A program made the position numbers and the translations under genes. The notes under the pieces were generated by a model that saw only the letters and a list, made by a program, of their open reading frames with translations, made no database searches and was not told the origin of the DNA. From the NCBI RefSeq assembly GCF_003326795.1, contig NZ_JPWI01000001.1, positions 620,001 to 684,000 of the forward strand: a stretch of DNA of 64,000 nt, in the 5' to 3' direction. How positions within the stretch are numbered: position 1 is the stretch's first letter; every line of letters begins with the position of its first letter. The stretch is from Thalassospira profundimaris. Lineage in GTDB: Bacteria; Pseudomonadota; Alphaproteobacteria; Rhodospirillales; Thalassospiraceae. Shown here one piece after another: positions 1-64,000 of the stretch.

Positions 1-1
1 C

Positions 2-1591
2 GACCGTATGCAGATCACCGATCAGCTTGCAGTGATGGACCTTGTGGCATTTGGCCGCTTCCTGTTGATGCCCGAAGATGATCTGACATTGGCGGAATTG
101 CTTAAAAGTCCGCTGGTCGGGCTTGATGATGATCAGTTGTTTGAAATCGCCCATAACCGTCCCAGAACCCTTTGGCATGCGTTGCGTGAAAAGGCAGGCG
201 CGGTGGATGAGGGTTCAATCTTTGCCCGTGCTTACGCGTTTCTGTTCAAATGGCTTGGCCGGGTGGATTACGAGCGCCCGTTTGAGCTTTATGCCGAATT
301 GCTGGGTGGTCGTGGCGAGGATGCGCGCGGTGCCCGTGCCCGTCTGGTCGGGCGTTTGGGGATCGAGGCCAATGACCCGATTGACGAATTCCTGAACCTT
401 GCCATGGGCTATGAGGCCGATCATGCCCCGACCTTGCAAGGTTTCCTGCACTGGCTGATGGCCGGTGATGCGGAAATCAAGCGTGACCTTGAACAAAGCG
501 GACGTGATGAAGTCCGCATCATGACGGTGCATGGGGCAAAGGGCCTTCAGGCGCCGATTGTGTTCCTGCCCGATACCATGCAGGTCCCGACACAGGCCCC
601 GAACCTGTTCTGGCAGGAAGACAAGAATCTGATGTTCTGGTTGCCGCGCGTGGCACTGGAAACCGATGTAGTGTCACGTCTGCGCGATGCCATCGCGGTC
701 AAGCGCGATCAGGAATATAACCGCCTGCTCTATGTCGCCCTGACCCGTGCGGAAGATCGGCTTTATATCTGTGGCTGGCAAGGACGGCGCAAGGCACCCG
801 AACATTGCTGGTACAATCTGTGCCAGCAGGCGATGGAAGGCTACGCCAAACCCGCCCGGATTGATCTGGCAACCTATTCAGGGTCTGGTTGGGACGGGGA
901 AGGCTGGATTTGGGAAACCGATCAGTCCGAGCTGCCAAAGCCGGATAAAGTCGATATCGTTTCGGATAGTCAACAAAAACTCAGGCGCAGCCTGATCCGC
1001 AATATTGCCCCCGAAGAGGCCTTTCCGCCCAAACCACTGGCACCAAGTCGCCCGCTTGAGGAAGAACCCGCTGTTCAATCGCCATTGGGCGGGGATCAGG
1101 GGCAAAGCTTCAAGCGTGGAATTTTAATTCACAAGCTTCTGGAATTGTTGCCAGACTTGCCCATTGATGCGCGCCGTATAGCTGCGGAGCGTTTTTTGGC
1201 CCAACCCGTTCACGCACTTGAAGCCGATCAGCAAGCCGAGATTGCCGATGAAACCATCGCCATTTTCAACAATCCGGACTTCGCCCCGGTCTTTGCATCC
1301 GGATCACGGGCCGAGGTGCCACTGGTCGGGATTGTCGGCGGGGATGTTGTTTCAGCCCAGATTGACCGGCTTGTCGTGCGGGATGATGATGTGATGATTG
1401 TGGATTATAAAACCAATCGTCCGCCGCCGCGTGATGTCGAAGGAACGCCACGCGCCTATCGTCGACAGATGTCGATTTACCGTGCGGCACTGGCGCAAAT
1501 GTATCCGGGAAAAAAGGTGCGTTGTTTCATTCTTTGGACAAACGGACCATGGATGGTCGAACTTCCCGATCATATTCTGACATTTAGCTAA
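2..1591 (+). CDS. addA: Double-strand break repair helicase-nuclease AddA, C-terminal part (5' end outside window)
   Basis: The frame is open to the left edge, so this is the last ~529 residues of a protein that normally exceeds 1,100. Seen: a UvrD-type motif V region (MTVHGAKGLQAP, ~residues 174-185 counting from the ATG at base 8), motif VI (LLYVALTRAEDRLY, ~240), and a C-terminal RecB-family nuclease domain with GILIHKLLE (~371) and the PD-(D/E)xK core IDRLV...MIVDYKTNR (~445-470). This order, helicase then nuclease, is that of the alphaproteobacterial AddA subunit, which with AddB resects double-strand breaks for RecA-dependent repair. The Walker A and other N-terminal helicase motifs lie outside the window. 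trxA follows after 162 bp, a common neighbour in Rhodospirillales. Confident on family; nothing unusual in the visible part. Confidence 0.93.
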   Translation, partial: DRMQITDQLAVMDLVAFGRFLLMPEDDLTLAELLKSPLVGLDDDQLFEIAHNRPRTLWHALREKAGAVDEGSIFARAYAFLFKWLGRVDYERPFELYAELLGGRGEDARGARARLVGRLGIEANDPIDEFLNLAMGYEADHAPTLQGFLHWLMAGDAEIKRDLEQSGRDEVRIMTVHGAKGLQAPIVFLPDTMQVPTQAPNLFWQEDKNLMFWLPRVALETDVVSRLRDAIAVKRDQEYNRLLYVALTRAEDRLYICGWQGRRKAPEHCWYNLCQQAMEGYAKPARIDLATYSGSGWDGEGWIWETDQSELPKPDKVDIVSDSQQKLRRSLIRNIAPEEAFPPKPLAPSRPLEEEPAVQSPLGGDQGQSFKRGILIHKLLELLPDLPIDARRIAAERFLAQPVHALEADQQAEIADETIAIFNNPDFAPVFASGSRAEVPLVGIVGGDVVSAQIDRLVVRDDDVMIVDYKTNRPPPRDVEGTPRAYRRQMSIYRAALAQMYPGKKVRCFILWTNGPWMVELPDHILTFS

Positions 1592-1656
1592 TCTAATCGA
1601 CTCTGCAGAACACAAGGCATAGCGCGGGTGACATGACCGCTGATCACCCAATGCGC

Positions 1657-1685
1657 TTGACGTTTGCATTCGTGCTGCCTACCTT
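1657..1685 (+). promoter_or_regulatory. Candidate sigma-70 promoter of trxA
   Basis: TTGACG, 17-bp spacer, TACCTT, ending 68 bp before the trxA start and lying in the addA-trxA gap. Motif match only. Confidence 0.5.
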
Positions 1686-1753
1686 GGCCTCATACAGCGG
1701 ATCGAGGTTAACGGGGAATACCCCTTGCCTCGTAACAACTAGGATCTGAAAGT

Positions 1754-2074
1754 ATGACCACGATTAAAGTTTCCGACGGTTCGTTCGATTCCGACGTTCT
1801 GGGTTCCAACGACCCGGTATTGGTCGATTTCTGGGCTGAATGGTGCGGTCCGTGTAAACAGATTGCGCCGTATCTCGATGAAATCGCCGGTGAACTGGGC
1901 GGCAAGCTCAAGATCGCCAAGGTGAATATCGACGAAAACCCGAACACCCCGGCGAAATACGGTGTTCGTGGCATCCCGACCCTGATGATCTTCAAGGGCG
2001 GCGAAGTTGCGGCGATGAAAGTCGGCGCGTTGCCGAAAAGCGCACTTGTTGACTGGATCAACCAGTCGATCTGA
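1754..2074 (+). CDS. trxA: Thioredoxin
   Basis: A 106-residue protein, the standard length of thioredoxin 1. The redox site WCGPCK is at ~residues 30-35, with the [10 protein letters not shown] context and the cis-proline loop (RGIPTL, ~74-79) both intact. It is the cytoplasmic dithiol reductant for ribonucleotide reductase, methionine sulfoxide reductase and similar enzymes. It has its own promoter candidate upstream and a strong terminator just downstream, so it is probably monocistronic despite following addA. Confidence 0.97.
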
Positions 2075-2093
2075 TCCTCAGATCACAGAATTC

Positions 2094-2122
2094 AAAAAGG
2101 CGGGCTGATATGGCCCGCCTTT
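2094..2122 (+). terminator. Rho-independent terminator of trxA
   Basis: Stem AAGGCGGGC / GCCCGCCTT with a 7-base loop followed by a run of T, 20 bp after the trxA stop. Confidence 0.85.
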
Positions 2123-2141
2123 TTTTATGGTCACGTTCCAG

Positions 2142-3086
2142 TCAAATTCGAAACGGGTTGCCTGCTGGAATGTGTCGTTCCCATTGGATCGTTTCATGGA
2201 CGCGCTCGAATCCAAATCGTTCAAGCGCCTTCCATGATGCGGCATTACGTGCATCAACATAGGCCAAAACCGGAAGATTCCAGCGTTTGGCAGCATCGTT
2301 AATCAGATGACGTGATACAAGGTCGGTAACGCCGCTGCCCCAATGCTTGCGCAAGGTCGCAAGACGCGGCGAAAGAACATGCGAGCCGAGATTCAAGCTG
2401 ACGACATTGGCAACGATCTCATCACCAAGCATGCCGATGAAAAACACATTCGCACCACCTTCATAAAGGGCACGGATGCGTTCCGGTGCGGTCGGTACCG
2501 TTGTTTCCCAACTGGCGAAAGCACGGTTATGGATGTCGGTGAGTTGTTCAAAGATATCGGGCGTTTTCTTGATAAAATCATCATCAAGAATGATGGATGT
2601 GTATCCCTTGTCCAGGGCGCGTTGCGCATGGGGAAACTGATCGGGTTCTACCGGTCCTGCCGGTCGAATATATCGGTAGTTGCTGGCTTTTTTTTCAAAA
2701 CCAAGTGCCTGAAGGTCCTGTTCGACAAACGCTACATCTTCAGGCGGGATCAGTTTGATGATTGTCGATTGTTCGTAGGTGTCCTCGACAGATCGCAAGG
2801 CGTCGCAAGCCGCATCAGTCAGGGTGCGGGGATCCTTTTGCAGCACATCAACCGAAATCAGAATATTCGGGGTGTCGGTCTTGTCATTGTTGCGGACAAT
2901 CGAGACGGCCGCCGTCATTTGTCCCGCATCATCTTCAAAGAAGTAATCTGTGCCTTCACGCAGGACGACGGCCTCATAATCAATAGTGGCCATGTAATTC
3001 CGGACTTCTTCCGTGCTGACCGTCCGGCGCAGATCGGCAAAGCGTTTTACATTGTCCGGAGAGACTGGAAGAAGCGTACGGGTCAC
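2142..3086 (-). CDS. GNAT-family acyltransferase-like protein, paralogue 1
   Basis: 314 residues. The C-terminal third has a GNAT fold signature: an acyl-CoA pyrophosphate loop of the Q/RxxGxG type, here KHWGSG (~residue 248), and the closing motif NAASWKALERFGF (~285). The N-terminal ~150 residues are not recognised but are conserved in the paralogues at 3527 and 7026. The start is GTG, chosen because it aligns the protein end to end with its paralogues. Known GNAT enzymes transfer acyl groups from acyl-CoA to amines; some act as tailoring or immunity enzymes in RiPP clusters. Linkage to lanM is 5 kb away, so a role in peptide modification or self-protection is inference. The loop arginine of the other two copies is Lys here. 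Confidence 0.75.
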   Translation of the reverse strand: MTRTLLPVSPDNVKRFADLRRTVSTEEVRNYMATIDYEAVVLREGTDYFFEDDAGQMTAAVSIVRNNDKTDTPNILISVDVLQKDPRTLTDAACDALRSVEDTYEQSTIIKLIPPEDVAFVEQDLQALGFEKKASNYRYIRPAGPVEPDQFPHAQRALDKGYTSIILDDDFIKKTPDIFEQLTDIHNRAFASWETTVPTAPERIRALYEGGANVFFIGMLGDEIVANVVSLNLGSHVLSPRLATLRKHWGSGVTDLVSRHLINDAAKRWNLPVLAYVDARNAASWKALERFGFERVHETIQWERHIPAGNPFRI

Positions 3087-3225
3087 GGATGTACTCTTTT
3101 GATGAAAATGGAATCAGTGATTATCTATCAAGACGTTAACGGGTTTCGAGGTCAAGTGAAAGTCATGGAAAAGGCGGACTTGATCAGCCCTCCTTCAAAT
3201 TTGGCCTGCTCTGAGCCAATGCGAT

Positions 3226-3525
3226 CAGGTAGCCCGGATGTCTTCAAAAAATAGCCTGATCTGGGTCAGCAATGCCTGTGATTTGTCGCTCAGGCTGTTG
3301 GATATGGTGAGAATATCGGTTGTTGCATGACGCGCATCCTCTGCTGATTGAAGCAGGCCGACTACATTGCGGGCGATCTCGCCAGTTGCAGCATTCCCAC
3401 CCGCAACCTTGTTACGTTTTTTATCCGCGATGACAGATGTTCGATTGTGCCCAAGGCTCTTTGGGTACTGTCCTGAAGGCCGTTGCTATGGCTGGCAAGG
3501 TTTTTGACCTCGACGGTAACAACGG
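3226..3525 (-). pseudogene. Decayed 3' fragment of a methyl-accepting chemotaxis protein
   Basis: About 300 bp that align base by base with the last ~400 bp of the intact receptor gene at 5082-6767, in the same orientation. Long shared runs include GATTTGTCGCTCAGGCTGTT and ATCCGCGATGACAGATGTTC. The fragment has several deletions (about 42 and 24 bp among them) that destroy the reading frame, and no receptor N-terminus. It abuts the stop codon of the GNAT gene at 3527, just as the intact receptor follows the GNAT gene at 7026. The pair therefore looks like a duplicated GNAT-receptor module whose receptor half has been lost. Confidence 0.8.
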
Positions 3526-3526
3526 T

Positions 3527-4468
3527 TCAGACAGTCAGTCGTTCTCCTGCTAGGACCTTGCGCTCCCAGACGCAATATTCGGCGACCCTGGACAGTCCGA
3601 ACCGTTCAAGTGCTTTCCAGGATGCTGCATTTGTGGCTTCGGCATATCCAACGATGGGTAGGTTCCAGTGTTCCGCAACAAACTCGGCGGTGTGTCGGCA
3701 CATCAGATCAACCGATCCTGTCCCCCAGTGACGACGCAGGCTGTAATATTGGGGGGATAGAACATAACTCCCCAGATTGGTGAGCATAATGCTTCCTGTT
3801 ACTTCATCCCCAAGTTTGGCGATGATTGTCTTGTTGGCCTCGGTGTCATAACTTTTGCGCATCCGTTCCGGTGTTGTTGGGCGCACGAGATCGCAACCGG
3901 AAAAGGCACGATTATAAATATCGGCAAGCTTTTCAAAGATATCGGGATCAGATGCGACATAATCGTCGTCTATCAGGACTGATCGGTATCCACGCCTTGT
4001 CGCGCGGTCGGCATGAGGAAACTCGCCGGGCTGAGGTGGTCCCGGTTTTCTTTCATAGCGAAAGCTCGCCACGTTTTCGCAAAACCCTATTTCCATCATA
4101 TCCGTTTTTGGAAAGGCTGATCCTATCGGGTCGTAAACGCGATAGAGCGTGTCAGATTCGACAATATCTTGTGCAGTCGCGGCAAGAACTTTGCACAGCA
4201 TTCTGAACTCTGTCTTTGGTGTCTTGTCTCTGGCTTCGACCGAAATCATGATGCAACGGTCGTTAACGAGGGCGTTTCCGTTCCGGATTGAAACAGCAGC
4301 CTGCATCACGCCATCGTCATCAAGAAGAGCATATTCCTCGCCTTTATCAAGAATGGCCGCAGCCAAATCAGTTGTTTGGAACTGCTGCTGCTCTTCTTCG
4401 CCGGCGATTTCGCGACGTAACGTGACATAAGGCGTTATATTGTCTTTCGTGACAGCAACAAACTGCAT
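3527..4468 (-). CDS. GNAT-family acyltransferase-like protein, paralogue 2
   Basis: 313 residues if started at the ATG at 4468, which aligns with paralogue 3 (MQFVAVTKDNI versus MYLVPITKENI). A longer frame to 4534 adds 22 residues without homology. The C-terminal GNAT portion has RRHWGTG (~residue 243) as acyl-CoA loop and NAASWKALERFGL (~283). The N-terminal half is the same unrecognised domain as in the other two copies. The substrate is unknown. It is divergent from precursor gene P5 at 4799 with a 330-bp gap, which places it in the lanthipeptide block; a tailoring or immunity role is inferred from that context and from known GNAT enzymes in RiPP pathways, not from the sequence alone. Confidence 0.78.
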   Translation of the reverse strand: MQFVAVTKDNITPYVTLRREIAGEEEQQQFQTTDLAAAILDKGEEYALLDDDGVMQAAVSIRNGNALVNDRCIMISVEARDKTPKTEFRMLCKVLAATAQDIVESDTLYRVYDPIGSAFPKTDMMEIGFCENVASFRYERKPGPPQPGEFPHADRATRRGYRSVLIDDDYVASDPDIFEKLADIYNRAFSGCDLVRPTTPERMRKSYDTEANKTIIAKLGDEVTGSIMLTNLGSYVLSPQYYSLRRHWGTGSVDLMCRHTAEFVAEHWNLPIVGYAEATNAASWKALERFGLSRVAEYCVWERKVLAGERLTV

Positions 4469-4798
4469 GATGCTTGGTTTTTCCAGTTCCTGTTTACAAC
4501 AAACTTGCAGGATATCTGGGCGGTAATCTGCCAAAAGGTCAAGGACAGCACGATCAGGAAATACCGTTTCGGAAGGTCGTTTGTCATAATGTTTGTCGGG
4601 GTAAATGATGCTTTCCGTTGTTGCACAACAGATCGGTGCCCATCACGAATCACAGTATAAGGCGGACGTCAGTTCGTTACGGTGATGTGAGTATTTATGA
4701 TTTCTCTGTGCTCTTTACTTATCAATCATTAATTATCAAAATTGACCAGTTATCCATCAATTGCGGCACTCTCACCGCGTTTATTAGGGATTGAACAG

Positions 4799-4966
4799 AT
4801 GAAAAACGTAACGTCTTTGGAGCCTGAGAAATTGGCGGGATGGCAGGCATCAGGTGGTGCCAAGTCACTTGAGGATACTTCTTCTCGTGGGGATCAAGAC
4901 GATATGCAGGATTATGAAATTTCTGCAGCGCTTCCAACCCGTGTACCGAGTTGCTTTCACCCTTAA
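4799..4966 (+). CDS. Lanthipeptide precursor P5 (single-unit, isolated)
   Basis: 55 residues, starting at the ATG preceded by TAGGGA. Short, but it has every mark of the precursor family at 11353-13660: L12, W15 and G19-G20-A21 in the leader, and one C-terminal unit, octad EISAALPT (40-47) then Cys52. The tail SAALPTRVPSCF resembles SAMLTRSPQTCY of P3. It would give one Thr47-Cys52 ring (x4). It lies over 3 kb upstream of lanM, between a GNAT gene and the receptor, and ends 52 bp before a two-way terminator. Lysines occur only in the leader (2, 11, 22). Unlike P1-P4, no clear promoter with matching spacing is seen: TTGACC at 4742 lacks a good -10. It may be a reduced or ancestral member. Confidence 0.75.
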   Translation: MKNVTSLEPEKLAGWQASGGAKSLEDTSSRGDQDDMQDYEISAALPTRVPSCFHP

Positions 4967-5018
4967 TCCGTGCGAGCTCAGGGACAGTTCGGACGGTATT
5001 GACTTCTGATTACAGCAG

Positions 5019-5048
5019 AAAAGCGGTCTGGATTTTCAGACCGCTTTT
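5019..5048. terminator. Bidirectional terminator between P5 and the chemoreceptor gene
   Basis: AAAAGCGGTCTG / CAGACCGCTTTT with a 6-base loop; A and T tracts on either side make it usable on both strands. It serves P5 (plus) and the receptor at 5082 (minus). Confidence 0.85.
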
Positions 5049-5081
5049 CATATTAAGCCGGTTTAATGCCTTCACAGGTGA

Positions 5082-6767
5082 TCAGGCTGCCCTGATGTCT
5101 TCAAGGAACTGCTTGATTTGAACCAGAAGCGTTTGTGATTTGTCGCTCAGGCTGTTGGATGCGGTAAGAACATCGGTCGATGCATGACGCTCATCCTCTG
5201 CTGATTGACGCAGGCCGTCCACGTTGATGGCAACTTCCTTGGTACCAGATGCGGCCTCGGAAACGTTGCGGGCAATTTCGCCGGTCGCAGCATCCTGCTG
5301 GCTTACGGCAGCAGCAATCCCGCCCGCAACTTCATTGAGTTCTTTCATCCGCGATGACAGATGTTCGATTGCGCCCAAGGCACCCTGGGTGCTGTCCTGA
5401 ATGCCATTGATATGACCGGCAATGTCTTCGGTTGCACGGGTTGTCTGGTTCGCAAGGTTTTTGACCTCGGCGGCGACCACTGCAAAGCCTTTGCCGGCTT
5501 CACCCGCGCGTGCTGCTTCTATGGTGGCGTTCAGGGCCAGCAGGTTGGTCTGTTCAGCAATTGATTGAATCAGTTCGACGACTTCACCGATTTTGTCCGA
5601 TGCACTGGCCAGTTCGGCAAAAATGGCGCTGGCGTCATCGGCCTCGTTCGCACCGGACTGGGCAATATCGGAACTGCGCGCAACCTGGATGGTGATTTCA
5701 TCAATCGCGGCGGCAAGCTGTTGGGCAGCCGACGCCACGGTATCAACATTGGTTGCGGCTTCTTCGGTTGCGGCGGCAACATTGGCTGCCTGAGCCGTGG
5801 TCTGATCGGACTGTGCGGCCATGCTGGTGGCTGTGCTGCGCAGCTGATCAAGCGCGGCATTCACTGTGGTCAGGTTGCTTTCAACTTCGTGTTCAAACAG
5901 CGCAATCCGGCTATCGACATTTTTGGCCCGAGCGAGTTGGGCTGCGTTTGCTGCATCCTGTTGCTTCTGCAGGCGGTCGGCTTCTTCACGGTTGGCGCGG
6001 AATACTTCAAGTGCGCGGGCAAGATCCCCAATCTCGTCCTTGCGTTCGATGGCGTTGTTTTCAACTGACAAGTCACCATCGGCCAGACGTGACAGGGCTG
6101 CAGTGATGTTGCGCATTGGCTCGGTCGTACTGCGTTCAACCGCAAAACCAAGGCCACCAATGACGATCATCATCGCGACCAGCGTAAGGATATCGGTCTG
6201 GGCCCGTGACCAGAATGCGGCTTCGACATCATCGGTGTAGATGCCCGCTGCGACAACAAGGTCCCAACCATCAACTTTTTTGGCAAAGGCCAGCTTGGGT
6301 TCGTTGTTTTTGGTGCTTGGATGCGGCCAGACATAGGAAACAAAGCCACCATCCGGGTTTTTGGCGGCTTTGGCAAGGTCGGCAACCGGTGTTGCGCCCG
6401 TCGGGTCCTTGACTGTCCCCGCACTTTTCCCGGCAAGTTTCGGATTGATCGGATGCATGACCATCGTGCCATCAAGATCGGTGACAAATACGTAATTGTC
6501 GCCGTCAAATCGCTGGGCAGAGATGATCTCAAGGGCGCGTGTGCGGGCTTCGTCGTCTGAAAGCTCGCCAGATTTTGCGCGCTTGGCGAAATCTTCAAGA
6601 ATACTGGCCGACTGATCCACTGTGTAGCGCAGTGTGACCTGTCGGTCGCCGAGCATGGTACCATGCAAGGACATCAGATTAATGACCGCCATTACGACCA
6701 GTGCGATGGCAACCAGTATAATTACACCGCGCAACTTCCACGCGAACGAATAATCAGACAACTTCAT
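5082..6767 (-). CDS. Methyl-accepting chemotaxis protein with Cache sensor
   Basis: 561 residues from the ATG at 6767 (MKLSDYSF). Domains: TM1 (~residues 13-33); a periplasmic single-Cache region with the typical [15 protein letters not shown] stretch (~105-119); TM2 (~190-210); HAMP (~212-265, [15 protein letters not shown]); and a long cytoplasmic signalling domain with the hairpin tip [20 protein letters not shown] (~410-430). It detects a small periplasmic ligand, often a carboxylate in this Cache class, and controls CheA. It follows the GNAT gene at 7026 with a 258-bp gap; a broken copy of its 3' end lies behind the GNAT gene at 3527. Whether it is functionally tied to the peptide system is unknown. 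Confidence 0.92.
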
Positions 6768-7025
6768 TTGGCACCTATTCCAATGGCGATGTGTCGCATT
6801 TCTGGTGAAATGCACGGAACAAAATTGAAAAGTTGCAGGTTATTTCGCGGATTCGGGGAATGGTTGCACTGATCTATGCCAAATACTTAAAATAAAAATT
6901 ATTAAAGTGAGGAAAAAGAAGATCACCTTTCAAGCCTGCGAAAATCCTTGATTCTGGCGATATGAAAGGTCTTGTTTCCGGGATGGAGAAGGGAAAAATT
7001 GCTATTTCCCGGGTCGTTCAGACGA

Positions 7026-7967
7026 TCAAATCTTGAAACGTTCACCGGCTGCAACGACCCGTTCCCACACCATATATTGTTCAACCCGTGTCAGGCCAAA
7101 GCGTTCAAGTGCCTTCCATGACGCGGCATTGTTTACTTCGGCATAGCCAATGATCGGAACATTCCACCGTTTCGCAACATACTCGGCAAGATGGCGACAC
7201 ATCAGGTCAACCGATCCCGTACCCCAATGACGGCGCAGACAGCAATATTGCGGTGAAAGCACCGAATTTCCCATATGGGTCAAGGTAATACAGCCAGTGA
7301 CTTCATCGCCAAGCTTGGCGATGATCATGCCGTTATTTTCCTTGTTGTAGTTGGTTTCGAATCGCTCTGCGGTGGTTTGGTTGACCGAAGCCCGGTTCTC
7401 GAAAGCCCGGTTGAAAATGGCCGCAAGGGTTTCGAAAATATCGGGATGCTTTTTGATATAGGCATCATCAAGCAGGATCGTCTCATAGCCTTTTTCGACT
7501 GCCCGATCTGTATGGGGAAACTCGCCAGCGCGCGGGGCGCCCGGGGCACGTTCATATCGGAAACTTCCGGGAACTTCAGCAAATCCCCAGTTTTCCATAT
7601 CGGCTTTAACATACACGGTTTCGGGCGGGTTATAGATGCGATAGCGGGTGTCGTGACTGGCAAGGCGGCCGTTTTCTTTTTCCAAAACCTGATGGAGACA
7701 TTCGGTCAGTTTCCGAGAATCCTTTTCGGCAATCTCGATCGAAAACAGTACCAGAAGACTATCTCCGGGGCCCGGTTTTCGCGAGATGATGACCGATGCA
7801 TGGATCCGTCCGCTTTCGTCCTGCAAGGCGTATTCATTGCCATTGGCTAAAATGACAGCTGCCAAATCGATACTGGCGAAATAGTTCCTTTGTTCCTCAT
7901 CCGAGATTGCAAGGCGGAACGCGATATAGCGTTCAATGTTTTCTTTTGTGATCGGAACCAAGTACAT
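7026..7967 (-). CDS. GNAT-family acyltransferase-like protein, paralogue 3
   Basis: 313 residues, start MYLVPITKENI. It has the same architecture as the genes at 2142 and 3527: an unrecognised N-terminal ~150 residues, then a GNAT region with acyl-CoA loop RRHWGTG (~243) and NAASWKALERFGL (~285). It is divergent from lanM with an 85-bp gap between start codons, so the two probably share a control region; this is the best positional evidence linking the GNAT family to lanthipeptide maturation. Known comparators are RiPP-tailoring GNATs such as those acylating Lys/Orn side chains in selidamides and the N-terminal acyltransferase of goadvionin. Function here is inference; self-immunity by acetylation is the main alternative. 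Confidence 0.8.
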   Translation of the reverse strand: MYLVPITKENIERYIAFRLAISDEEQRNYFASIDLAAVILANGNEYALQDESGRIHASVIISRKPGPGDSLLVLFSIEIAEKDSRKLTECLHQVLEKENGRLASHDTRYRIYNPPETVYVKADMENWGFAEVPGSFRYERAPGAPRAGEFPHTDRAVEKGYETILLDDAYIKKHPDIFETLAAIFNRAFENRASVNQTTAERFETNYNKENNGMIIAKLGDEVTGCITLTHMGNSVLSPQYCCLRRHWGTGSVDLMCRHLAEYVAKRWNVPIIGYAEVNNAASWKALERFGLTRVEQYMVWERVVAAGERFKI

Positions 7968-8052
7968 GTTTCACAAAACTTTTCTTGCGGGTCATTTGGA
8001 CTTAAGCTTGAACTATCAGGGCGTTAAATCGCGTAAAGGTCAAGGGGAACTG

Positions 8053-11000
8053 ATGGAAACCGATCCGTTTTGGACCACAATCGTTGCACGGGCGGCAACG
8101 ATTGATGAAAGGTTGTCGGGAAAATACGTTCCGGTTCCTGCAGACAATTCGATGACGGACGGTTCGTCAGTCACGACAGATCAAACTCAGGCTGAATATC
8201 TGAAAAGATGGTGTGAATTTGCCAGCAATGGTGACCATGATCTGTTTACACGCAGGCTTGCGCGCGATGGGCTGAGTGAACGTGATGTTACACCGTTTCT
8301 GGGCAATGTTCGTCTAAGGGACGGCGAAGCGTTACCAGATTGGGTTCCGACGGCAATTTGGTTTCTCGATGCAATGATGGCAGGCGGGCAGGGCACGGAT
8401 ACAGAATGCCCAAGCGATATCGCTGAAACAGTACCATTTGCTGATCTGATCTGGCCTGCGGTGGTGCAAGCGCAAAGAATGCTTGGTGACCGGGCACCAA
8501 GTCCCCTGACATTACAGGCACAGGATGACCTGACCCTCGGGCTTGTCAGTCGTCTGTCGAAATTTGCCGAAGGTGCCTTTTTCGAAAGTTTCACAAGCTA
8601 TCGTCAGGCAGTCGGTATCGCACCCGATCAGGCGGCGGGAACCGGCGTATATGGTGCATTCAAAACGGCGTTATGCAGTGGTCCGTTGCGTAACCTGATT
8701 GCGGCGCGTCCGGTTCTGATCCGGATTCTGGCAACCGTGACGGATCACTGGATCGGGGCAACGCGCGAATTCCTTGAACGGCTTGAAAACGATCTTCCTG
8801 CATTGGCCGGACAATTCCCTGAGCTGGCGGATGCCCGGAAGGTTGCCAAAATTACGGCGGGTATTTCTGATCCGCATAATCATGGTCGTACGGTTCTTAT
8901 CCTGACCTTCGAAAATGATGCCAAAATTGTCTATAAGCCCCGCCCGGTTGACGCAGAATGCGCATGGAAGGAGCTGTCAGACTGGTTTGAAAAGGCCGGT
9001 TCCGATATTCGTCTTTGCGCCCCGAAGACCTGGGCGCGCGACGGGTATGGCTGGATGGGCTTTGTCAAAGCCAATGCCGATCTTTCACAGGATCAGGGAT
9101 CGGGTTTCTATCGGGCGGCCGGGCAATTACTGGCATTGATGTACTGTCTTAAGGGCAGTGACATGCATCATGAAAATTTCCTGATTGCGGATGGGCGCCC
9201 GGTTGTTATTGACCTTGAAACCCTGTTTCAGCCGGAACTGCGGTTGTTTTACGGGGCCGATCACGCCTTGCACGCCAAGGAACTGGCACAACATCGCCTT
9301 GATGGTGGCGTGAATGCGGTCGGCCTGTTACCCAAACGTAAAAATATTGCGGGCCACTGGATTGACGATGGCGGACTGGCGGTGGCGCAAACATGCATGG
9401 TCAAAGTTCCCACCCTGCGTCACATCAATCAGGATCAGATGGTCCTTGATCAGGTCGAACGTGAAGAATTGCTTTCGGGGATCGCACTGACCATTGGTGG
9501 CAAAGCCCCCGATATAGCCGACTTCCTTGACGATGTTTTGTCGGGTTTTGATGATGCGGTTGCCTTTTTGAGTGCTCACAAGGACGAACTGGTTGCCAGT
9601 GATGGTCCGCTTGCCGCTTTTGCCGGGGCAACAATCCGTCATGTCTTGCGCCCGACAGCCTATTATCAGGAGCTTGAACGGGCATCGCGCCAGCCACAAA
9701 ACCAGCAGGACGGGTTTGTCTGGAGCCTGAATTTCGAACGGCTGTGTCGCAAGGCGCGCTGGGATCTGGAAAATTATCCGGGATGGGCATTGCTTGGGGC
9801 TGAACGAACAGCTCTGGCCCGTCTGGACGTTCCGCTATTTACCGGAAAAACCGATCAGGATGGTATCTGGGCTGATGGCCGATTTCTGACCGATCAACTG
9901 ACGCAACGGTCGGTTTTGCCAACCATCGAAACGCGTATTGATCTGGTGACCGGCAATGCTGCGCAGGAACGGGCAATTATTCGGCAATCTTTCCTGGCAA
10001 CCTCACAAGCTTTCCTGCCATCGCGCCGTCCCTGGCAAAATGACAAGACGGTCGAGAACATCAAGGATGTGGCCCGAACCAAGGCATTTCAAATTGCCGA
10101 TATTGTGGCATCTCAGGCCATCATGATGGATGGAAGTGCCAGCTGGATAACGGCTGATATTACCGGTGATGGCAAGGGCCTTGAAGCACGGGTCATGGAT
10201 GAGGGGCTCTATGGCGGGACAGCGGGACAGGCACTGTTTTTTGCTGAATGTTACGGTGTTGATCCTGTGGGGAAATGGCGCGATCTGGCCGTGGCGACAC
10301 TGGAAGCCCCGCGTCAAATGGCCTTGGGAAATGCCAGTACAATGCCAAGGCCGGTCACGGCAATCGGCGGATTCGAAGGTGTTGCCGGACTTGTTTATGT
10401 TCTGACGCGATGTGCGGATCTTCTTGAAATGCCGGACCTGCTTGAAGACGCGGTTCGACTATGTGCACGGCTTGATGATCAGGCAATTGCATCAGACAAG
10501 GCGTTGGATGTGATTAGTGGCTCGGCCGGGGCTATCCTTGTTTTGTTGGCACTTTATGATGCGACGGGGAATTCCGGGGTGCTTGAACGTGCTGTCCGGT
10601 GTGGCCGGCATTTCCCCGAAAATCCGACGATGTGGAAAAGCGTTTCATCAACCACACTTGCGGGGATGTCGCATGGGGCTGCGGGCGTCGTTTATGCTCT
10701 TTTGAAACTTTATCAGGCGACAGGCGACAAAGCTTTCCTTGATCTTGCCAACAGTGGCTTGGCCTATGAAAGAGGGTTGTTTGATCCTGACCTGAAAGGC
10801 TGGCCGGATCTTCGGGATGATGCAAATCGGGTTGATCCGGTGCAATGGTGCCATGGTGCAGTTGGCATCGGTTTTGCCAGAATGGCGACCTTGCATATCC
10901 TTGATGATCCGATGATCCGGGCTGAAATTGATATGGCGATTGCTGCGACATTGTCGGTACCCGACGGTGGGCGCGATAATCTGTGTTGTGGCCATGCCGG

Positions 11001-11238
11001 ACGTTTTTCCATGCTGGCCTATGCAATGGATATGGGATTGGGCCCCGATAATCTTGAGACGGTGTTTAATCAACGTCTGTTGGCATGGATTTCAAGGCTT
11101 GATAGCGGGCAGATCGGATTGGCAGCCAGCGATGTCATGCTTCAGCACGGTCTGATGCAGGGTCTTTCGGGGATCGGACAGGCTTTGCTGGAAATTGGTT
11201 CACCGCCAAAGGTCAGGCCGGTTCTTCTGCTTGCATGA
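8053..11238 (+). CDS. lanM: Class II lanthipeptide synthetase LanM, ProcM-like zinc site
   Basis: 1,061 residues from ATG 8053 (METDPFW), preceded by AAGGGGAAC; an upstream in-frame start adds 39 residues without family character. The N-terminal dehydratase half is kinase-like: K295 in KIVYKPRP, and D370/H372/N375 in SDMHHENF with D387 in VIDLETL. It phosphorylates and eliminates Ser/Thr to Dha/Dhb. The C-terminal cyclase half begins ~718 (GLYGGTAG), with H874 in GMSHGAAG and zinc ligands C933 (WCHG), C978 and C979 (LCCGHAG). The usual Cys-Cys-His set is here Cys-Cys-Cys, the CCG signature of ProcM-like enzymes, which process many different precursors. It is followed at 114 bp by the first of four precursor genes. 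No LanT-type peptidase/exporter is adjacent. Confidence 0.95.
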   Translation: METDPFWTTIVARAATIDERLSGKYVPVPADNSMTDGSSVTTDQTQAEYLKRWCEFASNGDHDLFTRRLARDGLSERDVTPFLGNVRLRDGEALPDWVPTAIWFLDAMMAGGQGTDTECPSDIAETVPFADLIWPAVVQAQRMLGDRAPSPLTLQAQDDLTLGLVSRLSKFAEGAFFESFTSYRQAVGIAPDQAAGTGVYGAFKTALCSGPLRNLIAARPVLIRILATVTDHWIGATREFLERLENDLPALAGQFPELADARKVAKITAGISDPHNHGRTVLILTFENDAKIVYKPRPVDAECAWKELSDWFEKAGSDIRLCAPKTWARDGYGWMGFVKANADLSQDQGSGFYRAAGQLLALMYCLKGSDMHHENFLIADGRPVVIDLETLFQPELRLFYGADHALHAKELAQHRLDGGVNAVGLLPKRKNIAGHWIDDGGLAVAQTCMVKVPTLRHINQDQMVLDQVEREELLSGIALTIGGKAPDIADFLDDVLSGFDDAVAFLSAHKDELVASDGPLAAFAGATIRHVLRPTAYYQELERASRQPQNQQDGFVWSLNFERLCRKARWDLENYPGWALLGAERTALARLDVPLFTGKTDQDGIWADGRFLTDQLTQRSVLPTIETRIDLVTGNAAQERAIIRQSFLATSQAFLPSRRPWQNDKTVENIKDVARTKAFQIADIVASQAIMMDGSASWITADITGDGKGLEARVMDEGLYGGTAGQALFFAECYGVDPVGKWRDLAVATLEAPRQMALGNASTMPRPVTAIGGFEGVAGLVYVLTRCADLLEMPDLLEDAVRLCARLDDQAIASDKALDVISGSAGAILVLLALYDATGNSGVLERAVRCGRHFPENPTMWKSVSSTTLAGMSHGAAGVVYALLKLYQATGDKAFLDLANSGLAYERGLFDPDLKGWPDLRDDANRVDPVQWCHGAVGIGFARMATLHILDDPMIRAEIDMAIAATLSVPDGGRDNLCCGHAGRFSMLAYAMDMGLGPDNLETVFNQRLLAWISRLDSGQIGLAASDVMLQHGLMQGLSGIGQALLEIGSPPKVRPVLLLA

Positions 11239-11281
11239 TGTTCCCTTTGGGTGATGTGTATAGATGCAATTAAATCTTTAA

Positions 11282-11310
11282 TTGACATTGGGCTGCGGCG
11301 GGTAGCTAAT
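11282..11310 (+). promoter_or_regulatory. Promoter of precursor gene P1
   Basis: TTGACA, 17-bp spacer, GCTAAT; 42 bp from the -10 to the ATG. The same spacing recurs at P2, P3 and P4, which raises confidence above a lone match. Confidence 0.7.
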
Positions 11311-11352
11311 TCAATGGGCTGACTTTATTGAATTTCTACGGGAGAACGGTCA

Positions 11353-11682
11353 ATGACCATGAACCAAGTTTCGACGGGCACGTCACTTGATGTCTGGGCA
11401 CAGTCAGGTGGTGCTTTCAACGGTGCGATGACAGATATTTCCGGCTCAACAGACGCAACCCTTGCAAGTGCGCAGCCAAGCTTCGCCCGGGTTTGTGCAC
11501 CGGCAACCGAGACAGAATTAAATGCAGCTATGGTTACCGTTGGTTTTACATGTGGTGGCTGGGAACCTGAACTGAACGCAGCAGGACCTTCGATTGCTGT
11601 GTGTCGCGGCGGTGGCGGTTGGGAGCCCGAGCTGCAGTCGGCAGCATATACCCATTCGATTCAGTGCCGTGGCGGCTGGTAA
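11353..11682 (+). CDS. Lanthipeptide precursor P1 (four units)
   Basis: 109 residues, RBS GGGAGAA. Leader signature: L12, W15, AQSGGA at 16-21. Four units follow: TLASAQPS then C48; ELNAAMVT then C67; ELNAAGPS then C84; ELQSAAYT then C105. Units 2-4 are joined by GGWEPE linkers rich in Gly and Trp. Each unit offers one Ser/Thr at octad position 8 and one Cys 4-5 residues on, so LanM would make one (methyl)lanthionine per unit, four rings in all. There is no Lys in the whole protein. The leader is not of the Nif11 or nitrile-hydratase type that I would recognise. The gene has its own promoter and terminator. That the product is processed into one multi-ring peptide or several single-ring peptides cannot be told from sequence. 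Confidence 0.85.
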   Translation: MTMNQVSTGTSLDVWAQSGGAFNGAMTDISGSTDATLASAQPSFARVCAPATETELNAAMVTVGFTCGGWEPELNAAGPSIAVCRGGGGWEPELQSAAYTHSIQCRGGW

Positions 11683-11783
11683 CTAACAGCAGCTGGCAGA
11701 AACTGGCACAGGTGACTTCGTTACTTTTGGTGCCATTCCTGCAGGATACCTGAGAGCGGACCCGTGGTCTGAAATTGCGTTTA

Positions 11784-11815
11784 AAACGGGCTCTTCGTTT
11801 GAGCCCGTTTTTTGT
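11784..11815 (+). terminator. Terminator of P1
   Basis: AAACGGGCTC / GAGCCCGTTT stem with a 7-base loop and a T run, 100 bp after the P1 stop. The ~290 bp from here to P2 hold the P2 promoter and otherwise nothing supportable. Confidence 0.85.
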
Positions 11816-12032
11816 TCCAAGTTTCAAAACCATATCGTGACATCAAGCCTGAAACTGGGATTTTTCCGCATGAAGCCCCCTGGTTACGGGCGGTGCTTTC
11901 GGCGGAAAGATTTCAGAAAAGGCAGGCAGATTGATCTGCCCTTCTATTTAGGTTCCCTCTGCAAGTTGCTGATTTATAAATTTTTCGTATTGGTTTTGGT
12001 GTTTGTCCGGAGTGTGAGAGTTAAATCCCCGG

Positions 12033-12061
12033 TTGACTTTGTTCGGTTGCAAATCTCTAAT
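12033..12061 (+). promoter_or_regulatory. Promoter of precursor gene P2
   Basis: TTGACT, 17-bp spacer, TCTAAT; 42 bp from the -10 to the ATG at 12104, matching P1. Confidence 0.7.
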
Positions 12062-12103
12062 TTCCCTCGTTGTGTTTAACGAGTTCCTTTGGGAGAACAT
12101 AAA

Positions 12104-12376
12104 ATGACGCAGATGAATATTGCTGCAACAACGTCCCTTGATGCCTGGGCACAATCGGGTGGTGCTATTGTCGGCATGACGGAAACAGCGATTGCCACCG
12201 ACGAGGGATTGTATGCTGTGGCCTATACCGCTGATGCAATTTTCTCGCACGAACCGGCTCTGGAAATGAATGCTGCCGCCATTACAATTGGCACAGTTTG
12301 TTTGGGTCTGGGTGCAGAACTGAGTTCGGCTGCGCTGACTATGGGTATTCGCATAGCTTGTTCCATCGAACGTTAG
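12104..12376 (+). CDS. Lanthipeptide precursor P2 (two complete units, one without Cys)
   Basis: 90 residues from the ATG after GGGAGAAC; the upstream in-frame TTG overlaps the RBS and is rejected. Leader: L12, D13, W15, AQSGGAI at 16-22, nearly identical to P1. Units: GLYAVAYT (35-42) lacks the expected Cys, with Ser48 in its place; EMNAAAIT (54-61) then C66; ELSSAALT (72-79) then C86. Ring spans would be x4 and x6. The first unit keeps the octad register but not the ring-forming thiol, so it is either decayed or gives only a dehydrated residue. No Lys. Monocistronic by its own promoter and terminator. Function as LanM substrate is inferred from position, leader and unit structure. Confidence 0.83.
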   Translation: MTQMNIAATTSLDAWAQSGGAIVGMTETAIATDEGLYAVAYTADAIFSHEPALEMNAAAITIGTVCLGLGAELSSAALTMGIRIACSIER

Positions 12377-12514
12377 GCTACGACATTTACGGTTGGTAGT
12401 TGGCCTTCTTGCAGGTGTTGAGTCGAGCTTCAAGCTGTTGCAATCCCTGTCGGTGGTCTTGGGCCCGGCACATAGGGCTGGTAGTCAGCGCCGGACAGTT
12501 TTGAAATGATAGAG

Positions 12515-12544
12515 AAGGCGGGTCACTTTGAGCCCGCCTTTTTC
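12515..12544 (+). terminator. Terminator of P2
   Basis: AAGGCGGG / CCCGCCTT stem with a T run, 138 bp after the P2 stop. The sequence between stop and stem shows no further unit or gene. Confidence 0.75.
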
Positions 12545-12662
12545 CATTCAGGATGTGTTGACTGTTGCATCGATCCCCGTGATCAGGAAACCATCCCGTG
12601 TGCTGTTGCGTCACAAAGTTGGGGATATTGTCAGTTTTATCACCAGAAGTTGCCGCAACCAT

Positions 12663-12691
12663 TTGACTAATTTCCGGAATTGCCATTCAAT
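12663..12691 (+). promoter_or_regulatory. Promoter of precursor gene P3
   Basis: TTGACT, 17-bp spacer, TTCAAT; 42 bp from the -10 to the ATG at 12734. The -10 is identical to that of P4. Confidence 0.65.
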
Positions 12692-12733
12692 CAAAATGCA
12701 CGTCTGCTTTCGAAAAAAACAGGGAACACGAGT

Positions 12734-13063
12734 ATGAGCCGTATGGAAAACGTGACGACAGGTCCGATGGATATCTGGGCCCAAACCGGAGGTGCGATTG
12801 CGACGCCGGTTGCCAATGCCGATGATCATCAGGGCCAAGAAATGCAGTCAGCTATGCTGACGCGCTCGCCTCAGACCTGCTACAGCATCGATCAGGAAAT
12901 GGCGAATGGACAATATTCCGGTCATTTTCCGTTCTGTATCGAGCATGAAATTCAGGCTGCCCAGTATTCGCAGCAATTCCCGGTTTGCATTGATCAGGGT
13001 CAGGAATTGCAGTCTGCCATGCTGACGCGCTCACCACAAACCTGTTACAGCATTGGTCAGTAA
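12734..13063 (+). CDS. Lanthipeptide precursor P3 (four units, two with identical cores)
   Basis: 109 residues from the ATG after AGGGAA, which puts M12, W15 and GGA 19-21 in family register; an upstream in-frame ATG at 12680 breaks it. Four units: EMQSAMLT then C49; EMANGQYS then C68; EIQAAQYS then C85; ELQSAMLT then C104, all with five residues between Ser/Thr and Cys. Units 1 and 4 share the run QSAMLTRSPQTCYSI, while units 2 and 3 resemble each other (QYS..FP.C), giving an A-B-B'-A arrangement. No Lys. Many residues near the rings are Gln, Tyr, Phe and Pro, unlike the Gly-rich P1 and P4, so products of the same enzyme would differ strongly in chemistry. Confidence 0.85.
   Translation: MSRMENVTTGPMDIWAQTGGAIATPVANADDHQGQEMQSAMLTRSPQTCYSIDQEMANGQYSGHFPFCIEHEIQAAQYSQQFPVCIDQGQELQSAMLTRSPQTCYSIGQ
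12839..13054 (+). repeat. Internal core repeats of P3 (units 1 and 4)
   Basis: Codons at 12839-12889 and 13004-13054 encode the same 15-residue core. Seven of the codons differ at synonymous positions and none at non-synonymous positions within the core; the flanking residues differ (M/L before, D/G after). Confidence 0.9.
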
Positions 13064-13197
13064 CAGCTTCGGCAAGCTACACAGTTGCATTTAACGGCAA
13101 TCGCACTCCTTTGATAAAGGCGTGCGTAGTGGCTATGAGATGTGCCACGCATGAAGAATTCGGGGTTCGCAATACCCACGGTTACATGTCCGGTATC

Positions 13198-13229
13198 AGG
13201 AAGGCAGGTCCGCAATGGCCTGCCTTCCT
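13198..13229 (+). terminator. Stem-loop after P3, likely terminator
   Basis: AGGAAGGCAGG / CCTGCCTTCCT with a 10-base loop, 134 bp after the P3 stop; the T run is interrupted. The 300-bp gap between P3 and P4 otherwise holds only the P4 promoter. Confidence 0.6.
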
Positions 13230-13308
13230 TCCTATTGATGGGATACAACTTCAGGCGATAACCAGTTTGTTGAAAATGAAACAAATTCTCTGGTTTGATC
13301 TGTACTCG

Positions 13309-13337
13309 TTGACAATTTGTATTTGTTAATATTCAAT
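13309..13337 (+). promoter_or_regulatory. Promoter of precursor gene P4
   Basis: TTGACA, 17-bp spacer, TTCAAT; 41 bp from the -10 to the ATG at 13379. Confidence 0.7.
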
Positions 13338-13378
13338 CCTGAGGCGATTTTTATTCACAATATTCAGGGATAGTGAAC

Positions 13379-13660
13379 ATGGAACGGATGGAAGATGTGA
13401 GCCGGAGCTCGATGGCGGCATGGATGGCCCACGGTGGGGCAATTGCTCTGTCCATGGAGGCGGGGATAAACGAAGATTCCGGCATGGAAGCAGCGGCATT
13501 CACCTATGGCGGCGGGGCTTGCGGCGTGTCGAATGGTGATTCAGATATCCTTGCGGCTGCCGGATCAAATAGTATGGGACTGTGTCACGAAGTACCTCGT
13601 TCTGATCTTGAAATCAGTGCGGCTGCAGGGTCTTTGGGAATGGGACTTCGTTGCGGATAA
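13379..13660 (+). CDS. Lanthipeptide precursor P4 (three units)
   Basis: 93 residues from the ATG after CAGGGA; an in-frame GTG two codons earlier is less likely because it shifts the leader register. Leader: M12, W15, HGGAI at 18-22, the most divergent of the downstream four (A13 for D, M16-A17 for AQ). Units: GMEAAAFT (35-42) then C48; DILAAAGS (56-63) then C69; EISAAAGS (78-85) then C92. The segments between Ser/Thr and Cys are rich in Gly and Met (YGGGA, NSMGL, LGMGLR). No Lys; the chain ends one residue after the last Cys. It has its own promoter and shares a two-way terminator with ftsK. Confidence 0.83.
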   Translation: MERMEDVSRSSMAAWMAHGGAIALSMEAGINEDSGMEAAAFTYGGGACGVSNGDSDILAAAGSNSMGLCHEVPRSDLEISAAAGSLGMGLRCG

Positions 13661-13764
13661 CCATTAACTGATCGGGAAATAAGGGCCGCGACTTGTTCGG
13701 GGGTGCAAATTTTCTGGTCACTTAACCGGTTTCGTATATTGAATATCGGAAGATACACATTATT

Positions 13765-13795
13765 AAAAGGCAGGCTGAATTTCAGCCTGCCTTTT
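13765..13795. terminator. Bidirectional terminator between P4 and ftsK
   Basis: AAAAGGCAGGCTGAA / TTCAGCCTGCCTTTT, near-perfect and with A/T tracts on both sides. It closes P4 (plus) and the aminotransferase-ftsK unit (minus), and marks the right border of the lanthipeptide block. Confidence 0.88.
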
Positions 13796-13833
13796 ATTGT
13801 TGGTGCGTCCATGGAAAACGGGATTTATCCCGA

Positions 13834-16287
13834 TCAATATTCGTAAGGACTGCCATCCATATTTTCCATCAGCACTTCACGCTTGCCGACATGGTTGGCG
13901 GCGGAAACCACACCGTTTTCTTCCATCTGTTCGATGATGCGCGCGGCACGGTTATAGCCGATTGAAAGTTTGCGCTGGATGAAGCTTGTAGATGCCTTTT
14001 TCTCGCGCAGGACAATGCCGACGGCCTGATTATAAAGATCATCATCCGATCCGCCGCCTGCACCTGCATTGCCGCCACCCATATAGGCGGCCATCGGGTC
14101 TTCTTCGGGTTCTTCGGTGACGGTTTCAAGATAGGACGGGTCGCCCTGATCGCGCAGATGCTTGACGATGCTTTCGACTTCCTCGTCCGAGACGAACGGG
14201 CCGTGGACACGTTGCAAACGACCACCCTGACCCATGTAAAGCATATCCCCCTGACCCAGAAGCTGTTCGGCACCCATTTCACCAAGGATGGTGCGCGAGT
14301 CAATTTTCGAGGTCACGGAATAGGAAATACGTGTCGGGAAGTTGGCCTTGATCGTACCGGTGATCACGTCAACCGACGGGCGCTGGGTAGCCATAATAAG
14401 ATGCAGACCCGCCGCACGGGCCATCTGTGCCAGACGCTGGATCGATGCTTCGACATCCTTGCCTGCCACCAGCATCAGGTCGGCCATCTCGTCCACGATG
14501 ATGACGATGAATGGTAACGGCTCCATCGGCAATTCCTGATCTTCAAAGATCGGTTTGCCGGTTTCCGGGTCAAAGCCGGTCTGAACACGACGGGTAAGCT
14601 GCTCGCCCTTGGCGGAGGCTTCCTTGATGCGCTTGTTATAGCCTGCAATGTTACGCACGCCGACCTGGCTCATGGCACGATACCGGTCTTCCATTTCGCG
14701 CACCGCCCATTTCAGGGCAACAACTGCCTTGTGCGGATCGGTCACAACCGGGGTCAGAAGATGCGGGATGCCGTCATAAATCGACAGTTCGAGCATCTTC
14801 GGATCAATCATGATGAAGCGGCATTCTTCGGGCTTCAGGCGATAGAGCAATGACAGGATCATTGCGTTCACACCGACCGACTTACCCGAGCCGGTCGTAC
14901 CGGCAATCAGCAAGTGCGGCATCTTGGCAAGATCGGCAATCACCGGGGTGCCGCCAATATCCTTGCCAAGGCTCATATTCAGTTTGCCGGTATTCTTTTC
15001 AAAATCGCTGGAGGCCAGGATTTCATGCAGATGTACGGTTTCGCGCCGTGCATTTGGGAGCTCAATGCCAATAACGTTGCGCCCGGGCACTACGGCAACA
15101 CGGGCGGCAATCGCACTCATGGAGCGGGCGATATCATCGGCAAGGCCAATGACGCGTGAAGACTTAACACCGGCTGCCGGTTCAAGCTCGTAGAGTGTTA
15201 CAACCGGGCCCGGGCGAACCTGAACGATCTCGCCCTTTACGCCGAAATCCTGAAGCACAGTTTCAAGCAGACGGGCATTCTGTGCCAAGGCTTCCTGATC
15301 GATCTGATTGGCATCGGTGGGATCGGGTTCACCAAGCAGATCAAGCGGCGGGAAACGATATTCGTCCGATCCCAGATCAAAGGATGCCTGACGTTGGGCT
15401 GCGGCCTTCGGGCTCGGCTGCAGCTTGGCTGCCGGGGCGGCGACAATGTGAACAGGTGGTTCGTGATCGATACCATCATCATCGTCAAACGCGTCGTCTC
15501 CGTCATCGTCCGGTTCCATGTTCGGCTCGGAACGACGGGTGGAGATAACAGAACCCAGTTTGGATTTCGATTTATCAAGCGACGGTTCCTGCCGTGATCC
15601 CGGTGCACGTTTGGCAACCGGTTCATCGTTGCTGCCGGTCGGAATGACGGCACGGATACCCGCAATCACCTTGCCTGCGGTAAAGGACAGAGCACCGCCC
15701 AGACGAGCCCAATCCGAAAGCGAATAGGCCATGCAAAAGATGGTCAGGGCCATGCCAAGAAGCATTGACGCCAAGGCAATGATTGCGCGTGCACCCGGTA
15801 CGCCGATCATGGCAAATCCGGTCTGCAGTTTCGCAAGAAGAAGATCACCGGCAAAACCGCCAAGTCCCACGGTCAGCGGCCAGTGCATGCCCGGATGAAT
15901 AGCCGCCGCCGAAATCGCCACCAAAAGCAAGGCCAACGGCAATACCAGAAACCGTACCCACATCCAGCTAAACGGTTTGACCGCAATCAGACGCAAGCCC
16001 CAACCAAGCATCAGAACACTCAGAAGGGCCGACGCCAGACCAAGGGTGCGCAACATCAGATCCGCGCCATAAGCGCCAATAACACCCAGCGGGTTGAAAA
16101 TGGGGCCGCGGTCGGTTGCATGATTAAAGGACGGATCGCCCGGATGGAAGCCAATCAGCATGATGAACAGGGCAATGGCCAGAAACACCAGACCAAGGCC
16201 GCAAATCCGCAAACCGCTGCGCTTTAGCCAGGTCACAAGACTGCCGGGCATGAAGGCGGTTCCAAGAATGTTCGACTGACTGCTCAT
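13834..16287 (-). CDS. ftsK: DNA translocase FtsK
   Basis: 817 residues. Four to five membrane segments in the first ~200 residues anchor it at the septum. An acidic, low-complexity linker (~230-300) follows, then the RecA-like motor with Walker A GTTGSGKS (~465) and Walker [14 protein letters not shown] (~595). A C-terminal winged-helix gamma domain (~745-810) reads KOPS sequences on DNA. It pumps chromosome termini toward dif and activates XerCD during division. The length is typical of alphaproteobacterial FtsK, shorter than that of E. coli because of the short linker. The aminotransferase gene at 16348 lies only 60 bp upstream on the same strand, so the two probably form one transcript. 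Confidence 0.97.
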
Positions 16288-16347
16288 CTGGGTATCCGTT
16301 CTGGTTAGGTCCTGTTTGGGTTTAATGACTGCTTTGGCGCGAAAGGC

Positions 16348-17550
16348 TTAGCTTTCCAGCGCCGCGGCAATCCGCGTAAGCCCATCGCGTGTAGTTGCAA
16401 GATCATGAACAAGGGCAATGCGGATGAACTGCTTGCCCGGATTGTTGCCATCCTTGTCCGTGATCGAAAGATAACTGCCCGGAATGACCTTTACCCCGGC
16501 CTCTTTCCAGATCTTTTTGGTTGCGGCTTCGTCATCGCCCACGTCAAGCCACAGGAAGAATCCCCCCGGCGGGCGATAGAAACCAAACCGGTTGCCAAAG
16601 ACTTCGGCGGCAACATCAATCTTGGCGCGGTAAAGATCGCGGTTTTCCTCGGCATGGACATCGTCATTCCAAAGCGCGGTTGATGCCGCCATGATCGGCA
16701 TCGGAATGGTTGCCGAACAATAGCTGCGAAGTGCGGTAAAGCGTTTGACGATTTTGGCATCACCGGCAACAAACCCCGACCGCAGGCCCGGCGCGCTTGA
16801 TCGTTTCGACAGGCTGTGGAACACAAGAATGTTGTCCATGTTTCCACCCTGACTTGCACAGATTTCAAGGGCCCCAACCGGTGCCTCGCTGTCATAGATA
16901 TCGGCGTAGCATTCATCCATCGCCAGAACGAAGTCATGCTTGCGTGCAAGACCAATAATCCGTTCAAGATAGGCCGGCGAGGCAATCGATCCTTGTGGAT
17001 TGGCGGGCGAACACAGGAAAAACAGACGGCAGGCATCAAGGGTTGCGTCGTCAATTAGATCAAGATCGGGCAGGAAGCCGGTCTCCGGGCCCGCGGCAAG
17101 CGGTACCATTTCGGCATCATTCAAAACGGCTGCGCCACAATAGACCTGATAGAACGGGTTGGGCAGCAAGACCTTGGGCTTCGGGCCCGGCTGATCCTGT
17201 GGAATGACAGTGGTGGCGATCAGGTACAGGGCTTCGCGTGTACCGGCGACGGGCAAAACATGATCATCACGATCAATCATGCCCGTCGGCAGGTTATAGC
17301 GGCGATCAAGCCAGTTCTTGATGGCGTCGCGCAGTTCGGGCGTGCCGGAACCGGGCGGATATTTGTGCCAAAGGCTGGCATATTTAACCATCGCCTCGGT
17401 GATCATGGCGGGCGGCTCGTGCTGAGGTTCGCCAATTGACATCACCAGCGGGGATTGACCGGGTTCAATACCGTCAAGCAGGGCTGCCAATCGCGGGAAC
17501 GGATAGGCAGGCAATTGATCGAGGCGTTCGTTAAACATGGTCGTCGTCAT
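16348..17550 (-). CDS. Class I/II PLP-dependent aminotransferase (DapC-like)
   Basis: 400 residues of fold-type I aminotransferase. The N-terminal substrate segment MSIGEPQHEPP (~38-48) and HKYPPGSGTPELR (~82-94) are characteristic of the DapC / LL-diaminopimelate group; the PLP lysine lies in SLSKRSSAPGLR (~245-256), and the phosphate-site region includes CYADIYD (~218). The likely reaction is transamination of N-succinyl-2-amino-6-oxopimelate in lysine and peptidoglycan precursor synthesis. Because this subgroup also includes enzymes annotated only as aminotransferases, the substrate is inferred. It is upstream of ftsK by 60 bp. An ATG five codons into the frame (MFNERL) is an equally good start. 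Confidence 0.85.
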   Translation of the reverse strand: MTTTMFNERLDQLPAYPFPRLAALLDGIEPGQSPLVMSIGEPQHEPPAMITEAMVKYASLWHKYPPGSGTPELRDAIKNWLDRRYNLPTGMIDRDDHVLPVAGTREALYLIATTVIPQDQPGPKPKVLLPNPFYQVYCGAAVLNDAEMVPLAAGPETGFLPDLDLIDDATLDACRLFFLCSPANPQGSIASPAYLERIIGLARKHDFVLAMDECYADIYDSEAPVGALEICASQGGNMDNILVFHSLSKRSSAPGLRSGFVAGDAKIVKRFTALRSYCSATIPMPIMAASTALWNDDVHAEENRDLYRAKIDVAAEVFGNRFGFYRPPGGFFLWLDVGDDEAATKKIWKEAGVKVIPGSYLSITDKDGNNPGKQFIRIALVHDLATTRDGLTRIAAALES

Positions 17551-17675
17551 TCCAGCTTGATCTGTGCCCCGTCATGATCCACGGAGCCGTTATGCAGAAT
17601 ATGGGTAAATTCCCCTGACTTTACCCCTATGCCAAAAGTGCAAAGAAAGATTTAAGAGACAGGGCACGAAGGTGC

Positions 17676-17707
17676 AAAAAGCCCGGAAAGACGGGCTTTC
17701 CGGGCTT
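17676..17707 (-). terminator. Terminator of the first ammonium transporter gene
   Basis: AAGCCCGGAAAG / CTTTCCGGGCTT with a 4-base loop; on the minus strand it is followed by a T run, 33 bp after the stop at 17740. Confidence 0.85.
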
Positions 17708-17739
17708 CGGGAAATTTGGGGATGATGTTTTGTGCGGTC

Positions 17740-18978
17740 CTAGCTCGCGCGGAGGTCATCCTCGGGATAGGCCCCGATCTTGTGAATCGAGATATCAGCA
17801 CCGTCAAACTCGTCTTCTTCGGAAAGACGAATGCCGATGGTTTTCTTGATCACGCCGTAAACGACAAAGCCTGCAATGGTGGCAAAGACAACACCGCTCA
17901 GCGATCCGGCAAGTTGGGCTGCAAAAGAAACGCCACCCATGCCGCCAAGGGCTTCAAGACCAAAGATACCACAAGCGATACCGCCCATCAGTCCGCACAT
18001 GCCATGCAGGGGCCAGACACCAAGAACGTCATCGATTTTCCATTTCGCCTGACACTGGTTAAAGCCCCAGACAAACAGGACACCTGCCAACCCGCCGGTG
18101 ACAAGCGCACCGATCGGATGCATGACGTCTGATCCGGCACAGACCGCAACAAGACCGGCAAGGGCGCCGTTATGGACAAAGCCCGGATCGTTTCGTCCTG
18201 CAATAAGGGCTGTCAGGATGCCGCCAACCATTGCCATCAGCGAGTTGACGGCAACAAGTCCGGTGATGCCCGAAACCGACTGGGCCGACATGACATTAAA
18301 GCCGAACCAGCCAACACACAGAACCCATGATCCAAGGGCCAGGAACGGAATGTTTGATGGTGGAATCCCGATCAAGCCGCCGGATTTGGTATAGCGGCCA
18401 CGCCGGACACCAAGGCTGATAACCGCACCCAGTGCAATCCAGCCGCCAACCGCATGGACAACAATTGATCCGGCGAAGTCATGGAAGGGCGCGCCAAATG
18501 CTGTTTCGATCATGTCCTGGAAACCAAAATTATTGTTCCAGACCATGCCTTCAAACAGCGGATAGCACAGGCCGACCAGAATGGCAGTGGCAAAAAGCTG
18601 CGGATAGAAGCGTGCACGTTCGGCAATGCCTCCGGAAATGATCGCCGGAATTGCTGCTGCAAAGGTCAGCAGGAAAAAGAATTTGACCAGATCATAGCCG
18701 CTTGATGCAAAGGCCGGGACGCCGTCACTTGCAGTATGGCCGCTCAGAACCGATGCACTTGTAAGAAAATCAACACCATAGGCGATACTGTAGCCGACAA
18801 AGAAATAGGCAATCGTCGAAACCGCAAAATCGACAATGATCTTAACCAGGGCGTTGACCTGGTTCTTCTTGCGCACTGTGCCGACTTCAAGAAAAGCAAA
18901 ACCGGCATGCATTGCGAGCACCATAATAGCGCCCATCAGGACGAAAAATACGTCCGAGGCAGTCTGGAAAGCCTCCAT
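17740..18978 (-). CDS. Ammonium transporter, Amt family (without signal peptide)
   Basis: 412 residues with about eleven membrane segments and no cleavable signal. Family signatures: the N-terminal FAFLEVGTVRKKN (~28-40), DFAGSIVVHAVGGW (~146-159), a stretch typical of the Amt/Rh fold, and LHGMCGLMGG (~323-332), which includes a pore histidine. The C-terminus (RLSEEDEFDGADISIHKIGAYPE) is the cytoplasmic tail that contacts PII in related proteins. It is 332 bp downstream of the second amt gene in the same orientation, with a terminator between them, so it is probably expressed separately. It is divergent in sequence from that copy and lacks its signal peptide. Confidence 0.92.
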   Translation of the reverse strand: MEAFQTASDVFFVLMGAIMVLAMHAGFAFLEVGTVRKKNQVNALVKIIVDFAVSTIAYFFVGYSIAYGVDFLTSASVLSGHTASDGVPAFASSGYDLVKFFFLLTFAAAIPAIISGGIAERARFYPQLFATAILVGLCYPLFEGMVWNNNFGFQDMIETAFGAPFHDFAGSIVVHAVGGWIALGAVISLGVRRGRYTKSGGLIGIPPSNIPFLALGSWVLCVGWFGFNVMSAQSVSGITGLVAVNSLMAMVGGILTALIAGRNDPGFVHNGALAGLVAVCAGSDVMHPIGALVTGGLAGVLFVWGFNQCQAKWKIDDVLGVWPLHGMCGLMGGIACGIFGLEALGGMGGVSFAAQLAGSLSGVVFATIAGFVVYGVIKKTIGIRLSEEDEFDGADISIHKIGAYPEDDLRAS

Positions 18979-19218
18979 CAGGCATCCCCCTTTATAGCGT
19001 TTCCTCTCGGTCCGGTCTTGTCGGGGCCGCCGGACTCTGGTTCGGAGCTGCCAAGATCAATTTTCGTGCCAACGGATGCACAAGGGGGATGCAAGCCAGC
19101 AGCAGCAAGGTCTTGGGAGGTATTTTGATCGTCAGGGAATGGAAGGCGAGTTTGGGCAGAAAAAGGGGTTCTGCCTTCGCAATGAACAAAAGGCTGCCCA
19201 AAAAGGCAGCAATACACA

Positions 19219-19252
19219 AAAAGCCCGCCGTGGGAAAATCCAGGGCGGGCCA
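19219..19252 (-). terminator. Terminator of the glnK-amtB transcript
   Basis: GCCCGCC / GGCGGGC stem, T run on the minus strand, about 60 bp after the stop of the transporter at 19311. Confidence 0.75.
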
Positions 19253-19310
19253 GTTGGTCTGACAGGCTGGGTACCGGGCAAGCCCGATACCCGTCAGGAA
19301 ATCAAATCGC

Positions 19311-20639
19311 TTAGAAGCGCTGGGAACCCTTGCCGAATTCCGGGTAAGCTTCCAGACCGAGTTCAGCAGCATCCGAACCCATGGCTTCGTCTTCTTCCGA
19401 GAGACGGATACCAACGGTGAACTTCAGGATGAGCCAGACAATGGCCGAGGCAATGATGGTGAAGGCACCCATTGCGACGATACCGGTCAGCTGTACGCCA
19501 AATGATGCACCGTCATTGGTGAACGGAACAGCAAGCGTGCCCCAGATGCCGCAGACAAGGTGAACCGAAACCGCACCAACAACGTCGTCGATTTTCAGTT
19601 TGTCGAGCAGCGGAACTGCGATGACAACCAGAATGCCGCCGATTGCGCCGATGATGATGGCAGAACCGATGGTCGGGGTGTCCGGACCAGCCGTGATCGA
19701 GACCAGACCAGCCAGTGCACCGTTAAGTGCCATGGTAAGGTCGACCTTTTTGTAAAGGATCTGGGTCAGGATCGCTGCGGCAACAACGCCACCGGCAGCA
19801 GCCATCGTGGTGTTGCCATAGATGTTGGCAATCGCGATGACATCAGCACCAGAACCCATAGCAAGCTGGGAACCACCGTTGAAGCCGAACCAGCCGAGCC
19901 AAAGGACGAAGGTACCAAGGGTTGCAAGCGGAAGGTTGGAGCCCGGCATCGGGTGAACCGAACCGTCTGCGCCATATTTGCCTTTACGTGCACCAAGGAT
20001 GATCGCACCGGTCAGAGCAGCCCAGCCGCCAACCGAGTGAACGATGGTCGAACCGGCGAAGTCAGCAAAGCCCATTTCAGAGAGCCAGCCGCCACCCCAG
20101 GTCCATGCACCGGTGATCGGATAGAGAACGCCAGTCAGAACAACGACGAAGATCATGAATGGCCACAGTTTGATACGCTCGGCAACAGTGCCCGAAACGA
20201 TCGAAGCTGCGGTTGCAACGAAGACCATCTGGAAGAACCAGTCAGACGTTGCGGAATAACCGCCAGAGAAATCGCCGCCCAAAGCAGCGGCATCATCAGC
20301 ACTCCAGAGGCTCAGCGAACCGATCCAGCCGGAAACATCCATATACATCAGGTTGTAGCCGATGAGGTAGTACATGATACCTGCAACCGAGAACAGACCG
20401 ATGTTCTTGAACAGAATGGTGGATACGTTCTTGGTACGAACGAGGCCGGATTCCAGCATCGCAAAGCCAGCAGCCATCCACATGACCAGCGCGCCGCTGA
20501 ACAGGAAGCTGAAGCTGTTAAGAATATATTGGGTTTCGGCCGAAACGCCTGCGTCCTGAGCAAAGGCCGGAGAAGCGATTGCCAGAAGGGCGGTAGCTGC
20601 CACAGCAGCAAGGCCGGTTTTCTTCATGGAAATAGTCAT
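19311..20639 (-). CDS. amtB: Ammonium transporter AmtB
   Basis: 442 residues. An N-terminal signal peptide ending ASPAFAQ (~22-28) is followed by eleven membrane segments, as in E. coli AmtB. Motifs: FAMLESGLVRTKN (~61-73), DFAGSTIVHSVGGW (~194-207) and LVCGIWGTLAVP (~361-372) with a pore histidine just before it; the C-terminal tail RLSEEDEAMGSDAAELGLEAYPE is the PII-binding region. It conducts ammonium into the cytoplasm when nitrogen is scarce. It follows glnK by 23 bp, the usual glnK-amtB operon, and its C-tail and PII partner predict GlnK-gated closure. Confidence 0.95.
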   Translation of the reverse strand: MTISMKKTGLAAVAATALLAIASPAFAQDAGVSAETQYILNSFSFLFSGALVMWMAAGFAMLESGLVRTKNVSTILFKNIGLFSVAGIMYYLIGYNLMYMDVSGWIGSLSLWSADDAAALGGDFSGGYSATSDWFFQMVFVATAASIVSGTVAERIKLWPFMIFVVVLTGVLYPITGAWTWGGGWLSEMGFADFAGSTIVHSVGGWAALTGAIILGARKGKYGADGSVHPMPGSNLPLATLGTFVLWLGWFGFNGGSQLAMGSGADVIAIANIYGNTTMAAAGGVVAAAILTQILYKKVDLTMALNGALAGLVSITAGPDTPTIGSAIIIGAIGGILVVIAVPLLDKLKIDDVVGAVSVHLVCGIWGTLAVPFTNDGASFGVQLTGIVAMGAFTIIASAIVWLILKFTVGIRLSEEDEAMGSDAAELGLEAYPEFGKGSQRF

Positions 20640-20662
20640 AATGTCTCCCCTTGTCTCTGGAC

Positions 20663-21046
<384 letters not shown>

Positions 21047-21073
21047 TCACGATTTCGCAGTCACAGCTTCCAA

Positions 21074-21089
21074 ACCAAGAATCGTGCCA
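21074..21089 (-). promoter_or_regulatory. Candidate sigma-54 promoter of glnK-amtB
   Basis: On the minus strand TGGCACGATTCTTGGT: the -24 element TGGCACG is perfect and TTGGT replaces the consensus TTGC[AT] at -12. It lies about 73 bp upstream of the glnK ATG. One mismatch at an important base lowers confidence. Confidence 0.55.
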
Positions 21090-21183
21090 GACTCAAAATA
21101 AAACTTCTAAGTATTTGTTTTATAATGATAAAATAGAGTGTTTTCCGGATTTCCCGGCAGTGATGTAATGAAAATGCAGGATT

Positions 21184-21229
21184 AAAATATGCACAGAATC
21201 TGTTTCTGTTTAAAAAATGTGCATATTTT
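21184..21229. promoter_or_regulatory. Inverted repeat upstream of glnK, possible NtrC enhancer
   Basis: Perfect 12-bp arms AAAATATGCACA / TGTGCATATTTT separated by 22 bp, about 100-150 bp upstream of the sigma-54-like site. The arms contain the TGCAC / GTGCA half-sites of NtrC, but the spacing between them is longer than in a single NtrC site. Confidence 0.45.
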
Positions 21230-21477
21230 TTAATCAAAGAGATAGCACAGCAAAAAGCTGTTGTGGCTCAAGGTGATGAGTGACCCACGCCATTCCGGCA
21301 ATCAGGAGTGCCATCGGATCAGCAGCATGAAACCGGGCGGGTTTCTGCGATTATCCAGGTCAAATTTGCTTGTGATCCGTAGCGGCGCAGATCTCCGTAA
21401 TGCTTATCGGATGACAATTTGCGACCACAACAGGACGGGGTGGGTTGTGGGCCGGTAGTGGCCGGGGTAAATATGGC

Positions 21478-21497
21478 TGTAACCGATGGCGGTTACA
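21478..21497. promoter_or_regulatory. Inverted repeat upstream of the UbiH-type gene
   Basis: TGTAACC-N6-GGTTACA, perfect 7-bp arms, 86 bp before the start at 21584. No regulator recognised; could be an operator or an mRNA hairpin. The rest of the 580-bp gap from glnK holds only the nitrogen-control sites. Confidence 0.4.
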
Positions 21498-21583
21498 GAT
21501 GTTGCGTCAGGTCAACGCTGGCATGTGATCAAAGGTCGTATGAAAGCGGGACGGGCGAGGCTGGCTGAAGCAGGATATTCAAG

Positions 21584-22807
21584 ATGCATGATCAACAGGT
21601 ACTTCATACCGATGTCGTCATTCTGGGCGGGGGCCTTAATGGTGCTGCCATGGCGCTGGCACTTGCCCATGGCGGGATGAATTCGGTAGTGATTGACTAT
21701 GCTGACCCGAAAACCATCCTCAGTGCCAATTATGACGGCAGGACCTGCGCGATTGCAGCGGCTTCAAAGGCGGTGCTCGAAGTGGTCGGTGCCTGGGAAC
21801 ACATGGCTGACGAGGCCGAGCCGATCCTTGATATCCGCATTGCCGACGGCCAAAGCCCGCTTTTCCTGCATTATGATCACCATGATGTCGGTGACGAACC
21901 GCTGGGCTATATCGTAGAAAATCTTGTCACCCGCGGTGCGTTATATCGAGCGATTGCAAAAAGCGACCTGATTGAAATGATCGCACCGGCGCGTGTCACC
22001 GGGATTGCGCGTGATCAGGGCGGCATGACCATTTCGCTGGCAGATGGTCGTCAGGTTCGTGCGCCGCTTGCTGTCGGGGCAGAGGGGCGTAACTCGATGC
22101 TGCGTAAATGGGCAGGTATCAAGACCTATGAATGGAGTTACAAGCAAAGTGCCGTGGTTTGCACCGTAAAGCACAAGCAGCCGCACAACGGTCTGGCCGT
22201 CGAGCATTTCCTGCCAGCCGGTCCTTTTGCCATTCTGCCGATGACCGATAATCGCTGTTCCATTGTCTGGACGGAAAGTACGGAGCTTGGCAATTATCTG
22301 GTCAATCTCGATGAAGAGACCTTTGTTGATGAATTGCATCGGCGCTTTGACGGTTATCTTGGTGATCTTGAAGTTGTCGGCCCGCGTTTTTGCTATCCGC
22401 TCGGTCTTCAGCATGCCTATCACTATACCGATTACCGGATCGCCCTGATCGGGGATGCGGCGCATGGCATGCACCCGATTGCCGGGCAGGGCCTTAATAT
22501 GGGTATTCGCGATGTGGCGGTGCTTGCCGAAATTCTGGTCAATGCCCGTCGTTTGGGCCGTGATATTGGAAGTGCCGATGTGCTTGGTGACTATGAACAA
22601 TGGCGCCGGTTTGACAACACGGTGATGCTGGCAGTGACCGATCTGACCAACCGGCTGTTTTCAAACGATATCGCCCCGATCCGTTGGGCGCGCGATATTG
22701 GTCTGGCTGTGGTTCAGAAAATCCCGCCGCTCAAGAAAACCTTCATGTCTCATGCGATGGGCTATGCCGGAACCTTGCCAAAATTGATGCAGGGTAAATC
22801 GCTTTAA
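21584..22807 (+). CDS. UbiH/UbiF-family FAD-dependent aromatic monooxygenase
   Basis: 407 residues. N-terminal FAD site DVVILGGGLNGAAMALALA (~10-28, GxGxxG type), the DG motif region (~150-160), and the second FAD signature GDAAHGMHPIAGQGLNMGIRD (~289-309), diagnostic of the ubiquinone hydroxylase family. It hydroxylates the polyprenyl ring in ubiquinone synthesis using molecular oxygen. Alphaproteobacteria vary in which ring positions each paralogue serves (UbiH, UbiF, UbiL, UbiM), so the exact position is not assigned. It stands alone, divergent from glnK. Confidence 0.88.
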   Translation: MHDQQVLHTDVVILGGGLNGAAMALALAHGGMNSVVIDYADPKTILSANYDGRTCAIAAASKAVLEVVGAWEHMADEAEPILDIRIADGQSPLFLHYDHHDVGDEPLGYIVENLVTRGALYRAIAKSDLIEMIAPARVTGIARDQGGMTISLADGRQVRAPLAVGAEGRNSMLRKWAGIKTYEWSYKQSAVVCTVKHKQPHNGLAVEHFLPAGPFAILPMTDNRCSIVWTESTELGNYLVNLDEETFVDELHRRFDGYLGDLEVVGPRFCYPLGLQHAYHYTDYRIALIGDAAHGMHPIAGQGLNMGIRDVAVLAEILVNARRLGRDIGSADVLGDYEQWRRFDNTVMLAVTDLTNRLFSNDIAPIRWARDIGLAVVQKIPPLKKTFMSHAMGYAGTLPKLMQGKSL

Positions 22808-22870
22808 ACTGATTTACTGATCCCCATTCAGTTATAATCGTTCAAAATACTGTCGTTTTTTATGTGCGAA

Positions 22871-22888
22871 TGTTGATTTGTGTCAACA
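22871..22888. promoter_or_regulatory. FNR/CRP-type palindrome upstream of ompW
   Basis: TGTTGATTTGTGTCAACA contains TTGAT-N4-GTCAA, one base from the FNR consensus TTGAT-N4-ATCAA. Its centre is ~71 bp before the ompW ATG, so a class II position at -41 would put the transcript start near 22921, just before the RBS. Confidence 0.65.
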
Positions 22889-22950
22889 AGTCAGCAATTG
22901 GAAAGGCGCAATGTCCCCTCCGATCTGATACACGCAAAAGGGGACAGACG

Positions 22951-23607
22951 ATGTCATTCTTGAAGAAAACGATTGGTGCAACCGCACTGGGTGGGCTTAT
23001 GGCGGCGGCCCTGCTTGCTGGCAATGTAGCCCATGCGCAGACCGCAGAATTCAAATCCAAGCAGGCTGGTGACATTGTCATCCGTGCCCGCGGGATTGCG
23101 CTTGTTCCGGACGAGGATACCTATGATGACACCCTCAATACAGGCGAAGGTCATCTGAACAACGATGTGGTTCCGGAGGTCGACTTTTCCTACTTCTTGA
23201 CCGACAATCTTGCGCTTGAGCTGATCGCAGCAACCACCAAGCATGACCTGACCTGGCAGAACCCGAACCTTGACGCCGGCTCGGTTCGTCTGCTGCCGCC
23301 GACCCTGACGCTGCAATATCACTTCATGCCCGAAAGCCGTTGGAGCCCGTATGTCGGTGCCGGTATCAACTATACCTTCTTCTATGATTCCAAACCGGGG
23401 CAGTTCAACTCGGTCAAATATGAAGATGGCTTCGGCTATGCCTTCCAGGCAGGTTTTGACTACGCGATTTCCGGCCCTTGGTCAGTGAACCTCGATGTGA
23501 AGAAAATCTTCCTCGATACGGATATCAGCATCAATAACGGTGCCAATACATCAAAAGCGCACCTTGATCCGTGGGTCTTTGGTGTCGGTATTGGCTATCG
23601 CTTCTGA
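22951..23607 (+). CDS. ompW: OmpW-family outer membrane protein
   Basis: 218 residues from the ATG after AAAAGGGGA; a longer frame upstream runs through the regulatory region. Signal peptide ending NVAHAQ (~30). The mature part shows OmpW features: an N-terminal DIVIRARGIALVPDED, DNLALELIAATTKH, YVGAGINYTFFYD and a C-terminal GVGIGYRF ending in Phe, as BAM substrates do. OmpW forms an eight-stranded barrel with a hydrophobic channel. In several proteobacteria it is controlled by FNR and oxygen level, which fits the palindrome upstream. Confidence 0.93.
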   Translation: MSFLKKTIGATALGGLMAAALLAGNVAHAQTAEFKSKQAGDIVIRARGIALVPDEDTYDDTLNTGEGHLNNDVVPEVDFSYFLTDNLALELIAATTKHDLTWQNPNLDAGSVRLLPPTLTLQYHFMPESRWSPYVGAGINYTFFYDSKPGQFNSVKYEDGFGYAFQAGFDYAISGPWSVNLDVKKIFLDTDISINNGANTSKAHLDPWVFGVGIGYRF

Positions 23608-23647
23608 TATCGTCTGACGGCGCCGGTTTGCCGGAAACCGCCAGATT

Positions 23648-23684
23648 TAAAACGGCTCCGTCCTGCCCGACGGGGCCGTTTTTA
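23648..23684. terminator. Terminator between ompW and the DUF971 gene
   Basis: AAAACGGCTCCGTC / GACGGGGCCGTTTT with flanking A/T tracts; serves both converging genes. Confidence 0.8.
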
Positions 23685-23719
23685 TATGCAAAATTCGGGA
23701 ATGATCGATTAGGGGATGA

Positions 23720-24097
23720 TCAGGGGTCGCGGGACAGGCCGCGGGCTTCAAGAGCCGCAAGATAGTCCGACCAGAGCGTGTCCTGCTTTTCATGCAATTC
23801 GCGCAGATAGTGCCAGCTGTAAAGCCCGCTATCATGCAGGTCATCAAAGCTGATCCGTACCGCGTAATTACCGACCGGGGAGATGTCGATGATGCCGACA
23901 TGACGGCGTCCGGCGATGATCTTTTTCTCGGACGGATGATGGCCCTGAACTTCGGCCGACGGGCTTTCAACGCGGAGCAGCTCGGCGCTCAGACGTGTTG
24001 ATACGCCATCATCCCATATGACCTCAAGAATACGGTCATCACGCAGATAATTAATCTCGACGGGGGTGAATTCCGGAGTGAAGCCGTCCTGTGACAT
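23720..24097 (-). CDS. DUF971 (gamma-butyrobetaine hydroxylase-like N-terminal) protein
   Basis: 125 residues. The pattern VEINYLRDDRILEVIWDDG (~13-31), LSAELLRVESPSAEV (~36-50) and GNYAVRISFDDLHDSGLYSW (~77-96) is that of the DUF971 domain, which also forms the N-terminal zinc domain of gamma-butyrobetaine hydroxylase. Stand-alone copies are common in proteobacteria, sometimes near iron-sulfur carrier genes; the function is not established. It lies 17 bp after the Trm112-like gene on the same strand, at the end of a four-gene run that begins with the thioredoxin-like gene. Confidence 0.85.
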   Translation of the reverse strand: MSQDGFTPEFTPVEINYLRDDRILEVIWDDGVSTRLSAELLRVESPSAEVQGHHPSEKKIIAGRRHVGIIDISPVGNYAVRISFDDLHDSGLYSWHYLRELHEKQDTLWSDYLAALEARGLSRDP

Positions 24098-24114
24098 GAT
24101 GGACAGATACCGCC

Positions 24115-24303
24115 TTAATCTTCGATCGGACGAGCTTCGTCGGGCAGCATGATCGGGATACCGTCACGGATCGGATAGGCCAGACCGGCCTTCGGGCTGA
24201 TCAGCTCGTTATTTTCACGATCATATTCAAGCGCCTGCTTGGTCACCGGGCAGACAAGGATTTCAAGCAGTTTCGGGTCTACCGGGCTGTGAGTCGCAGT
24301 CAT
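24115..24303 (-). CDS. Trm112/YcaR family protein
   Basis: 62 residues from the ATG at 24303 (MTATHS). The motif [17 protein letters not shown] (~11-27) with a single Cys, followed by [21 protein letters not shown] (~31-51), is typical of the bacterial Trm112-like family (YcaR). Some members bind zinc and resemble eukaryotic methyltransferase activators; the bacterial role is not known. Compact spacing to its neighbours (48 bp and 17 bp) suggests one operon. Confidence 0.88.
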
Positions 24304-24351
24304 CAATTCGGCCTTTGGGTTATAACGCCGTAATGCAACGGCCTTTAACAA

Positions 24352-25041
24352 TCAGTTGGTGCTGCCATGCATATGTTTCGGGCCCGCATGGACCGCCATT
24401 TCAAGCAACGTAGTCAGCATATCGCCGCGATCATACAGGGTTGTGCATTCGAGCAAAGCCTGTTTTTCAAGCGGGCTGAGCCGGCAGCCCATCGAAATGG
24501 TGGTGATCAGCATTTCATCGTCGCTATCGGCCAGTGTATCCCAACAGGACCGCAGGGAATGCTGGGCAAAATAGGCCTCAAGCGCCATGCGCAGGCGATC
24601 ACGATTGATCGGCATGTCATCTGCCGGAATGTCGAGATCGTCCTTCCACGGGGCAAAATCGCCGCGTACAGCGCGATAGCCGCCATCATTGTTGGGCAGT
24701 TCTTCAACAACATTAAAACGGCAGACGCCAGTCAATGTGATCAAAAAACGACCATCGTCGGTTTCGCTGAAGGCGGTGATACGCCCGGCGCACCCGGTTG
24801 AAAAGATGGCCGGGTGATCAGGGTCCATGAAATAGCTGTTATGCTGGTCAGGGCGGGGCTGAATCATGCCAATGATGCGGTCCTGACCCAATGCGTCCGT
24901 CACCATATTGATATAGCGCGGCTCGAAAATATTCAGCGGCAAATGGCCACGCGGCAGCAAAAGCGCACCGCTAAGCGGGAAAACCGGCATGACATCAGGA
25001 AGATCCGAAAACGCAGGATCAAAAGGACCGCATATGCTCAT
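24352..25041 (-). CDS. LON N-terminal-domain protein
   Basis: 229 residues consisting mainly of the Lon substrate-binding domain: PVFPLSGALLLPRGHLPLNIFEPRY (~18-42), IGMIQPRP and a central GCAGRITAF (~82-90), without AAA or protease domains. The domain may bind unfolded or specific client proteins, but the role of such stand-alone copies is unknown. Its ATG overlaps the stop codon of the thioredoxin-like gene by four bases (ATGA), showing translational coupling with a protein-folding factor. Confidence 0.88.
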   Translation of the reverse strand: MSICGPFDPAFSDLPDVMPVFPLSGALLLPRGHLPLNIFEPRYINMVTDALGQDRIIGMIQPRPDQHNSYFMDPDHPAIFSTGCAGRITAFSETDDGRFLITLTGVCRFNVVEELPNNDGGYRAVRGDFAPWKDDLDIPADDMPINRDRLRMALEAYFAQHSLRSCWDTLADSDDEMLITTISMGCRLSPLEKQALLECTTLYDRGDMLTTLLEMAVHAGPKHMHGSTN

Positions 25042-25964
25042 GAAAACAAGACCGTCGATAGGGCACGGCGTCCGGCGACGCTGGCGGGATCCATCGGACC
25101 CCAGGCTTCAAAAAACTTCAGGAGCTGAGTGCGTCCTGCATCTTCATTCCATTCGCGATTGGTACGAATGATTTTGATCATGGCGTCGACGGCTTCTTCG
25201 CGTTTGTTGGTCGCAAAGCATGCCATGCCAAGGTCATACAGGGCCTGCAAATCGGTCGGGTCTGCTGCAACCTTGGCTCGTGCGGCATCAAGATCTTCGC
25301 TGCTGTAACCGGTTTCAGCCAGTTCAAGCGCGCTGATTGCGGCCGAAATTGGCGCTTTCAGTCGATCAACTTCAGACATGTTGTCGACGAAGTGACGGGC
25401 TTCTTCGGTCTCACCCATGCCCACCATGCAGCGGATCATGCCGCCAATTGCAGTTTCGTTTTCCTGCTCGCGTTCGAGAACGCTGACATAGAGCCCGTGG
25501 GCATCTTCGAAATTACTCTCGGTCAGGGCTGCGGCGGCCTGTTCAAGAAGGGCCTCGATCGGGCTTTCAATCGGACCACCGGCAAGGCGTTCATAGAATG
25601 CACGGACTTCGCTTTCGGGCTGTGCTCCCTGGAAGCCGTCAACGGGACGACCGCCCTTAAAGGCATAAACAGTCGGAACTGACTGGATGCGCAATTGCAT
25701 CGCCAGTTCCTGATTTTCATCGATGTTGATTTTGACAAGTTTGACGCGACCGCCAGCTTCTCGGGTAACCTTTTCGATCACCGGCGTCAGGCTTTTGCAC
25801 GGGCCGCACCAGGGGGCCCAGAAATCGACGACGACAGGCACTTCCATTGAAGGCTCGATAACATCCTGGACAAAAGTTTCGACACTGCTGTCCTTGATCA
25901 GATCGGATGCCTGGTTCGGATTGGTGGCCGTTTCAGGCGCATTCGCGTCAAGAATAATCGACAT
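25038..25964 (-). CDS. Thioredoxin-TPR chaperone-like protein (CnoX/YbbN type)
   Basis: 308 residues: a thioredoxin domain (~25-135) with FWAPWCGPCKSL (~48-59), then tetratricopeptide-like helices to the C-terminus. This fusion is the YbbN/CnoX family, in which E. coli CnoX protects substrates from over-oxidation and hands them to GroEL. Unlike E. coli CnoX, which has SxxC, this copy keeps a complete CGPC, so it could act as an oxidoreductase. It is the first gene of a run with the LON-domain, Trm112 and DUF971 genes. Confidence 0.9.
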   Translation of the reverse strand: MSIILDANAPETATNPNQASDLIKDSSVETFVQDVIEPSMEVPVVVDFWAPWCGPCKSLTPVIEKVTREAGGRVKLVKINIDENQELAMQLRIQSVPTVYAFKGGRPVDGFQGAQPESEVRAFYERLAGGPIESPIEALLEQAAAALTESNFEDAHGLYVSVLEREQENETAIGGMIRCMVGMGETEEARHFVDNMSEVDRLKAPISAAISALELAETGYSSEDLDAARAKVAADPTDLQALYDLGMACFATNKREEAVDAMIKIIRTNREWNEDAGRTQLLKFFEAWGPMDPASVAGRRALSTVLFS

Positions 25965-26098
25965 TATTGTTCACTCACTAAAACTGATTTCTAGATGATG
26001 CCGCGTTGCCCGGACGACAAGAGGCATAGATGTGAAATAGATTTATTACTATAATCAAATGTTTGTATTTATAAGGACTTACCCCGGATGTCCGCGAT

Positions 26099-26617
26099 TC
26101 AGTTAGCGCCCGCTGATTCCAGATCGGCTTCGAAATCAATGATCAAAGCTTCGTACCCCAGAGATGTGATGAATTTCAACAGGTCTGCTGACGAAATTGT
26201 CGTGGTTCTGTCATTGCGCAAGGGGTGAAAGTTCAAAACATTGCCGTTGGCCAATTTGGCATCAAGGGCAAGTCTGACTTTTCTGTCCGTGTCGTTGATC
26301 AGCGCAAAGGGCGTTACCGAACCCGGTTTGACGCCAAGTGTTGCAATCAGCAATTCAGGTTTGCCAAATGACAGACGCGCACACCCCAGCCGCTTATGCA
26401 AGTGGTTCATGCGAATCTCGGTCTCTTCCTCGGCGACGACCAGCCACAATTCACCTTTCTTGTCTTTGACAAACAGGTTCTTGGAATGAAGCCCGGGAAG
26501 ATCGCCGCGGAGATTTTGCGAATCCTCGACCGTGAAAAGCGGAACATGCTCATGAGTCGTCGTTTCGATTCCCAGTTTTGCCAGCTGATCGAAAAGTACG
26601 GTTGATGGATTGCTCAT
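26099..26617 (-). CDS. Prolyl-tRNA editing protein ProX (Cys/Ala-tRNA(Pro) deacylase family)
   Basis: 172 residues from MSNPSTVLF, with AAGAG upstream of the ATG at 26617. Family signatures: HVPLFTVEDSQNLRG (~24-38), HSKNLFVKDKKGELWLVV (~44-61), GSVTPFALIND (~103-113) and NFHPLRNDRTTTIS (~135-148). It belongs to the YbaK/ProX group that hydrolyses mischarged Ala-tRNA(Pro) in trans. Clostridial PrdX and bacterial ProX are close relatives. It stands alone upstream of the tRNA-Gly cluster, on the opposite strand. Confidence 0.9.
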   Translation of the reverse strand: MSNPSTVLFDQLAKLGIETTTHEHVPLFTVEDSQNLRGDLPGLHSKNLFVKDKKGELWLVVAEEETEIRMNHLHKRLGCARLSFGKPELLIATLGVKPGSVTPFALINDTDRKVRLALDAKLANGNVLNFHPLRNDRTTTISSADLLKFITSLGYEALIIDFEADLESAGAN

Positions 26618-26770
26618 GCTGTTTCTCTTGTGGATGTGACGCGCGAAGATACCCAACTTCAAAACCTGACGCAAATTTGCGCGAGGCCGGTCGGATTTCG
26701 GCAATTCGACCTCATAAAGTCAAGGAAAACTGCCAAAATTTGCAATGTTACGATTTCGTGGAAAAAAGGG

Positions 26771-26798
26771 TTGCAATCGCTCTTTGTTGGGCTATTAT
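26771..26798 (+). promoter_or_regulatory. Promoter of the tRNA-Gly cluster
   Basis: TTGCAA, 16-bp spacer, TATTAT, then a GC-rich discriminator (CCGCGCCGC) typical of stringently controlled stable-RNA promoters, 39 bp before the first tRNA. Confidence 0.65.
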
Positions 26799-26837
26799 CC
26801 GCGCCGCTCCACAGGGGCAGGAAACAAACTGATGAAT

Positions 26838-26912
26838 GCGGGCGTAGCTCAGGGGTAGAGCATAACCTTGCCAAGGTTAGGGTCGAGAGTTCGAATCTCT
26901 TCGCCCGCTCCA
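26838..26912 (+). tRNA. tRNA-Gly(GCC), copy 1
   Basis: 75 nt including encoded CCA. Acceptor GCGGGCG / CGCCCGC, anticodon loop with GCC (CTTGCCAAG), T-loop TTCGAAT. Confidence 0.97.
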
Positions 26913-26948
26913 TCAGACGGTTTCTTTGCACATCGCTTTCATGATGAT

Positions 26949-27023
26949 GCGGGCGTAGCTCAGGGGTAGAGCATAACCTTGCCAAGGTTAGGGTCGAGAG
27001 TTCGAATCTCTTCGCCCGCTCCA
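26949..27023 (+). tRNA. tRNA-Gly(GCC), copy 2
   Basis: Identical to copy 1, 111 bp further on. Confidence 0.97.
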
Positions 27024-27059
27024 TCAGACGGTTTCTTTGCACATCGCTTTCATGATGAT

Positions 27060-27134
27060 GCGGGCGTAGCTCAGGGGTAGAGCATAACCTTGCCAAGGTT
27101 AGGGTCGAGAGTTCGAATCTCTTCGCCCGCTCCA
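27060..27134 (+). tRNA. tRNA-Gly(GCC), copy 3
   Basis: Identical to copies 1 and 2; last of the cluster, followed by a terminator. Confidence 0.97.
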
Positions 27135-27148
27135 TGATGAAAGTTCTA

Positions 27149-27179
27149 AAAAGGCTGTCCGCAAGGGCGGCCTTTTTTA
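27149..27179 (+). terminator. Terminator of the tRNA-Gly cluster
   Basis: AAAAAGGCTGTCC / GGGCGGCCTTTTT hairpin, 15 bp after the third tRNA. Confidence 0.8.
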
Positions 27180-27349
27180 TTGCCGATTCGTTGGGCCATT
27201 TCCGGTAAGTATTTTCTGGTAAATCGCGAATTTCTGCCCGCTGGAACGCTTTGTGCTATTGAAAACCAGTCCGTCATCGCAAACTTGAAAAGAAGCAGAT
27301 ATTATCCAAAAGGGTAGGCTTTTTCTCTGCGCTTGATGAAGGATTATTG

Positions 27350-29560
27350 GTGCAGTTTCACGGTTTCTTTTCAAACAAGAATTTCGTTTTGACGCGGACT
27401 TTGCCCGCAGTCATTTGTGCGTTGTTGCTTAACCTTGGCGGTCTTGGTCTTTTGTACTGGACAACCCAGGAAGCCGACCGCGTCGCTTATGAGCGGCAGA
27501 ATCACCTGTTTGAGCGCGTGATCGCCGATCTGCGCAACCAGATTGCCCATGATCAGGAAAGTGTCACGGTTTGGGATGATGCCCTCAATGCCGTGCGGGC
27601 CGGTGACGAAGAATGGATTGAATGGAATCTTGGCATCTGGATGCAGGAATATTTCGATCACAACGCGCTGTTTGTTCTCGCCCCGGATGATCGCCTGCTT
27701 CATGCCTATATTGTCGATGACCCGCAATATGCGCTCGATTATTCCAAGGCGGAAACGACCATCCTGCACCTGGTCGATATCCTGCGTACCCGTATGCGCG
27801 AGAATGATGGCCAGCTTGATGCAGGGGCCTATTTGCAGACCCCCGGTGCGGTCGATGTTGCGCTTGTTGATGGTCGACCAACTATTGTCAGTGCCAAGGC
27901 AATTGTTTCGGACTCCGGTGACATTGCGCAGGTGCCCGGTGAGGAATATGTGTTCGTCTCGGTGCGTTATCTTGATGGCAAATTCCTGACAGAGACGGGC
28001 CGGAAATTCCTTTTTGACGGATTGCGGTTCTCGGTCATTGATCGCACCCAGGACCATGAAGCCTCCAACCGTCTGGTCGATATGAACAGCCAGACCATAG
28101 GTCATTTTTTCTGGTCACCCTATCGGCCCGGAAGTGCAGTCTTTTCCTATCTTCTGCCGATGCTGGCGGCATTGGGTTTGTTGCTGCTGATCCTGATCGG
28201 TTTTTTTGCGCTTCAGCTTCGGGTTCGCTATCGCAAACAGCGTCTGGCCGAACGTCAGATGTATCACATGGCCCGTCATGACTCCCTGACCGGGCTGCCC
28301 AACCGGTCCTGCTTTAACGATGTCGTTGATGACGTTTTGATGCGTGATGATCGCGATGTACCGGGCATTGCGCTGTTATTCATCGATCTTGATCATTTCA
28401 AACAGGTCAATGACACCATGGGGCATCCCGGGGGCGATGTCATGATCCGTGCGGTCGCAGGTCGTCTCCGTGCTGCAGTACTGCCGGGCAGCATTATCGC
28501 ACGGGTTGGCGGGGATGAGTTCACCCTGTTACTGACCAACATTGCGGATTTGCCTGATGCCGAGGCCTTCTGCGAAAATCTGTTTGCTTCGGGCAATGCC
28601 CCGGTCGAGGTCAACGGGCGTCTGATCCCGGTACGGATGAGTATCGGTGTGGCCTTTGATCCGGATGGTAATCTCGGGCGTGACGAACTCATCCGTCGTG
28701 CCGATGTGGCGCTTTATCGCGCCAAGGCCAAAGGGCGGAACTGTTATGTCGCCTTCGATCCGGAAATGGATGCTGCCAACCGGGAAAAAAGACGGATTGA
28801 GCATGATCTGCGTGCGGCCCTTGATGCCGGTGCAGGGCAGCTCAGATTACAGTTCCAGCCGCTTTATGCTCTTCCGGACGAGACGCTTTTGGGCTTTGAG
28901 GCTCTGGCACGCTGGGAGCATCCCGAACTTGGTGATGTGCGACCTGATCTGTTCATTCCGATCGCCGAAGAAACCGGCATGATTCGAGAAATCGGTGCAT
29001 GGGCCTTGCGTTCGGCCTGCGAGGCTGCCCTGCATTGGCCCGGTGTCGGCATCAGTGTCAATGTGTCGGTTCTTGAGTTTGATGATCCCGATTATGTCGA
29101 GCGTGTGCGGGCCATTCTGAACGAAACCGGTTTTGATCCGGCGCGGCTGGTTCTGGAAGTCACCGAAACCGTCATGGCCAGTGGTGAGTCCAGCGAACGC
29201 ATATTGGGCGAGCTCAAGGACATCGGTGTGATGATTGCGATCGATGATTTTGGTACCGGATTTTCATCGCTTGGGCGGCTGCGCAATCTTGAGGTCGATA
29301 TCATCAAGATTGATCGCATCTTCATTGACCAGATCGACATTTCGATGCGGGACCGCGAACTGGTTCGGGCGATTATTGAATTTGCTCATATGGCCGGGAT
29401 GGAGGCCACAGCCGAAGGTGTTGAAAACGCATCGCAGCTTGATTGTCTGCGCTTGATCGGCTGTGACAATGTGCAGGGCTTCTACTATTCCCGTCCGATT
29501 GATGCCCATCTGGTTGATCAGCTTGTGCATGCAAGGCGGGTTGCCTCGAATGCGAACTAG
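27350..29560 (+). CDS. CHASE4-GGDEF-EAL membrane protein (cyclic-di-GMP turnover)
   Basis: 736 residues if started at GTG 27350, seven bases after GAAGGA; the preceding TTG is also possible. TM1 (~15-37), a periplasmic CHASE4 sensor (~40-250, with RNQIAHDQESVTVWDDALNAV at its start), TM2 (~262-285), GGDEF domain (~310-470) with intact GGDEF in ARVGGDEFTLLL, and EAL domain (~485-725) with GFEALARWEHP and DDFGTGFSSL. Both catalytic signatures are complete, so it may synthesise and degrade cyclic-di-GMP in response to an extracellular signal. No neighbouring gene indicates the target process. Confidence 0.93.
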   Translation: MQFHGFFSNKNFVLTRTLPAVICALLLNLGGLGLLYWTTQEADRVAYERQNHLFERVIADLRNQIAHDQESVTVWDDALNAVRAGDEEWIEWNLGIWMQEYFDHNALFVLAPDDRLLHAYIVDDPQYALDYSKAETTILHLVDILRTRMRENDGQLDAGAYLQTPGAVDVALVDGRPTIVSAKAIVSDSGDIAQVPGEEYVFVSVRYLDGKFLTETGRKFLFDGLRFSVIDRTQDHEASNRLVDMNSQTIGHFFWSPYRPGSAVFSYLLPMLAALGLLLLILIGFFALQLRVRYRKQRLAERQMYHMARHDSLTGLPNRSCFNDVVDDVLMRDDRDVPGIALLFIDLDHFKQVNDTMGHPGGDVMIRAVAGRLRAAVLPGSIIARVGGDEFTLLLTNIADLPDAEAFCENLFASGNAPVEVNGRLIPVRMSIGVAFDPDGNLGRDELIRRADVALYRAKAKGRNCYVAFDPEMDAANREKRRIEHDLRAALDAGAGQLRLQFQPLYALPDETLLGFEALARWEHPELGDVRPDLFIPIAEETGMIREIGAWALRSACEAALHWPGVGISVNVSVLEFDDPDYVERVRAILNETGFDPARLVLEVTETVMASGESSERILGELKDIGVMIAIDDFGTGFSSLGRLRNLEVDIIKIDRIFIDQIDISMRDRELVRAIIEFAHMAGMEATAEGVENASQLDCLRLIGCDNVQGFYYSRPIDAHLVDQLVHARRVASNAN

Positions 29561-29610
29561 AAGGGCTGATAAGGGTTGTCTTTTGTCCGTCAATCGGGTG
29601 TCTTGGTGTG

Positions 29611-30252
29611 ATGACAGGGCCCAATCCACATGACATCGCTGAGCGCGATCAGATCATTTTTACGGTCGGTTATGCCGGGCATGACCGTGACAGTTTGCTT
29701 GCGCTGTTCAAGGCGCATGGCATAACGGCGGTTGCCGATATCAGAACCTTCAGGCGATCCAGTTACTGGACGGCGTTTGATGCCGACAGTTTCGGGCCGT
29801 TCCTGCGCGAAAACGGTATTGCCTATGTTTTCATGGGCGATGTGATGGGCGGCAAGCCGCAAGTGCCGGAACTCTATCCCGATGGCCAGCTTGACTATGA
29901 TCTGATGGCAAAGACGCCGGATTTCAAAACCGGGATCGAACGGCTTGTTGCCGGGGCTGCGAAATACCGTATCTGCCTGATGTGTGCGGAAAAGGACCCG
30001 CTTGATTGCCATCGGACCTTATTGATCGCACCAGCCCTGAAACAGGCCGGGTTTGACCTGCGCCATCTGGTCGAGGGCCGGATCGAAACCCAAAGTGATA
30101 CCGAAAGCCGGATGGTCGCGATCAATGGGGGTGATGTGCCCGATCTGTTTGCTTCAGCGGCAAATGACCGCGATGCGGATTACAAACTGGCACTGGCCCG
30201 TCAGATCAAGCGGGTCGCCCCGATGGCAGATGATGCGATAAAGCGCCGCTAG
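29611..30252 (+). CDS. DUF488 family protein
   Basis: 213 residues from the ATG at 29611; a GTG one codon earlier is possible. Signatures of DUF488: the N-terminal FTVGYAGHDRDSLLALF (~17-33), VADIRTFRRSSYW (~41-53), and near the C-terminus ICLMCAEKDPLDCHRTLLIA (~125-144) with conserved Cys, Asp and His residues. The family is widespread and its function is not established. It follows the GGDEF-EAL gene by 50 bp on the same strand, with no terminator between, so it may be co-transcribed. Confidence 0.85.
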   Translation: MTGPNPHDIAERDQIIFTVGYAGHDRDSLLALFKAHGITAVADIRTFRRSSYWTAFDADSFGPFLRENGIAYVFMGDVMGGKPQVPELYPDGQLDYDLMAKTPDFKTGIERLVAGAAKYRICLMCAEKDPLDCHRTLLIAPALKQAGFDLRHLVEGRIETQSDTESRMVAINGGDVPDLFASAANDRDADYKLALARQIKRVAPMADDAIKRR

Positions 30253-30279
30253 GCCTCCTTACAGGCGCTTTGCGATCGC

Positions 30280-31038
30280 TTAGCCCATGATGTTATAGCC
30301 GCCATCAATATGAACCACATCGCCGGTCAGCGACTGCGCACGGTCACTGACCAGAAAGGCGGCCAGTTCACCGATTTCATCAATGGTCACCAGTCGCCTT
30401 GATGGCGCACGTAATGCTGTTTCATCCATCAGATGCTGAAACTCGGCGATGCCTGATGCGGCGCGGGTTAAAAGGGGGCCGGGCGAAATGGCGTGGCAGC
30501 GGATATTTTTAGCGCCCAGTTCGGCTGCCATATAGCGGGTCATGCTTTCAAGGGCGGCTTTCACCGGTCCCATGACGCCGTAATGATCGACAACCCGTTC
30601 CGATCCCATATATGTCACGGTCAAAAGTGTGCCGCCATCCTGCATCAATGGTTCGGCACGTTTGGCCAGCCGGGCAAAGGAGTGGCAGGAAATATCCATT
30701 GCCGCCAGAAACCCGTCGCGCGAACAATCCACGACCCGTCCATGGAGGTCCTCGGTCGGGGCAAAGGCAATGGAATGCAACAGAAAATCAAGCTTTCCCC
30801 ATTGTTTTTCGATCTCGGCAAACAACATGTCACAATGCTGTTCATCGCGGACATCAAGTTTGGCGATGATTGGCGCGTTGACTTGTTCGGCAAGCGGACG
30901 CACATGCGCTTCGGCCTTGTCATTGAGATAGGTAACGGCAAGATCGGCCCCTTCACGCCGGAAAATACGTGCGCATCCCCAGGCAATGGATAGGTCATTG
31001 GCAATTCCAACGATAAGTCCCTTTTTGCCTTCAAGCAT
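30280..31038 (-). CDS. fabI: Enoyl-[acyl-carrier-protein] reductase (NADH) FabI
   Basis: 252 residues. The modified NAD-binding loop GLIVGIANDLSIAWGCA (~6-22) and the active-site pattern Tyr-x6-Lys in DHYGVMGPVKAALES (~155-169) are those of FabI, and DGGYNIMG closes the chain. It carries out the last reduction of each fatty acid elongation cycle. Alphaproteobacteria often have two or more FabI copies; which one this is cannot be told here. The gene is monocistronic and faces away from the glutamate dehydrogenase gene across a 380-bp gap in which I see no further gene. Confidence 0.92.
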   Translation of the reverse strand: MLEGKKGLIVGIANDLSIAWGCARIFRREGADLAVTYLNDKAEAHVRPLAEQVNAPIIAKLDVRDEQHCDMLFAEIEKQWGKLDFLLHSIAFAPTEDLHGRVVDCSRDGFLAAMDISCHSFARLAKRAEPLMQDGGTLLTVTYMGSERVVDHYGVMGPVKAALESMTRYMAAELGAKNIRCHAISPGPLLTRAASGIAEFQHLMDETALRAPSRRLVTIDEIGELAAFLVSDRAQSLTGDVVHIDGGYNIMG

Positions 31039-31421
31039 GGTGTGTCTCCGGCCTGGTGGTGTGCGTGTGCGAAGGATTCTTTTGTGTGGGGCTGTTTCTA
31101 TGAGTTTAGGTCATTTTGCGACGCAATAAAGGACAAAATTCTGTGACGGGAATGCCTAACAGTTAATCAGACTTGCCCAGTCTAGCTTGTTGGTTAAATG
31201 AATTTTTTTTGTGCAGAAGCATAGTTTTTAGGCACTTGATCAGCTATGTGTAGCCTTGGAAGAAGTCTTTGGAATCCTGTGTCATCCAATAGCGGTTTCC
31301 GCCGATTTCTTTCGGGTTTCGGCCCAAATAATAAAATGTGACATCCGTGGTGTGTGATGCCGTCCGCAAAGGTCGGTGTTTCGGTTCTGGCAAACAGAAC
31401 TGAGAAAAAGGGAAATTGGAC

Positions 31422-34400
31422 ATGAAAGCCCGCAAAGACGACCCGAAACGGGAAGTCATCGACAAAGTTGTCGAACAAATCCAGCAACGCATAAAAGGCA
31501 AGATGGCGAAGGATGCAGAAGCATTCGTTCGCCTTTTTTATAAGGATGTTCCGCCTGACGACATGGCGGGTCGCTCGGTCGACTCGCTTTATGGCGCGGC
31601 GTTGACGCTTTATAAATTCACGCAAAAGCGCCCGTCGGCCGATGCCGCCAAAATCCGGGTCTATAACCCCGATCTTGAAGAGCACGGCTGGAAGTCCGAT
31701 CACACCGTGATCGAGATCAGCAATACCGACATGCCGTTCCTTGTCGATTCCGTAACGTCGGTTCTTCATGAACTTGATCTGACGGTGCATCTGGTGATCC
31801 ATCCGATCATGCGCATCGCACGTGATCAGAACGGCGAACTCCAATCGGTTGCAGGGGTTGAGGATTCAGAAGACCCGCGTGAATCGGTGATGCATGTCGA
31901 GATCGACGAGCAGACCGATCAGGCGGTTCTCGACAAGATCCACGAGCGTCTGGAAAATGCCCTGACCGATGTGGCTCTTGCCGTGCGTGACTGGCAGCCG
32001 ATGCTTAAAAAGGTTTCCGAAGTTCTTGATGAAATCGGTGAAACCACCGGTGGTGGTGCCGAAGAAGACCGTCGGGAGGTCAAGGATTTCCTTGGCTGGC
32101 TCCATAATGATCACTTCACCTTCCTTGGCTATCGCGAATACCGCTTCAAGACGTCGGGCAAGAAAACGGCTGCTGATGTCGAAGTCAAAAATCAGCTCGG
32201 CATCCTGTCGCGCGAAGGAACGCATATTTTCGATGAACTGCGCCAGATCGGAAATCTGTCGCCTGAAGTTCAGGACTTCGTCACCAGCCCCAACCTTTTG
32301 ATGGTGACCAAGGCCAACAAGCAATCGACCGTCCATCGTCCGGTGCATCTTGATACCATCGTCGTCAAACAGTTCGACGCCAAGGGCAAGGTCGTTGGTC
32401 AGCACCTTTTTGTCGGCCTGTTTACCTCGGTCGCCTATAACCTGAGCCCGCGCCTGATACCGCTTTTGCGCATGAAACTTGCCGAAACGGTCAAGCGCGC
32501 CGGCTTCCCGCCTGCCAGCCATGATGGCAAGGCGCTGGTCAATATCCTTGAAACCTTCCCGCGCGACGAACTGTTCCAGGTCGAGCTTGATGACCTCTAT
32601 CACATCTGCATGGGCATCCTGCATTTGCAGGAACGTCAGCGCATTGCCCTGTTTGTCCGTCGCGATGCGTTTGAACGGTTCGTTTCCTGTCAGCTGTTCT
32701 GCCCGCGCGATCGTTTCTCGACCAAGCTGCGGTTCAAGTTCCAGAAGGTCATCGAAGATGCCTTTGACGGCAAGGTGACAGCACACTACACCCTGATCGG
32801 GGACAGCCCGCTTGCGCGTCTGCATCTGCTGGTCAAAACCAATCCGGGTGAATTGCCGGAATATAACGTTGCCGAAATCGAACGTCAGCTGGTTGAGGTG
32901 GCGCGCGACTGGACGGATACGCTTCGTCAGGTCCTTGTTCGTGAAATGGGCGAGGAACGCGGTCTTGCGCTCTATCGTCGCTATGGTGAAAGCTTCTCAA
33001 GCGACTATCGCGAACGCTTCACGGTCGAAAGTGCTGCACTTGATATCGAACGCATCGAAGATGTGATCAAGGCCAATGACCTTCGCGTGAACCTCTATCG
33101 TCCGATCGAGGCCGCCGAAAACGAACTGCGCTTCAAAATCTACAATCCCGGTGCGCCGGTTCCGCTGTCTGATGTTTTGCCCATGCTTGAAAATATGGGG
33201 CTTAAGGTCATCACCGAGAACCCGTTTACAGTCCGTCCGCGCGATGTGGAAACCAATGTCCGCATTCACGATTTCGGTGTGGTTGTCGATGGTGAATTCA
33301 GCCTGCATGATGTGCGCGACAAGTTCCAGGAACTGTTTGTCCGCATGTGGCATGGCGAAGTGGAAAACGACGCCTTTAACCGTCTGGTTCTGCTGGGCAA
33401 CCTGCATTGGCGCGAAGTCGTGATCCTGCGGGCCTATGCCCGTTATACCCGTCAGATGGGATCTGCCTTCTCGCAGAATTACATGGCGCGCACACTTGCC
33501 AACAACCCGGCACTGGCGTCTGCCATCGTGTCGCTGTTTGTTGCAAAGTTCGACCCGGATCGCGATCCGGGCATGGCACTGGAAGTCGAAGCCATCGAAG
33601 GCGATATCGTGTCGCGCCTTGAAGATGTGATGAACCCGGATGAGGACCGCATTTTGCGGGCCTTCCTCAATCTGGTTCAGTCGACCCTGCGCACCAACTT
33701 CTTCCAGTACGGAGCGGATGGAAATCCCAAACCCTATCTGTCGGTCAAATTCAATTCCGGCATGATTGAGGATTTGCCGTTGCCCCGTCCATGGCGTGAA
33801 ATCTTTGTCTATTCCCCGCGGGTCGAAGCCGTCCATCTGCGTGGTGGTCCGGTGGCCCGTGGCGGTATCCGCTGGTCGGATCGCCAGGAAGATTTCCGCA
33901 CCGAAATTCTGGGTCTGGTCAAGGCCCAGATGGTCAAGAATGCAGTCATTGTTCCGGTTGGTTCCAAGGGCGGTTTTGTTGTGAAACGCCCGCCGACCGA
34001 TGGCTCGCGCGAGGCATTCCTCGAAGAAGGTATTGCCTGCTACAAAATCCTGATGAGCGGCATGCTCGACATCACCGACAATATCGTTGGTGGCGACATC
34101 ATTCCGCCAGAACGTGTTCGCCGTCTCGATGAAGATGATCCTTATCTGGTCGTTGCGGCCGACAAGGGCACGGCAACCTTCTCGGATATTGCCAATGGTG
34201 TGGCCCGTGATTACGGCTTCTGGCTTGATGATGCTTTCGCATCGGGTGGCTCGCAGGGCTATGACCACAAGAAAATGGGCATTACCGCCCGGGGCGCGTG
34301 GGAATCGGTCAAACGTCACTTCCGCGAAATGGGCAAGGATATCCAGACCACACCATTTACCGTGGCAGGTGTCGGTGACATGTCCGGCGACGTGTTTGGC

Positions 34401-36257
34401 AATGGCATGCTTCTGTCTGAACAGATCAAGCTGGTCGCTGCCTTTAACCACATGCATATCTTTGTCGATCCGGACCCGGATACGGCCAAAAGCTTTGCCG
34501 AGCGCAAACGCCTGTTTGATATGCCGCGGTCAAGCTGGACCGACTATGACAAAAAGCTCCTGTCCAAGGGCGGCGATATCTTTGACCGCAAGGCCAAGAC
34601 CCTTGATCCGTCACCCGAAGTTCGCAAGCTTCTTGGTCTTGATAGCGGCAAGGTCACGCCAGCCGACATGATGAAGGCGATCCTGAAAGCTGATGTGGAG
34701 CTGATGTGGTTTGGCGGTATCGGAACCTATATCAAATCAAGTCACGAAACCAATGCCGATGCCGGTGACCGAGCCAATGATGCCATCCGCATCAATGGTC
34801 GCGAACTTCGCGCCAAGGTCGTCGGTGAAGGGGCAAACCTTGGTGCAACCCAGCGCGGGCGTATCGAATATGCCCATGCCGGTGGCCGTTTGAATACGGA
34901 TGCCATTGATAACGCAGCAGGCGTTAACTGCTCGGATCACGAGGTCAATATCAAGATTCTTGTCGGCGAAGTGGTTGCTGCGGGCGATATGACCGAAAAA
35001 CAGCGTAACAAGCTTCTGGTCGAAATGACCGACGAAGTTGGTGATCTGGTTCTTCGCGATAACTATCTGCAAAGTCAGGCCATTTCCAATGCCCATGCGG
35101 CAAGCTCGGACCTGCTTGATGCGCAGGTGCGTCTGATCCGGATGCTGGAACGCGAAGGGCGTCTTAACCGCGAGATCGAATATCTTCCCGATGACGAGGA
35201 ACTTGCCCGTCGTGCCAGTGCGCATGAAGGTCTGACGCGTCCCGAAGTTTCGGTGTTGATGCCTTATGCCAAACTTTGGCTTTATGACGAGGTGCTGGAG
35301 TCCGATCTTCCGGATGACCCGATCCTGGTCGAGGAACTGGTGCGGTATTTCCCGACACCGCTTCGCAAGAAATATGCGGATGCGATTTCGGGTCATCGTC
35401 TGAAACGTGAAATCATTGCCACCGTGGCGACCAACAGTCTGGTTAACCGCGTTGGCGGCACGTTTGTTCATGACATGATGGAGGCGACCGGTCTTTCGGC
35501 GGTGGATGTGTCACGTGGCTATCTGATTACGCGCGCCGTCTTTGGTCTGCGGGAACTTTGGGCCGGGATCGAGGCGCTTGATAACGTGGTGCTGGCCAAG
35601 TTGCAGATCAGCATGTTCCGTGACATCAACCGCATGGTCAATGACGTCACCCAGTGGTTCCTGCGCAATTGCGAGGAACTTAACGTTGGTGCCAAGATCG
35701 AGATGTTCCGTCCTGCGGTATCCAAGGTGATTTCGGCCTTTGACGAAATTGTCCCGGAGGATGCCGGTTTCAGAACCGCACTCGAACAGAAAGCCCAGTC
35801 TTTGATGGCACAGGGCGTTCCCGAAGAACTCGCACGTCGCATTGCATCTGTTGCCCAGATGGTTGCGATCTGTGACGTGGTCCGGATCGCCGAGGCAACC
35901 GGTCGTGACGTGATTGAGGTCGCATCGACCTATTTCGCCGTTGGAACACGTTTCCAGCTTGGTCTGATGCGCGCCGCAGCCGAGTCCATCGAAGCCGAAA
36001 CCTATTGGCAGAAAATGGCACGTGCAGCTGTGATTGATGATCTGTTCGGGCATCAGCGCGAACTGACCCGTGCGGTTCTTGCCGATGGCAAAAAAGGCAG
36101 TTCGGGTTCGGATCTTGTTGATAAATGGGCCGATGCTCATCAGCGCGGCTGTGCGCGTTGTGATGAACTGATCAACGAGTTGCGTGCGGCCGGGCAGATT
36201 GATCTTTCGATGATCACCGTGGCCAACCGTCAGATCAGGGCGCTGATCGGGGCTTGA
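31422..36257 (+). CDS. gdhB: NAD-specific glutamate dehydrogenase, 180-kDa class
   Basis: 1,611 residues from ATG 31422 after AAGGGAA. The large type: regulatory ACT-like regions in the N-terminal ~700 residues (DMPFLVDSVTSVLHELDL, ~104), then the catalytic dehydrogenase core with GGIRWSDRQEDFRTEILGL (~815-835), VPVGSKGGFV (~845), GVGDMSGDVFGNGML (~985) and GGIGTYIKSS (~1105), then a long C-terminal region. It oxidises glutamate to 2-oxoglutarate and ammonia for catabolism. It is not in an operon. With glnK and two Amt transporters nearby, the window holds several nitrogen genes, but they are not contiguous. Confidence 0.96.
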   Translation: MKARKDDPKREVIDKVVEQIQQRIKGKMAKDAEAFVRLFYKDVPPDDMAGRSVDSLYGAALTLYKFTQKRPSADAAKIRVYNPDLEEHGWKSDHTVIEISNTDMPFLVDSVTSVLHELDLTVHLVIHPIMRIARDQNGELQSVAGVEDSEDPRESVMHVEIDEQTDQAVLDKIHERLENALTDVALAVRDWQPMLKKVSEVLDEIGETTGGGAEEDRREVKDFLGWLHNDHFTFLGYREYRFKTSGKKTAADVEVKNQLGILSREGTHIFDELRQIGNLSPEVQDFVTSPNLLMVTKANKQSTVHRPVHLDTIVVKQFDAKGKVVGQHLFVGLFTSVAYNLSPRLIPLLRMKLAETVKRAGFPPASHDGKALVNILETFPRDELFQVELDDLYHICMGILHLQERQRIALFVRRDAFERFVSCQLFCPRDRFSTKLRFKFQKVIEDAFDGKVTAHYTLIGDSPLARLHLLVKTNPGELPEYNVAEIERQLVEVARDWTDTLRQVLVREMGEERGLALYRRYGESFSSDYRERFTVESAALDIERIEDVIKANDLRVNLYRPIEAAENELRFKIYNPGAPVPLSDVLPMLENMGLKVITENPFTVRPRDVETNVRIHDFGVVVDGEFSLHDVRDKFQELFVRMWHGEVENDAFNRLVLLGNLHWREVVILRAYARYTRQMGSAFSQNYMARTLANNPALASAIVSLFVAKFDPDRDPGMALEVEAIEGDIVSRLEDVMNPDEDRILRAFLNLVQSTLRTNFFQYGADGNPKPYLSVKFNSGMIEDLPLPRPWREIFVYSPRVEAVHLRGGPVARGGIRWSDRQEDFRTEILGLVKAQMVKNAVIVPVGSKGGFVVKRPPTDGSREAFLEEGIACYKILMSGMLDITDNIVGGDIIPPERVRRLDEDDPYLVVAADKGTATFSDIANGVARDYGFWLDDAFASGGSQGYDHKKMGITARGAWESVKRHFREMGKDIQTTPFTVAGVGDMSGDVFGNGMLLSEQIKLVAAFNHMHIFVDPDPDTAKSFAERKRLFDMPRSSWTDYDKKLLSKGGDIFDRKAKTLDPSPEVRKLLGLDSGKVTPADMMKAILKADVELMWFGGIGTYIKSSHETNADAGDRANDAIRINGRELRAKVVGEGANLGATQRGRIEYAHAGGRLNTDAIDNAAGVNCSDHEVNIKILVGEVVAAGDMTEKQRNKLLVEMTDEVGDLVLRDNYLQSQAISNAHAASSDLLDAQVRLIRMLEREGRLNREIEYLPDDEELARRASAHEGLTRPEVSVLMPYAKLWLYDEVLESDLPDDPILVEELVRYFPTPLRKKYADAISGHRLKREIIATVATNSLVNRVGGTFVHDMMEATGLSAVDVSRGYLITRAVFGLRELWAGIEALDNVVLAKLQISMFRDINRMVNDVTQWFLRNCEELNVGAKIEMFRPAVSKVISAFDEIVPEDAGFRTALEQKAQSLMAQGVPEELARRIASVAQMVAICDVVRIAEATGRDVIEVASTYFAVGTRFQLGLMRAAAESIEAETYWQKMARAAVIDDLFGHQRELTRAVLADGKKGSSGSDLVDKWADAHQRGCARCDELINELRAAGQIDLSMITVANRQIRALIGA

Positions 36258-36288
36258 ACCCTGACAAGCCTGTCGTTGAGAACGTAAC

Positions 36289-36318
36289 AAAGAGGGCGCT
36301 TTTTGCGCCCTCTTTTTG
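36289..36318 (+). terminator. Terminator of the glutamate dehydrogenase gene
   Basis: AAAGAGGGCGC / GCGCCCTCTTT with T runs, 31 bp after the stop. Confidence 0.9.
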
Positions 36319-36512
36319 TTTTGCGGGGCCTTTGAATAACTCTTCGGGGCGGAGATTGAGACAGGGAGCATAATAAAATACCGCCAGCGATGGCTGCTAT
36401 GTGTCTGGTTCATGTAGCCACTTAAATATTTGAATTTACGAACATTCCTGTCATCCTCCTGCCATGATTATATGATGATCTTGCAATGTTCCGGACGGGA
36501 TTCCTTGAAAAA

Positions 36513-36528
36513 TACCAACCGGTACGTA
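36513..36528. promoter_or_regulatory. Candidate TetR operator upstream of tetR
   Basis: TACCAACCGGTACGTA, which matches 12 of 16 bases of a sequence before the efflux genes at 37269 (AACCGAACGGTATGCA). It lies 35 bp before the regulator's ATG. Confidence 0.5.
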
Positions 36529-36562
36529 TATGTGACACATAATCAATATACAGGTAAAAGCC

Positions 36563-37177
36563 ATGAGGAACGCCGCGGAAACCCGGATCAAGCTGCTTGA
36601 GACAGCCATCGAATTGCTGTCAACACGCAGTTATCACGACATCGGTGTCAGCGATGTCTGCAAGCATGCCGGGGTGACAAAAGGCGCGTTCTATCATCAC
36701 TTTGACAGCAAGGCCGCGCTGTTTGCGACCGCCGCACGCCATCATTGGGAAAAAGGCAAAGACGAGCTTCGCGCAGTCTTTTCCCCGGAAGTTCCCCCGA
36801 TTGAACAGCTTAATCGTTATATCGAGCTGGTCTGCGACAAACAGAAAAGACATGCCGTTCCGGGCGAAAGTGAAGTCTGTGTGTGCCCGATCTTTACCGC
36901 AGGCGGCCAAGTCGGTCCGGAAGATGTGGAAATCCAGGATTGCTCCCGCGAACTTGCAGGCGAACAGGTCAAATATCTGGCCTCGATGGTGCGCGGGCTG
37001 AAAGGCGAGGGCATGCTGGGCGAAGACGGTGATGTCACCCTGTTGGCCCGCCTTGTTTTCCAGTATGTCCATGGTTTGCTGACCTATGGCAAGGTATTTA
37101 ATGATCTGGATACTGTTCGGTCTGATCTGCGTGAAGGGATCTGCCGAATTCTAAATTTGCAATGTAAATTCAGATAG
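36563..37177 (+). CDS. TetR/AcrR family transcriptional regulator
   Basis: 204 residues. N-terminal helix-turn-helix: TAIELLSTRSYHDIGVSDV (~13-31) and KHAGVTKGAFYHHFDSKAAL (~33-52), a standard TetR DNA-binding domain. The C-terminal ligand domain has several Cys (CVCPIFTAGG, ~109; QDCSREL) and is not assigned to a subfamily. It lies 163 bp upstream of an RND efflux pair on the same strand, and a similar operator-like sequence occurs before both, so it probably represses itself and the pump. Confidence 0.92.
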   Translation: MRNAAETRIKLLETAIELLSTRSYHDIGVSDVCKHAGVTKGAFYHHFDSKAALFATAARHHWEKGKDELRAVFSPEVPPIEQLNRYIELVCDKQKRHAVPGESEVCVCPIFTAGGQVGPEDVEIQDCSRELAGEQVKYLASMVRGLKGEGMLGEDGDVTLLARLVFQYVHGLLTYGKVFNDLDTVRSDLREGICRILNLQCKFR

Positions 37178-37268
37178 TTAATTGCAATTCATGTCAGTTG
37201 ATGTCTCCTGACAAAACAGTATAAAAATAAAAAATAGCCATTTTTTTGCCTTCTTCCCCTTGCGAACA

Positions 37269-37284
37269 AACCGAACGGTATGCA
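37269..37284. promoter_or_regulatory. Candidate TetR operator upstream of the RND genes
   Basis: AACCGAACGGTATGCA, sharing the pattern ACC-x-A-x-CGGTA-Y-G-Y-A with the site before tetR, 57 bp before the adaptor's ATG. Confidence 0.5.
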
Positions 37285-37340
37285 TCTACCCTTCAAACGG
37301 GCCGCGTGTGTGCGGCGCAACCCATTTGGAAGAAGAAAAG

Positions 37341-38504
37341 ATGCAGTCTCGATCAAAACGCAGAATTCTGCTGCCAGTTGCCGCATTGGCGCTGGTCGCT
37401 GCCGCCGGTGGATATGGCTTGCATGTCTCGGGCTCCTTTGCCGATGAAGTGGCGGTTCAGTCCGCCCCGATGGCAACCCCGGTTACTGTTTCTCACGTCA
37501 AAAGCAGCTCTGTGCGGCTTTGGAATAACTTTTCCGGCCGCCTGAGCGCGGTCGAGGAAGTCCAGCTGCGCCCGCAGGTCAGTGGTGCGATTGTCGAAAT
37601 CCGCTTTGAAGACGGACAGCTGGTTCAAAAGGACGATATTCTGGCGGTGATTGATCCGCGCAGTTATCAGGCAACCGTTAACGAGGCACGTGCCGAACTG
37701 GCCGCTGCCGAACAGAACCTGTCGCTGGCTGCCAAGGAAAAGGCGCGTGCAGAAAAGCTCGTTGCCAATGGCACAGTGTCCAAGCGCGTCTATGACGAAC
37801 GCCTCAACACCCATCGCGTCGCACAAAGTCAGGTGACGCGTGCGAAGGCCAATCTTGAACTGGCCGAGATCGAACTTGATCACGCCTATGTCAAAGCCCC
37901 GATCAGCGGCCGGGTCAGCCGGGTCGAACTGACCATTGGCAATCAGGTCAATGCCGGGCCGAATGCCCCGGTCCTGACCACGATTGTTTCAACCGGTAAA
38001 ATCTATGCCGATTTTGACCTTGATGAGCAGACCTTCTTTGACAGCATCGGTGATGGCGGCAAAATCGCTGAAGCCGCCCACAGCATCCCGGTCAACATGA
38101 CCCTGTCCAACGGGCGTCAGGTGTCGGGATTTGTTCACAGCTTTGACAACCGCATCGATCCGCGCACCGGCACGATCCGGACCCGTGCCCTGTTTGACAA
38201 CCTTGATGGCGATCTTTTGCCAGGCACCTTTGCCGCCCTTGAGGTCGGTACCCTTGCCAAACAGGATGTCATCATGATTTCGCCCGAAGCCATCAGCACC
38301 GATCAGGACCGCAAGTTCGTCTATGTCGTCGAACCCGACAATACGGTTGCCTATCGTCAGGTTACTCTGGGCTCTGAAATCAATGGCATGCGCATTGTGA
38401 CATCGGGTCTGAACGAAGGCGACCTTGTGATTGTCAATGGCATCATGAAGGTCCGTCCGGGCGTGCCGGTCGTTCCCGAAATTCTGCAGGCCGCTGCATC
38501 CTGA
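37341..38504 (+). CDS. RND efflux periplasmic adaptor subunit
   Basis: 387 residues from MQSRSKRR (ATG after GGAAGAAGAAAAG). Membrane anchor or signal ~8-32. HlyD/AcrA layout: lipoyl half-motif EVQLRPQVSGAIVEIRFEDGQ (~72-92), alpha-hairpin (~105-170), second lipoyl half (IELDHAYVKAPISGRVS, ~178-194), then beta-barrel and membrane-proximal domains. It is closest in character to MexE/AcrA. It bridges the inner-membrane pump encoded 38 bp downstream to an outer-membrane channel that is not encoded here. Confidence 0.93.
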   Translation: MQSRSKRRILLPVAALALVAAAGGYGLHVSGSFADEVAVQSAPMATPVTVSHVKSSSVRLWNNFSGRLSAVEEVQLRPQVSGAIVEIRFEDGQLVQKDDILAVIDPRSYQATVNEARAELAAAEQNLSLAAKEKARAEKLVANGTVSKRVYDERLNTHRVAQSQVTRAKANLELAEIELDHAYVKAPISGRVSRVELTIGNQVNAGPNAPVLTTIVSTGKIYADFDLDEQTFFDSIGDGGKIAEAAHSIPVNMTLSNGRQVSGFVHSFDNRIDPRTGTIRTRALFDNLDGDLLPGTFAALEVGTLAKQDVIMISPEAISTDQDRKFVYVVEPDNTVAYRQVTLGSEINGMRIVTSGLNEGDLVIVNGIMKVRPGVPVVPEILQAAAS

Positions 38505-38541
38505 CGGATGTGTGCTGGCGCTTTAAGCAAGGCTGACTTTC

Positions 38542-41500
38542 ATGCAGAACCTATCAAGATTTTTTGTCGACCGTCCGATCTTCGCCGGCGTTCTTTCCGT
38601 GCTGATATTGCTGGGCGGTCTGATTGCCATGTGGCGTTTGCCGATTTCGGAATATCCCGAAGTCGTGCCGCCGTCGATCGTGGTCGAAGCGAAGTTTCCC
38701 GGCGCAAACCCCGCCGAGATTGCTGAAACCGTTGCATCCCCGCTTGAAGAGCAAATCAACGGGGTCGAGGGGATGCTGTATGTCAACTCGCTGGCCACAA
38801 CCGATGGCAACCTGTCGCTGACCGTGACATTTGAAATCGGAACCGATCCCGATCTGGCCCAGCAAAAAGTCCAGAACCGTGTGTCGCAGGCCGAACCGCG
38901 TTTGCCCGATATCGTGCGCCAGCTTGGTGTGACGGTGTCCAAACGGTCGCCGGATCTGACCATGGTCGTGCATTTGCGTTCACCCAATGAACGCTATGAC
39001 ATGCTGTATTTGCGCAACTATGCGACGCTTAATGTGCGTGACCGTCTGGCACGTATCAGTGGTGTCGGGCAGGTCGGCCTGTTCGGGTCGGGTGATTACG
39101 CCATGCGTGTCTGGCTCAACCCTGACAAGGTGGCCGAACGCAACCTGACTGCTGGTGAGGTTGTTTCTGCAATCCAGAGCCAGAACGTTCAGGTCGCTGC
39201 CGGGATTATTGGTGGTGCGCCCTATGACAGTGGTGTGCAGTTCCAGTTGCCGATCAATATCAGCGGCCGTCTGGAATCCCCCGAGGAATTCGAAAATATC
39301 ATCATCAAGCGTGAAAATGATGGCACCATCACGCGTCTTGGCGATGTGGCCCGTGTCGAAATGGAAGCCCAGCAATATGCGCTGCGCTCCCTGCTCGATA
39401 ACAAGCCTGCGGTGGCGATTCCGATCTTTGCATCGCCCGGCTCAAATGCGCTTGATATTTCAAGCAATGTGCGCGCAACCATGGAAGAGCTTAAGCAAAA
39501 CTTCCCTGACGATCTGGATTACTCGATTGTCTATGACCCGACCGTGTTTGTGCGTGGTTCGATCAAATCGGTTATCAAGACCCTGCTTGAAGCCATTGCG
39601 CTTGTGGTGATCGTGGTGACGATCTTCCTGCAAACATGGCGTGCATCGATCATCCCGTTACTTGCTGTGCCGGTTTCGATCATCGGGACCTTTGCCCTGA
39701 TGCTGTTGATGGGCTTCTCGATCAACGTGCTGTCGCTGTTTGGTCTGATTCTGGCCATCGGGATCGTGGTCGATGATGCGATTGTGGTGGTCGAGAACGT
39801 TGAACGTAACATCGAACGTGGTCTGTCTCCGCGCGATGCGACGGTTGCGGCCATGCGCGAAGTTACCGGACCGATCATTGCGACGTCGTTGGTGATTACC
39901 GGTGTGTTTGTGCCGATTGCCTTTATTTCCGGCCTGACCGGCCAGTTCTATCAGCAATTTGCCCTGACTATCGCCATTGCCACCATCATTTCAACCATCA
40001 ACTCACTCACACTCAGCCCGGCTTTGTCGGCAGTACTTCTGCGCAGTCATGACGCGCCCAAAGACTGGCTGACGCGCGGTATGGACTTTGTCTTTGGCTG
40101 GTTTTTCCGTGGGTTCAACCGTTTCTTTAACCGCAGTACCGAAATGTATGCTGGTGGTGTCAAACGCCTGCTGGGCATGAAGACCATCATGATGGCGCTT
40201 TATGTCGGCCTGCTCGCCCTGACCTATCAGGGTTTCCAGATCCTGCCAACAGGCTTTGTCCCCCTTCAGGACAAGCAATATCTGGTCAGTTTCGCCCAGC
40301 TTCCGCAGGGTTCGACGCTGGACCGGACCGAAGATGTCATTCGCGAGATGTCTGATATCGCGCTTAAGGAACCCGGTGTCGAAAGTGCCGTGGCCTTCCC
40401 GGGGCTTTCGATCAACGGGTTCGTCAACAGTTCCAGTGCGGGCATCGTGTTTGTCACGCTGACCGATTTTGACGAACGCAAAAGCGATGATCTGTCCGGG
40501 CTTGCCATCGCGGGCAAGCTGCAACAGAAATTCGCGGCGATTGACGAGGCCTTTGTCGCCATCTTCCCGGCCCCGCCGGTTCAGGGTCTTGGAACCGTCG
40601 GTGGCTTCAAGCTTCAGGTGCAGGATCGTTCCGATCAGGGTTATCGCGCCCTTGATGATGCCATGAAACAGGTCCTTGCCAAGGCATGGGCAGCACCGGA
40701 ACTGACCGGTGTGTTTTCAAGCTACAACATCAATGTGCCCCAGCTTCAGGCGACCCTTGATCGTACCAAGGTCCAGCAGCTTGGCGTGCCGGTCGATGAA
40801 ATCTTCCGGACCATGCAGGTCTATCTGGGTTCGATGTATGTCAATGACTTCAACGCGTTCGGGCGGACCTATCAGGTCATCGCACAGGCTGACAAACCCT
40901 ATCGGTCAAGCCCCGAGGACATCCTGCGTCTGCAAACGCGCAATGCGGATGGGGATATGGTGCCGCTTGGATCAGTTCTTTCCGTTTCGGAAACGTTCGG
41001 GCCGGATACAGCGATGCGCTATAACGCGTTTCGTTCGGCTGATCTGAATGGTAACGCCGCCCCGGGTTATTCGAGTGGCGAGGCACAGGCAGCAATCACC
41101 AAGATCCTTGATGAAACATTGCCGCCGGGCATGTCCTATGAATGGACAGAACTGACCTATCAGCAGATTCTGGCGGGCAATACAGCGATCTTCATCTTCC
41201 CGATCTGTATCCTTCTGGTGTTCCTGGTTCTGGCTGCCCAGTACGAAAGCCTGACCATGCCGCTTGCGGTGATCCTGATCGTTCCGATGAGCATCCTGTC
41301 GGCTGTTTTTGGTGTCTATCTGTTTGGTGGGGACAATAACATCTTCACCCAGATCAGCCTGTTTGTGCTTGCCGGACTGGCATCCAAGAACGCCATCCTG
41401 ATTGTCGAGTTCGCCCGCGAACTGGAACATCAGGGACGTGGCACCGTTCAGGCCGCAATCGAGGCCAGCCGTCTGCGCCTGCGCCCGATCCTTATGACGT

Positions 41501-41721
41501 CTCTGGCCTTCATCATGGGTGTCGTGCCGCTGGTTCTGTCCAGTGGTGCCGGTGCCGAGATGCGCCACGCCATCGGTATTGCCGTGTTCTCGGGCATGCT
41601 GGGCGTGACGATATTTGGCCTGATCCTGACCCCGGTCTTTTATGTCCTTGTACGCATGATTGGCCGGCGCAACGAAGTTCGTTCACTCAATGAGGCTGAC
41701 GCACACCAGCCTGCGGAGTAA
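38542..41721 (+). CDS. RND multidrug efflux transporter (HAE1 family, MexF/AcrB-like)
   Basis: 1,059 residues, full length for the family, with two six-TM bundles and two large periplasmic loops. N-terminal FFVDRPIFAGVLSVLILLGG; proton-relay aspartates in TM4 (GIVVDDAIVVVENVERN, ~408-424); C-terminal half with FVLAGLASKNAILIVEFA (~948-965). It exports amphiphilic drugs or metabolites using proton motive force. It is co-transcribed with the adaptor gene. Substrate range is not predictable from the sequence. Confidence 0.96.
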   Translation: MQNLSRFFVDRPIFAGVLSVLILLGGLIAMWRLPISEYPEVVPPSIVVEAKFPGANPAEIAETVASPLEEQINGVEGMLYVNSLATTDGNLSLTVTFEIGTDPDLAQQKVQNRVSQAEPRLPDIVRQLGVTVSKRSPDLTMVVHLRSPNERYDMLYLRNYATLNVRDRLARISGVGQVGLFGSGDYAMRVWLNPDKVAERNLTAGEVVSAIQSQNVQVAAGIIGGAPYDSGVQFQLPINISGRLESPEEFENIIIKRENDGTITRLGDVARVEMEAQQYALRSLLDNKPAVAIPIFASPGSNALDISSNVRATMEELKQNFPDDLDYSIVYDPTVFVRGSIKSVIKTLLEAIALVVIVVTIFLQTWRASIIPLLAVPVSIIGTFALMLLMGFSINVLSLFGLILAIGIVVDDAIVVVENVERNIERGLSPRDATVAAMREVTGPIIATSLVITGVFVPIAFISGLTGQFYQQFALTIAIATIISTINSLTLSPALSAVLLRSHDAPKDWLTRGMDFVFGWFFRGFNRFFNRSTEMYAGGVKRLLGMKTIMMALYVGLLALTYQGFQILPTGFVPLQDKQYLVSFAQLPQGSTLDRTEDVIREMSDIALKEPGVESAVAFPGLSINGFVNSSSAGIVFVTLTDFDERKSDDLSGLAIAGKLQQKFAAIDEAFVAIFPAPPVQGLGTVGGFKLQVQDRSDQGYRALDDAMKQVLAKAWAAPELTGVFSSYNINVPQLQATLDRTKVQQLGVPVDEIFRTMQVYLGSMYVNDFNAFGRTYQVIAQADKPYRSSPEDILRLQTRNADGDMVPLGSVLSVSETFGPDTAMRYNAFRSADLNGNAAPGYSSGEAQAAITKILDETLPPGMSYEWTELTYQQILAGNTAIFIFPICILLVFLVLAAQYESLTMPLAVILIVPMSILSAVFGVYLFGGDNNIFTQISLFVLAGLASKNAILIVEFARELEHQGRGTVQAAIEASRLRLRPILMTSLAFIMGVVPLVLSSGAGAEMRHAIGIAVFSGMLGVTIFGLILTPVFYVLVRMIGRRNEVRSLNEADAHQPAE

Positions 41722-41736
41722 ACGACATCGTTGCAG

Positions 41737-41785
41737 AAACAGCCGGACCGTCTTTTTCCCCCGACCCCGCCGGTCCGGCTGTTTT
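41737..41785 (+). terminator. Terminator of the RND operon
   Basis: AAACAGCCGGACC / GGTCCGGCTGTTT, perfect 13-bp arms with a longer loop (22 bases) and a T run, 15 bp after the stop. Confidence 0.85.
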
Positions 41786-41794
41786 ACTTTCCTG

Positions 41795-42436
41795 TTAGGC
41801 CTCAATCCGCATCGTACGCATGTCGAGAAATGCCTGGGTATCAATCAGGGCCAGGGGGCCCTGCCATGTACCGGCCTGTGCCGGTGATGGAGCATCCCAG
41901 TCAATTTCACGCGGTGGTGGCATATTGTCTGCTGATGGCCAGCGGTCCCCGCCAAACAGGTCTTCGCGATAATCGGCCAGTGTGCCGAGCGTTCCTGCCG
42001 GGCCTTCCTTGACGGTCAGTCTGTCGCCATATTCACGACGCATCGCAAATTCGACGCGATTTTCGGCATATCTGGCTAACTGGTCCCCGGAATATCCAAG
42101 ATTTTCGCCGTCGCTCTGCGCGTATCCGTATTCCAAGGCGTAATTCATGCCATTCGAGACATTGATGTTATCTTCGCCAAATACAGCGACCAGCTGATCA
42201 TCAAGATAATAGGCGCGTGTGACCTTTGCGTCGCCGTTATCGTCCAGCCAGGTATTCAGTTGGCTTTCAGCTTTGGACTGATAGGTTTCAAAGTCTTCCT
42301 GATGTTTGGTTTGAAGAGCTTTCCATTCCTCAAGCGAGAATTTGGTACTGTATTCACCGGTTTGTGGATCAATCGGTCTGGGCATGGTCAGAAACCGTGC
42401 GCCAACGATGGACATCTTTCCTTGAAACTCGACCAT
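41795..42436 (-). CDS. Hypothetical protein, 213 residues
   Basis: Start at ATG 42436, preceded by an unusually strong Shine-Dalgarno AGGAGGTG; a longer frame upstream lacks one. The protein is soluble and acidic, with no signal peptide or membrane segment. A central part reads as a mixed alpha/beta region with many aromatic residues (WNTWLDDNGDAKVTRAYY, ~85-100); the last 50 residues are rich in Pro and Trp. I recognise no family. It converges on the RND operon and faces away from htpX. Confidence 0.7.
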   Translation of the reverse strand: MVEFQGKMSIVGARFLTMPRPIDPQTGEYSTKFSLEEWKALQTKHQEDFETYQSKAESQLNTWLDDNGDAKVTRAYYLDDQLVAVFGEDNINVSNGMNYALEYGYAQSDGENLGYSGDQLARYAENRVEFAMRREYGDRLTVKEGPAGTLGTLADYREDLFGGDRWPSADNMPPPREIDWDAPSPAQAGTWQGPLALIDTQAFLDMRTMRIEA

Positions 42437-42732
42437 AAGACACCTCCTGCAATGAGATCTTAAATTGCGTATGCAATAAAAAGACCACTTATGGGTGTAA
42501 TCAGGGGACTCCCTGAATATCTGCGGTATTCGTTCTGTGATGTTGGTCACGCAGGTGAAAACGCCATAATCATTTTGCTTGTTCAAAGGGTTGGCGGGAA
42601 TAATCTTCCCACACTAACGAATAAGTTTTCGATGCGACGGCAAACAAACAGAACAAGTTTGCCGGGTGCTTGCCATTGCCAAACTTTGCCTTATCTGTCG
42701 TTCGAAAGGTTTGCCAAAAAGGGTGTTCGACC

Positions 42733-43707
42733 ATGAACTATGTGCGTACAGGTTTGTTGCTGGCGGGTTTGACCGCGCTGTTTGGTGCTGTTGGCATGAT
42801 GATCGGCGGGCAACAGGGCATGATCATTGCACTTTTGTTTGCCGGTGCGATGAATGTGTTCGCCTATTGGAATTCCGATGCCATGTTGCTTCGGATGCGC
42901 AATGCCCGTCAGGTCGATGATCAATCTGCGCCCGAACTTGTTTCCATGGTGCGTGATCTGGCGCGCAATGCCGGACTGCCGATGCCCAAGGTCTATGTGA
43001 TTGAAAATCCCCAGCCCAATGCCTTTGCAACCGGTCGCAATCCGGAAAATGCGGCGGTGGCGGCCACGACCGGTTTGTTACAGCATCTTGATCGTAACGA
43101 AATCGCCGGTGTGATGGCTCATGAACTCGCCCATGTCAAAAATCGTGACACCCTGACCATGACCATCACGGCCACCATCGCCGGTGCCATTTCGGCCCTT
43201 GCCAATTTCGCAATGTTTGCGGGCATGTTTGGCGGCAACCGCAGTGAAAATAACAATCCTCTGGGCGGGATCGGCATGATCCTGATTGCCATTCTGGCCC
43301 CGATGGGGGCGATGATCGTGCAGATGGCAATCTCGCGGACCCGCGAATATGACGCCGACCGTATCGGAGCCGAGATTTGCGGTCATCCTTTGTGGCTGGC
43401 AAGTGCGCTTGCCAAGCTCGATAAAGGCGTGCACACCATTCCGAACATGCAGGCTGAACGCAACCCGGCGACCGCACATATGTATATTGCCAACCCGCTG
43501 TCGGGTAAGGGCGTGGACAATCTGTTTTCGACCCATCCCAATATGGCCAATCGCATCGCCCGGTTGCAGGCCATGGTCAATGGCGCGAGCCCGCGTCAGC
43601 AGTCACCGGTAGCGCAACCCGGCCCCAAGAAGGGGCCATGGGGACCGGCGGGCACCTCTGTCCGGTCATCGCGCACGACACGTCGTAAAAATCGTCCCTG
43701 GAACTAG
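42733..43707 (+). CDS. htpX: Membrane zinc metalloprotease HtpX
   Basis: 324 residues from MNYVRTG (ATG 42733); an upstream frame extension has no support. Two N-terminal TM segments (~7-50), the zinc motif [10 protein letters not shown] (~128-137) and the third-ligand region [17 protein letters not shown] (~202-218), then two further TM segments between. The M48B protease degrades misfolded membrane proteins alongside FtsH. The C-terminal ~45 residues are a basic, Pro-rich extension ([12 protein letters not shown]) not essential to the fold. Confidence 0.95.
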
Positions 43708-43892
43708 AAAATCTGACTTGATGACGTAAGGGGTTATCCCTTGAAAATCGCCAAATCTATACTTGGGTATGTCCGAAAAACCAGGCTGCGGCATTGACCA
43801 TTCGCGTCACAGCGATGACAATGGTCAATTAAGAAACTCAGGTATCTATTAAAGTTGTCGATCAACTTTATGCGGTGCGAAAAAGGGCAATA

Positions 43893-45497
43893 ATGGCTGG
43901 TTTCTGGTCAATGGTTGGCCTGGTGATCAAGTCGCTGATCACCGGTAATGAAACTTCAGGGGACGTCACCGATTCTGCGTATGAAAACGCGCCGGGTGCC
44001 GAGCCTTTATGTCTGTATGCGATTGCCCGATTTGGCCGCCCGGACGCCAGTACCGAAGGGGGTTTTCAGCCCTCTGATCCTTTTGCCGAAATGGTTGCGC
44101 GCAGTCTGGTCGATGTGCCTGAAAGCAATTCGGTCATGCTTGATCAGTTCTTCTCCCCCAATCCGGATACCGTTGACGGCTTTCAGGCCATGCGCGAAGC
44201 CCAGCTCAATGTCCTGAATATGGGTCGCAGGGTTGATGCAGATGCCATTTTCTGGGGGCAGCAAAACGCGTTTGGCGGTTTTGACCTGCATCTGGTCAGT
44301 GATGCGCTGACCTCATCGCTTTATGATCTGATGCTGCCACTGACCCACAGTTTCCGGCAGGTTGATCATCGTGATGTTAGTGATGCGCTTCGCATCCTTC
44401 TTGCCGCACAACTGCTTTTTAAATCGCGGGGCGGGGAACAGCGTCTGTTGCAGATTGCGCGCCTGACCAGCTACCTCGAGGATTTTCAGGAACGCATCAA
44501 TCGTGGCGAATATTTCGAAGCCGGGGGGCAAGGTGTCGCAACAGCTTATGCCTTCGGGGCTTTTGTTCTGACGGAAACCGGGGATCGAAGTTACTGCGCC
44601 AGCGCGCTTCGCGTGCTTGAACCCCACATCCGCAAGATTTTGAGCGATGCCGGTGACAGTCCAGGTGATGTGCCACAGGCCAAAGCACGGAGTTCCTCGG
44701 GACTTTTGGGCGAGGCACTTCCGCAACAAAAGGGAGTGGCGGTTGTCAGGGAATTGCGCACCGAGGATCTTGTTGCCCAGATCAGTGACTTTGCCAGAGT
44801 CGATGCAAAATCCACAGCCCTTCTGGCGATGTATGCCGGATTGGTGAACTGGTCGCTGATTGCCAATCTCAAAGCCCGCTCGCCCGCCCTTGCGATCGGT
44901 ATCTGGAAGATGCTTGAACGGCGCTTTGAACTGTCTTTGGGGTCTCCGGTCGACCGGGCGCTTGCGATCTGCAAACTTGCCGAGGCCATGGTGGCAAGCG
45001 GCAAGGATAGCGAAGACGCCAAAATGATTGAAAGCGGGGCAGCGCAATATCGCCGGGCGCTGACCATGGTCAATAACCGGGCCCACGCGCCACTTTATGC
45101 AATTACGGCCTATGGTCTGGCCGAGGCCATTGTATCGGCCGCCATCATTAATGATGTCACCATCCCCGATACCCAGGTCGTGCCGGTATTCCAGGCGGCC
45201 CTAAAAATCTGTGCGCGACGTGACAATCCCTATATCTGGGGACGGACGATGTTTGCACTGTCGACGGTCTATCTGACCAACGGAACCGTGCATAAGGACG
45301 TCCAGATGCTTTCAAGCGCAAGAATGGGCTTCTCGCAATCCTATGAGGCATTCATGGATGCCGGGGCCAAGGGCGCTGCACGGGCGGCATCGGGTGGCTT
45401 TACCCGTACCGAAAACATCATTTCCCAGCTTGGTCATCGCAAGGCGATCATGGATGCGACCGGCGGCGAGGGACCGGAAAAAGAAATCGCCTCCTGA
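43893..45497 (+). CDS. Unrecognised 534-residue protein, probably helical repeat
   Basis: Start at ATG 43893 after AAAAGGG. A hydrophobic segment (~3-18, MVGLVIKSLI) could be a membrane anchor. The rest is soluble and mostly helical, with several stretches of TPR-like character (ALAICKLAEAMVASGKDSED, ~363; YRRALTMVNNRAHAPLYAI, ~390; WGRTMFALSTVYLTNGTVHK, ~455), suggesting a solenoid. No catalytic motif is seen. It is separated from htpX by 185 bp and converges on the Bax inhibitor gene. I do not recognise the family. Confidence 0.75.
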   Translation: MAGFWSMVGLVIKSLITGNETSGDVTDSAYENAPGAEPLCLYAIARFGRPDASTEGGFQPSDPFAEMVARSLVDVPESNSVMLDQFFSPNPDTVDGFQAMREAQLNVLNMGRRVDADAIFWGQQNAFGGFDLHLVSDALTSSLYDLMLPLTHSFRQVDHRDVSDALRILLAAQLLFKSRGGEQRLLQIARLTSYLEDFQERINRGEYFEAGGQGVATAYAFGAFVLTETGDRSYCASALRVLEPHIRKILSDAGDSPGDVPQAKARSSSGLLGEALPQQKGVAVVRELRTEDLVAQISDFARVDAKSTALLAMYAGLVNWSLIANLKARSPALAIGIWKMLERRFELSLGSPVDRALAICKLAEAMVASGKDSEDAKMIESGAAQYRRALTMVNNRAHAPLYAITAYGLAEAIVSAAIINDVTIPDTQVVPVFQAALKICARRDNPYIWGRTMFALSTVYLTNGTVHKDVQMLSSARMGFSQSYEAFMDAGAKGAARAASGGFTRTENIISQLGHRKAIMDATGGEGPEKEIAS

Positions 45498-45545
45498 TCA
45501 TATTGCGATGCGCCCCGTCATGGTCAGCTCGGATCAGACAAAAAG

Positions 45546-45578
45546 AAACCCCCGCAGCTGCTGTCTGCGGGGGGTTTG
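45546..45578. terminator. Terminator between the 534-residue protein gene and the Bax inhibitor-1 gene
   Basis: AAACCCCCGCAG / CTGCGGGGGGTTT, closing the two converging genes. Confidence 0.85.
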
Positions 45579-45599
45579 ACTGCGAATGCCGTGGCACTT

Positions 45600-46319
45600 C
45601 TATTCGCGATTACCGAAGAAGTGCAGAAGCATAATGAACAGGTTCACGAAGTCGAGATAGAGCTGCAGGGCACCGAACAGAGCTTTTTTGCCTGCGGTGG
45701 TTGCGTCATCATGCTCGTGATACGCTTCCTTGATGCGCTGGGTGTCATAGGCGGTCAGACCGGTGAAGATCAGAACACCAGCAGCCGAAATGACGAACTG
45801 CAACATGCTGCTGCCAAGGAAGATATTGACCACGCTGGCAATGATAATGCCGATCAGGCCCATGAACAGGAAGCTACCCCAGCCCGACAGGTCTTTCTTG
45901 GTGGTGTAGCCATAAAGGCTCATCGCACCGAAGGTACCTGCTGTGATGAAGAAGGTACGAGCAATCGACTCACCGGTATAGACCAGGAAGATCGAAGCAA
46001 GGGACAAGCCCATCAGTCCGGCATAGACCCAGAAAGTCGCCTGTGCTGCGCCGAAGCTCATTTTATGAATACGTGCGCTCAGGAAGAACACCAGCCCGAT
46101 CGGGGCCAGCATGACAATCCACATAAGTCCGGTGCCGAAAATTGCCTGCATCAGGGCCGGGCTGGTCGACACAGCCATTGCCACGATACCGGTCAAGGCA
46201 AGTGCGGATGCCATGTAGTTATAGACACGCAGCATATAGGCGCGGAGACCTTCATCGATCTCGGCCGCCGACCGGCCAACCGAGACGTCATAGCCGCGTT
46301 GACGCGTTTCAAAAGCCAT
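45600..46319 (-). CDS. Bax inhibitor-1/YccA family membrane protein
   Basis: 239 residues from ATG 46319 (MAFETRQRG) with AGGG upstream. Seven TM segments; characteristic AYMLRVYNYMASALALTGIVA (~28-48), GESIARTFFITAGTFGAMSLYGYTTKKDLSGWG (in parts, ~120-150) and C-terminal DTQRIKEAYHEHD (~197-209) with the conserved Asp that gates calcium in the TMBIM fold. In E. coli the relative YccA modulates FtsH. Role here inferred from family only. Confidence 0.93.
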   Translation of the reverse strand: MAFETRQRGYDVSVGRSAAEIDEGLRAYMLRVYNYMASALALTGIVAMAVSTSPALMQAIFGTGLMWIVMLAPIGLVFFLSARIHKMSFGAAQATFWVYAGLMGLSLASIFLVYTGESIARTFFITAGTFGAMSLYGYTTKKDLSGWGSFLFMGLIGIIIASVVNIFLGSSMLQFVISAAGVLIFTGLTAYDTQRIKEAYHEHDDATTAGKKALFGALQLYLDFVNLFIMLLHFFGNRE

Positions 46320-46580
46320 TGAAATCCCTCTTTGATCCAATTGTGGGCAGAATCATTTCTACAATTCTGCGATGGTCAAAATATGGCAGGATTTCCGTGA
46401 AAAGCAACGGTTTGGCGGAAAGTGCAATCGTCACAGCTATCCACATGTGATCTTGTTCACCCTGCATTTGACAAGATCGTGAAAATCCATAATCAGGACA
46501 AGGCAGGCAAACGGGTCTATGATGGTCCGGCAATGGGGACATTGATATGCACCCCCGACATGGAAAAGGTCCGATCTGGC

Positions 46581-48080
46581 ATGTCAAAGACCACCAAGGC
46601 GGTAAAATACATATCATTGTTGCTGGGGCTGGCATTCGGCCAGACAGCGATATTGTTGCCTGCCCAGGCCCAGAATTCCAAATTCACCGCAAGTTCTGCG
46701 CGCGGCGATATCCCTGTTTTTGCTGAAAACTACGACGGTGCGGAATTTTGTGCCAGCGGTACCATTGACGCGCCTTGCGATGTTGCCCCGGTCGATGTGC
46801 CGGAATTTGATGCAAGCTTCGTATATCGCTTTCTGGCTTATCACGCCCAGCGACCGTTTGACCGGTTTTCATGGCAGGGCTTTACCGCGCTGATGACGCC
46901 GCTTGATAAGCCCGATCAGCCCGCCTTGTGGGAAAGCTTCCCCACAAGGCGCGACCTGTTTTCCGAGGTTCCCTATCCGAACCCGACTTGTGCAGATGAT
47001 CTGCCCGAAGGAACCCTGTTGCTGGCAAGCTATCTGCAAACGACCGGTGATGCATTGGTCGATCAGGCTGGAAATTTCGTGCTGTTTGAAACCCGCATAA
47101 ATCCGGTTGCTGCCCGTTATATCCAGGACAACGACCTTGATCAGAAAACTGGTCGTGCCGCCTTTGCCAAGTCGGGCAATGCTATCGAATTTCCCAAAGG
47201 CAAGCTGTTTGACCCTGCATCAACAACCCTTGCGCGGGTCGAACCGGCAAAAGTCGGCCAGCCCGCAGATGCCAAGGATAGCGTCATTCCCCCGTCCGCA
47301 CCGGGCGATATGGGCGCACAACTGCTGAAATTTGCCTGGCGGGTGCTGCCTGACGGGGCAAATGCCGTATCCCCGTCCGGGCAGGGTTATTACACCCGTC
47401 CGGCCCGCATTTCATTGGGGATGGATCAGACGCTTGACGGGAAACCCCAATGTCTGGATGTGACGGTCGCGCTTGTCGGTTTGCATCTGGTACAGCGCGT
47501 GGCCAGTGGCAATGGTGATCGCTGGATCTGGTCGAGTTTCGAGCATGTCAATAATGTACCCCTGGCGGCAAATGCCCGTCGTCCCAACAGTATTATTACC
47601 GATAATCCCTTTGCGGACGGGTGCCTTGCCCCGGATATCCAGGAAGACGATCAGGCCTACGCGTTTTACGGTCACCAGACGCAAAAAGGCATGGCTGCCA
47701 ATCAGCCGACCCGCGGAAATGTGAAATGGGCTGATCAGCAACCCTTTGCGCGCATGGCATCCGGGGAACCGGTAAAAGGCCCCGACATTGTACGGTGCTG
47801 GCGACTGTTTTCAGGAACGGCCGAGGCCAACTTTATCTGGCAACGTAAACTCGAAGGCACGGTCTGGCAAAATTACATGCTGCTGGGCACGCAATGGATC
47901 GGTAATCCGGGCGGAGCAACATTCGGGGTTGGCGAAGTGCCGCGCTATCTGACCAACAGTACGCTTGAAAGCTTTATGCAGGATCAGGCGGATGCCACCT
48001 GTCTGGGCTGTCACACCCGTGCGCGGACCGATAGCGGACAGGTGTCGAACTTTACCTTCCTTCTGGATCCGCCATCCTGA
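46581..48080 (+). CDS. Secreted protein with one C-terminal c-type haem site
   Basis: 499 residues if started at ATG 46581, after GAAAAGG; further in-frame ATGs lie upstream (46560, 46533). Signal peptide ending LLPAQAQ (~30). The body is unrecognised, Trp- and Phe-rich and of periplasmic character (several Cys, e.g. FCASGTIDAPCD). The only cofactor motif is CLGCH, ~20 residues from the C-terminus (ATCLGCHTRAR), a normal CxxCH haem attachment site. Part of the protein may therefore be a haem-binding oxidoreductase or electron-transfer partner. It is followed by an acyl-CoA synthetase gene 116 bp on. Confidence 0.7.
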   Translation: MSKTTKAVKYISLLLGLAFGQTAILLPAQAQNSKFTASSARGDIPVFAENYDGAEFCASGTIDAPCDVAPVDVPEFDASFVYRFLAYHAQRPFDRFSWQGFTALMTPLDKPDQPALWESFPTRRDLFSEVPYPNPTCADDLPEGTLLLASYLQTTGDALVDQAGNFVLFETRINPVAARYIQDNDLDQKTGRAAFAKSGNAIEFPKGKLFDPASTTLARVEPAKVGQPADAKDSVIPPSAPGDMGAQLLKFAWRVLPDGANAVSPSGQGYYTRPARISLGMDQTLDGKPQCLDVTVALVGLHLVQRVASGNGDRWIWSSFEHVNNVPLAANARRPNSIITDNPFADGCLAPDIQEDDQAYAFYGHQTQKGMAANQPTRGNVKWADQQPFARMASGEPVKGPDIVRCWRLFSGTAEANFIWQRKLEGTVWQNYMLLGTQWIGNPGGATFGVGEVPRYLTNSTLESFMQDQADATCLGCHTRARTDSGQVSNFTFLLDPPS

Positions 48081-48196
48081 CCAGATCGCCAGATGCAAAC
48101 AAAATCGGTGCAATCTGGATGGAAAAAGCACTATCATGTTGCCCAACATTTGCCGCAGCCAAAAACAAAGAACAGCGGTAAATTCAGGGAGGAAAC

Positions 48197-49813
48197 ATGC
48201 TGGCCAGTCGTAATGACTACGCGACGGTATGCTCGGATTTTGTCTGGGATGTGCCGTCTCACTTTAATATTGGCGTCGATGTTTGCGATAAATGGGCCGA
48301 TGACCCGGATCGCCTGGCATTGATGCACCGCAGGCGCGATGGATCGCGTCGCGATTACACCTTCGCCCAGTTCAAACGTCTTTCAAATCGCTTTGCCAAT
48401 GTCATGCGTCGTCATGGCATACGACGCGGGGACCGGGTGGGCATCTTGTTGCCACAAAGTCCCGAAACGGCGATTGCCCATATTGCAACCTATAAAATGG
48501 GCGGGATTGCCGTGCCGCTCTTTACCCTGTTCGGGGTGGATGCGCTGGAATATCGTCTGGGCAACTGTGCGGCCAAGGCTCTTGTGACGGACAAGGAAGG
48601 GGCTGCAAAGATCGCTGAAATCCGCGATCTGCTGCCCGCACTTGAATATGTCTATGTCATTGATGGTGCGCCTGATGGCTGCTTTGACTTCAAGGCACTT
48701 TCGGCAGAGGCCAGTGACGCGTTCGATGTTGTCAAAACCCGTGCTGATGAACCGGCCCTGATTATCTATACATCGGGCACTACCGGTCAGCCCAAAGGTG
48801 CACTTCACGCCCACCGTGTATTGCTGGGGCATCTGCCCGGTGTTGAAATGTCGCACGATTTCTTCCCCCAGGACGGCGATGTGATGTGGACGCCCGCCGA
48901 CTGGGCATGGATTGGCGGGTTGCTTGATGTGTTGCTGCCAGCCTGGCATCACGGCGTTCCGGTCGTTGCCCACCGGTTTGAAAAGTTCACGCCCGAAGCT
49001 GCCTTAGAACTGATTGCGCAATACGGCGTGCGCAATACGTTCCTGCCGCCGACCGCGTTAAAGATGATGCGGGCCGCGGGTGACGAACTGGCGCAAAAAT
49101 TCAATTGTAATCTTCGCTCTATTGCAAGCGGTGGTGAAACATTGGGTTCTGAACTTCTTGATTGGGGGCGTCGGGTTTTCGATGTCACGATCAATGAATT
49201 CTATGGTCAGACCGAATGCAATATGGTTGTCAGTTCCTGTCAGTCGATCATGGCGCCCAAACCCGGTGTCATGGGGCGTCCGGTGCCAGGCCACAATGTG
49301 GCAGTGATTGATCTGGGTGGAAATGTTCTGGCACCCGGTGAAATGGGCCGCATTGCAGTACGCGCGCCTGATCCGGTGATGTTTCTTGAATATTGGCGCA
49401 ATCCCGAAGCCACCCGCGACAAATTTGTCGGTGAATGGCTTCTGACAGGTGACATGGGCTGTGTCGATGCCGATGGCTATATTCGCTTTGTCGGGCGCGA
49501 TGACGATGTCATCAGCTCGGCGGGCTATCGCATCGGACCGGGCGAGATCGAAGACTGTCTGATCGCCCATCCTGCAATCCGCATGGCAGGTGTGATTGGC
49601 AAGCCTGATGACCAGCGCGGCCAGATCGTAAAGGCCTTTGTGGTGCTTGCCGATGGCTATGCCCAGACGGCCGAGCTTGAAAGCGACATCAAGGATTTCG
49701 TCAAAACCCGTCTGGCGGCCCATGAATATCCGCGCGAGATTGCCTTCCTTGATCAATTGCCAATGACAACAACCGGCAAGGTCGTCCGGCGCGCGTTGCG
49801 CGATCTGGCATGA
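48197..49813 (+). CDS. AMP-binding acyl-CoA synthetase (medium-chain/ACSM-like)
   Basis: 538 residues, RBS AGGGAGGAAAC. Adenylate-forming enzyme: P-loop IYTSGTTGQPKGA (~192-204), NEFYGQTECN (~334-343), TGDMGCVDADGYIRFVGRDDD (~416-436), and the catalytic lysine near the end (TTTGKVVRRAL, ~525). It activates a carboxylic acid as acyl-AMP and transfers it to CoA. The N-terminus (NIGVDVCDKWADDPDRLAL) resembles the acetyl/medium-chain group; substrate length is not predictable. Stands alone with its own terminator. Confidence 0.9.
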   Translation: MLASRNDYATVCSDFVWDVPSHFNIGVDVCDKWADDPDRLALMHRRRDGSRRDYTFAQFKRLSNRFANVMRRHGIRRGDRVGILLPQSPETAIAHIATYKMGGIAVPLFTLFGVDALEYRLGNCAAKALVTDKEGAAKIAEIRDLLPALEYVYVIDGAPDGCFDFKALSAEASDAFDVVKTRADEPALIIYTSGTTGQPKGALHAHRVLLGHLPGVEMSHDFFPQDGDVMWTPADWAWIGGLLDVLLPAWHHGVPVVAHRFEKFTPEAALELIAQYGVRNTFLPPTALKMMRAAGDELAQKFNCNLRSIASGGETLGSELLDWGRRVFDVTINEFYGQTECNMVVSSCQSIMAPKPGVMGRPVPGHNVAVIDLGGNVLAPGEMGRIAVRAPDPVMFLEYWRNPEATRDKFVGEWLLTGDMGCVDADGYIRFVGRDDDVISSAGYRIGPGEIEDCLIAHPAIRMAGVIGKPDDQRGQIVKAFVVLADGYAQTAELESDIKDFVKTRLAAHEYPREIAFLDQLPMTTTGKVVRRALRDLA

Positions 49814-49862
49814 TGCAGGACTGAGCCGGATTTTGGTTTGGTATCAAAATGATTTTAAAATG

Positions 49863-49899
49863 AAAACAGGGCCGATCACATCAGATCGGCCCTGTTTTC
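49863..49899. terminator. Terminator between the acyl-CoA synthetase gene and the ABC permease gene
   Basis: AAAACAGGGCCGAT / ATCGGCCCTGTTTT with an 8-base loop; A/T tracts on both sides serve the converging genes. Confidence 0.88.
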
Positions 49900-49922
49900 G
49901 TATGTGTGCGGATCTGTCCGGA

Positions 49923-52481
49923 TTATTCGTTACGCAAAAGCGGGGCTGCCGGAACGCGCAGGGCCTGCCAGGTGCCGACAAAGCCAGCCGCAAGGGTGGC
50001 AAACAACCCGATGCCGATCGGCCCAAAGATGGTCATTGGCAACAGAACCCAGTTGGCCCCCATCACCAGAACCAGTACCGACCATGCCGCAACCGATCCG
50101 ACAAGGGCGGCAATTACCCCGGTCGCAAGGCCCAAAATCCCGTATTCCAGCGCATAGGCATAAAGAATGTTGGCCCGGGTTGCGCCAAGGGTCTTAAGCA
50201 CCACAGCATCATAGATGCGTTTGCGACGCCCGGCGGCAACGGCTCCTGCCAGCACCAGAACACCGGCGACAATTGCAATCATGCTCGTTGCATTAAGCGC
50301 GGTTCCGATCCCGGCCAGAATGGCGTTGGCGGCTTCAAGCGCCTCACGCACGCGGATGGCCGACACATTCGGGAAGTCCAGCCCGATCAGGCGATCAACC
50401 GGTTCTTCCATTTCGCGCGGCATATGAGCCGTCGCAATCAGGCTATAGGGTGCCTTGTCGATCAGGCCCGGTGAAAACACCATCGCAAAATTCATGCGCA
50501 GGCTTTGCCATTCAACCTCGCGCCAGTTGGCGATTTCGGCGGTGATGTCGCGGCCCAGAATATTGACCGTGATGGTATCACCGGGCTCAAGGGCAAATGC
50601 ATTGCCAATATCGGCACTGATCGACACCAGCGGCTTGCTGGCATCATCATAATCAGACGGCCACCATTCCCCGCGCACCAGCTTGGTTTCGGGGGGCGGG
50701 GTCGCGGCAAAGGTCAGGCCACGGTCCCCGCGCAGGAACCAGCGATCATCGCCCGGTCCGACATCATTGGCATCCACCCCGTCAATCGCGGTAACACGTC
50801 CGCGCAGCATCGGCGTTTGTTCGATATCCGAAACATTTTTCTGCTCGAGCAGCTCGGAGCGGAACTGATCAATCTGGTCGGGCCGGATATCAAGGAAGAA
50901 AAAGGCCGGCGCAGATTCAGGCAGGTTCTCATTGATCTCGTTATCAAGGTTGCCTTCGATCCCGGAAATGGTCACCAGCAAGGTCAACCCCAGTCCAAGT
51001 GAAAGGGCAACCGGAACCGTGCTGGCCCCCGGCCGATGCAGGTTGGCTAGTGCCAGCCGCGAAAACGCATCGCGCCCGGCAATAAACCGTTTCGAAAGAG
51101 ATACAATGCTGCGCCCGGCATAGGTGAAAATCACCACGGCGGCAGCTGACCCGGCAATAAAGCCAAGGGCAATCACCTTGTCTGTCGCGGTAAGCACCGT
51201 CAGGACAAGCAACAGCACCAGTGGTATGCCGATATAGGGCAGGTCACGCTTGCGCACCGGGCTTCCGTTAAACAGTCCGGCACTGGCGCGGAACAGTCGG
51301 GCCGCCGGGATTTCGCGGGCGCGTAACAGCGATGGCAGGGCAAAGACCAAGGTGGTCAGTACGCCAAAGCTGGTTGCGATGATCAGCGACGGCAAAGCCG
51401 GGCCAAGGGTCACGTCAATCGGCAGACGCCCGGCCAGAAGCGGGGCGACAATTGCCGGGGTGATTGCCCCGATCAAAAGCCCGATGCCGATCCCGATCAG
51501 GGCCAGAACAAGGATTTGCAGGAAGTAGATCCGCAACACCAGTCCGTGTGATGCCCCGATTGATTTCAGGGTGGCGATCACGGATGTTTTGCTTTCGATA
51601 TGGCTGCGCACCGCATTGGCGACACCAATGCCGCCGACCAGAAGGGCCGACAGGCCCACCAGCGTCAGAAACAGGGTCAGACGTTCAATGAAACGACGCA
51701 ATCCCGGATTGGCATTGGCAGTATCACGGATACGCCATCCGGCATCTTCAAAGCGGTCTTCAATCCGTTCACGAAAGGCGGTTGGCGTGTCATTATCGTT
51801 CAAATCCAAAGCGTAATAATAGCGGATCAGGCTTCCGGGCTGGACCAGACCGGTCTCCATCAGGGCAGCTTTGGACACCATCAGACGCGGGCCGAAATTG
51901 AAAAATCCGACGGCCTTGTCAGGTTCCTTGGCAATGACGCCACGGATCTGAACATCGATATCGCCAAGCTTGACGGTGTCGCCGATCTGGATTTTCAGCC
52001 GTTCAAGCAAACCGGCCTCGGTCACGGCACCCCAAAGTCCGTCCTGTTTGTCGAGGACACCTTTAAAGGCAATCCCGTCAGCAAGTTCCATCTCGCCAAA
52101 CAGCGGGTAGGCATCATCAACGGCCTTGAGCTCAACCAGTCGACGCTGATCTGGGCCATAGGCCGTGGTGCGCATGGTGGCAAGTTCACCAATGCGTTCG
52201 CTATTTTCCCGAAGCCAGTCAAGCTGTTCGCCTGTTGCTTCCATATGGGTCAGGCGCAGTTCAACATCGCCGCCCAAAAGCTTGCGCCCGTCGCGCTCCA
52301 GCGCCGAAAGAACGGATTCCGAAACGTTTCCAACCGCCGCAATCGCCCCGACACCCAGTGCCAGACAGGCAAGGAAAATGCGAAAGCCCGAAAGACCTCC
52401 CCGCAATTCCCGACGACAAACCCGCCAGGCAATCGACCAAAGGCGGTCATCGCTTGGAGATAAAGACTGATTGTTGCTCAT
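49923..52481 (-). CDS. ABC transporter permease, FtsX/MacB fold (YbbP-like)
   Basis: 852 residues with about ten TM segments: one near the N-terminus (~31-55), a periplasmic domain, then two FtsX-type four-helix sets around ~265-480 and ~715-850. This is the YbbP layout, a fused large permease. Its ATG overlaps the stop of the ATPase gene by four bases. In E. coli the equivalent pair ybbA-ybbP lies next to tesA, as here, but its cargo is unknown. A lipid or lipoprotein-related role is suggested by the conserved pairing with a lysophospholipase. Confidence 0.9.
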   Translation of the reverse strand: MSNNQSLSPSDDRLWSIAWRVCRRELRGGLSGFRIFLACLALGVGAIAAVGNVSESVLSALERDGRKLLGGDVELRLTHMEATGEQLDWLRENSERIGELATMRTTAYGPDQRRLVELKAVDDAYPLFGEMELADGIAFKGVLDKQDGLWGAVTEAGLLERLKIQIGDTVKLGDIDVQIRGVIAKEPDKAVGFFNFGPRLMVSKAALMETGLVQPGSLIRYYYALDLNDNDTPTAFRERIEDRFEDAGWRIRDTANANPGLRRFIERLTLFLTLVGLSALLVGGIGVANAVRSHIESKTSVIATLKSIGASHGLVLRIYFLQILVLALIGIGIGLLIGAITPAIVAPLLAGRLPIDVTLGPALPSLIIATSFGVLTTLVFALPSLLRAREIPAARLFRASAGLFNGSPVRKRDLPYIGIPLVLLLVLTVLTATDKVIALGFIAGSAAAVVIFTYAGRSIVSLSKRFIAGRDAFSRLALANLHRPGASTVPVALSLGLGLTLLVTISGIEGNLDNEINENLPESAPAFFFLDIRPDQIDQFRSELLEQKNVSDIEQTPMLRGRVTAIDGVDANDVGPGDDRWFLRGDRGLTFAATPPPETKLVRGEWWPSDYDDASKPLVSISADIGNAFALEPGDTITVNILGRDITAEIANWREVEWQSLRMNFAMVFSPGLIDKAPYSLIATAHMPREMEEPVDRLIGLDFPNVSAIRVREALEAANAILAGIGTALNATSMIAIVAGVLVLAGAVAAGRRKRIYDAVVLKTLGATRANILYAYALEYGILGLATGVIAALVGSVAAWSVLVLVMGANWVLLPMTIFGPIGIGLFATLAAGFVGTWQALRVPAAPLLRNE

Positions 52482-53224
52482 GCCCGCGATTCCAGTTGCG
52501 AAACGATTTCGCCATCACGCAGCATCACCGTCCGGTCGCAGCGCTCGGCAAGGCTCGGATCATGGGTGATTAAAAGCAATGTCGATCCGCGGCGTTTGGT
52601 CAGATCAAACAGCAATTCGATAATCGTTTCACCGGTCGCACCATCAAGGTTGCCGGTCGGTTCATCGGCCAGCAAAAGTTCCGGATCGGTGGCAAGGGCA
52701 CGGGCAAGGGCAACACGCTGTTGCTCGCCGCCCGACAATTGGCCGGGATAATGATCGGTGCGATGACCAAGCCCGACGAGTTCAAGCTCGGCACGGGCCT
52801 TTTCAAAGGCATCCTTGCGTCCGGCGAATTCCATCGGAAGTGCAACGTTTTCAAGTGCGCTCATTGTCGGGATCAGGTGGAAGTCCTGAAACACGATGCC
52901 GACATGGTGGCGGCGATAAAGGGCAAGCCCGTCTTCATCAAGCGCGCGTAAATCGTTGCCGCACACATTGACCACACCTTCCTGCGCTTGTTCCAATCCC
53001 GCAATAACCATCAAAAGCGATGTCTTGCCCGATCCGGATGGCCCGACCAGACTGACACGTTCTCCGGCATTCAGCGACAGGTCAACGCCCTTCAGAATCT
53101 CGACAATCCCTGCGGGCCCCTGCAGCCGAAGCTTCAGGTTACGCACATCAATTGTCTGTTGAGGGTTGCTGCCCGAAGAAACATCATTTTGTTCCGGGAT
53201 CGCGGTGGTTTCGGTCACAGTCAT
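52478..53224 (-). CDS. ABC transporter ATP-binding protein (YbbA-like)
   Basis: 248 residues from MTVTETT (ATG 53224). Walker A GPSGSGKTSL (~62-71), signature LSGGEQQRVALARAL (~165-179), Walker B ELLLADEPTGNLD (~186-198) and H-loop LITHDPSL (~219-226) are all intact. LolD/MacB/YbbA class, which serves FtsX-fold permeases. Translationally coupled to the permease gene (ATGA) and divergent from the TesA-like gene. Confidence 0.93.
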   Translation of the reverse strand: MTVTETTAIPEQNDVSSGSNPQQTIDVRNLKLRLQGPAGIVEILKGVDLSLNAGERVSLVGPSGSGKTSLLMVIAGLEQAQEGVVNVCGNDLRALDEDGLALYRRHHVGIVFQDFHLIPTMSALENVALPMEFAGRKDAFEKARAELELVGLGHRTDHYPGQLSGGEQQRVALARALATDPELLLADEPTGNLDGATGETIIELLFDLTKRRGSTLLLITHDPSLAERCDRTVMLRDGEIVSQLESRA

Positions 53225-53403
53225 TTCGGGTCCTATCGGGCTTGTCCGTTGCAAGATCATCAAAGCAGGTTACATAAGCTTACGGATCAGGACGTTTCTG
53301 GTTCAGATTTCTAATGATCTGAATGCGCTGTCACAGGGTAACCGGTTGGTAACCGGTGCGGCAAGGTGCCGCTATGATGACAGCATATGGGGTGAGATTT
53401 GTT

Positions 53404-54123
53404 ATGAATTTGGCTTTCGGGCAAGATCACACTGTAATCGAGTTCACTGCGATCAAGGCCGTCGCACGTCGCTTAAGCGCCGCTCTGATGGCGGCCTTCC
53501 TTGCTGCTGCTGCCACCTTTGCTGCATCCTCATCTGTATCTGCAGCGGACAATCAGCCGCAAACCATTGTTTTATTTGGGGATAGCCTTATGGCGGGTTA
53601 TGGGCTTTCCCATGAAGAGGGCTTTGCACCCAGACTCGAAGCAGCCCTGAAGGATGCCTTGAAGGATACCGGGCAGGATGTCCGGGTGATCAACAGTTCG
53701 GTTTCCGGAGATACCTCGGCGGCGGGGTTGGCCCGCCTTGACTGGGCGCTGGTCGATAAGCCCGATGCGGTGCTGCTTGAACTTGGCGCCAATGATGCCT
53801 TGCGCGGCGTGGAGCCATCCCAAACGCGCGACAATCTGGCCCGTATTATCGAAAAGCTGCGCGCCCAGGATATTGATATCCTGCTGGCGGGCATGATGGC
53901 GCCACCCAATATGGGGACGGCCTATGGTGATGAGTTCAATAGCATCTATCCGGATCTTGCCGGGCAATATGATATTGATTTATATCCATTTTTCCTTGAT
54001 GGCGTAGCAGCCGACCCTGCGCTTAATCAGGATGACGGGATGCATCCCAATGCCGATGGGGTGGGCGTGATTGTCGAACGTATCCTGCCAGACATTATCA
54101 ATCTGCTTGATGGTGCATCCTAA
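53404..54123 (+). CDS. tesA: SGNH-family arylesterase/lysophospholipase (TesA-like)
   Basis: 239 residues from ATG 53404 (MNLAFGQ); the long N-terminus before the mature enzyme contains a signal-like segment (~22-46, ending SVSAAD). SGNH blocks: GDSLMAGYGL (block I, Ser), Gly in SVSGDTSAAGL, GANDALRG (block III, Asn) and DDGMHPNADG (block V, Asp and His). Periplasmic thioesterase, esterase and lysophospholipase activities are known in E. coli TesA. It is divergent from the ABC pair, the same arrangement as in E. coli. Confidence 0.92.
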   Translation: MNLAFGQDHTVIEFTAIKAVARRLSAALMAAFLAAAATFAASSSVSAADNQPQTIVLFGDSLMAGYGLSHEEGFAPRLEAALKDALKDTGQDVRVINSSVSGDTSAAGLARLDWALVDKPDAVLLELGANDALRGVEPSQTRDNLARIIEKLRAQDIDILLAGMMAPPNMGTAYGDEFNSIYPDLAGQYDIDLYPFFLDGVAADPALNQDDGMHPNADGVGVIVERILPDIINLLDGAS

Positions 54124-54142
54124 GGAACCCAGATACCCGGAA

Positions 54143-54175
54143 CGCCCTGTCACCCTTGATGTGACGGGGCTTTTT
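54143..54175 (+). terminator. Terminator of the tesA-like gene
   Basis: GCCCTGTCAC / GTGACGGGGC with an 8-base loop and TTTTT, 19 bp after the stop. Confidence 0.85.
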
Positions 54176-55162
54176 CATGTCTGCTGCCAATGAATATGGC
54201 CTGATTGACTTGTGTGCTGATTTGCAAAGGCTGGATTTCCGTCTTGTGCGGCAGTCGTCTGCTTAACGTTTAGTCCATGCTCTGAAATTCGGATCGTTCC
54301 AAGGTCGTCAAACCAGCCGTGATCGGGATTTGCGGTATTCCAAGGGTTTGTGCGGCTTTGCGCCGGATTTTATGTGCGCACTCACCTTCGTCACACGCAA
54401 TTTTGGCCGTGCGGGGTGATTAAAAACTGCATATGTAGGCAAAAACCATCAACAACCCGAAATGAATATGCGGGCTGATGGGAGGTGCGCGATATATTGT
54501 AGGTCTATGGCCATAAATATAAATAATAACAATTGGTTACGGAGAATTTTCCAGGATGCTGATTCACTGAAAAATCCGCCGAACAGGCCGTTTTACGGCC
54601 AAAAACACCCCGATTACTGTAAAATTAACATACCATTTACTTTCGGTTATGTTTCGAATTGGTCGCCTCATAACTGCGTATGTTGTTTTCTGATCGGGCA
54701 TTGTATTTTCGGGTCCCGGATTTCGGATGACCGGAACCAGAAGGTTCCATTCCGGACGGCATGCCAAACCGGTGATTCATATGAATTACCCATTTGATTC
54801 AACAATTTAACCAAGTGCTGTGATCTGTTATGCACCATCTCCTGTGGATAAGTTTGTTGAATAAGTTTTTACCGAGTCGGCCGTTGGATTCTCTGGTGAT
54901 TCGGCGAGAATGGCGCAATATCAGGGACTTGAATCATTTTTTCCGACTCCGGGGCCCTGTTTCGAGTCGCAATTTCTCCTGTGGATGAATCGGAAGCGAT
55001 TCGAATTTGACTGCAAATGCAGTTGCAGCAAGCAGAACCGACAGATACACTTTGCGATACAGGATGTTTTTCATGGGCAAAACGATGAAAAACCGGGCGG
55101 GTATCCTGCAAAGGATCTACGCTTTATTGAATTAAATCAATAATTTATCAGAGGCATCCGGC
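54176..55162. other. About 1 kb with no supportable gene
   Basis: This stretch is more AT-rich than the rest and full of stop codons. The longest open frames (111 residues at 54462, plus strand) have poor codon use, a run of Asn-Ile codons and no RBS. I see no tRNA, known RNA or repeat. It may hold regulatory sequence for the J-domain gene or be a degenerated locus. Confidence 0.5.
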
Positions 55163-55867
55163 GTGACCGCATCATCTGGCGTCAAACAATCCTACACCAT
55201 CCCCTGTTCGTCGATTTTTCGTGATGCTGTCTTGCAACTGGCCGAGCGCCGCGGGGTCAATGCCGCCGATCTGGCCCGTTCGGTCATGCTGATCGTGCCG
55301 CAAAAGGCGATTGATGATTACGAAGATCCGGGCGACCCGCCAAAGGGCGACCGCGAAACCATTGTCCTGAAATCCGGCCCGGCCGAAGGCCGCCCCTGGC
55401 GTCGCAAGCCGCGTCTGCAATTGCGCCTGCCACCGGGATTTGCCGTGGTCACGGTGCGCAAGGCTTTGAAAATGGCCATTGATTTCGATGCGGGTGATGT
55501 GAATATGCGCGTCGAGAAATCCGATGTTCTGGCTGCGGAACGCGCGGCCCTTGAAGAAGCGCGCGCCCTTAAGAAACGTCAGGCAGAACCCCCCGTCGAA
55601 CTTTTGCAATCGCGCGAGGAACTCGAACGACTGCGTCAGATCGTCGATAACCTTGCCTTTGATCCGCTTGATCGCGGGGTGACGACCTTTAACGAAGCGC
55701 TGCATGTCATGGGGTTTGCACCAAATGCCCGGCCTGATATGCGCGCCGTTCGGGCCAAATACCGTGTTCTTGCCGCCATCCACCATCCCGACAGTAATTA
55801 TGGTTCCCATCAGCGGATGACACAGCTTAATGCGGCTATGGACTTGCTGCGCAAACACATTTCCTGA
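55163..55867 (+). CDS. Protein with C-terminal J domain
   Basis: 234 residues; GTG start at 55163. The last ~60 residues form a J domain: EALHVMGFAPNARPDMRAV (~175), YRVLAAIHHPDSNYG with the essential His-Pro-Asp (~203-217), and a final helix LNAAMDLLRKHIS. Upstream: an N-terminal ~60 residues with an unrecognised fold (SVMLIVPQKAIDDYED), a basic linker, and a coiled-coil-prone segment (AAERAALEEARALKKRQ, ~126-142). It should stimulate an Hsp70 partner; the N-terminal domain would choose the substrate. Not dnaJ itself: no Gly/Phe region and no zinc repeats. Confidence 0.88.
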   Translation: MTASSGVKQSYTIPCSSIFRDAVLQLAERRGVNAADLARSVMLIVPQKAIDDYEDPGDPPKGDRETIVLKSGPAEGRPWRRKPRLQLRLPPGFAVVTVRKALKMAIDFDAGDVNMRVEKSDVLAAERAALEEARALKKRQAEPPVELLQSREELERLRQIVDNLAFDPLDRGVTTFNEALHVMGFAPNARPDMRAVRAKYRVLAAIHHPDSNYGSHQRMTQLNAAMDLLRKHIS

Positions 55868-56028
55868 TCATTGATGCCGATGGTTCGGGTCTTCTCCAAG
55901 CATGGCCCTTGTCGAAGAGTTGGGCCAATGCTTAGATATAGAAAAGCCATATCACACGGCATATGCCGTAACCGGAGAAAGCGGGCGCAAGACCCGGATC
56001 ATCTGATCAGTCAAAAGCGGGAGAATGC

Positions 56029-57147
56029 ATGACGGCGGAATTTCGGGCTGCACATGCCAGCGGGGAAAACTGGGCCTCTGTCGCCTCCGAGCTGGCCGAA
56101 CTCTTGGAAAAAGAGCCATTGCCGTCTCAGGCCCTGGCTTTTTTGTATGTCTCCGAAGCCCTTTCCGACGATATCGGCAGTATTCTGACCTTTCTTCGGT
56201 CGCGGCTTTCTATTGAACACTGGGTCGGTACCGCCGGTGTCGGAGTGTGTGGATCGGGGCGGGCCTATTTCGGGGTTCCGGCTGCATCGGTGATGATTGC
56301 GCCCTTTGCCAATGACGAGTTTCATATTTTTGAGCCGCTTAAAACGGATAGCGACCTGGATGCACCGGAATTGCAAAGGGCGATTGATCGCCTGCAGCCG
56401 ATCTTTGGTCTGGTGCATGGAGATCCGTCTGCGCCTGCAAGCCTTGCCACACTCTCGGAACTGGCAAGGATGGGCTCGACCTATCTGGTCGGCGGGATTG
56501 CGTCGGGTGAACGCGGCGCGCCACAGATTGCAGGCCGGGTTGTTGATGGCGGCCTTTCAGGTGTTCTGTTTGATGGCAAAACGACAGTTCAGGTCGGCAT
56601 CAGTCAGGCCTGCACCCCGGTTGGCCCGGTGCATCGCGTCACCGAGGGACGCGAAGGGATTGTTGCCACCCTTGATGATCGTCCCGCCCTTGATGTGCTT
56701 AAAGAAGAACTTGATGCCGATGGCAGTGAACATTCTATTGTCTCGGGGCGCTATCACGCAGCCCTGATGGTGCCGGGATCCGATACCGGTGATTTTGTCG
56801 TCCGCAATCTGATGGGGATTGATCCCCATAACAATATGATCGCGATTAGTGGCGATGTGCAGGCAGGTGACGCCATCCGCTTTGTCCGTCGCGACGGGGC
56901 GGCGGCCGAACAGGATCTGCGACGGATGCTTTCGGAACTGCAAAAGCGCCTGCCGGGCAAACCGCGCGGTGCCCTTTATTGCAGCTGTGTCGCCCGTGGG
57001 CCGCACCTGTTTGGCACCGAAAGCCGCGAGATGATGATCATCCGCGATGAACTGGGTGACCTGCCATTGACCGGATTTTATGGCAATGGCGAAATCTGCA
57101 ATGACCGCTTTTATGGCTATACCGGGGTTCTGACCCTGTTTGTCTAG
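56029..57147 (+). CDS. FIST domain protein
   Basis: 372 residues. N-terminal FIST domain (~15-220; SEALSDDIGSILTFLRSRLS, GTAGVGVCGSGRAYF, VGGIASGERGAPQI, VQVGISQACTPVGPVHRVT in parts) and C-terminal FIST_C (~230-370, ending NGEICNDRFYGYTGVLTLFV). FIST domains are thought to bind small ligands such as amino acids and occur in sensory proteins. No output domain is attached and no kinase or receptor gene is next to it, so its signalling partner is unknown. Confidence 0.9.
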   Translation: MTAEFRAAHASGENWASVASELAELLEKEPLPSQALAFLYVSEALSDDIGSILTFLRSRLSIEHWVGTAGVGVCGSGRAYFGVPAASVMIAPFANDEFHIFEPLKTDSDLDAPELQRAIDRLQPIFGLVHGDPSAPASLATLSELARMGSTYLVGGIASGERGAPQIAGRVVDGGLSGVLFDGKTTVQVGISQACTPVGPVHRVTEGREGIVATLDDRPALDVLKEELDADGSEHSIVSGRYHAALMVPGSDTGDFVVRNLMGIDPHNNMIAISGDVQAGDAIRFVRRDGAAAEQDLRRMLSELQKRLPGKPRGALYCSCVARGPHLFGTESREMMIIRDELGDLPLTGFYGNGEICNDRFYGYTGVLTLFV

Positions 57148-57330
57148 GCGCGTGTTGGCCTCACATCCTTGTAAACTGCGCGTTAAATCCATACGCAATA
57201 AAGATTTTTTGCGTCAGGCGGTTTCATCACGTCTTTGACGGGATATATTCATACCATTGTGAAAAGTCGCATCCCGTCAGACACAAGATGTGCAGCCGTT
57301 TGGCGTCGGGATGCAAAAGGGGATTGATCT

Positions 57331-58371
57331 ATGGAATTCCGTCGATTGGGACGTACTGACATTGATGTCAGTGTTATTTGCCTGGGTACGATGACCTGGG
57401 GCCAGCAGAATACGCAGGACGAAGCCTTCGAACAGCTTGATTACGCCACGTCAAACGAAGTCAATTTCATTGATACCGCCGAAATGTATCCGGTTCCGGC
57501 AATGGAGGAGACCTTTACCCGTACTGAGACCATCATTGGCAACTGGCTCGAAAAACGCGGGCGTCGGGATGATCTGGTGATTGCCACCAAGATCGTTGGT
57601 CCGGCGGATCGTTTTTCCTATGTCCGAAACGGGCCGCGTCTGACCCGTGCACAGATCAATGAGGCGATTGACGGATCGCTGTCGCGCCTGAAAACCGATT
57701 ATGTCGATCTTTATCAGCTCCATTGGCCGGATCGTAATTCCAACTTCTTTGGCAAGCTTGGCTATGTCCATGACGCCGATGAGGAATTCACCCCGATCGA
57801 GGAAACCCTCGAAGCCCTCGACGGGCTGGTCAAGGCGGGCAAGGTGCGTCATATCGGGCTTTCGAACGAAAACCCGTGGGGTCTGATGAAGTTCCTTGAG
57901 CTGGCCGAAAAAAATGGCTGGCCACGTGTGGTTTCGGTTCAGAACCCCTATAGCCTTCTGACCCGTCATTATGAAGTCGGTATGGCCGAATGCTCGATCC
58001 GCGAAAATGCCGGTCTTCTGGCCTATTCACCGCTCGGTGGCGGGGCGCTTTCGGGTAAGTATCTGGGCGGAGCCCGTCCCGCAGGGACCCGCGTAGCCAA
58101 ATGGCCCGAATATTTCACGCGTTACCAGACAGAAAACGGCATCAAATCGACCGAGGCCTATGTGAAACTTGCCAAGGATAACGGTCTTGATCCTTGCCAG
58201 ATGGCGCTGGCCTATGTCAATTCGCGCCCGTTCCTGACCGCAAATATCATTGGCGCGACCAGCATGGAACATCTCAAGACCAATATCGGGTCGGCAAAGA
58301 TTACGCTGTCAGAAGATGTTCTGAGCGAAATCGAAGCCATCCATCAGAAATGGCCCTATCCGTGCCCGTGA
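57331..58371 (+). CDS. Aldo/keto reductase (Tas-like)
   Basis: 346 residues. AKR fold with the catalytic set visible: Asp and Tyr in FIDTAEMYPVP (~46-56), Lys in LVIATKIVGP (~86-95), His in VDLYQLHWPDRN (~126-137). NADPH-binding end region: NIIGATSMEHLKTNI (~307-321). The length and the MYPVP segment match the E. coli Tas subgroup. It reduces aldehydes or ketones; the physiological substrate is unknown. It precedes the pirin gene by 78 bp on the same strand. Confidence 0.92.
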   Translation: MEFRRLGRTDIDVSVICLGTMTWGQQNTQDEAFEQLDYATSNEVNFIDTAEMYPVPAMEETFTRTETIIGNWLEKRGRRDDLVIATKIVGPADRFSYVRNGPRLTRAQINEAIDGSLSRLKTDYVDLYQLHWPDRNSNFFGKLGYVHDADEEFTPIEETLEALDGLVKAGKVRHIGLSNENPWGLMKFLELAEKNGWPRVVSVQNPYSLLTRHYEVGMAECSIRENAGLLAYSPLGGGALSGKYLGGARPAGTRVAKWPEYFTRYQTENGIKSTEAYVKLAKDNGLDPCQMALAYVNSRPFLTANIIGATSMEHLKTNIGSAKITLSEDVLSEIEAIHQKWPYPCP

Positions 58372-58449
58372 TCAGCACGATCCGAACAGAACACTAATCG
58401 GGGCAGCCCGTTTCGGGCTGTTCCCAATCCATATATAAGGAGGCGGCGC

Positions 58450-59316
58450 ATGGTTAAGCTTATCACTGGCAAGGAAGCCGATCTTGGTGCGTTTTCCGTG
58501 CGCCGCGTTCTGCCTCATCGTGATGTAAGGTCAGTTGGCCCGTTTGTGTTTTTCGATCATATGGGCCCGGCCGAATTTCAGCCCGGTCAGGGCATCGACG
58601 TTCCCCCGCATCCTCATATCTGTCTTGCAACTGTGACCTATCTGTTCAAGGGAGCGGTCCTTCATCGCGACAGTCTGGGCAGCAATCTTGAAATCACCCC
58701 GGGTGACCTCAATTGGATGAATGCCGGCAGTGGTATCACCCATTCCGAACGTGAAACGCCAGCCGTCCGCAATTCCGTCCATGAACTTGACGGATTGCAG
58801 CTTTGGGTCGCTGTGCCCGAGGAAGAGGAAGAGTCTGATCCGGCCTTCTATCATGTCGCAAAAAAAGACCTTCCGATCATCGAGGATGCCGGACTTCACA
58901 TGCGCCTGATCGCCGGTGAGGCCTTTGGAAAAACCGCACCGGTGCCGGTCAAGTCCAAGCTTTACTATCTTGATGTTCACATGGATGAAGGCGCGCAATT
59001 GCTGCTTCCCGGCGAAAATCAGGAAGGGGCGGTCTATGTCGTTTCGGGCAGTCTCGCCATTGATGGCGAGACCTATGGTCCGGAAAGCTTTGTCTATATC
59101 GCCCCCGAAGAAATCCCCGATATCGTTGCCCAAAATGATTGCCGGGTGATGTTGCTGGGCGGATTGCCGCTTGGGCATCGCTTCCTGTGGTGGAACTTTG
59201 TTGCCAGCACCAGGGAACGGATCGAAAAGGCCAAGGCCGACTGGGCGTCGGGCAATTTCCCGCAGATCGATGGCGAGGATGATATTCTTCCGCTGCCCGG
59301 CCGTTCCACCGGCTAG
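58450..59316 (+). CDS. Pirin family protein
   Basis: 288 residues, strong RBS AAGGAGG. Bicupin: the first cupin holds the metal site DVPPHPHICLATVTYLFKG (His-x-His at ~55-57, then Glu/His further on), and a second cupin follows (~160-240, including EGAQLLLPGENQEGAVYVVSG). Bacterial pirins bind iron and some have quercetinase activity. Role here unknown; it sits between an aldo/keto reductase gene and thpR. Confidence 0.92.
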   Translation: MVKLITGKEADLGAFSVRRVLPHRDVRSVGPFVFFDHMGPAEFQPGQGIDVPPHPHICLATVTYLFKGAVLHRDSLGSNLEITPGDLNWMNAGSGITHSERETPAVRNSVHELDGLQLWVAVPEEEEESDPAFYHVAKKDLPIIEDAGLHMRLIAGEAFGKTAPVPVKSKLYYLDVHMDEGAQLLLPGENQEGAVYVVSGSLAIDGETYGPESFVYIAPEEIPDIVAQNDCRVMLLGGLPLGHRFLWWNFVASTRERIEKAKADWASGNFPQIDGEDDILPLPGRSTG

Positions 59317-59367
59317 CATCGGTTTCCGTTCTCGCCGTGCCACCAGAATAGAATTGGATACCCCATC

Positions 59368-59991
59368 ATGCGTTTGTTTGTCGGCGTGGAAATTCCCGGC
59401 GATATCGCAGCCGAGCTTTATCCGCTTGCGCGCGGGATCAAGGGGCTGGATGCCCAGACCCCGGAAAACATGCATATCACCCTTAAATTCATCGGCAATG
59501 TGGATCCCGGTCTGGCCGCCGAGATTGATCAGGCCCTTTCCGATGTGGCCTTTGAACCGTTTGATCTTCAGGTCGACGGGCTCAATGTCTTTGCCTCAAG
59601 CCGCAAAATCCGCATCTTCTGGGCGGGTGTGAAAGATCAGCCAGTGATGCGCCGTCTGGCCCATCGGGTTGAAAATGCCCTTCTGGCCCTTGATGATTGT
59701 CCGGAACTCGATGCTCGCAAATTCACCCCGCATATCACGCTGGGCCGAAACCGCGATGCGGCGCGCGCCACCATCGAACAGGCGGTTGCCGATCACGTTG
59801 ATCTGAGTTCGCGGGTTTTCACCATCGACCGGTTCTGCCTTTATGAAAGCCATTCGACCTCGGACGGGCCTGAATTCCGGGTGATTGCCGCCTATGACGG
59901 AACAGGTGCGCGGCCCCGAACCCCTGAGCTGATCGACGACTTTGCCACAGGTGACTTTGACGTGGATTTTCATAAAGGGGATTTCAGATGA
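59368..59991 (+). CDS. thpR: RNA 2',3'-cyclic phosphodiesterase ThpR (LigT family)
   Basis: 207 residues. Both catalytic HxTx motifs of the 2H phosphoesterase family are present: MHITLKFIGNV (~32-42) and PHITLGRNRD (~125-134). It opens 2',3'-cyclic phosphates on RNA ends; the original LigT name refers to a reverse ligase activity. Its stop overlaps the ATG of the next gene by four bases (ATGA), so the two are translationally coupled. Confidence 0.92.
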   Translation: MRLFVGVEIPGDIAAELYPLARGIKGLDAQTPENMHITLKFIGNVDPGLAAEIDQALSDVAFEPFDLQVDGLNVFASSRKIRIFWAGVKDQPVMRRLAHRVENALLALDDCPELDARKFTPHITLGRNRDAARATIEQAVADHVDLSSRVFTIDRFCLYESHSTSDGPEFRVIAAYDGTGARPRTPELIDDFATGDFDVDFHKGDFR

Positions 59992-60770
59992 AGCTCGGAT
60001 TTATTGGCACCGGTGCCATCAGTGATGCCTTGATCCGCGGATTGCTGTCCTCGGACTATACGGTGACGGAAATTATCGTTTCGCACCGAAGCGCTGCCGT
60101 CTCGCGCAAGCTTGCCGACGACTTTGATATCGTCCGTGTACTTGAAGATAATCAGGCGATCATTGATCAGTCTGATCTGATCTTCCTTGCCGTCCTGCCA
60201 CAAATTGCGCGCGATGTGCTTGAAAAGCTGCATGTGCCAGATGACAAAAAGCTCGTCAGTCTGATCGCCACCATCCCGATTGATGATATCAAAATCTGGC
60301 TTGGCACCGATGCGCAAATTGATCGCGCGATTCCCCTGCCGTCGGTCGAACATCATGCCTGTGTGACGGCGGTCTATCCGGGATCACCCGACGTCATCGA
60401 GCTGTTTGAAAAGCTTGGCGGGGCGGTTGCCGCCAAAACCATCGATGCCTTTGACGGCTATGCGGCCGGAAGTGCGCTGATGGCGACCTATTTCACGGTG
60501 CTTGAAAGTGCGGCCGACTGGATGGTTGGGCAGGGATCGGATGATGCCGATGCCAGACGTTATCTGGCCGCATTGTTTGCCGGTCTTGCTGAAAATACCA
60601 CCAGATCACCGGATCAAAGCTTTGCCCAACTGGTCGATGGTCACTCCACACCGGGCGGTCTGAACGAACAGGTCGCCAGGGCCTTCGTACGCGAAAACGG
60701 GACATCTGCGATTCATGCCGCCCTTGATGAAGTCTTTGCCCGGATCAAGGCAGCGTCGAAATCCGGCTGA
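59988..60770 (+). CDS. Pyrroline-5-carboxylate reductase-family protein (ProC-like)
   Basis: 260 residues. N-terminal Rossmann motif LGFIGTGAISDALIRGLLSS (~3-22), then ProC-like central and dimerisation regions (SLIATIPIDDIKIWL, ~90; RAIPLPSVEHHA, ~110-121; SFAQLVDGHSTPGGLNEQVA, ~205-224). Its Ser/Thr region HSTPGGLNEQ corresponds to the conserved STPGG of P5CR. Alphaproteobacteria carry several ProC paralogues, and this one diverges in the middle region, so true proline synthesis is not certain. Coupled to thpR and ended by a terminator. Confidence 0.85.
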   Translation: MKLGFIGTGAISDALIRGLLSSDYTVTEIIVSHRSAAVSRKLADDFDIVRVLEDNQAIIDQSDLIFLAVLPQIARDVLEKLHVPDDKKLVSLIATIPIDDIKIWLGTDAQIDRAIPLPSVEHHACVTAVYPGSPDVIELFEKLGGAVAAKTIDAFDGYAAGSALMATYFTVLESAADWMVGQGSDDADARRYLAALFAGLAENTTRSPDQSFAQLVDGHSTPGGLNEQVARAFVRENGTSAIHAALDEVFARIKAASKSG

Positions 60771-60779
60771 CCGGAATTG

Positions 60780-60811
60780 AAAACGGGCAGTTCCATCGAA
60801 CCGCCCGTTTT
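60780..60811 (+). terminator. Terminator of the thpR-proC-like unit
   Basis: AAAACGGGC / GCCCGTTTT with a bulged stem, 10 bp after the stop. Confidence 0.8.
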
Positions 60812-60846
60812 GCATTGATGTTTATATAAGGACCACGCCAAGTTGA

Positions 60847-61536
60847 TCAGGCGGCTTTTGCCTTATTCTGGTAGCCAACTGTCAGGCGTTGTTGCGGGCT
60901 GTCATTGGTATCGACCAGATCCACCATCGCCACACCAAAATCGGCATAGGATATCCGCGCAACGCCATCATGATCGGGGACCAGCGTGTCGGTGCCGCGC
61001 ACATAATGACGGGTTTTCTCGCCGGGAATCAGCATGGCGGGTGGACGCAGGCAGGTCCATTGTACATCGTCATACTGATCAAACAGGGCATCAACCTGTT
61101 CGCAGGCCTCGGCAATCGGACGGACGCTGTCGGGCAGGAAGTCCGGCGCGGTCAGAACCGTATGGCCGCTGCCATCGGCAAGTTTCAGGGTTGCCGCCCC
61201 GCCGGTCACAAAGATCGGCTTCCGGCTTTGACGCGCCGCATCCAGCAGCACCTTGGTCATTTCCGGCAACAGCCTTTCCTGACCGGGGGCGGGGCGCAGT
61301 GAACTGACCGCAACATCATGTTCGGCCAATACCTTTGTCACCTGTTGGGGATCGGCAAGGATATCGATGCTTTGACGGATAACCGTTTCGGGCAGGGCTG
61401 AAAGTTTTGCGGCATCACGCGCAATGGCCGTGACCTGATATCCGCGCAAAAGGGCTTCGGTCACGACTTCGCGGCCGACATCGCCGGTGGCGCCAAAAAC
61501 AACGATTTTACGATTATGTGGGGCGGTGTTGGTCAT
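60847..61536 (-). CDS. NAD(P)-binding protein, atypical SDR (NmrA-like)
   Basis: 229 residues from ATG 61536 (MTNTAP) with AAAAGGA upstream; a longer frame is not needed. Rossmann motif KIVVFGATGDVGREV (~9-23, GxxGxxG) is followed by TAIARDAAKL and a C-terminal ISYADFGVAMVDLVD region, as in atypical short-chain dehydrogenases that sense or bind NAD(P). No Tyr-x3-Lys catalytic pair is evident. It lies downstream of the EamA transporter gene by 37 bp on the same strand and would fall under the MarR regulator's operator. Confidence 0.82.
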   Translation of the reverse strand: MTNTAPHNRKIVVFGATGDVGREVVTEALLRGYQVTAIARDAAKLSALPETVIRQSIDILADPQQVTKVLAEHDVAVSSLRPAPGQERLLPEMTKVLLDAARQSRKPIFVTGGAATLKLADGSGHTVLTAPDFLPDSVRPIAEACEQVDALFDQYDDVQWTCLRPPAMLIPGEKTRHYVRGTDTLVPDHDGVARISYADFGVAMVDLVDTNDSPQQRLTVGYQNKAKAA

Positions 61537-61573
61537 GGGGCGTTCCTTTTCTGAATGGTGTTTTGGTGGTGCG

Positions 61574-62473
61574 TTATGATTTGGGGGTGGCAGCAAGGGG
61601 GCGTGTATTCGGGACGCTATCCGTTTTGGGTCGTGCCGCACGCTGTCCAAGCCAGATACTGATCAGGACAACAACAACACCGGCAATCTGAAGCGGCGAT
61701 AACTGTTCGCCCAGAATGATCCAGCCCAGAAGAACCGCACTGGTCGGGCTCAGGAAGCCAAAGCTTGTCACCGTGGTCGGACCAAGCCGGGCAATGCCGC
61801 GGAACCACAGGAAATAGGTCAGTGCCGCCCCGATCAGTCCCAGCCATACCAGACCGGCAATATTGGTGGGCGTCGGCATCGGGAAGCCCGGCTCGACAAT
61901 CAGGACAACCGGGATCAAAAGGATACCGCCCGCAGTCAATTGCCATGCCGTAAAGGTCAGGGGTGAAACCGGCGGCTGCCATTTCCGGGTCAGGACTGTG
62001 CCCGCCGCCATCGAAAGCGCACCCAGAAGGGCTGCTATAATGCCAATCGGATCAAGGCTTGCCGACGGACCAAGGACCAGCATCGCAACCCCGATCAGGC
62101 CTGAAACTGCGGCAAGAATGCCCAGCATCGTGATGGTGTTGCCCAGCGTATAGCGCGCAAGAAACAGTACAAGCAGTGGCTGAATGGCACCAAGGGTTGC
62201 CGCAACCCCGCCCGGCAGGCGATAGGCCGCAACAAACAGCATGGCCCAGAAAACCGCAAAGTTCAGGGCGCCAAGGATGAAAACCCGGCCCCGCCATCCC
62301 GCACCGGGAAGCTGGCGCACCACCAGCAACAGGATCAATCCGGCGGGCAATGCGCGCAAAAGCGAAACGGTCAACGGATAGCCATGCGGCAGCATTTCCG
62401 TCGCAACGATATAGCTGCTGCCCCAGATCACCGGGGCAATCGCCGTAAGCAATAAGTCAGTTGTTCTATTCAT
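61574..62473 (-). CDS. EamA-family drug/metabolite transporter
   Basis: 299 residues, ten TM segments in two EamA repeats (~5-135 and ~145-280). Typical stretches: PVIWGSSYIVATEMLP (~14-29), LGAIQPLLVLFLARYTLGN (~94-112) and GFLSPTSAVLLGWIILGEQLSPLQIAGVVVV (in parts, ~238-268). It exports or imports metabolites such as amino acids or drugs. It is divergent from a MarR-type regulator across a short gap that holds two palindromes, so it is the most likely regulated target. Confidence 0.9.
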   Translation of the reverse strand: MNRTTDLLLTAIAPVIWGSSYIVATEMLPHGYPLTVSLLRALPAGLILLLVVRQLPGAGWRGRVFILGALNFAVFWAMLFVAAYRLPGGVAATLGAIQPLLVLFLARYTLGNTITMLGILAAVSGLIGVAMLVLGPSASLDPIGIIAALLGALSMAAGTVLTRKWQPPVSPLTFTAWQLTAGGILLIPVVLIVEPGFPMPTPTNIAGLVWLGLIGAALTYFLWFRGIARLGPTTVTSFGFLSPTSAVLLGWIILGEQLSPLQIAGVVVVLISIWLGQRAARPKTDSVPNTRPLAATPKS

Positions 62474-62488
62474 GGTGGCATCTCCATT

Positions 62489-62506
62489 TATCTTGACGTC
62501 AAGATA
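62489..62506. promoter_or_regulatory. MarR-type operator, palindrome 1
   Basis: TATCTTGACGTCAAGATA, a perfect 18-bp palindrome directly before the EamA start codon. Confidence 0.8.
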
Positions 62507-62515
62507 TATTCAGAA

Positions 62516-62531
62516 ATCTTGACGTCAAGAT
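62516..62531. promoter_or_regulatory. MarR-type operator, palindrome 2
   Basis: ATCTTGACGTCAAGAT, identical 16-bp core, centres 26 bp apart (about 2.5 helical turns), 25 bp before the MarR ATG. Each contains a TTGACG -35-like element, so binding would block promoters for both genes. Confidence 0.8.
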
Positions 62532-62555
62532 AAATTTTCGGCATATCCTCAAGCC

Positions 62556-63071
62556 ATGGAAAGCAGCACCGACAAAATTGACCGTATTCTTGCGCAATGG
62601 CGCCGCGAACGCCCCGACCTTGACGTCACCCAGATGGGGGTCATTGGTCGTCTGGGGCGGTTGCGCAATATCCTGATGATGGAGCTTGATCGTGTGTTCA
62701 GGCAACACGATCTCAATGGCGCAAGCTTTGATGTGCTCGCCACCCTTCGCCGGTCCGGTCCGCCCTATGCGCTAAGCCCGTCGCAACTGATCGAATGGAC
62801 GATGGTGACATCGGGCACCATGACCAATCGGCTCGACAAGCTGGAAGAGGCTGGTCTGATCACGCGTCAGCGCAACCCGGAAGACGGTCGTGGCTTTGTT
62901 GTTGCCCTCACACCACTCGGGTTTGAGATGATTGATGCCGCGGTCACCGACCACGTTGCCAATCAGCACCGCTTGCTTGAAGGTCTGAGTTCCGATGAAA
63001 TGGGCCAGCTTGACGGGCTTTTGCGGAAATGGCTGGCCGCCGTTTCCGACAAGGACGTGTCAGAGCAATAG
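62556..63071 (+). CDS. MarR family transcriptional regulator
   Basis: 171 residues. Winged helix in the middle: LNGASFDVLATLRRSGPPYALSPSQL (in parts, ~49-74), recognition helix VTSGTMTNRLDKLEEAGLITR (in parts, ~83-103), wing NPEDGRGFVVALTPLG (~107-122). It dimerises through the terminal helices and releases DNA when a phenolic or other small ligand binds, as in the family. It is divergent from the EamA gene with two identical palindromes between, the classic autoregulated pair. Confidence 0.93.
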   Translation: MESSTDKIDRILAQWRRERPDLDVTQMGVIGRLGRLRNILMMELDRVFRQHDLNGASFDVLATLRRSGPPYALSPSQLIEWTMVTSGTMTNRLDKLEEAGLITRQRNPEDGRGFVVALTPLGFEMIDAAVTDHVANQHRLLEGLSSDEMGQLDGLLRKWLAAVSDKDVSEQ

Positions 63072-63140
63072 ACAAACAACATTATCTCGCAGGATGTCAT
63101 GCGCGTGTTCAGGTCTGAAATTTTCGGGGATTTTGGTCAG

Positions 63141-63230
63141 TGGCAGAGAGGAGGGGATTCGAACCCCTGAGGGGCTTACACCCCAACACGCTTTCCAGGC
63201 GTGCGCCTTAAACCACTCGGCCACCTCTCC
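63141..63230 (-). tRNA. tRNA-Ser(GGA)
   Basis: 90 nt including encoded CCA, with the long variable arm of class II tRNAs. Anticodon GGA within the loop CTGGAAA; T-loop TTCGAAT; acceptor GGAGAGG pairs with CCTCTCT, giving one G-U at the end. Confidence 0.96.
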
Positions 63231-63578
63231 ACATGCGATCTTGTATATATCGCGAAAGCGGGCGGACATTAGCCGACCCGACCTTGCTTGACAAGGCCCA
63301 ATAAGCCTCTTTTTTCACTTTCGTGAAATCCGTCTGATTCCAAAGGCAAAACCGGGCGAGTAATGGTGGATTGACCGGTGCAAACCCTTGGTAAGCCGGG
63401 CTTTGGCGTGATCTTTACTTCTTGTTGATCTCTGGGCCGTAAGGTTTCACGTTAGGATTTTGGTTTGCACTGTCTTTGCACGCGACGTCTCACCCCTTTA
63501 CGTCCATGGGGCAGAGAAGCTAGGCTGTGGACAGTGTATGCTAATATAAACCCCGTGCGCGGGCGTCTGGAGAGGACA

Positions 63579-63884
63579 ATGTGGGTTTTTAGAGTGTTGG
63601 GATGGGTCTTGCTGTTTGCCAGCCTTGCGGTGCTGGTAGACGATTCCATTACGGCACTTCAAACAGGTAGCTTTCGTCTGGTTGCGGCCGGCGAGCTCTG
63701 GTATCGCCTCGATGCCGGAAGCCTGAACCTGTTGCAATCCGTCGTCCAGCGCTACATTTCTTCCTGGGTATGGGACAATATATTTGTTCCGGTTCTGCTG
63801 GCCCCTGCACTGGTGGTTCTGATCGTGCCGTCCTTCATCCTTTTGTTGCTGACCCGCAAACGTAAACGCCAGCGGATTTTCTGA
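63579..63884 (+). CDS. Small membrane protein, unknown
   Basis: 101 residues from ATG 63579, 4-8 bases after GGAGAGGA. Two hydrophobic segments (~6-22 and ~72-93) flank a short amphipathic region, and the C-terminus is a basic tail RKRKRQRIF, so both ends are probably cytoplasmic. No family recognised. It sits alone; the 350 bp before it show only the tRNA-Ser gene and no clear element. Confidence 0.7.
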   Translation: MWVFRVLGWVLLFASLAVLVDDSITALQTGSFRLVAAGELWYRLDAGSLNLLQSVVQRYISSWVWDNIFVPVLLAPALVVLIVPSFILLLLTRKRKRQRIF

Positions 63885-64000
63885 TCCCGGCATTTTTGCG
63901 GACGTATCTGTCCAATCCTGTCCTTCCATTTACGGATTTAACGTTGCCCCGCCTTCGGGGTGCATGCGTACTCTCGCTTATCCCGAATGGGTTCTTAATA

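Follow-up and report, generated by a model that had tools for sequence, protein, structure and literature searches.

The window, meaning the whole 64,000-nucleotide stretch of Thalassospira profundimaris DNA analysed here, carries five small precursor genes that flank a full-length class II lanthipeptide synthetase (LanM) with intact motifs, together with genes for tandem-GNAT acyltransferases. The features are as follows, in order of position.

2142–3086, minus strand: GNAT1, tandem-GNAT acyltransferase (Pfam)
3527–4474, minus strand: GNAT2, tandem-GNAT acyltransferase (Pfam), head-to-head with precursor P0 across a gap of 325 bases
4799–4966, plus strand: precursor P0, 55 aa, with a 21-aa leader and a single unit (4916–4954)
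5021–5046, plus strand: terminator-like hairpin after P0
5082–6815, minus strand: chemotaxis receptor, inside the interval 4799–13660
7026–7967, minus strand: GNAT3, tandem-GNAT acyltransferase (Acetyltransf_3, 2.2e-07), facing LanM head-to-head across a gap of 86 bases
8053–11238, plus strand: LanM, class II lanthipeptide synthetase, 1061 aa from the ATG used (TIGR03897; DUF4135 and LANC_like)
11353–11682, plus strand: precursor PA, 109 aa, four units (11458–11496, 11515–11553, 11569–11604, 11629–11667)
11784–11810, plus strand: terminator-like hairpin after PA
12104–12376, plus strand: precursor PB, 90 aa, Cys-closed units at 12263–12301 and 12317–12361, Cys-less octad at 12206–12229
12515–12540, plus strand: terminator-like hairpin after PB
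12734–13063, plus strand: precursor PC, 109 aa, four units (12839–12880, 12896–12937, 12947–12988, 13004–13045)
13199–13228, plus strand: terminator-like hairpin after PC
13379–13660, plus strand: precursor PD, 93 aa, three units (13481–13522, 13544–13585, 13610–13654)
13764–13796, plus strand: terminator-like hairpin after PD

All five hairpins come from our own search, made without a shuffled control, and a consensus scan listed only the one after PD. GNAT3 lies inside the interval 4799–13660 and GNAT2 just beyond its edge.

The synthetase matched TIGR03897 at 661.6 bits (cut-off 304), DUF4135 at 3.2e-94 and LANC_like at 1.5e-50. The motifs KPR, [AG]SDxHxEN, DLE, SHG, QWCHG and CCG were kept in 10 of 10 aligned members of the LanM clade, an alignment that left out the interrupted LanM of T. 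lucentensis, and their residues presumably have the catalytic and zinc-binding roles that they have in CylM. A non-exhaustive short-pattern scan of contigs for LanM returned, besides one distant fragment from a planctomycete, at least six loci in Thalassospira. The initial annotation had proposed a single LanM, and one LanM match was indeed found in the genome of the window (G000), as also in G038 and G062, so that in each of these genomes the one enzyme must serve all precursors. The locus combines LanM domains, intact motifs and precursors built of a leader followed by a core with Ser/Thr and Cys, as in class II lanthipeptide systems.

Each window precursor begins with a 21-aa leader that ends in W-x-x-[STH]-G-G-A. 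The 15 units claimed in the initial annotation were recounted at the same total, as octads of the form x-[LIM]-x-x-[AGV]-x-x-[ST] (1, 4, 3, 4 and 3 in P0, PA, PB, PC and PD), and the claimed Cys 3–6 residues past the octad was likewise found in 14 of 15, the exception being 12206–12229 in PB. All 14 Cys of the window precursors close a strict unit, against a mean of 0.33 and a maximum of 4 in 2000 composition-preserving shuffles, although the units are mutually related and these matches are not 14 independent events. Searched without the Cys, the octad pattern gave 16 matches after the leaders, the extra one overlapping a unit of PA, and two inside leaders; the octad alone is therefore unspecific, while octad plus Cys is specific. 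The cassette unit is confirmed in the window.

In total, 41 precursors were gathered from 11 genomes of three bacterial families, with one to seven Cys-closed units per precursor and a single unit in five. Among 34 genomes searched, precursor-profile matches at E < 1e-3 occurred only in the 11 that bear LanM, including G062 and G457, neither of which had contributed to the profile; precursors are present in 2/5 second-family genomes. Conservation of the octad and its Cys, the lack of which would by the terms of the initial annotation have refuted it, held within Thalassospira, where the strict pattern fits 34/48 Cys in the 17 precursors of six other genomes (44/48 for a looser pattern) and 49/64 in the full genus set of 23 precursors, those of the window among them. 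In the two other families the unit recurs in modified form: outside the genus the strict octad fits 16/72 Cys (15/61 in the second family and 1/11 in the third) and is a local form, not the general unit, while the wider form [LIMV]-x5-[ST]-x(2-7)-C fits 57/72. Across all 41 precursors the wider form fits 116/136 Cys (shuffle mean 15.9, maximum 30 in 500 shuffles), and the other 20 fit not even this. Most Thalassospira units have E-[LIM]-x-x-A as their cassette motif, those of the second family DDGLxA. In that second family, 51/55 units anchored solely on the acidic-G-L motif have Ser/Thr at +6; the entropy at this position is 1.39 bits, against 2.95–3.69 bits at the remaining, variable positions between +3 and +10. 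Many cassettes contain additional Ser/Thr, so the choice of ring is not unique. No convincing match to a Pfam or NCBIfam leader family was obtained for eight precursors at E up to 5. The hits that did appear, at E 0.059–0.69, were to unrelated families and were taken as chance.

Cassettes come and go as entire units, and the precursors evolve under purifying selection. For example, PA has four units and its counterpart at locus L011 three, while the corresponding numbers are four and seven for PC and three and six for PD; two further counterpart pairs each differ as four versus two units. In all seven counterpart pairs pN/pS was below one (0.24–0.59). One of the L011 precursors looks damaged.

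The gene set of the initial annotation omitted the tandem-GNAT acyltransferase, which is linked as tightly as LanM. The GNAT and a LanM orthologue co-occur in exactly the same 7 of 29 Thalassospira genomes, and 19 of 20 GNAT copies stand head-to-head, across 86–353 bases, with LanM (11 copies, at 11/11 loci) or with a precursor (8 copies), GNAT1 being the sole copy that faces neither. In searches with a GNAT profile, at least two of 398 phylum genomes matched at E ≤ 1e-20, with Thalassospira only among the matches listed, at least three of 385 class genomes matched at E ≤ 1e-12 among the matches listed, both searches scoring no more than five candidates per genome, and nine of 297 order genomes matched at E ≤ 1e-10, G062 doing so weakly; the GNAT is present in 2/3 third-family genomes. 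An AlphaFold2 model of GNAT3 (mean pLDDT 91.9) matched tandem GNATs in Foldseek, which also listed PamZ, which we take to be a self-resistance acetyltransferase. A loop resembling an acyl-CoA-binding one, H-W-G-x-G, sits in the C-terminal half and is altered in 4 of 19 aligned GNATs, including the two third-family copies that stand opposite a precursor. Acylation of Lys, as in selidamides, is unsupported as a general rule, as 27/41 precursors lack Lys beyond the leader; Arg is frequent. Linkage and co-occurrence make it very likely that the GNAT belongs to the lanthipeptide pathway. The conserved parts are a CCG-motif LanM, precursors with a short LxxWxxxGGA leader and a tandem GNAT, together a predicted class II lanthipeptide pathway.

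In the genus loci no dedicated protease was recognised, nor any exporter for peptides; the neighbour check of L011–L016 covered ORFs of at least 100 aa within the trx–ftsK interval. Extra ORFs there comprised a DcuC carrier, a lyase, a LysR regulator and three frames overlapping them in L012, and two short overlapping frames in L016. At the second-family locus L043, the neighbours of LanM include an AcrB-type transporter, a class III aminotransferase and a phosphopantetheinyl transferase; annotation of neighbours by family search left out L041, L042, L053, L054 and L091–L098. Peptidase_C39 at E ≤ 1e-8 was absent from 6 of the 11 LanM-bearing genomes, with one or two matches in each of the other five. 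The genome of the window is among the six, and a C39 peptidase was rejected as its cutting enzyme. With an acidic residue at −8, a hydrophobic one at −7 and Ala at −4, the octads look like a double-Gly site, but they were not read as C39 cut sites because the Gly at −2 is, judged by eye, unconserved.

In the proposed mechanism, each precursor would be an array of one to seven cassettes, each made of an acidic-hydrophobic motif, then a registered Ser/Thr, then a Cys. The leader would guide LanM, and the leader-like motif preceding each ring probably does so too; E/D-L/M is a motif already known from the leaders of class II precursors (PMC7268733). LanM would dehydrate the registered Ser/Thr and add the Cys to it, giving one (methyl)lanthionine per cassette, after which the leader would be removed, and the cassettes probably separated, by a protease encoded elsewhere (in this genome a non-C39 enzyme), and the GNAT would acylate a freed amine. 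The precursors have the architecture of multicore RiPPs, with several putative cores per precursor, each with its own flanking motif, which we infer to serve as a recognition motif. Judged from sequence, one LanM-made ring per cassette is very likely, while the whole model with separate cores has slightly better than an even chance.

Alternatively, the cassettes could stay joined, as a long peptide with non-overlapping small lanthionine rings, acidic linkers and a freely variable number of rings. This would be in keeping with the lack of a recognised protease in the locus and of a C39 peptidase in its own genome, and with linkers that vary in length and show no constant cleavage site downstream of the Cys. 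It sits less easily with the single-unit precursors and with unit numbers that range from one to seven and differ even between the counterparts of close relatives, or with the second family, whose variable cores follow a conserved motif in the manner of multicore RiPPs with separated cores, and we consider it rather unlikely. Another alternative concerns the acyltransferase, which might inactivate the peptide inside the producer as self-protection instead of tailoring the product. Linkage and co-occurrence fit immunity equally well and PamZ is among the structural matches; however, copies face individual precursors (8/20) as well as LanM (11/20), and the diverged copies in several genomes better fit substrate-specific tailoring, which leaves self-protection doubtful.

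The units might not be lanthionine rings at all if LanM modified few residues, the Cys formed disulfides or bound metal and the repeats served as a binding array. Several Ser/Thr choices per unit would allow this, but one Cys per unit with a registered Ser/Thr amid variable sequence, and the co-occurrence with a motif-intact LanM, make it highly improbable. That the repeats are chance or decaying and functionless is hardly credible given the shuffle tests, the selection on all seven counterpart pairs and conservation in three families, despite the one Cys-less octad and the damaged appearance of an L011 precursor and of the T. lucentensis LanM.

ProcM, the prochlorosin synthetase, has a CCG-type zinc site, and prochlorosin precursors carry one core each. 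Cyanobactin precursors hold variable cores between conserved recognition motifs, and their chemistry differs in using a heterocyclase and a macrocyclase instead of LanM. The prochlorosins of marine cyanobacteria resemble the present system in that a promiscuous single LanM (ProcM or SyncM) acts on many scattered or tandem precursors, which are assigned to the Nif11 family (PMC10783134). Unlike these, the cassette precursors have a short LxxWxxxGGA leader, up to seven cassettes per gene and an associated GNAT. The selidamides and nostolysamides likewise arise from pathways that pair a class II synthetase with a GNAT (PMC13060382, PMC9505594). For nostolysamides this GNAT is predicted to be tandem, and one selidamide comes from a marine alphaproteobacterium; these peptides have Nif11/NHLP leaders and acylated Lys or ornithine side chains. 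The cassette loci share the class II synthetase and, judged by linkage, a GNAT in the pathway, and no Nif11/NHLP match (Pfam, NCBIfam) was found in the 11 of 41 precursors scanned. NpuN is reported to have its acyl-CoA loop in the N-terminal domain and not in the C-terminal half as here, a distinction drawn by description and not by sequence. According to PMC5934393, cyanobactins are multicore, and so is the three-core microviridin precursor AMdnA, whose cores are all handled by a single cyclase, alongside an N-acetyltransferase and a protease yet to be identified; microviridins, likened here by description and not by sequence, differ in their ATP-grasp lactones and lactams.

A July 2026 paper describes multicore precursors as unreported for lanthipeptides, and no published description of this cassette-precursor family was found in a search that lay mostly outside the subscription literature. 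Acylated monocycles from such arrays were likewise not found in the accessible parts of the literature, although the linked acyltransferase suggests them as the product. That these are the first multicore lanthipeptides, with autonomous cassettes that can be shuffled between genes, in which a leader-like E-L or D-D-G-L motif sets the dehydration site at a fixed distance and which are released as monocycles of one ring each and acylated by dedicated GNATs, giving a modular library encoded in tandem arrays, is a tentative proposal that we regard as possible but short of probable. If true, it would represent a new way to build lanthionine peptides, with precursor genes that are strings of interchangeable one-ring cassettes. 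Provided that modification proceeds as proposed, the arrays would offer a natural and easily edited format in which one enzyme makes numerous small thioether rings from a single gene. The arrays also allow a direct test of whether a LanM can be addressed by a motif before each ring, and not solely by an N-terminal leader.

The regular arrays described in the initial annotation are present in the window, where the five precursors contain 15 octads of the form x-[LIM]-x-x-[AGV]-x-x-[ST] (the strict octad), 14 of which are closed by a Cys 3-6 residues later, and no Cys beyond these 14. Without the Cys requirement, the octad has one further match after the leaders, which overlaps a unit, and two within leaders. 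When the five cores were shuffled 2000 times with their composition preserved, the pattern explained on average 0.33 Cys (maximum 4), a result that speaks for regularity rather than for independence, as the window units are paralogous. Between the thioredoxin (trx) and ftsK genes, both identified by Pfam, lie the class II lanthipeptide synthetase (LanM), the five precursor genes, three paralogous tandem-GNAT acyltransferases (GNATs) on the opposite strand and a chemotaxis receptor. Features of the locus include:

8053-11238, LanM (TIGR03897, score 661.6 bits, model cut-off 304)
11353-11682, precursor PA
12734-13063, precursor PC
13379-13660, precursor PD
3231-3556, minus strand, chemotaxis-receptor remnant (3' part of the gene) between two GNAT genes, with broken frames that are 57% and 45% identical to the 5082-6815 receptor

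A similar additional receptor fragment lies at 12398-12583 of another Thalassospira locus (L014). All five leaders in the window are 21 residues long and end in GGA. A dedicated hairpin search, run without a shuffled control, placed a terminator-like hairpin 3' of each precursor gene, suggesting that each may form its own transcription unit; of these five hairpins, a consensus terminator scan reported the one behind the last gene and none of the others, and its 20 terminator-like sites in total are more than the shuffled mean of 11.5 (sd 3.2).

LanM orthologues were identified in 7 of the 29 genomes of the family (a single genus), the window's own included, with 49-70% identity for the five intact relatives. 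GNAT has exactly the same distribution and adjoins LanM at all seven loci, six of which are flanked by both trx and ftsK; at the seventh (L011), trx is present and the contig stops short of ftsK. Precursors of the same build occur in the other six genomes, and the conservation of octads and Cys expected of homologous loci was borne out in the genus, where the strict pattern accounts for 34 of 48 Cys and a looser one for 44 (17 precursors, six genomes). In T. lucentensis, LanM (L015, 7952-11114) is interrupted, with two overlapping frames and one TGA, reflecting either decay or a sequencing error, yet GNAT and two precursors are still open. One precursor belonging to this precursor family (L011, 16062-16259) has a single unit, beyond which the array passes into an unrelated C-terminus, possibly through a frameshift. 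An eighth genome of the genus (G010) encodes a distant LanM-like gene (L017, 24% identity); neither the GNAT search nor the precursor profile found GNAT or precursors of this system there.

Outside the genus, searching 297 genomes of the order for GNAT recovered G038 and, weakly, G062, both from a second family, each with one LanM (~43% identity to the window's) and a GNAT-like gene opposite it. A GNAT profile applied to 385 genomes of the class recovered G329 and G457 from a third family, in which LanM lies between two GNATs with precursors alongside. Both also contain a second, weaker LanM match elsewhere in the genome (G329:C35 and G457:C4; 404.3 and 389.9 bits with neighbours). The system is patchy, with precursors in 2/5 second-family genomes and GNAT in 2/3 third-family genomes. 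When 34 genomes were searched with a leader-plus-first-unit profile, built from sequences of nine of the 11 genomes that it matched (G062 and G457 were not sources), matches with E < 1e-3 were confined to those 11, all of which carry this LanM clade. The remaining 23 comprised 22 Thalassospira without a LanM orthologue and G554, which lay outside the LanM search; one further genome gave a single match (E 0.042) with an internal stop. None of the precursor matches of G038 (ten) and G062 (five) shares a contig with LanM. The second-family LanM locus L043 (1175-10606; L044 likewise, by eye) also contains an AcrB-type transporter, a class III aminotransferase and a phosphopantetheinyl transferase, possibly linked to export or acyl supply.

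Altogether, 41 precursors were collected (23 from Thalassospira, 15 from the second family and 3 from the third), representing the yield of leader pattern and profile rather than a full census. The strict octad by which the repeat was originally defined fits most Cys within the genus and a minority elsewhere, making it a local form, while a general form, [LIMV]-x5-[ST]-x(2-7)-C, covers 116 of 136 Cys across all three families.

Cys explained by each form, with shuffle means in brackets
Thalassospira: strict 49/64 (1.49); general 59/64 (8.96)
Second family: strict 15/61 (1.03); general 50/61 (5.59)
Third family: strict 1/11 (0.19); general 7/11 (1.39)

Observed general-form counts were reached in 0/500 shuffles, whereas the third-family strict count was equalled or exceeded in 87/500 and is not above chance. 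By eye, an acidic residue mostly lies ≤3 positions ahead of the hydrophobic one. Across the 21 first units in the leader-plus-first-unit alignment, D hardly varies. The second-family unit reads DDGLxAxxx[ST]x(2-7)C. When its units were anchored on the acidic-G-L motif alone, ignoring Ser/Thr and Cys and hence avoiding circularity, Ser/Thr fell at +6 in 51 of 55 units (53 distinct, as counterparts from the two genomes are included), with near-constant D at -3 (49/55), G at -1 (53/55), L at 0 (54/55) and Ala at +2 (49/55). Entropy was 1.39 bits at +6 versus 2.95-3.69 bits elsewhere between +3 and +10, where residues vary. The Ser/Thr-to-Cys spacing varies (3-8 positions), and the constraint is therefore on Ser/Thr rather than on ring size. 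Class II leaders have a known motif with E/D at -8 and L/M at -7 (PMC7268733), and we infer that a small leader-like motif may precede each putative ring.

In seven pairs of counterpart precursors, picked by eye, pN/pS stayed under 1 throughout (0.24-0.59; the LanM value is 0.30), and several pairs differ by whole units. For example, the window and L011 have 4 versus 3 units in PA, 4 versus 7 in PC and 3 versus 6 in PD, and two second-family pairs have 4 versus 2. Similar cassettes (octad-type motif plus closing Cys) are also combined with more than one leader; the final two of L091:7468-7722 reappear, slightly altered, at the end of L096:1052-1405, where the leader is a different one. Thalassospira precursors contain 1 (four genes), 2 (ten), 3 (five), 4 (two), 6 (one) or 7 (one) Cys-closed units, those of the second family 2 to 6, and those of the third 1, 2 or 4. 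The one-unit genes (5/41, one apparently damaged) suggest that a single cassette would suffice, which argues for separate cores.

GNAT is a tandem GNAT of ~313 residues, whose structure model (mean pLDDT 91.9) gave Foldseek matches to MAB_4324, VipF, FemX and mycothiol synthase. Of 19 aligned GNATs (one L054 copy of the 20 was left out), 15 have in the C-terminal half a loop R-[RK]-H-W-G-[ST]-G that resembles the acyl-CoA loop; its sequence is altered to R-R-H-W-G-K-V in L043 and L044 and to R-A-H-W-R-S-G in the precursor-facing copies of the third-family loci L053 and L054. Taking the nearest LanM, precursor or GNAT gene as neighbour, 11 of the 20 copies are head-to-head with LanM (at 11/11 LanM loci), and eight with a precursor; the remaining copy comes after another GNAT and has the chemotaxis-receptor remnant in front of it. 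Given this linkage to LanM and precursors, GNAT very likely belongs to the pathway. A post-leader Lys is absent from 27 of the 41 precursors, and these sequences do not support Lys as a general acyl acceptor; our first guess for the putative acylation site is therefore the freed N-terminus, by analogy with microviridins, whose cores are N-acetylated once released (PMC5934393).

The genus loci yielded neither a recognisable protease nor a recognisable peptide exporter. C39 peptidases were not found in the window's own genome, G002, G005, G025, G038 or G062, and one or two are encoded in each of G001, G006, G022, G329 and G457. The 11 of 41 precursors scanned against Pfam and NCBIfam had no convincing model match. 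The combination of GNAT and LanM is already known from selidamides and nostolysamides, but with leaders of other kinds. We call the pathway a variant of class II lanthipeptide pathways, with putative ring chemistry, cutting and acylation.
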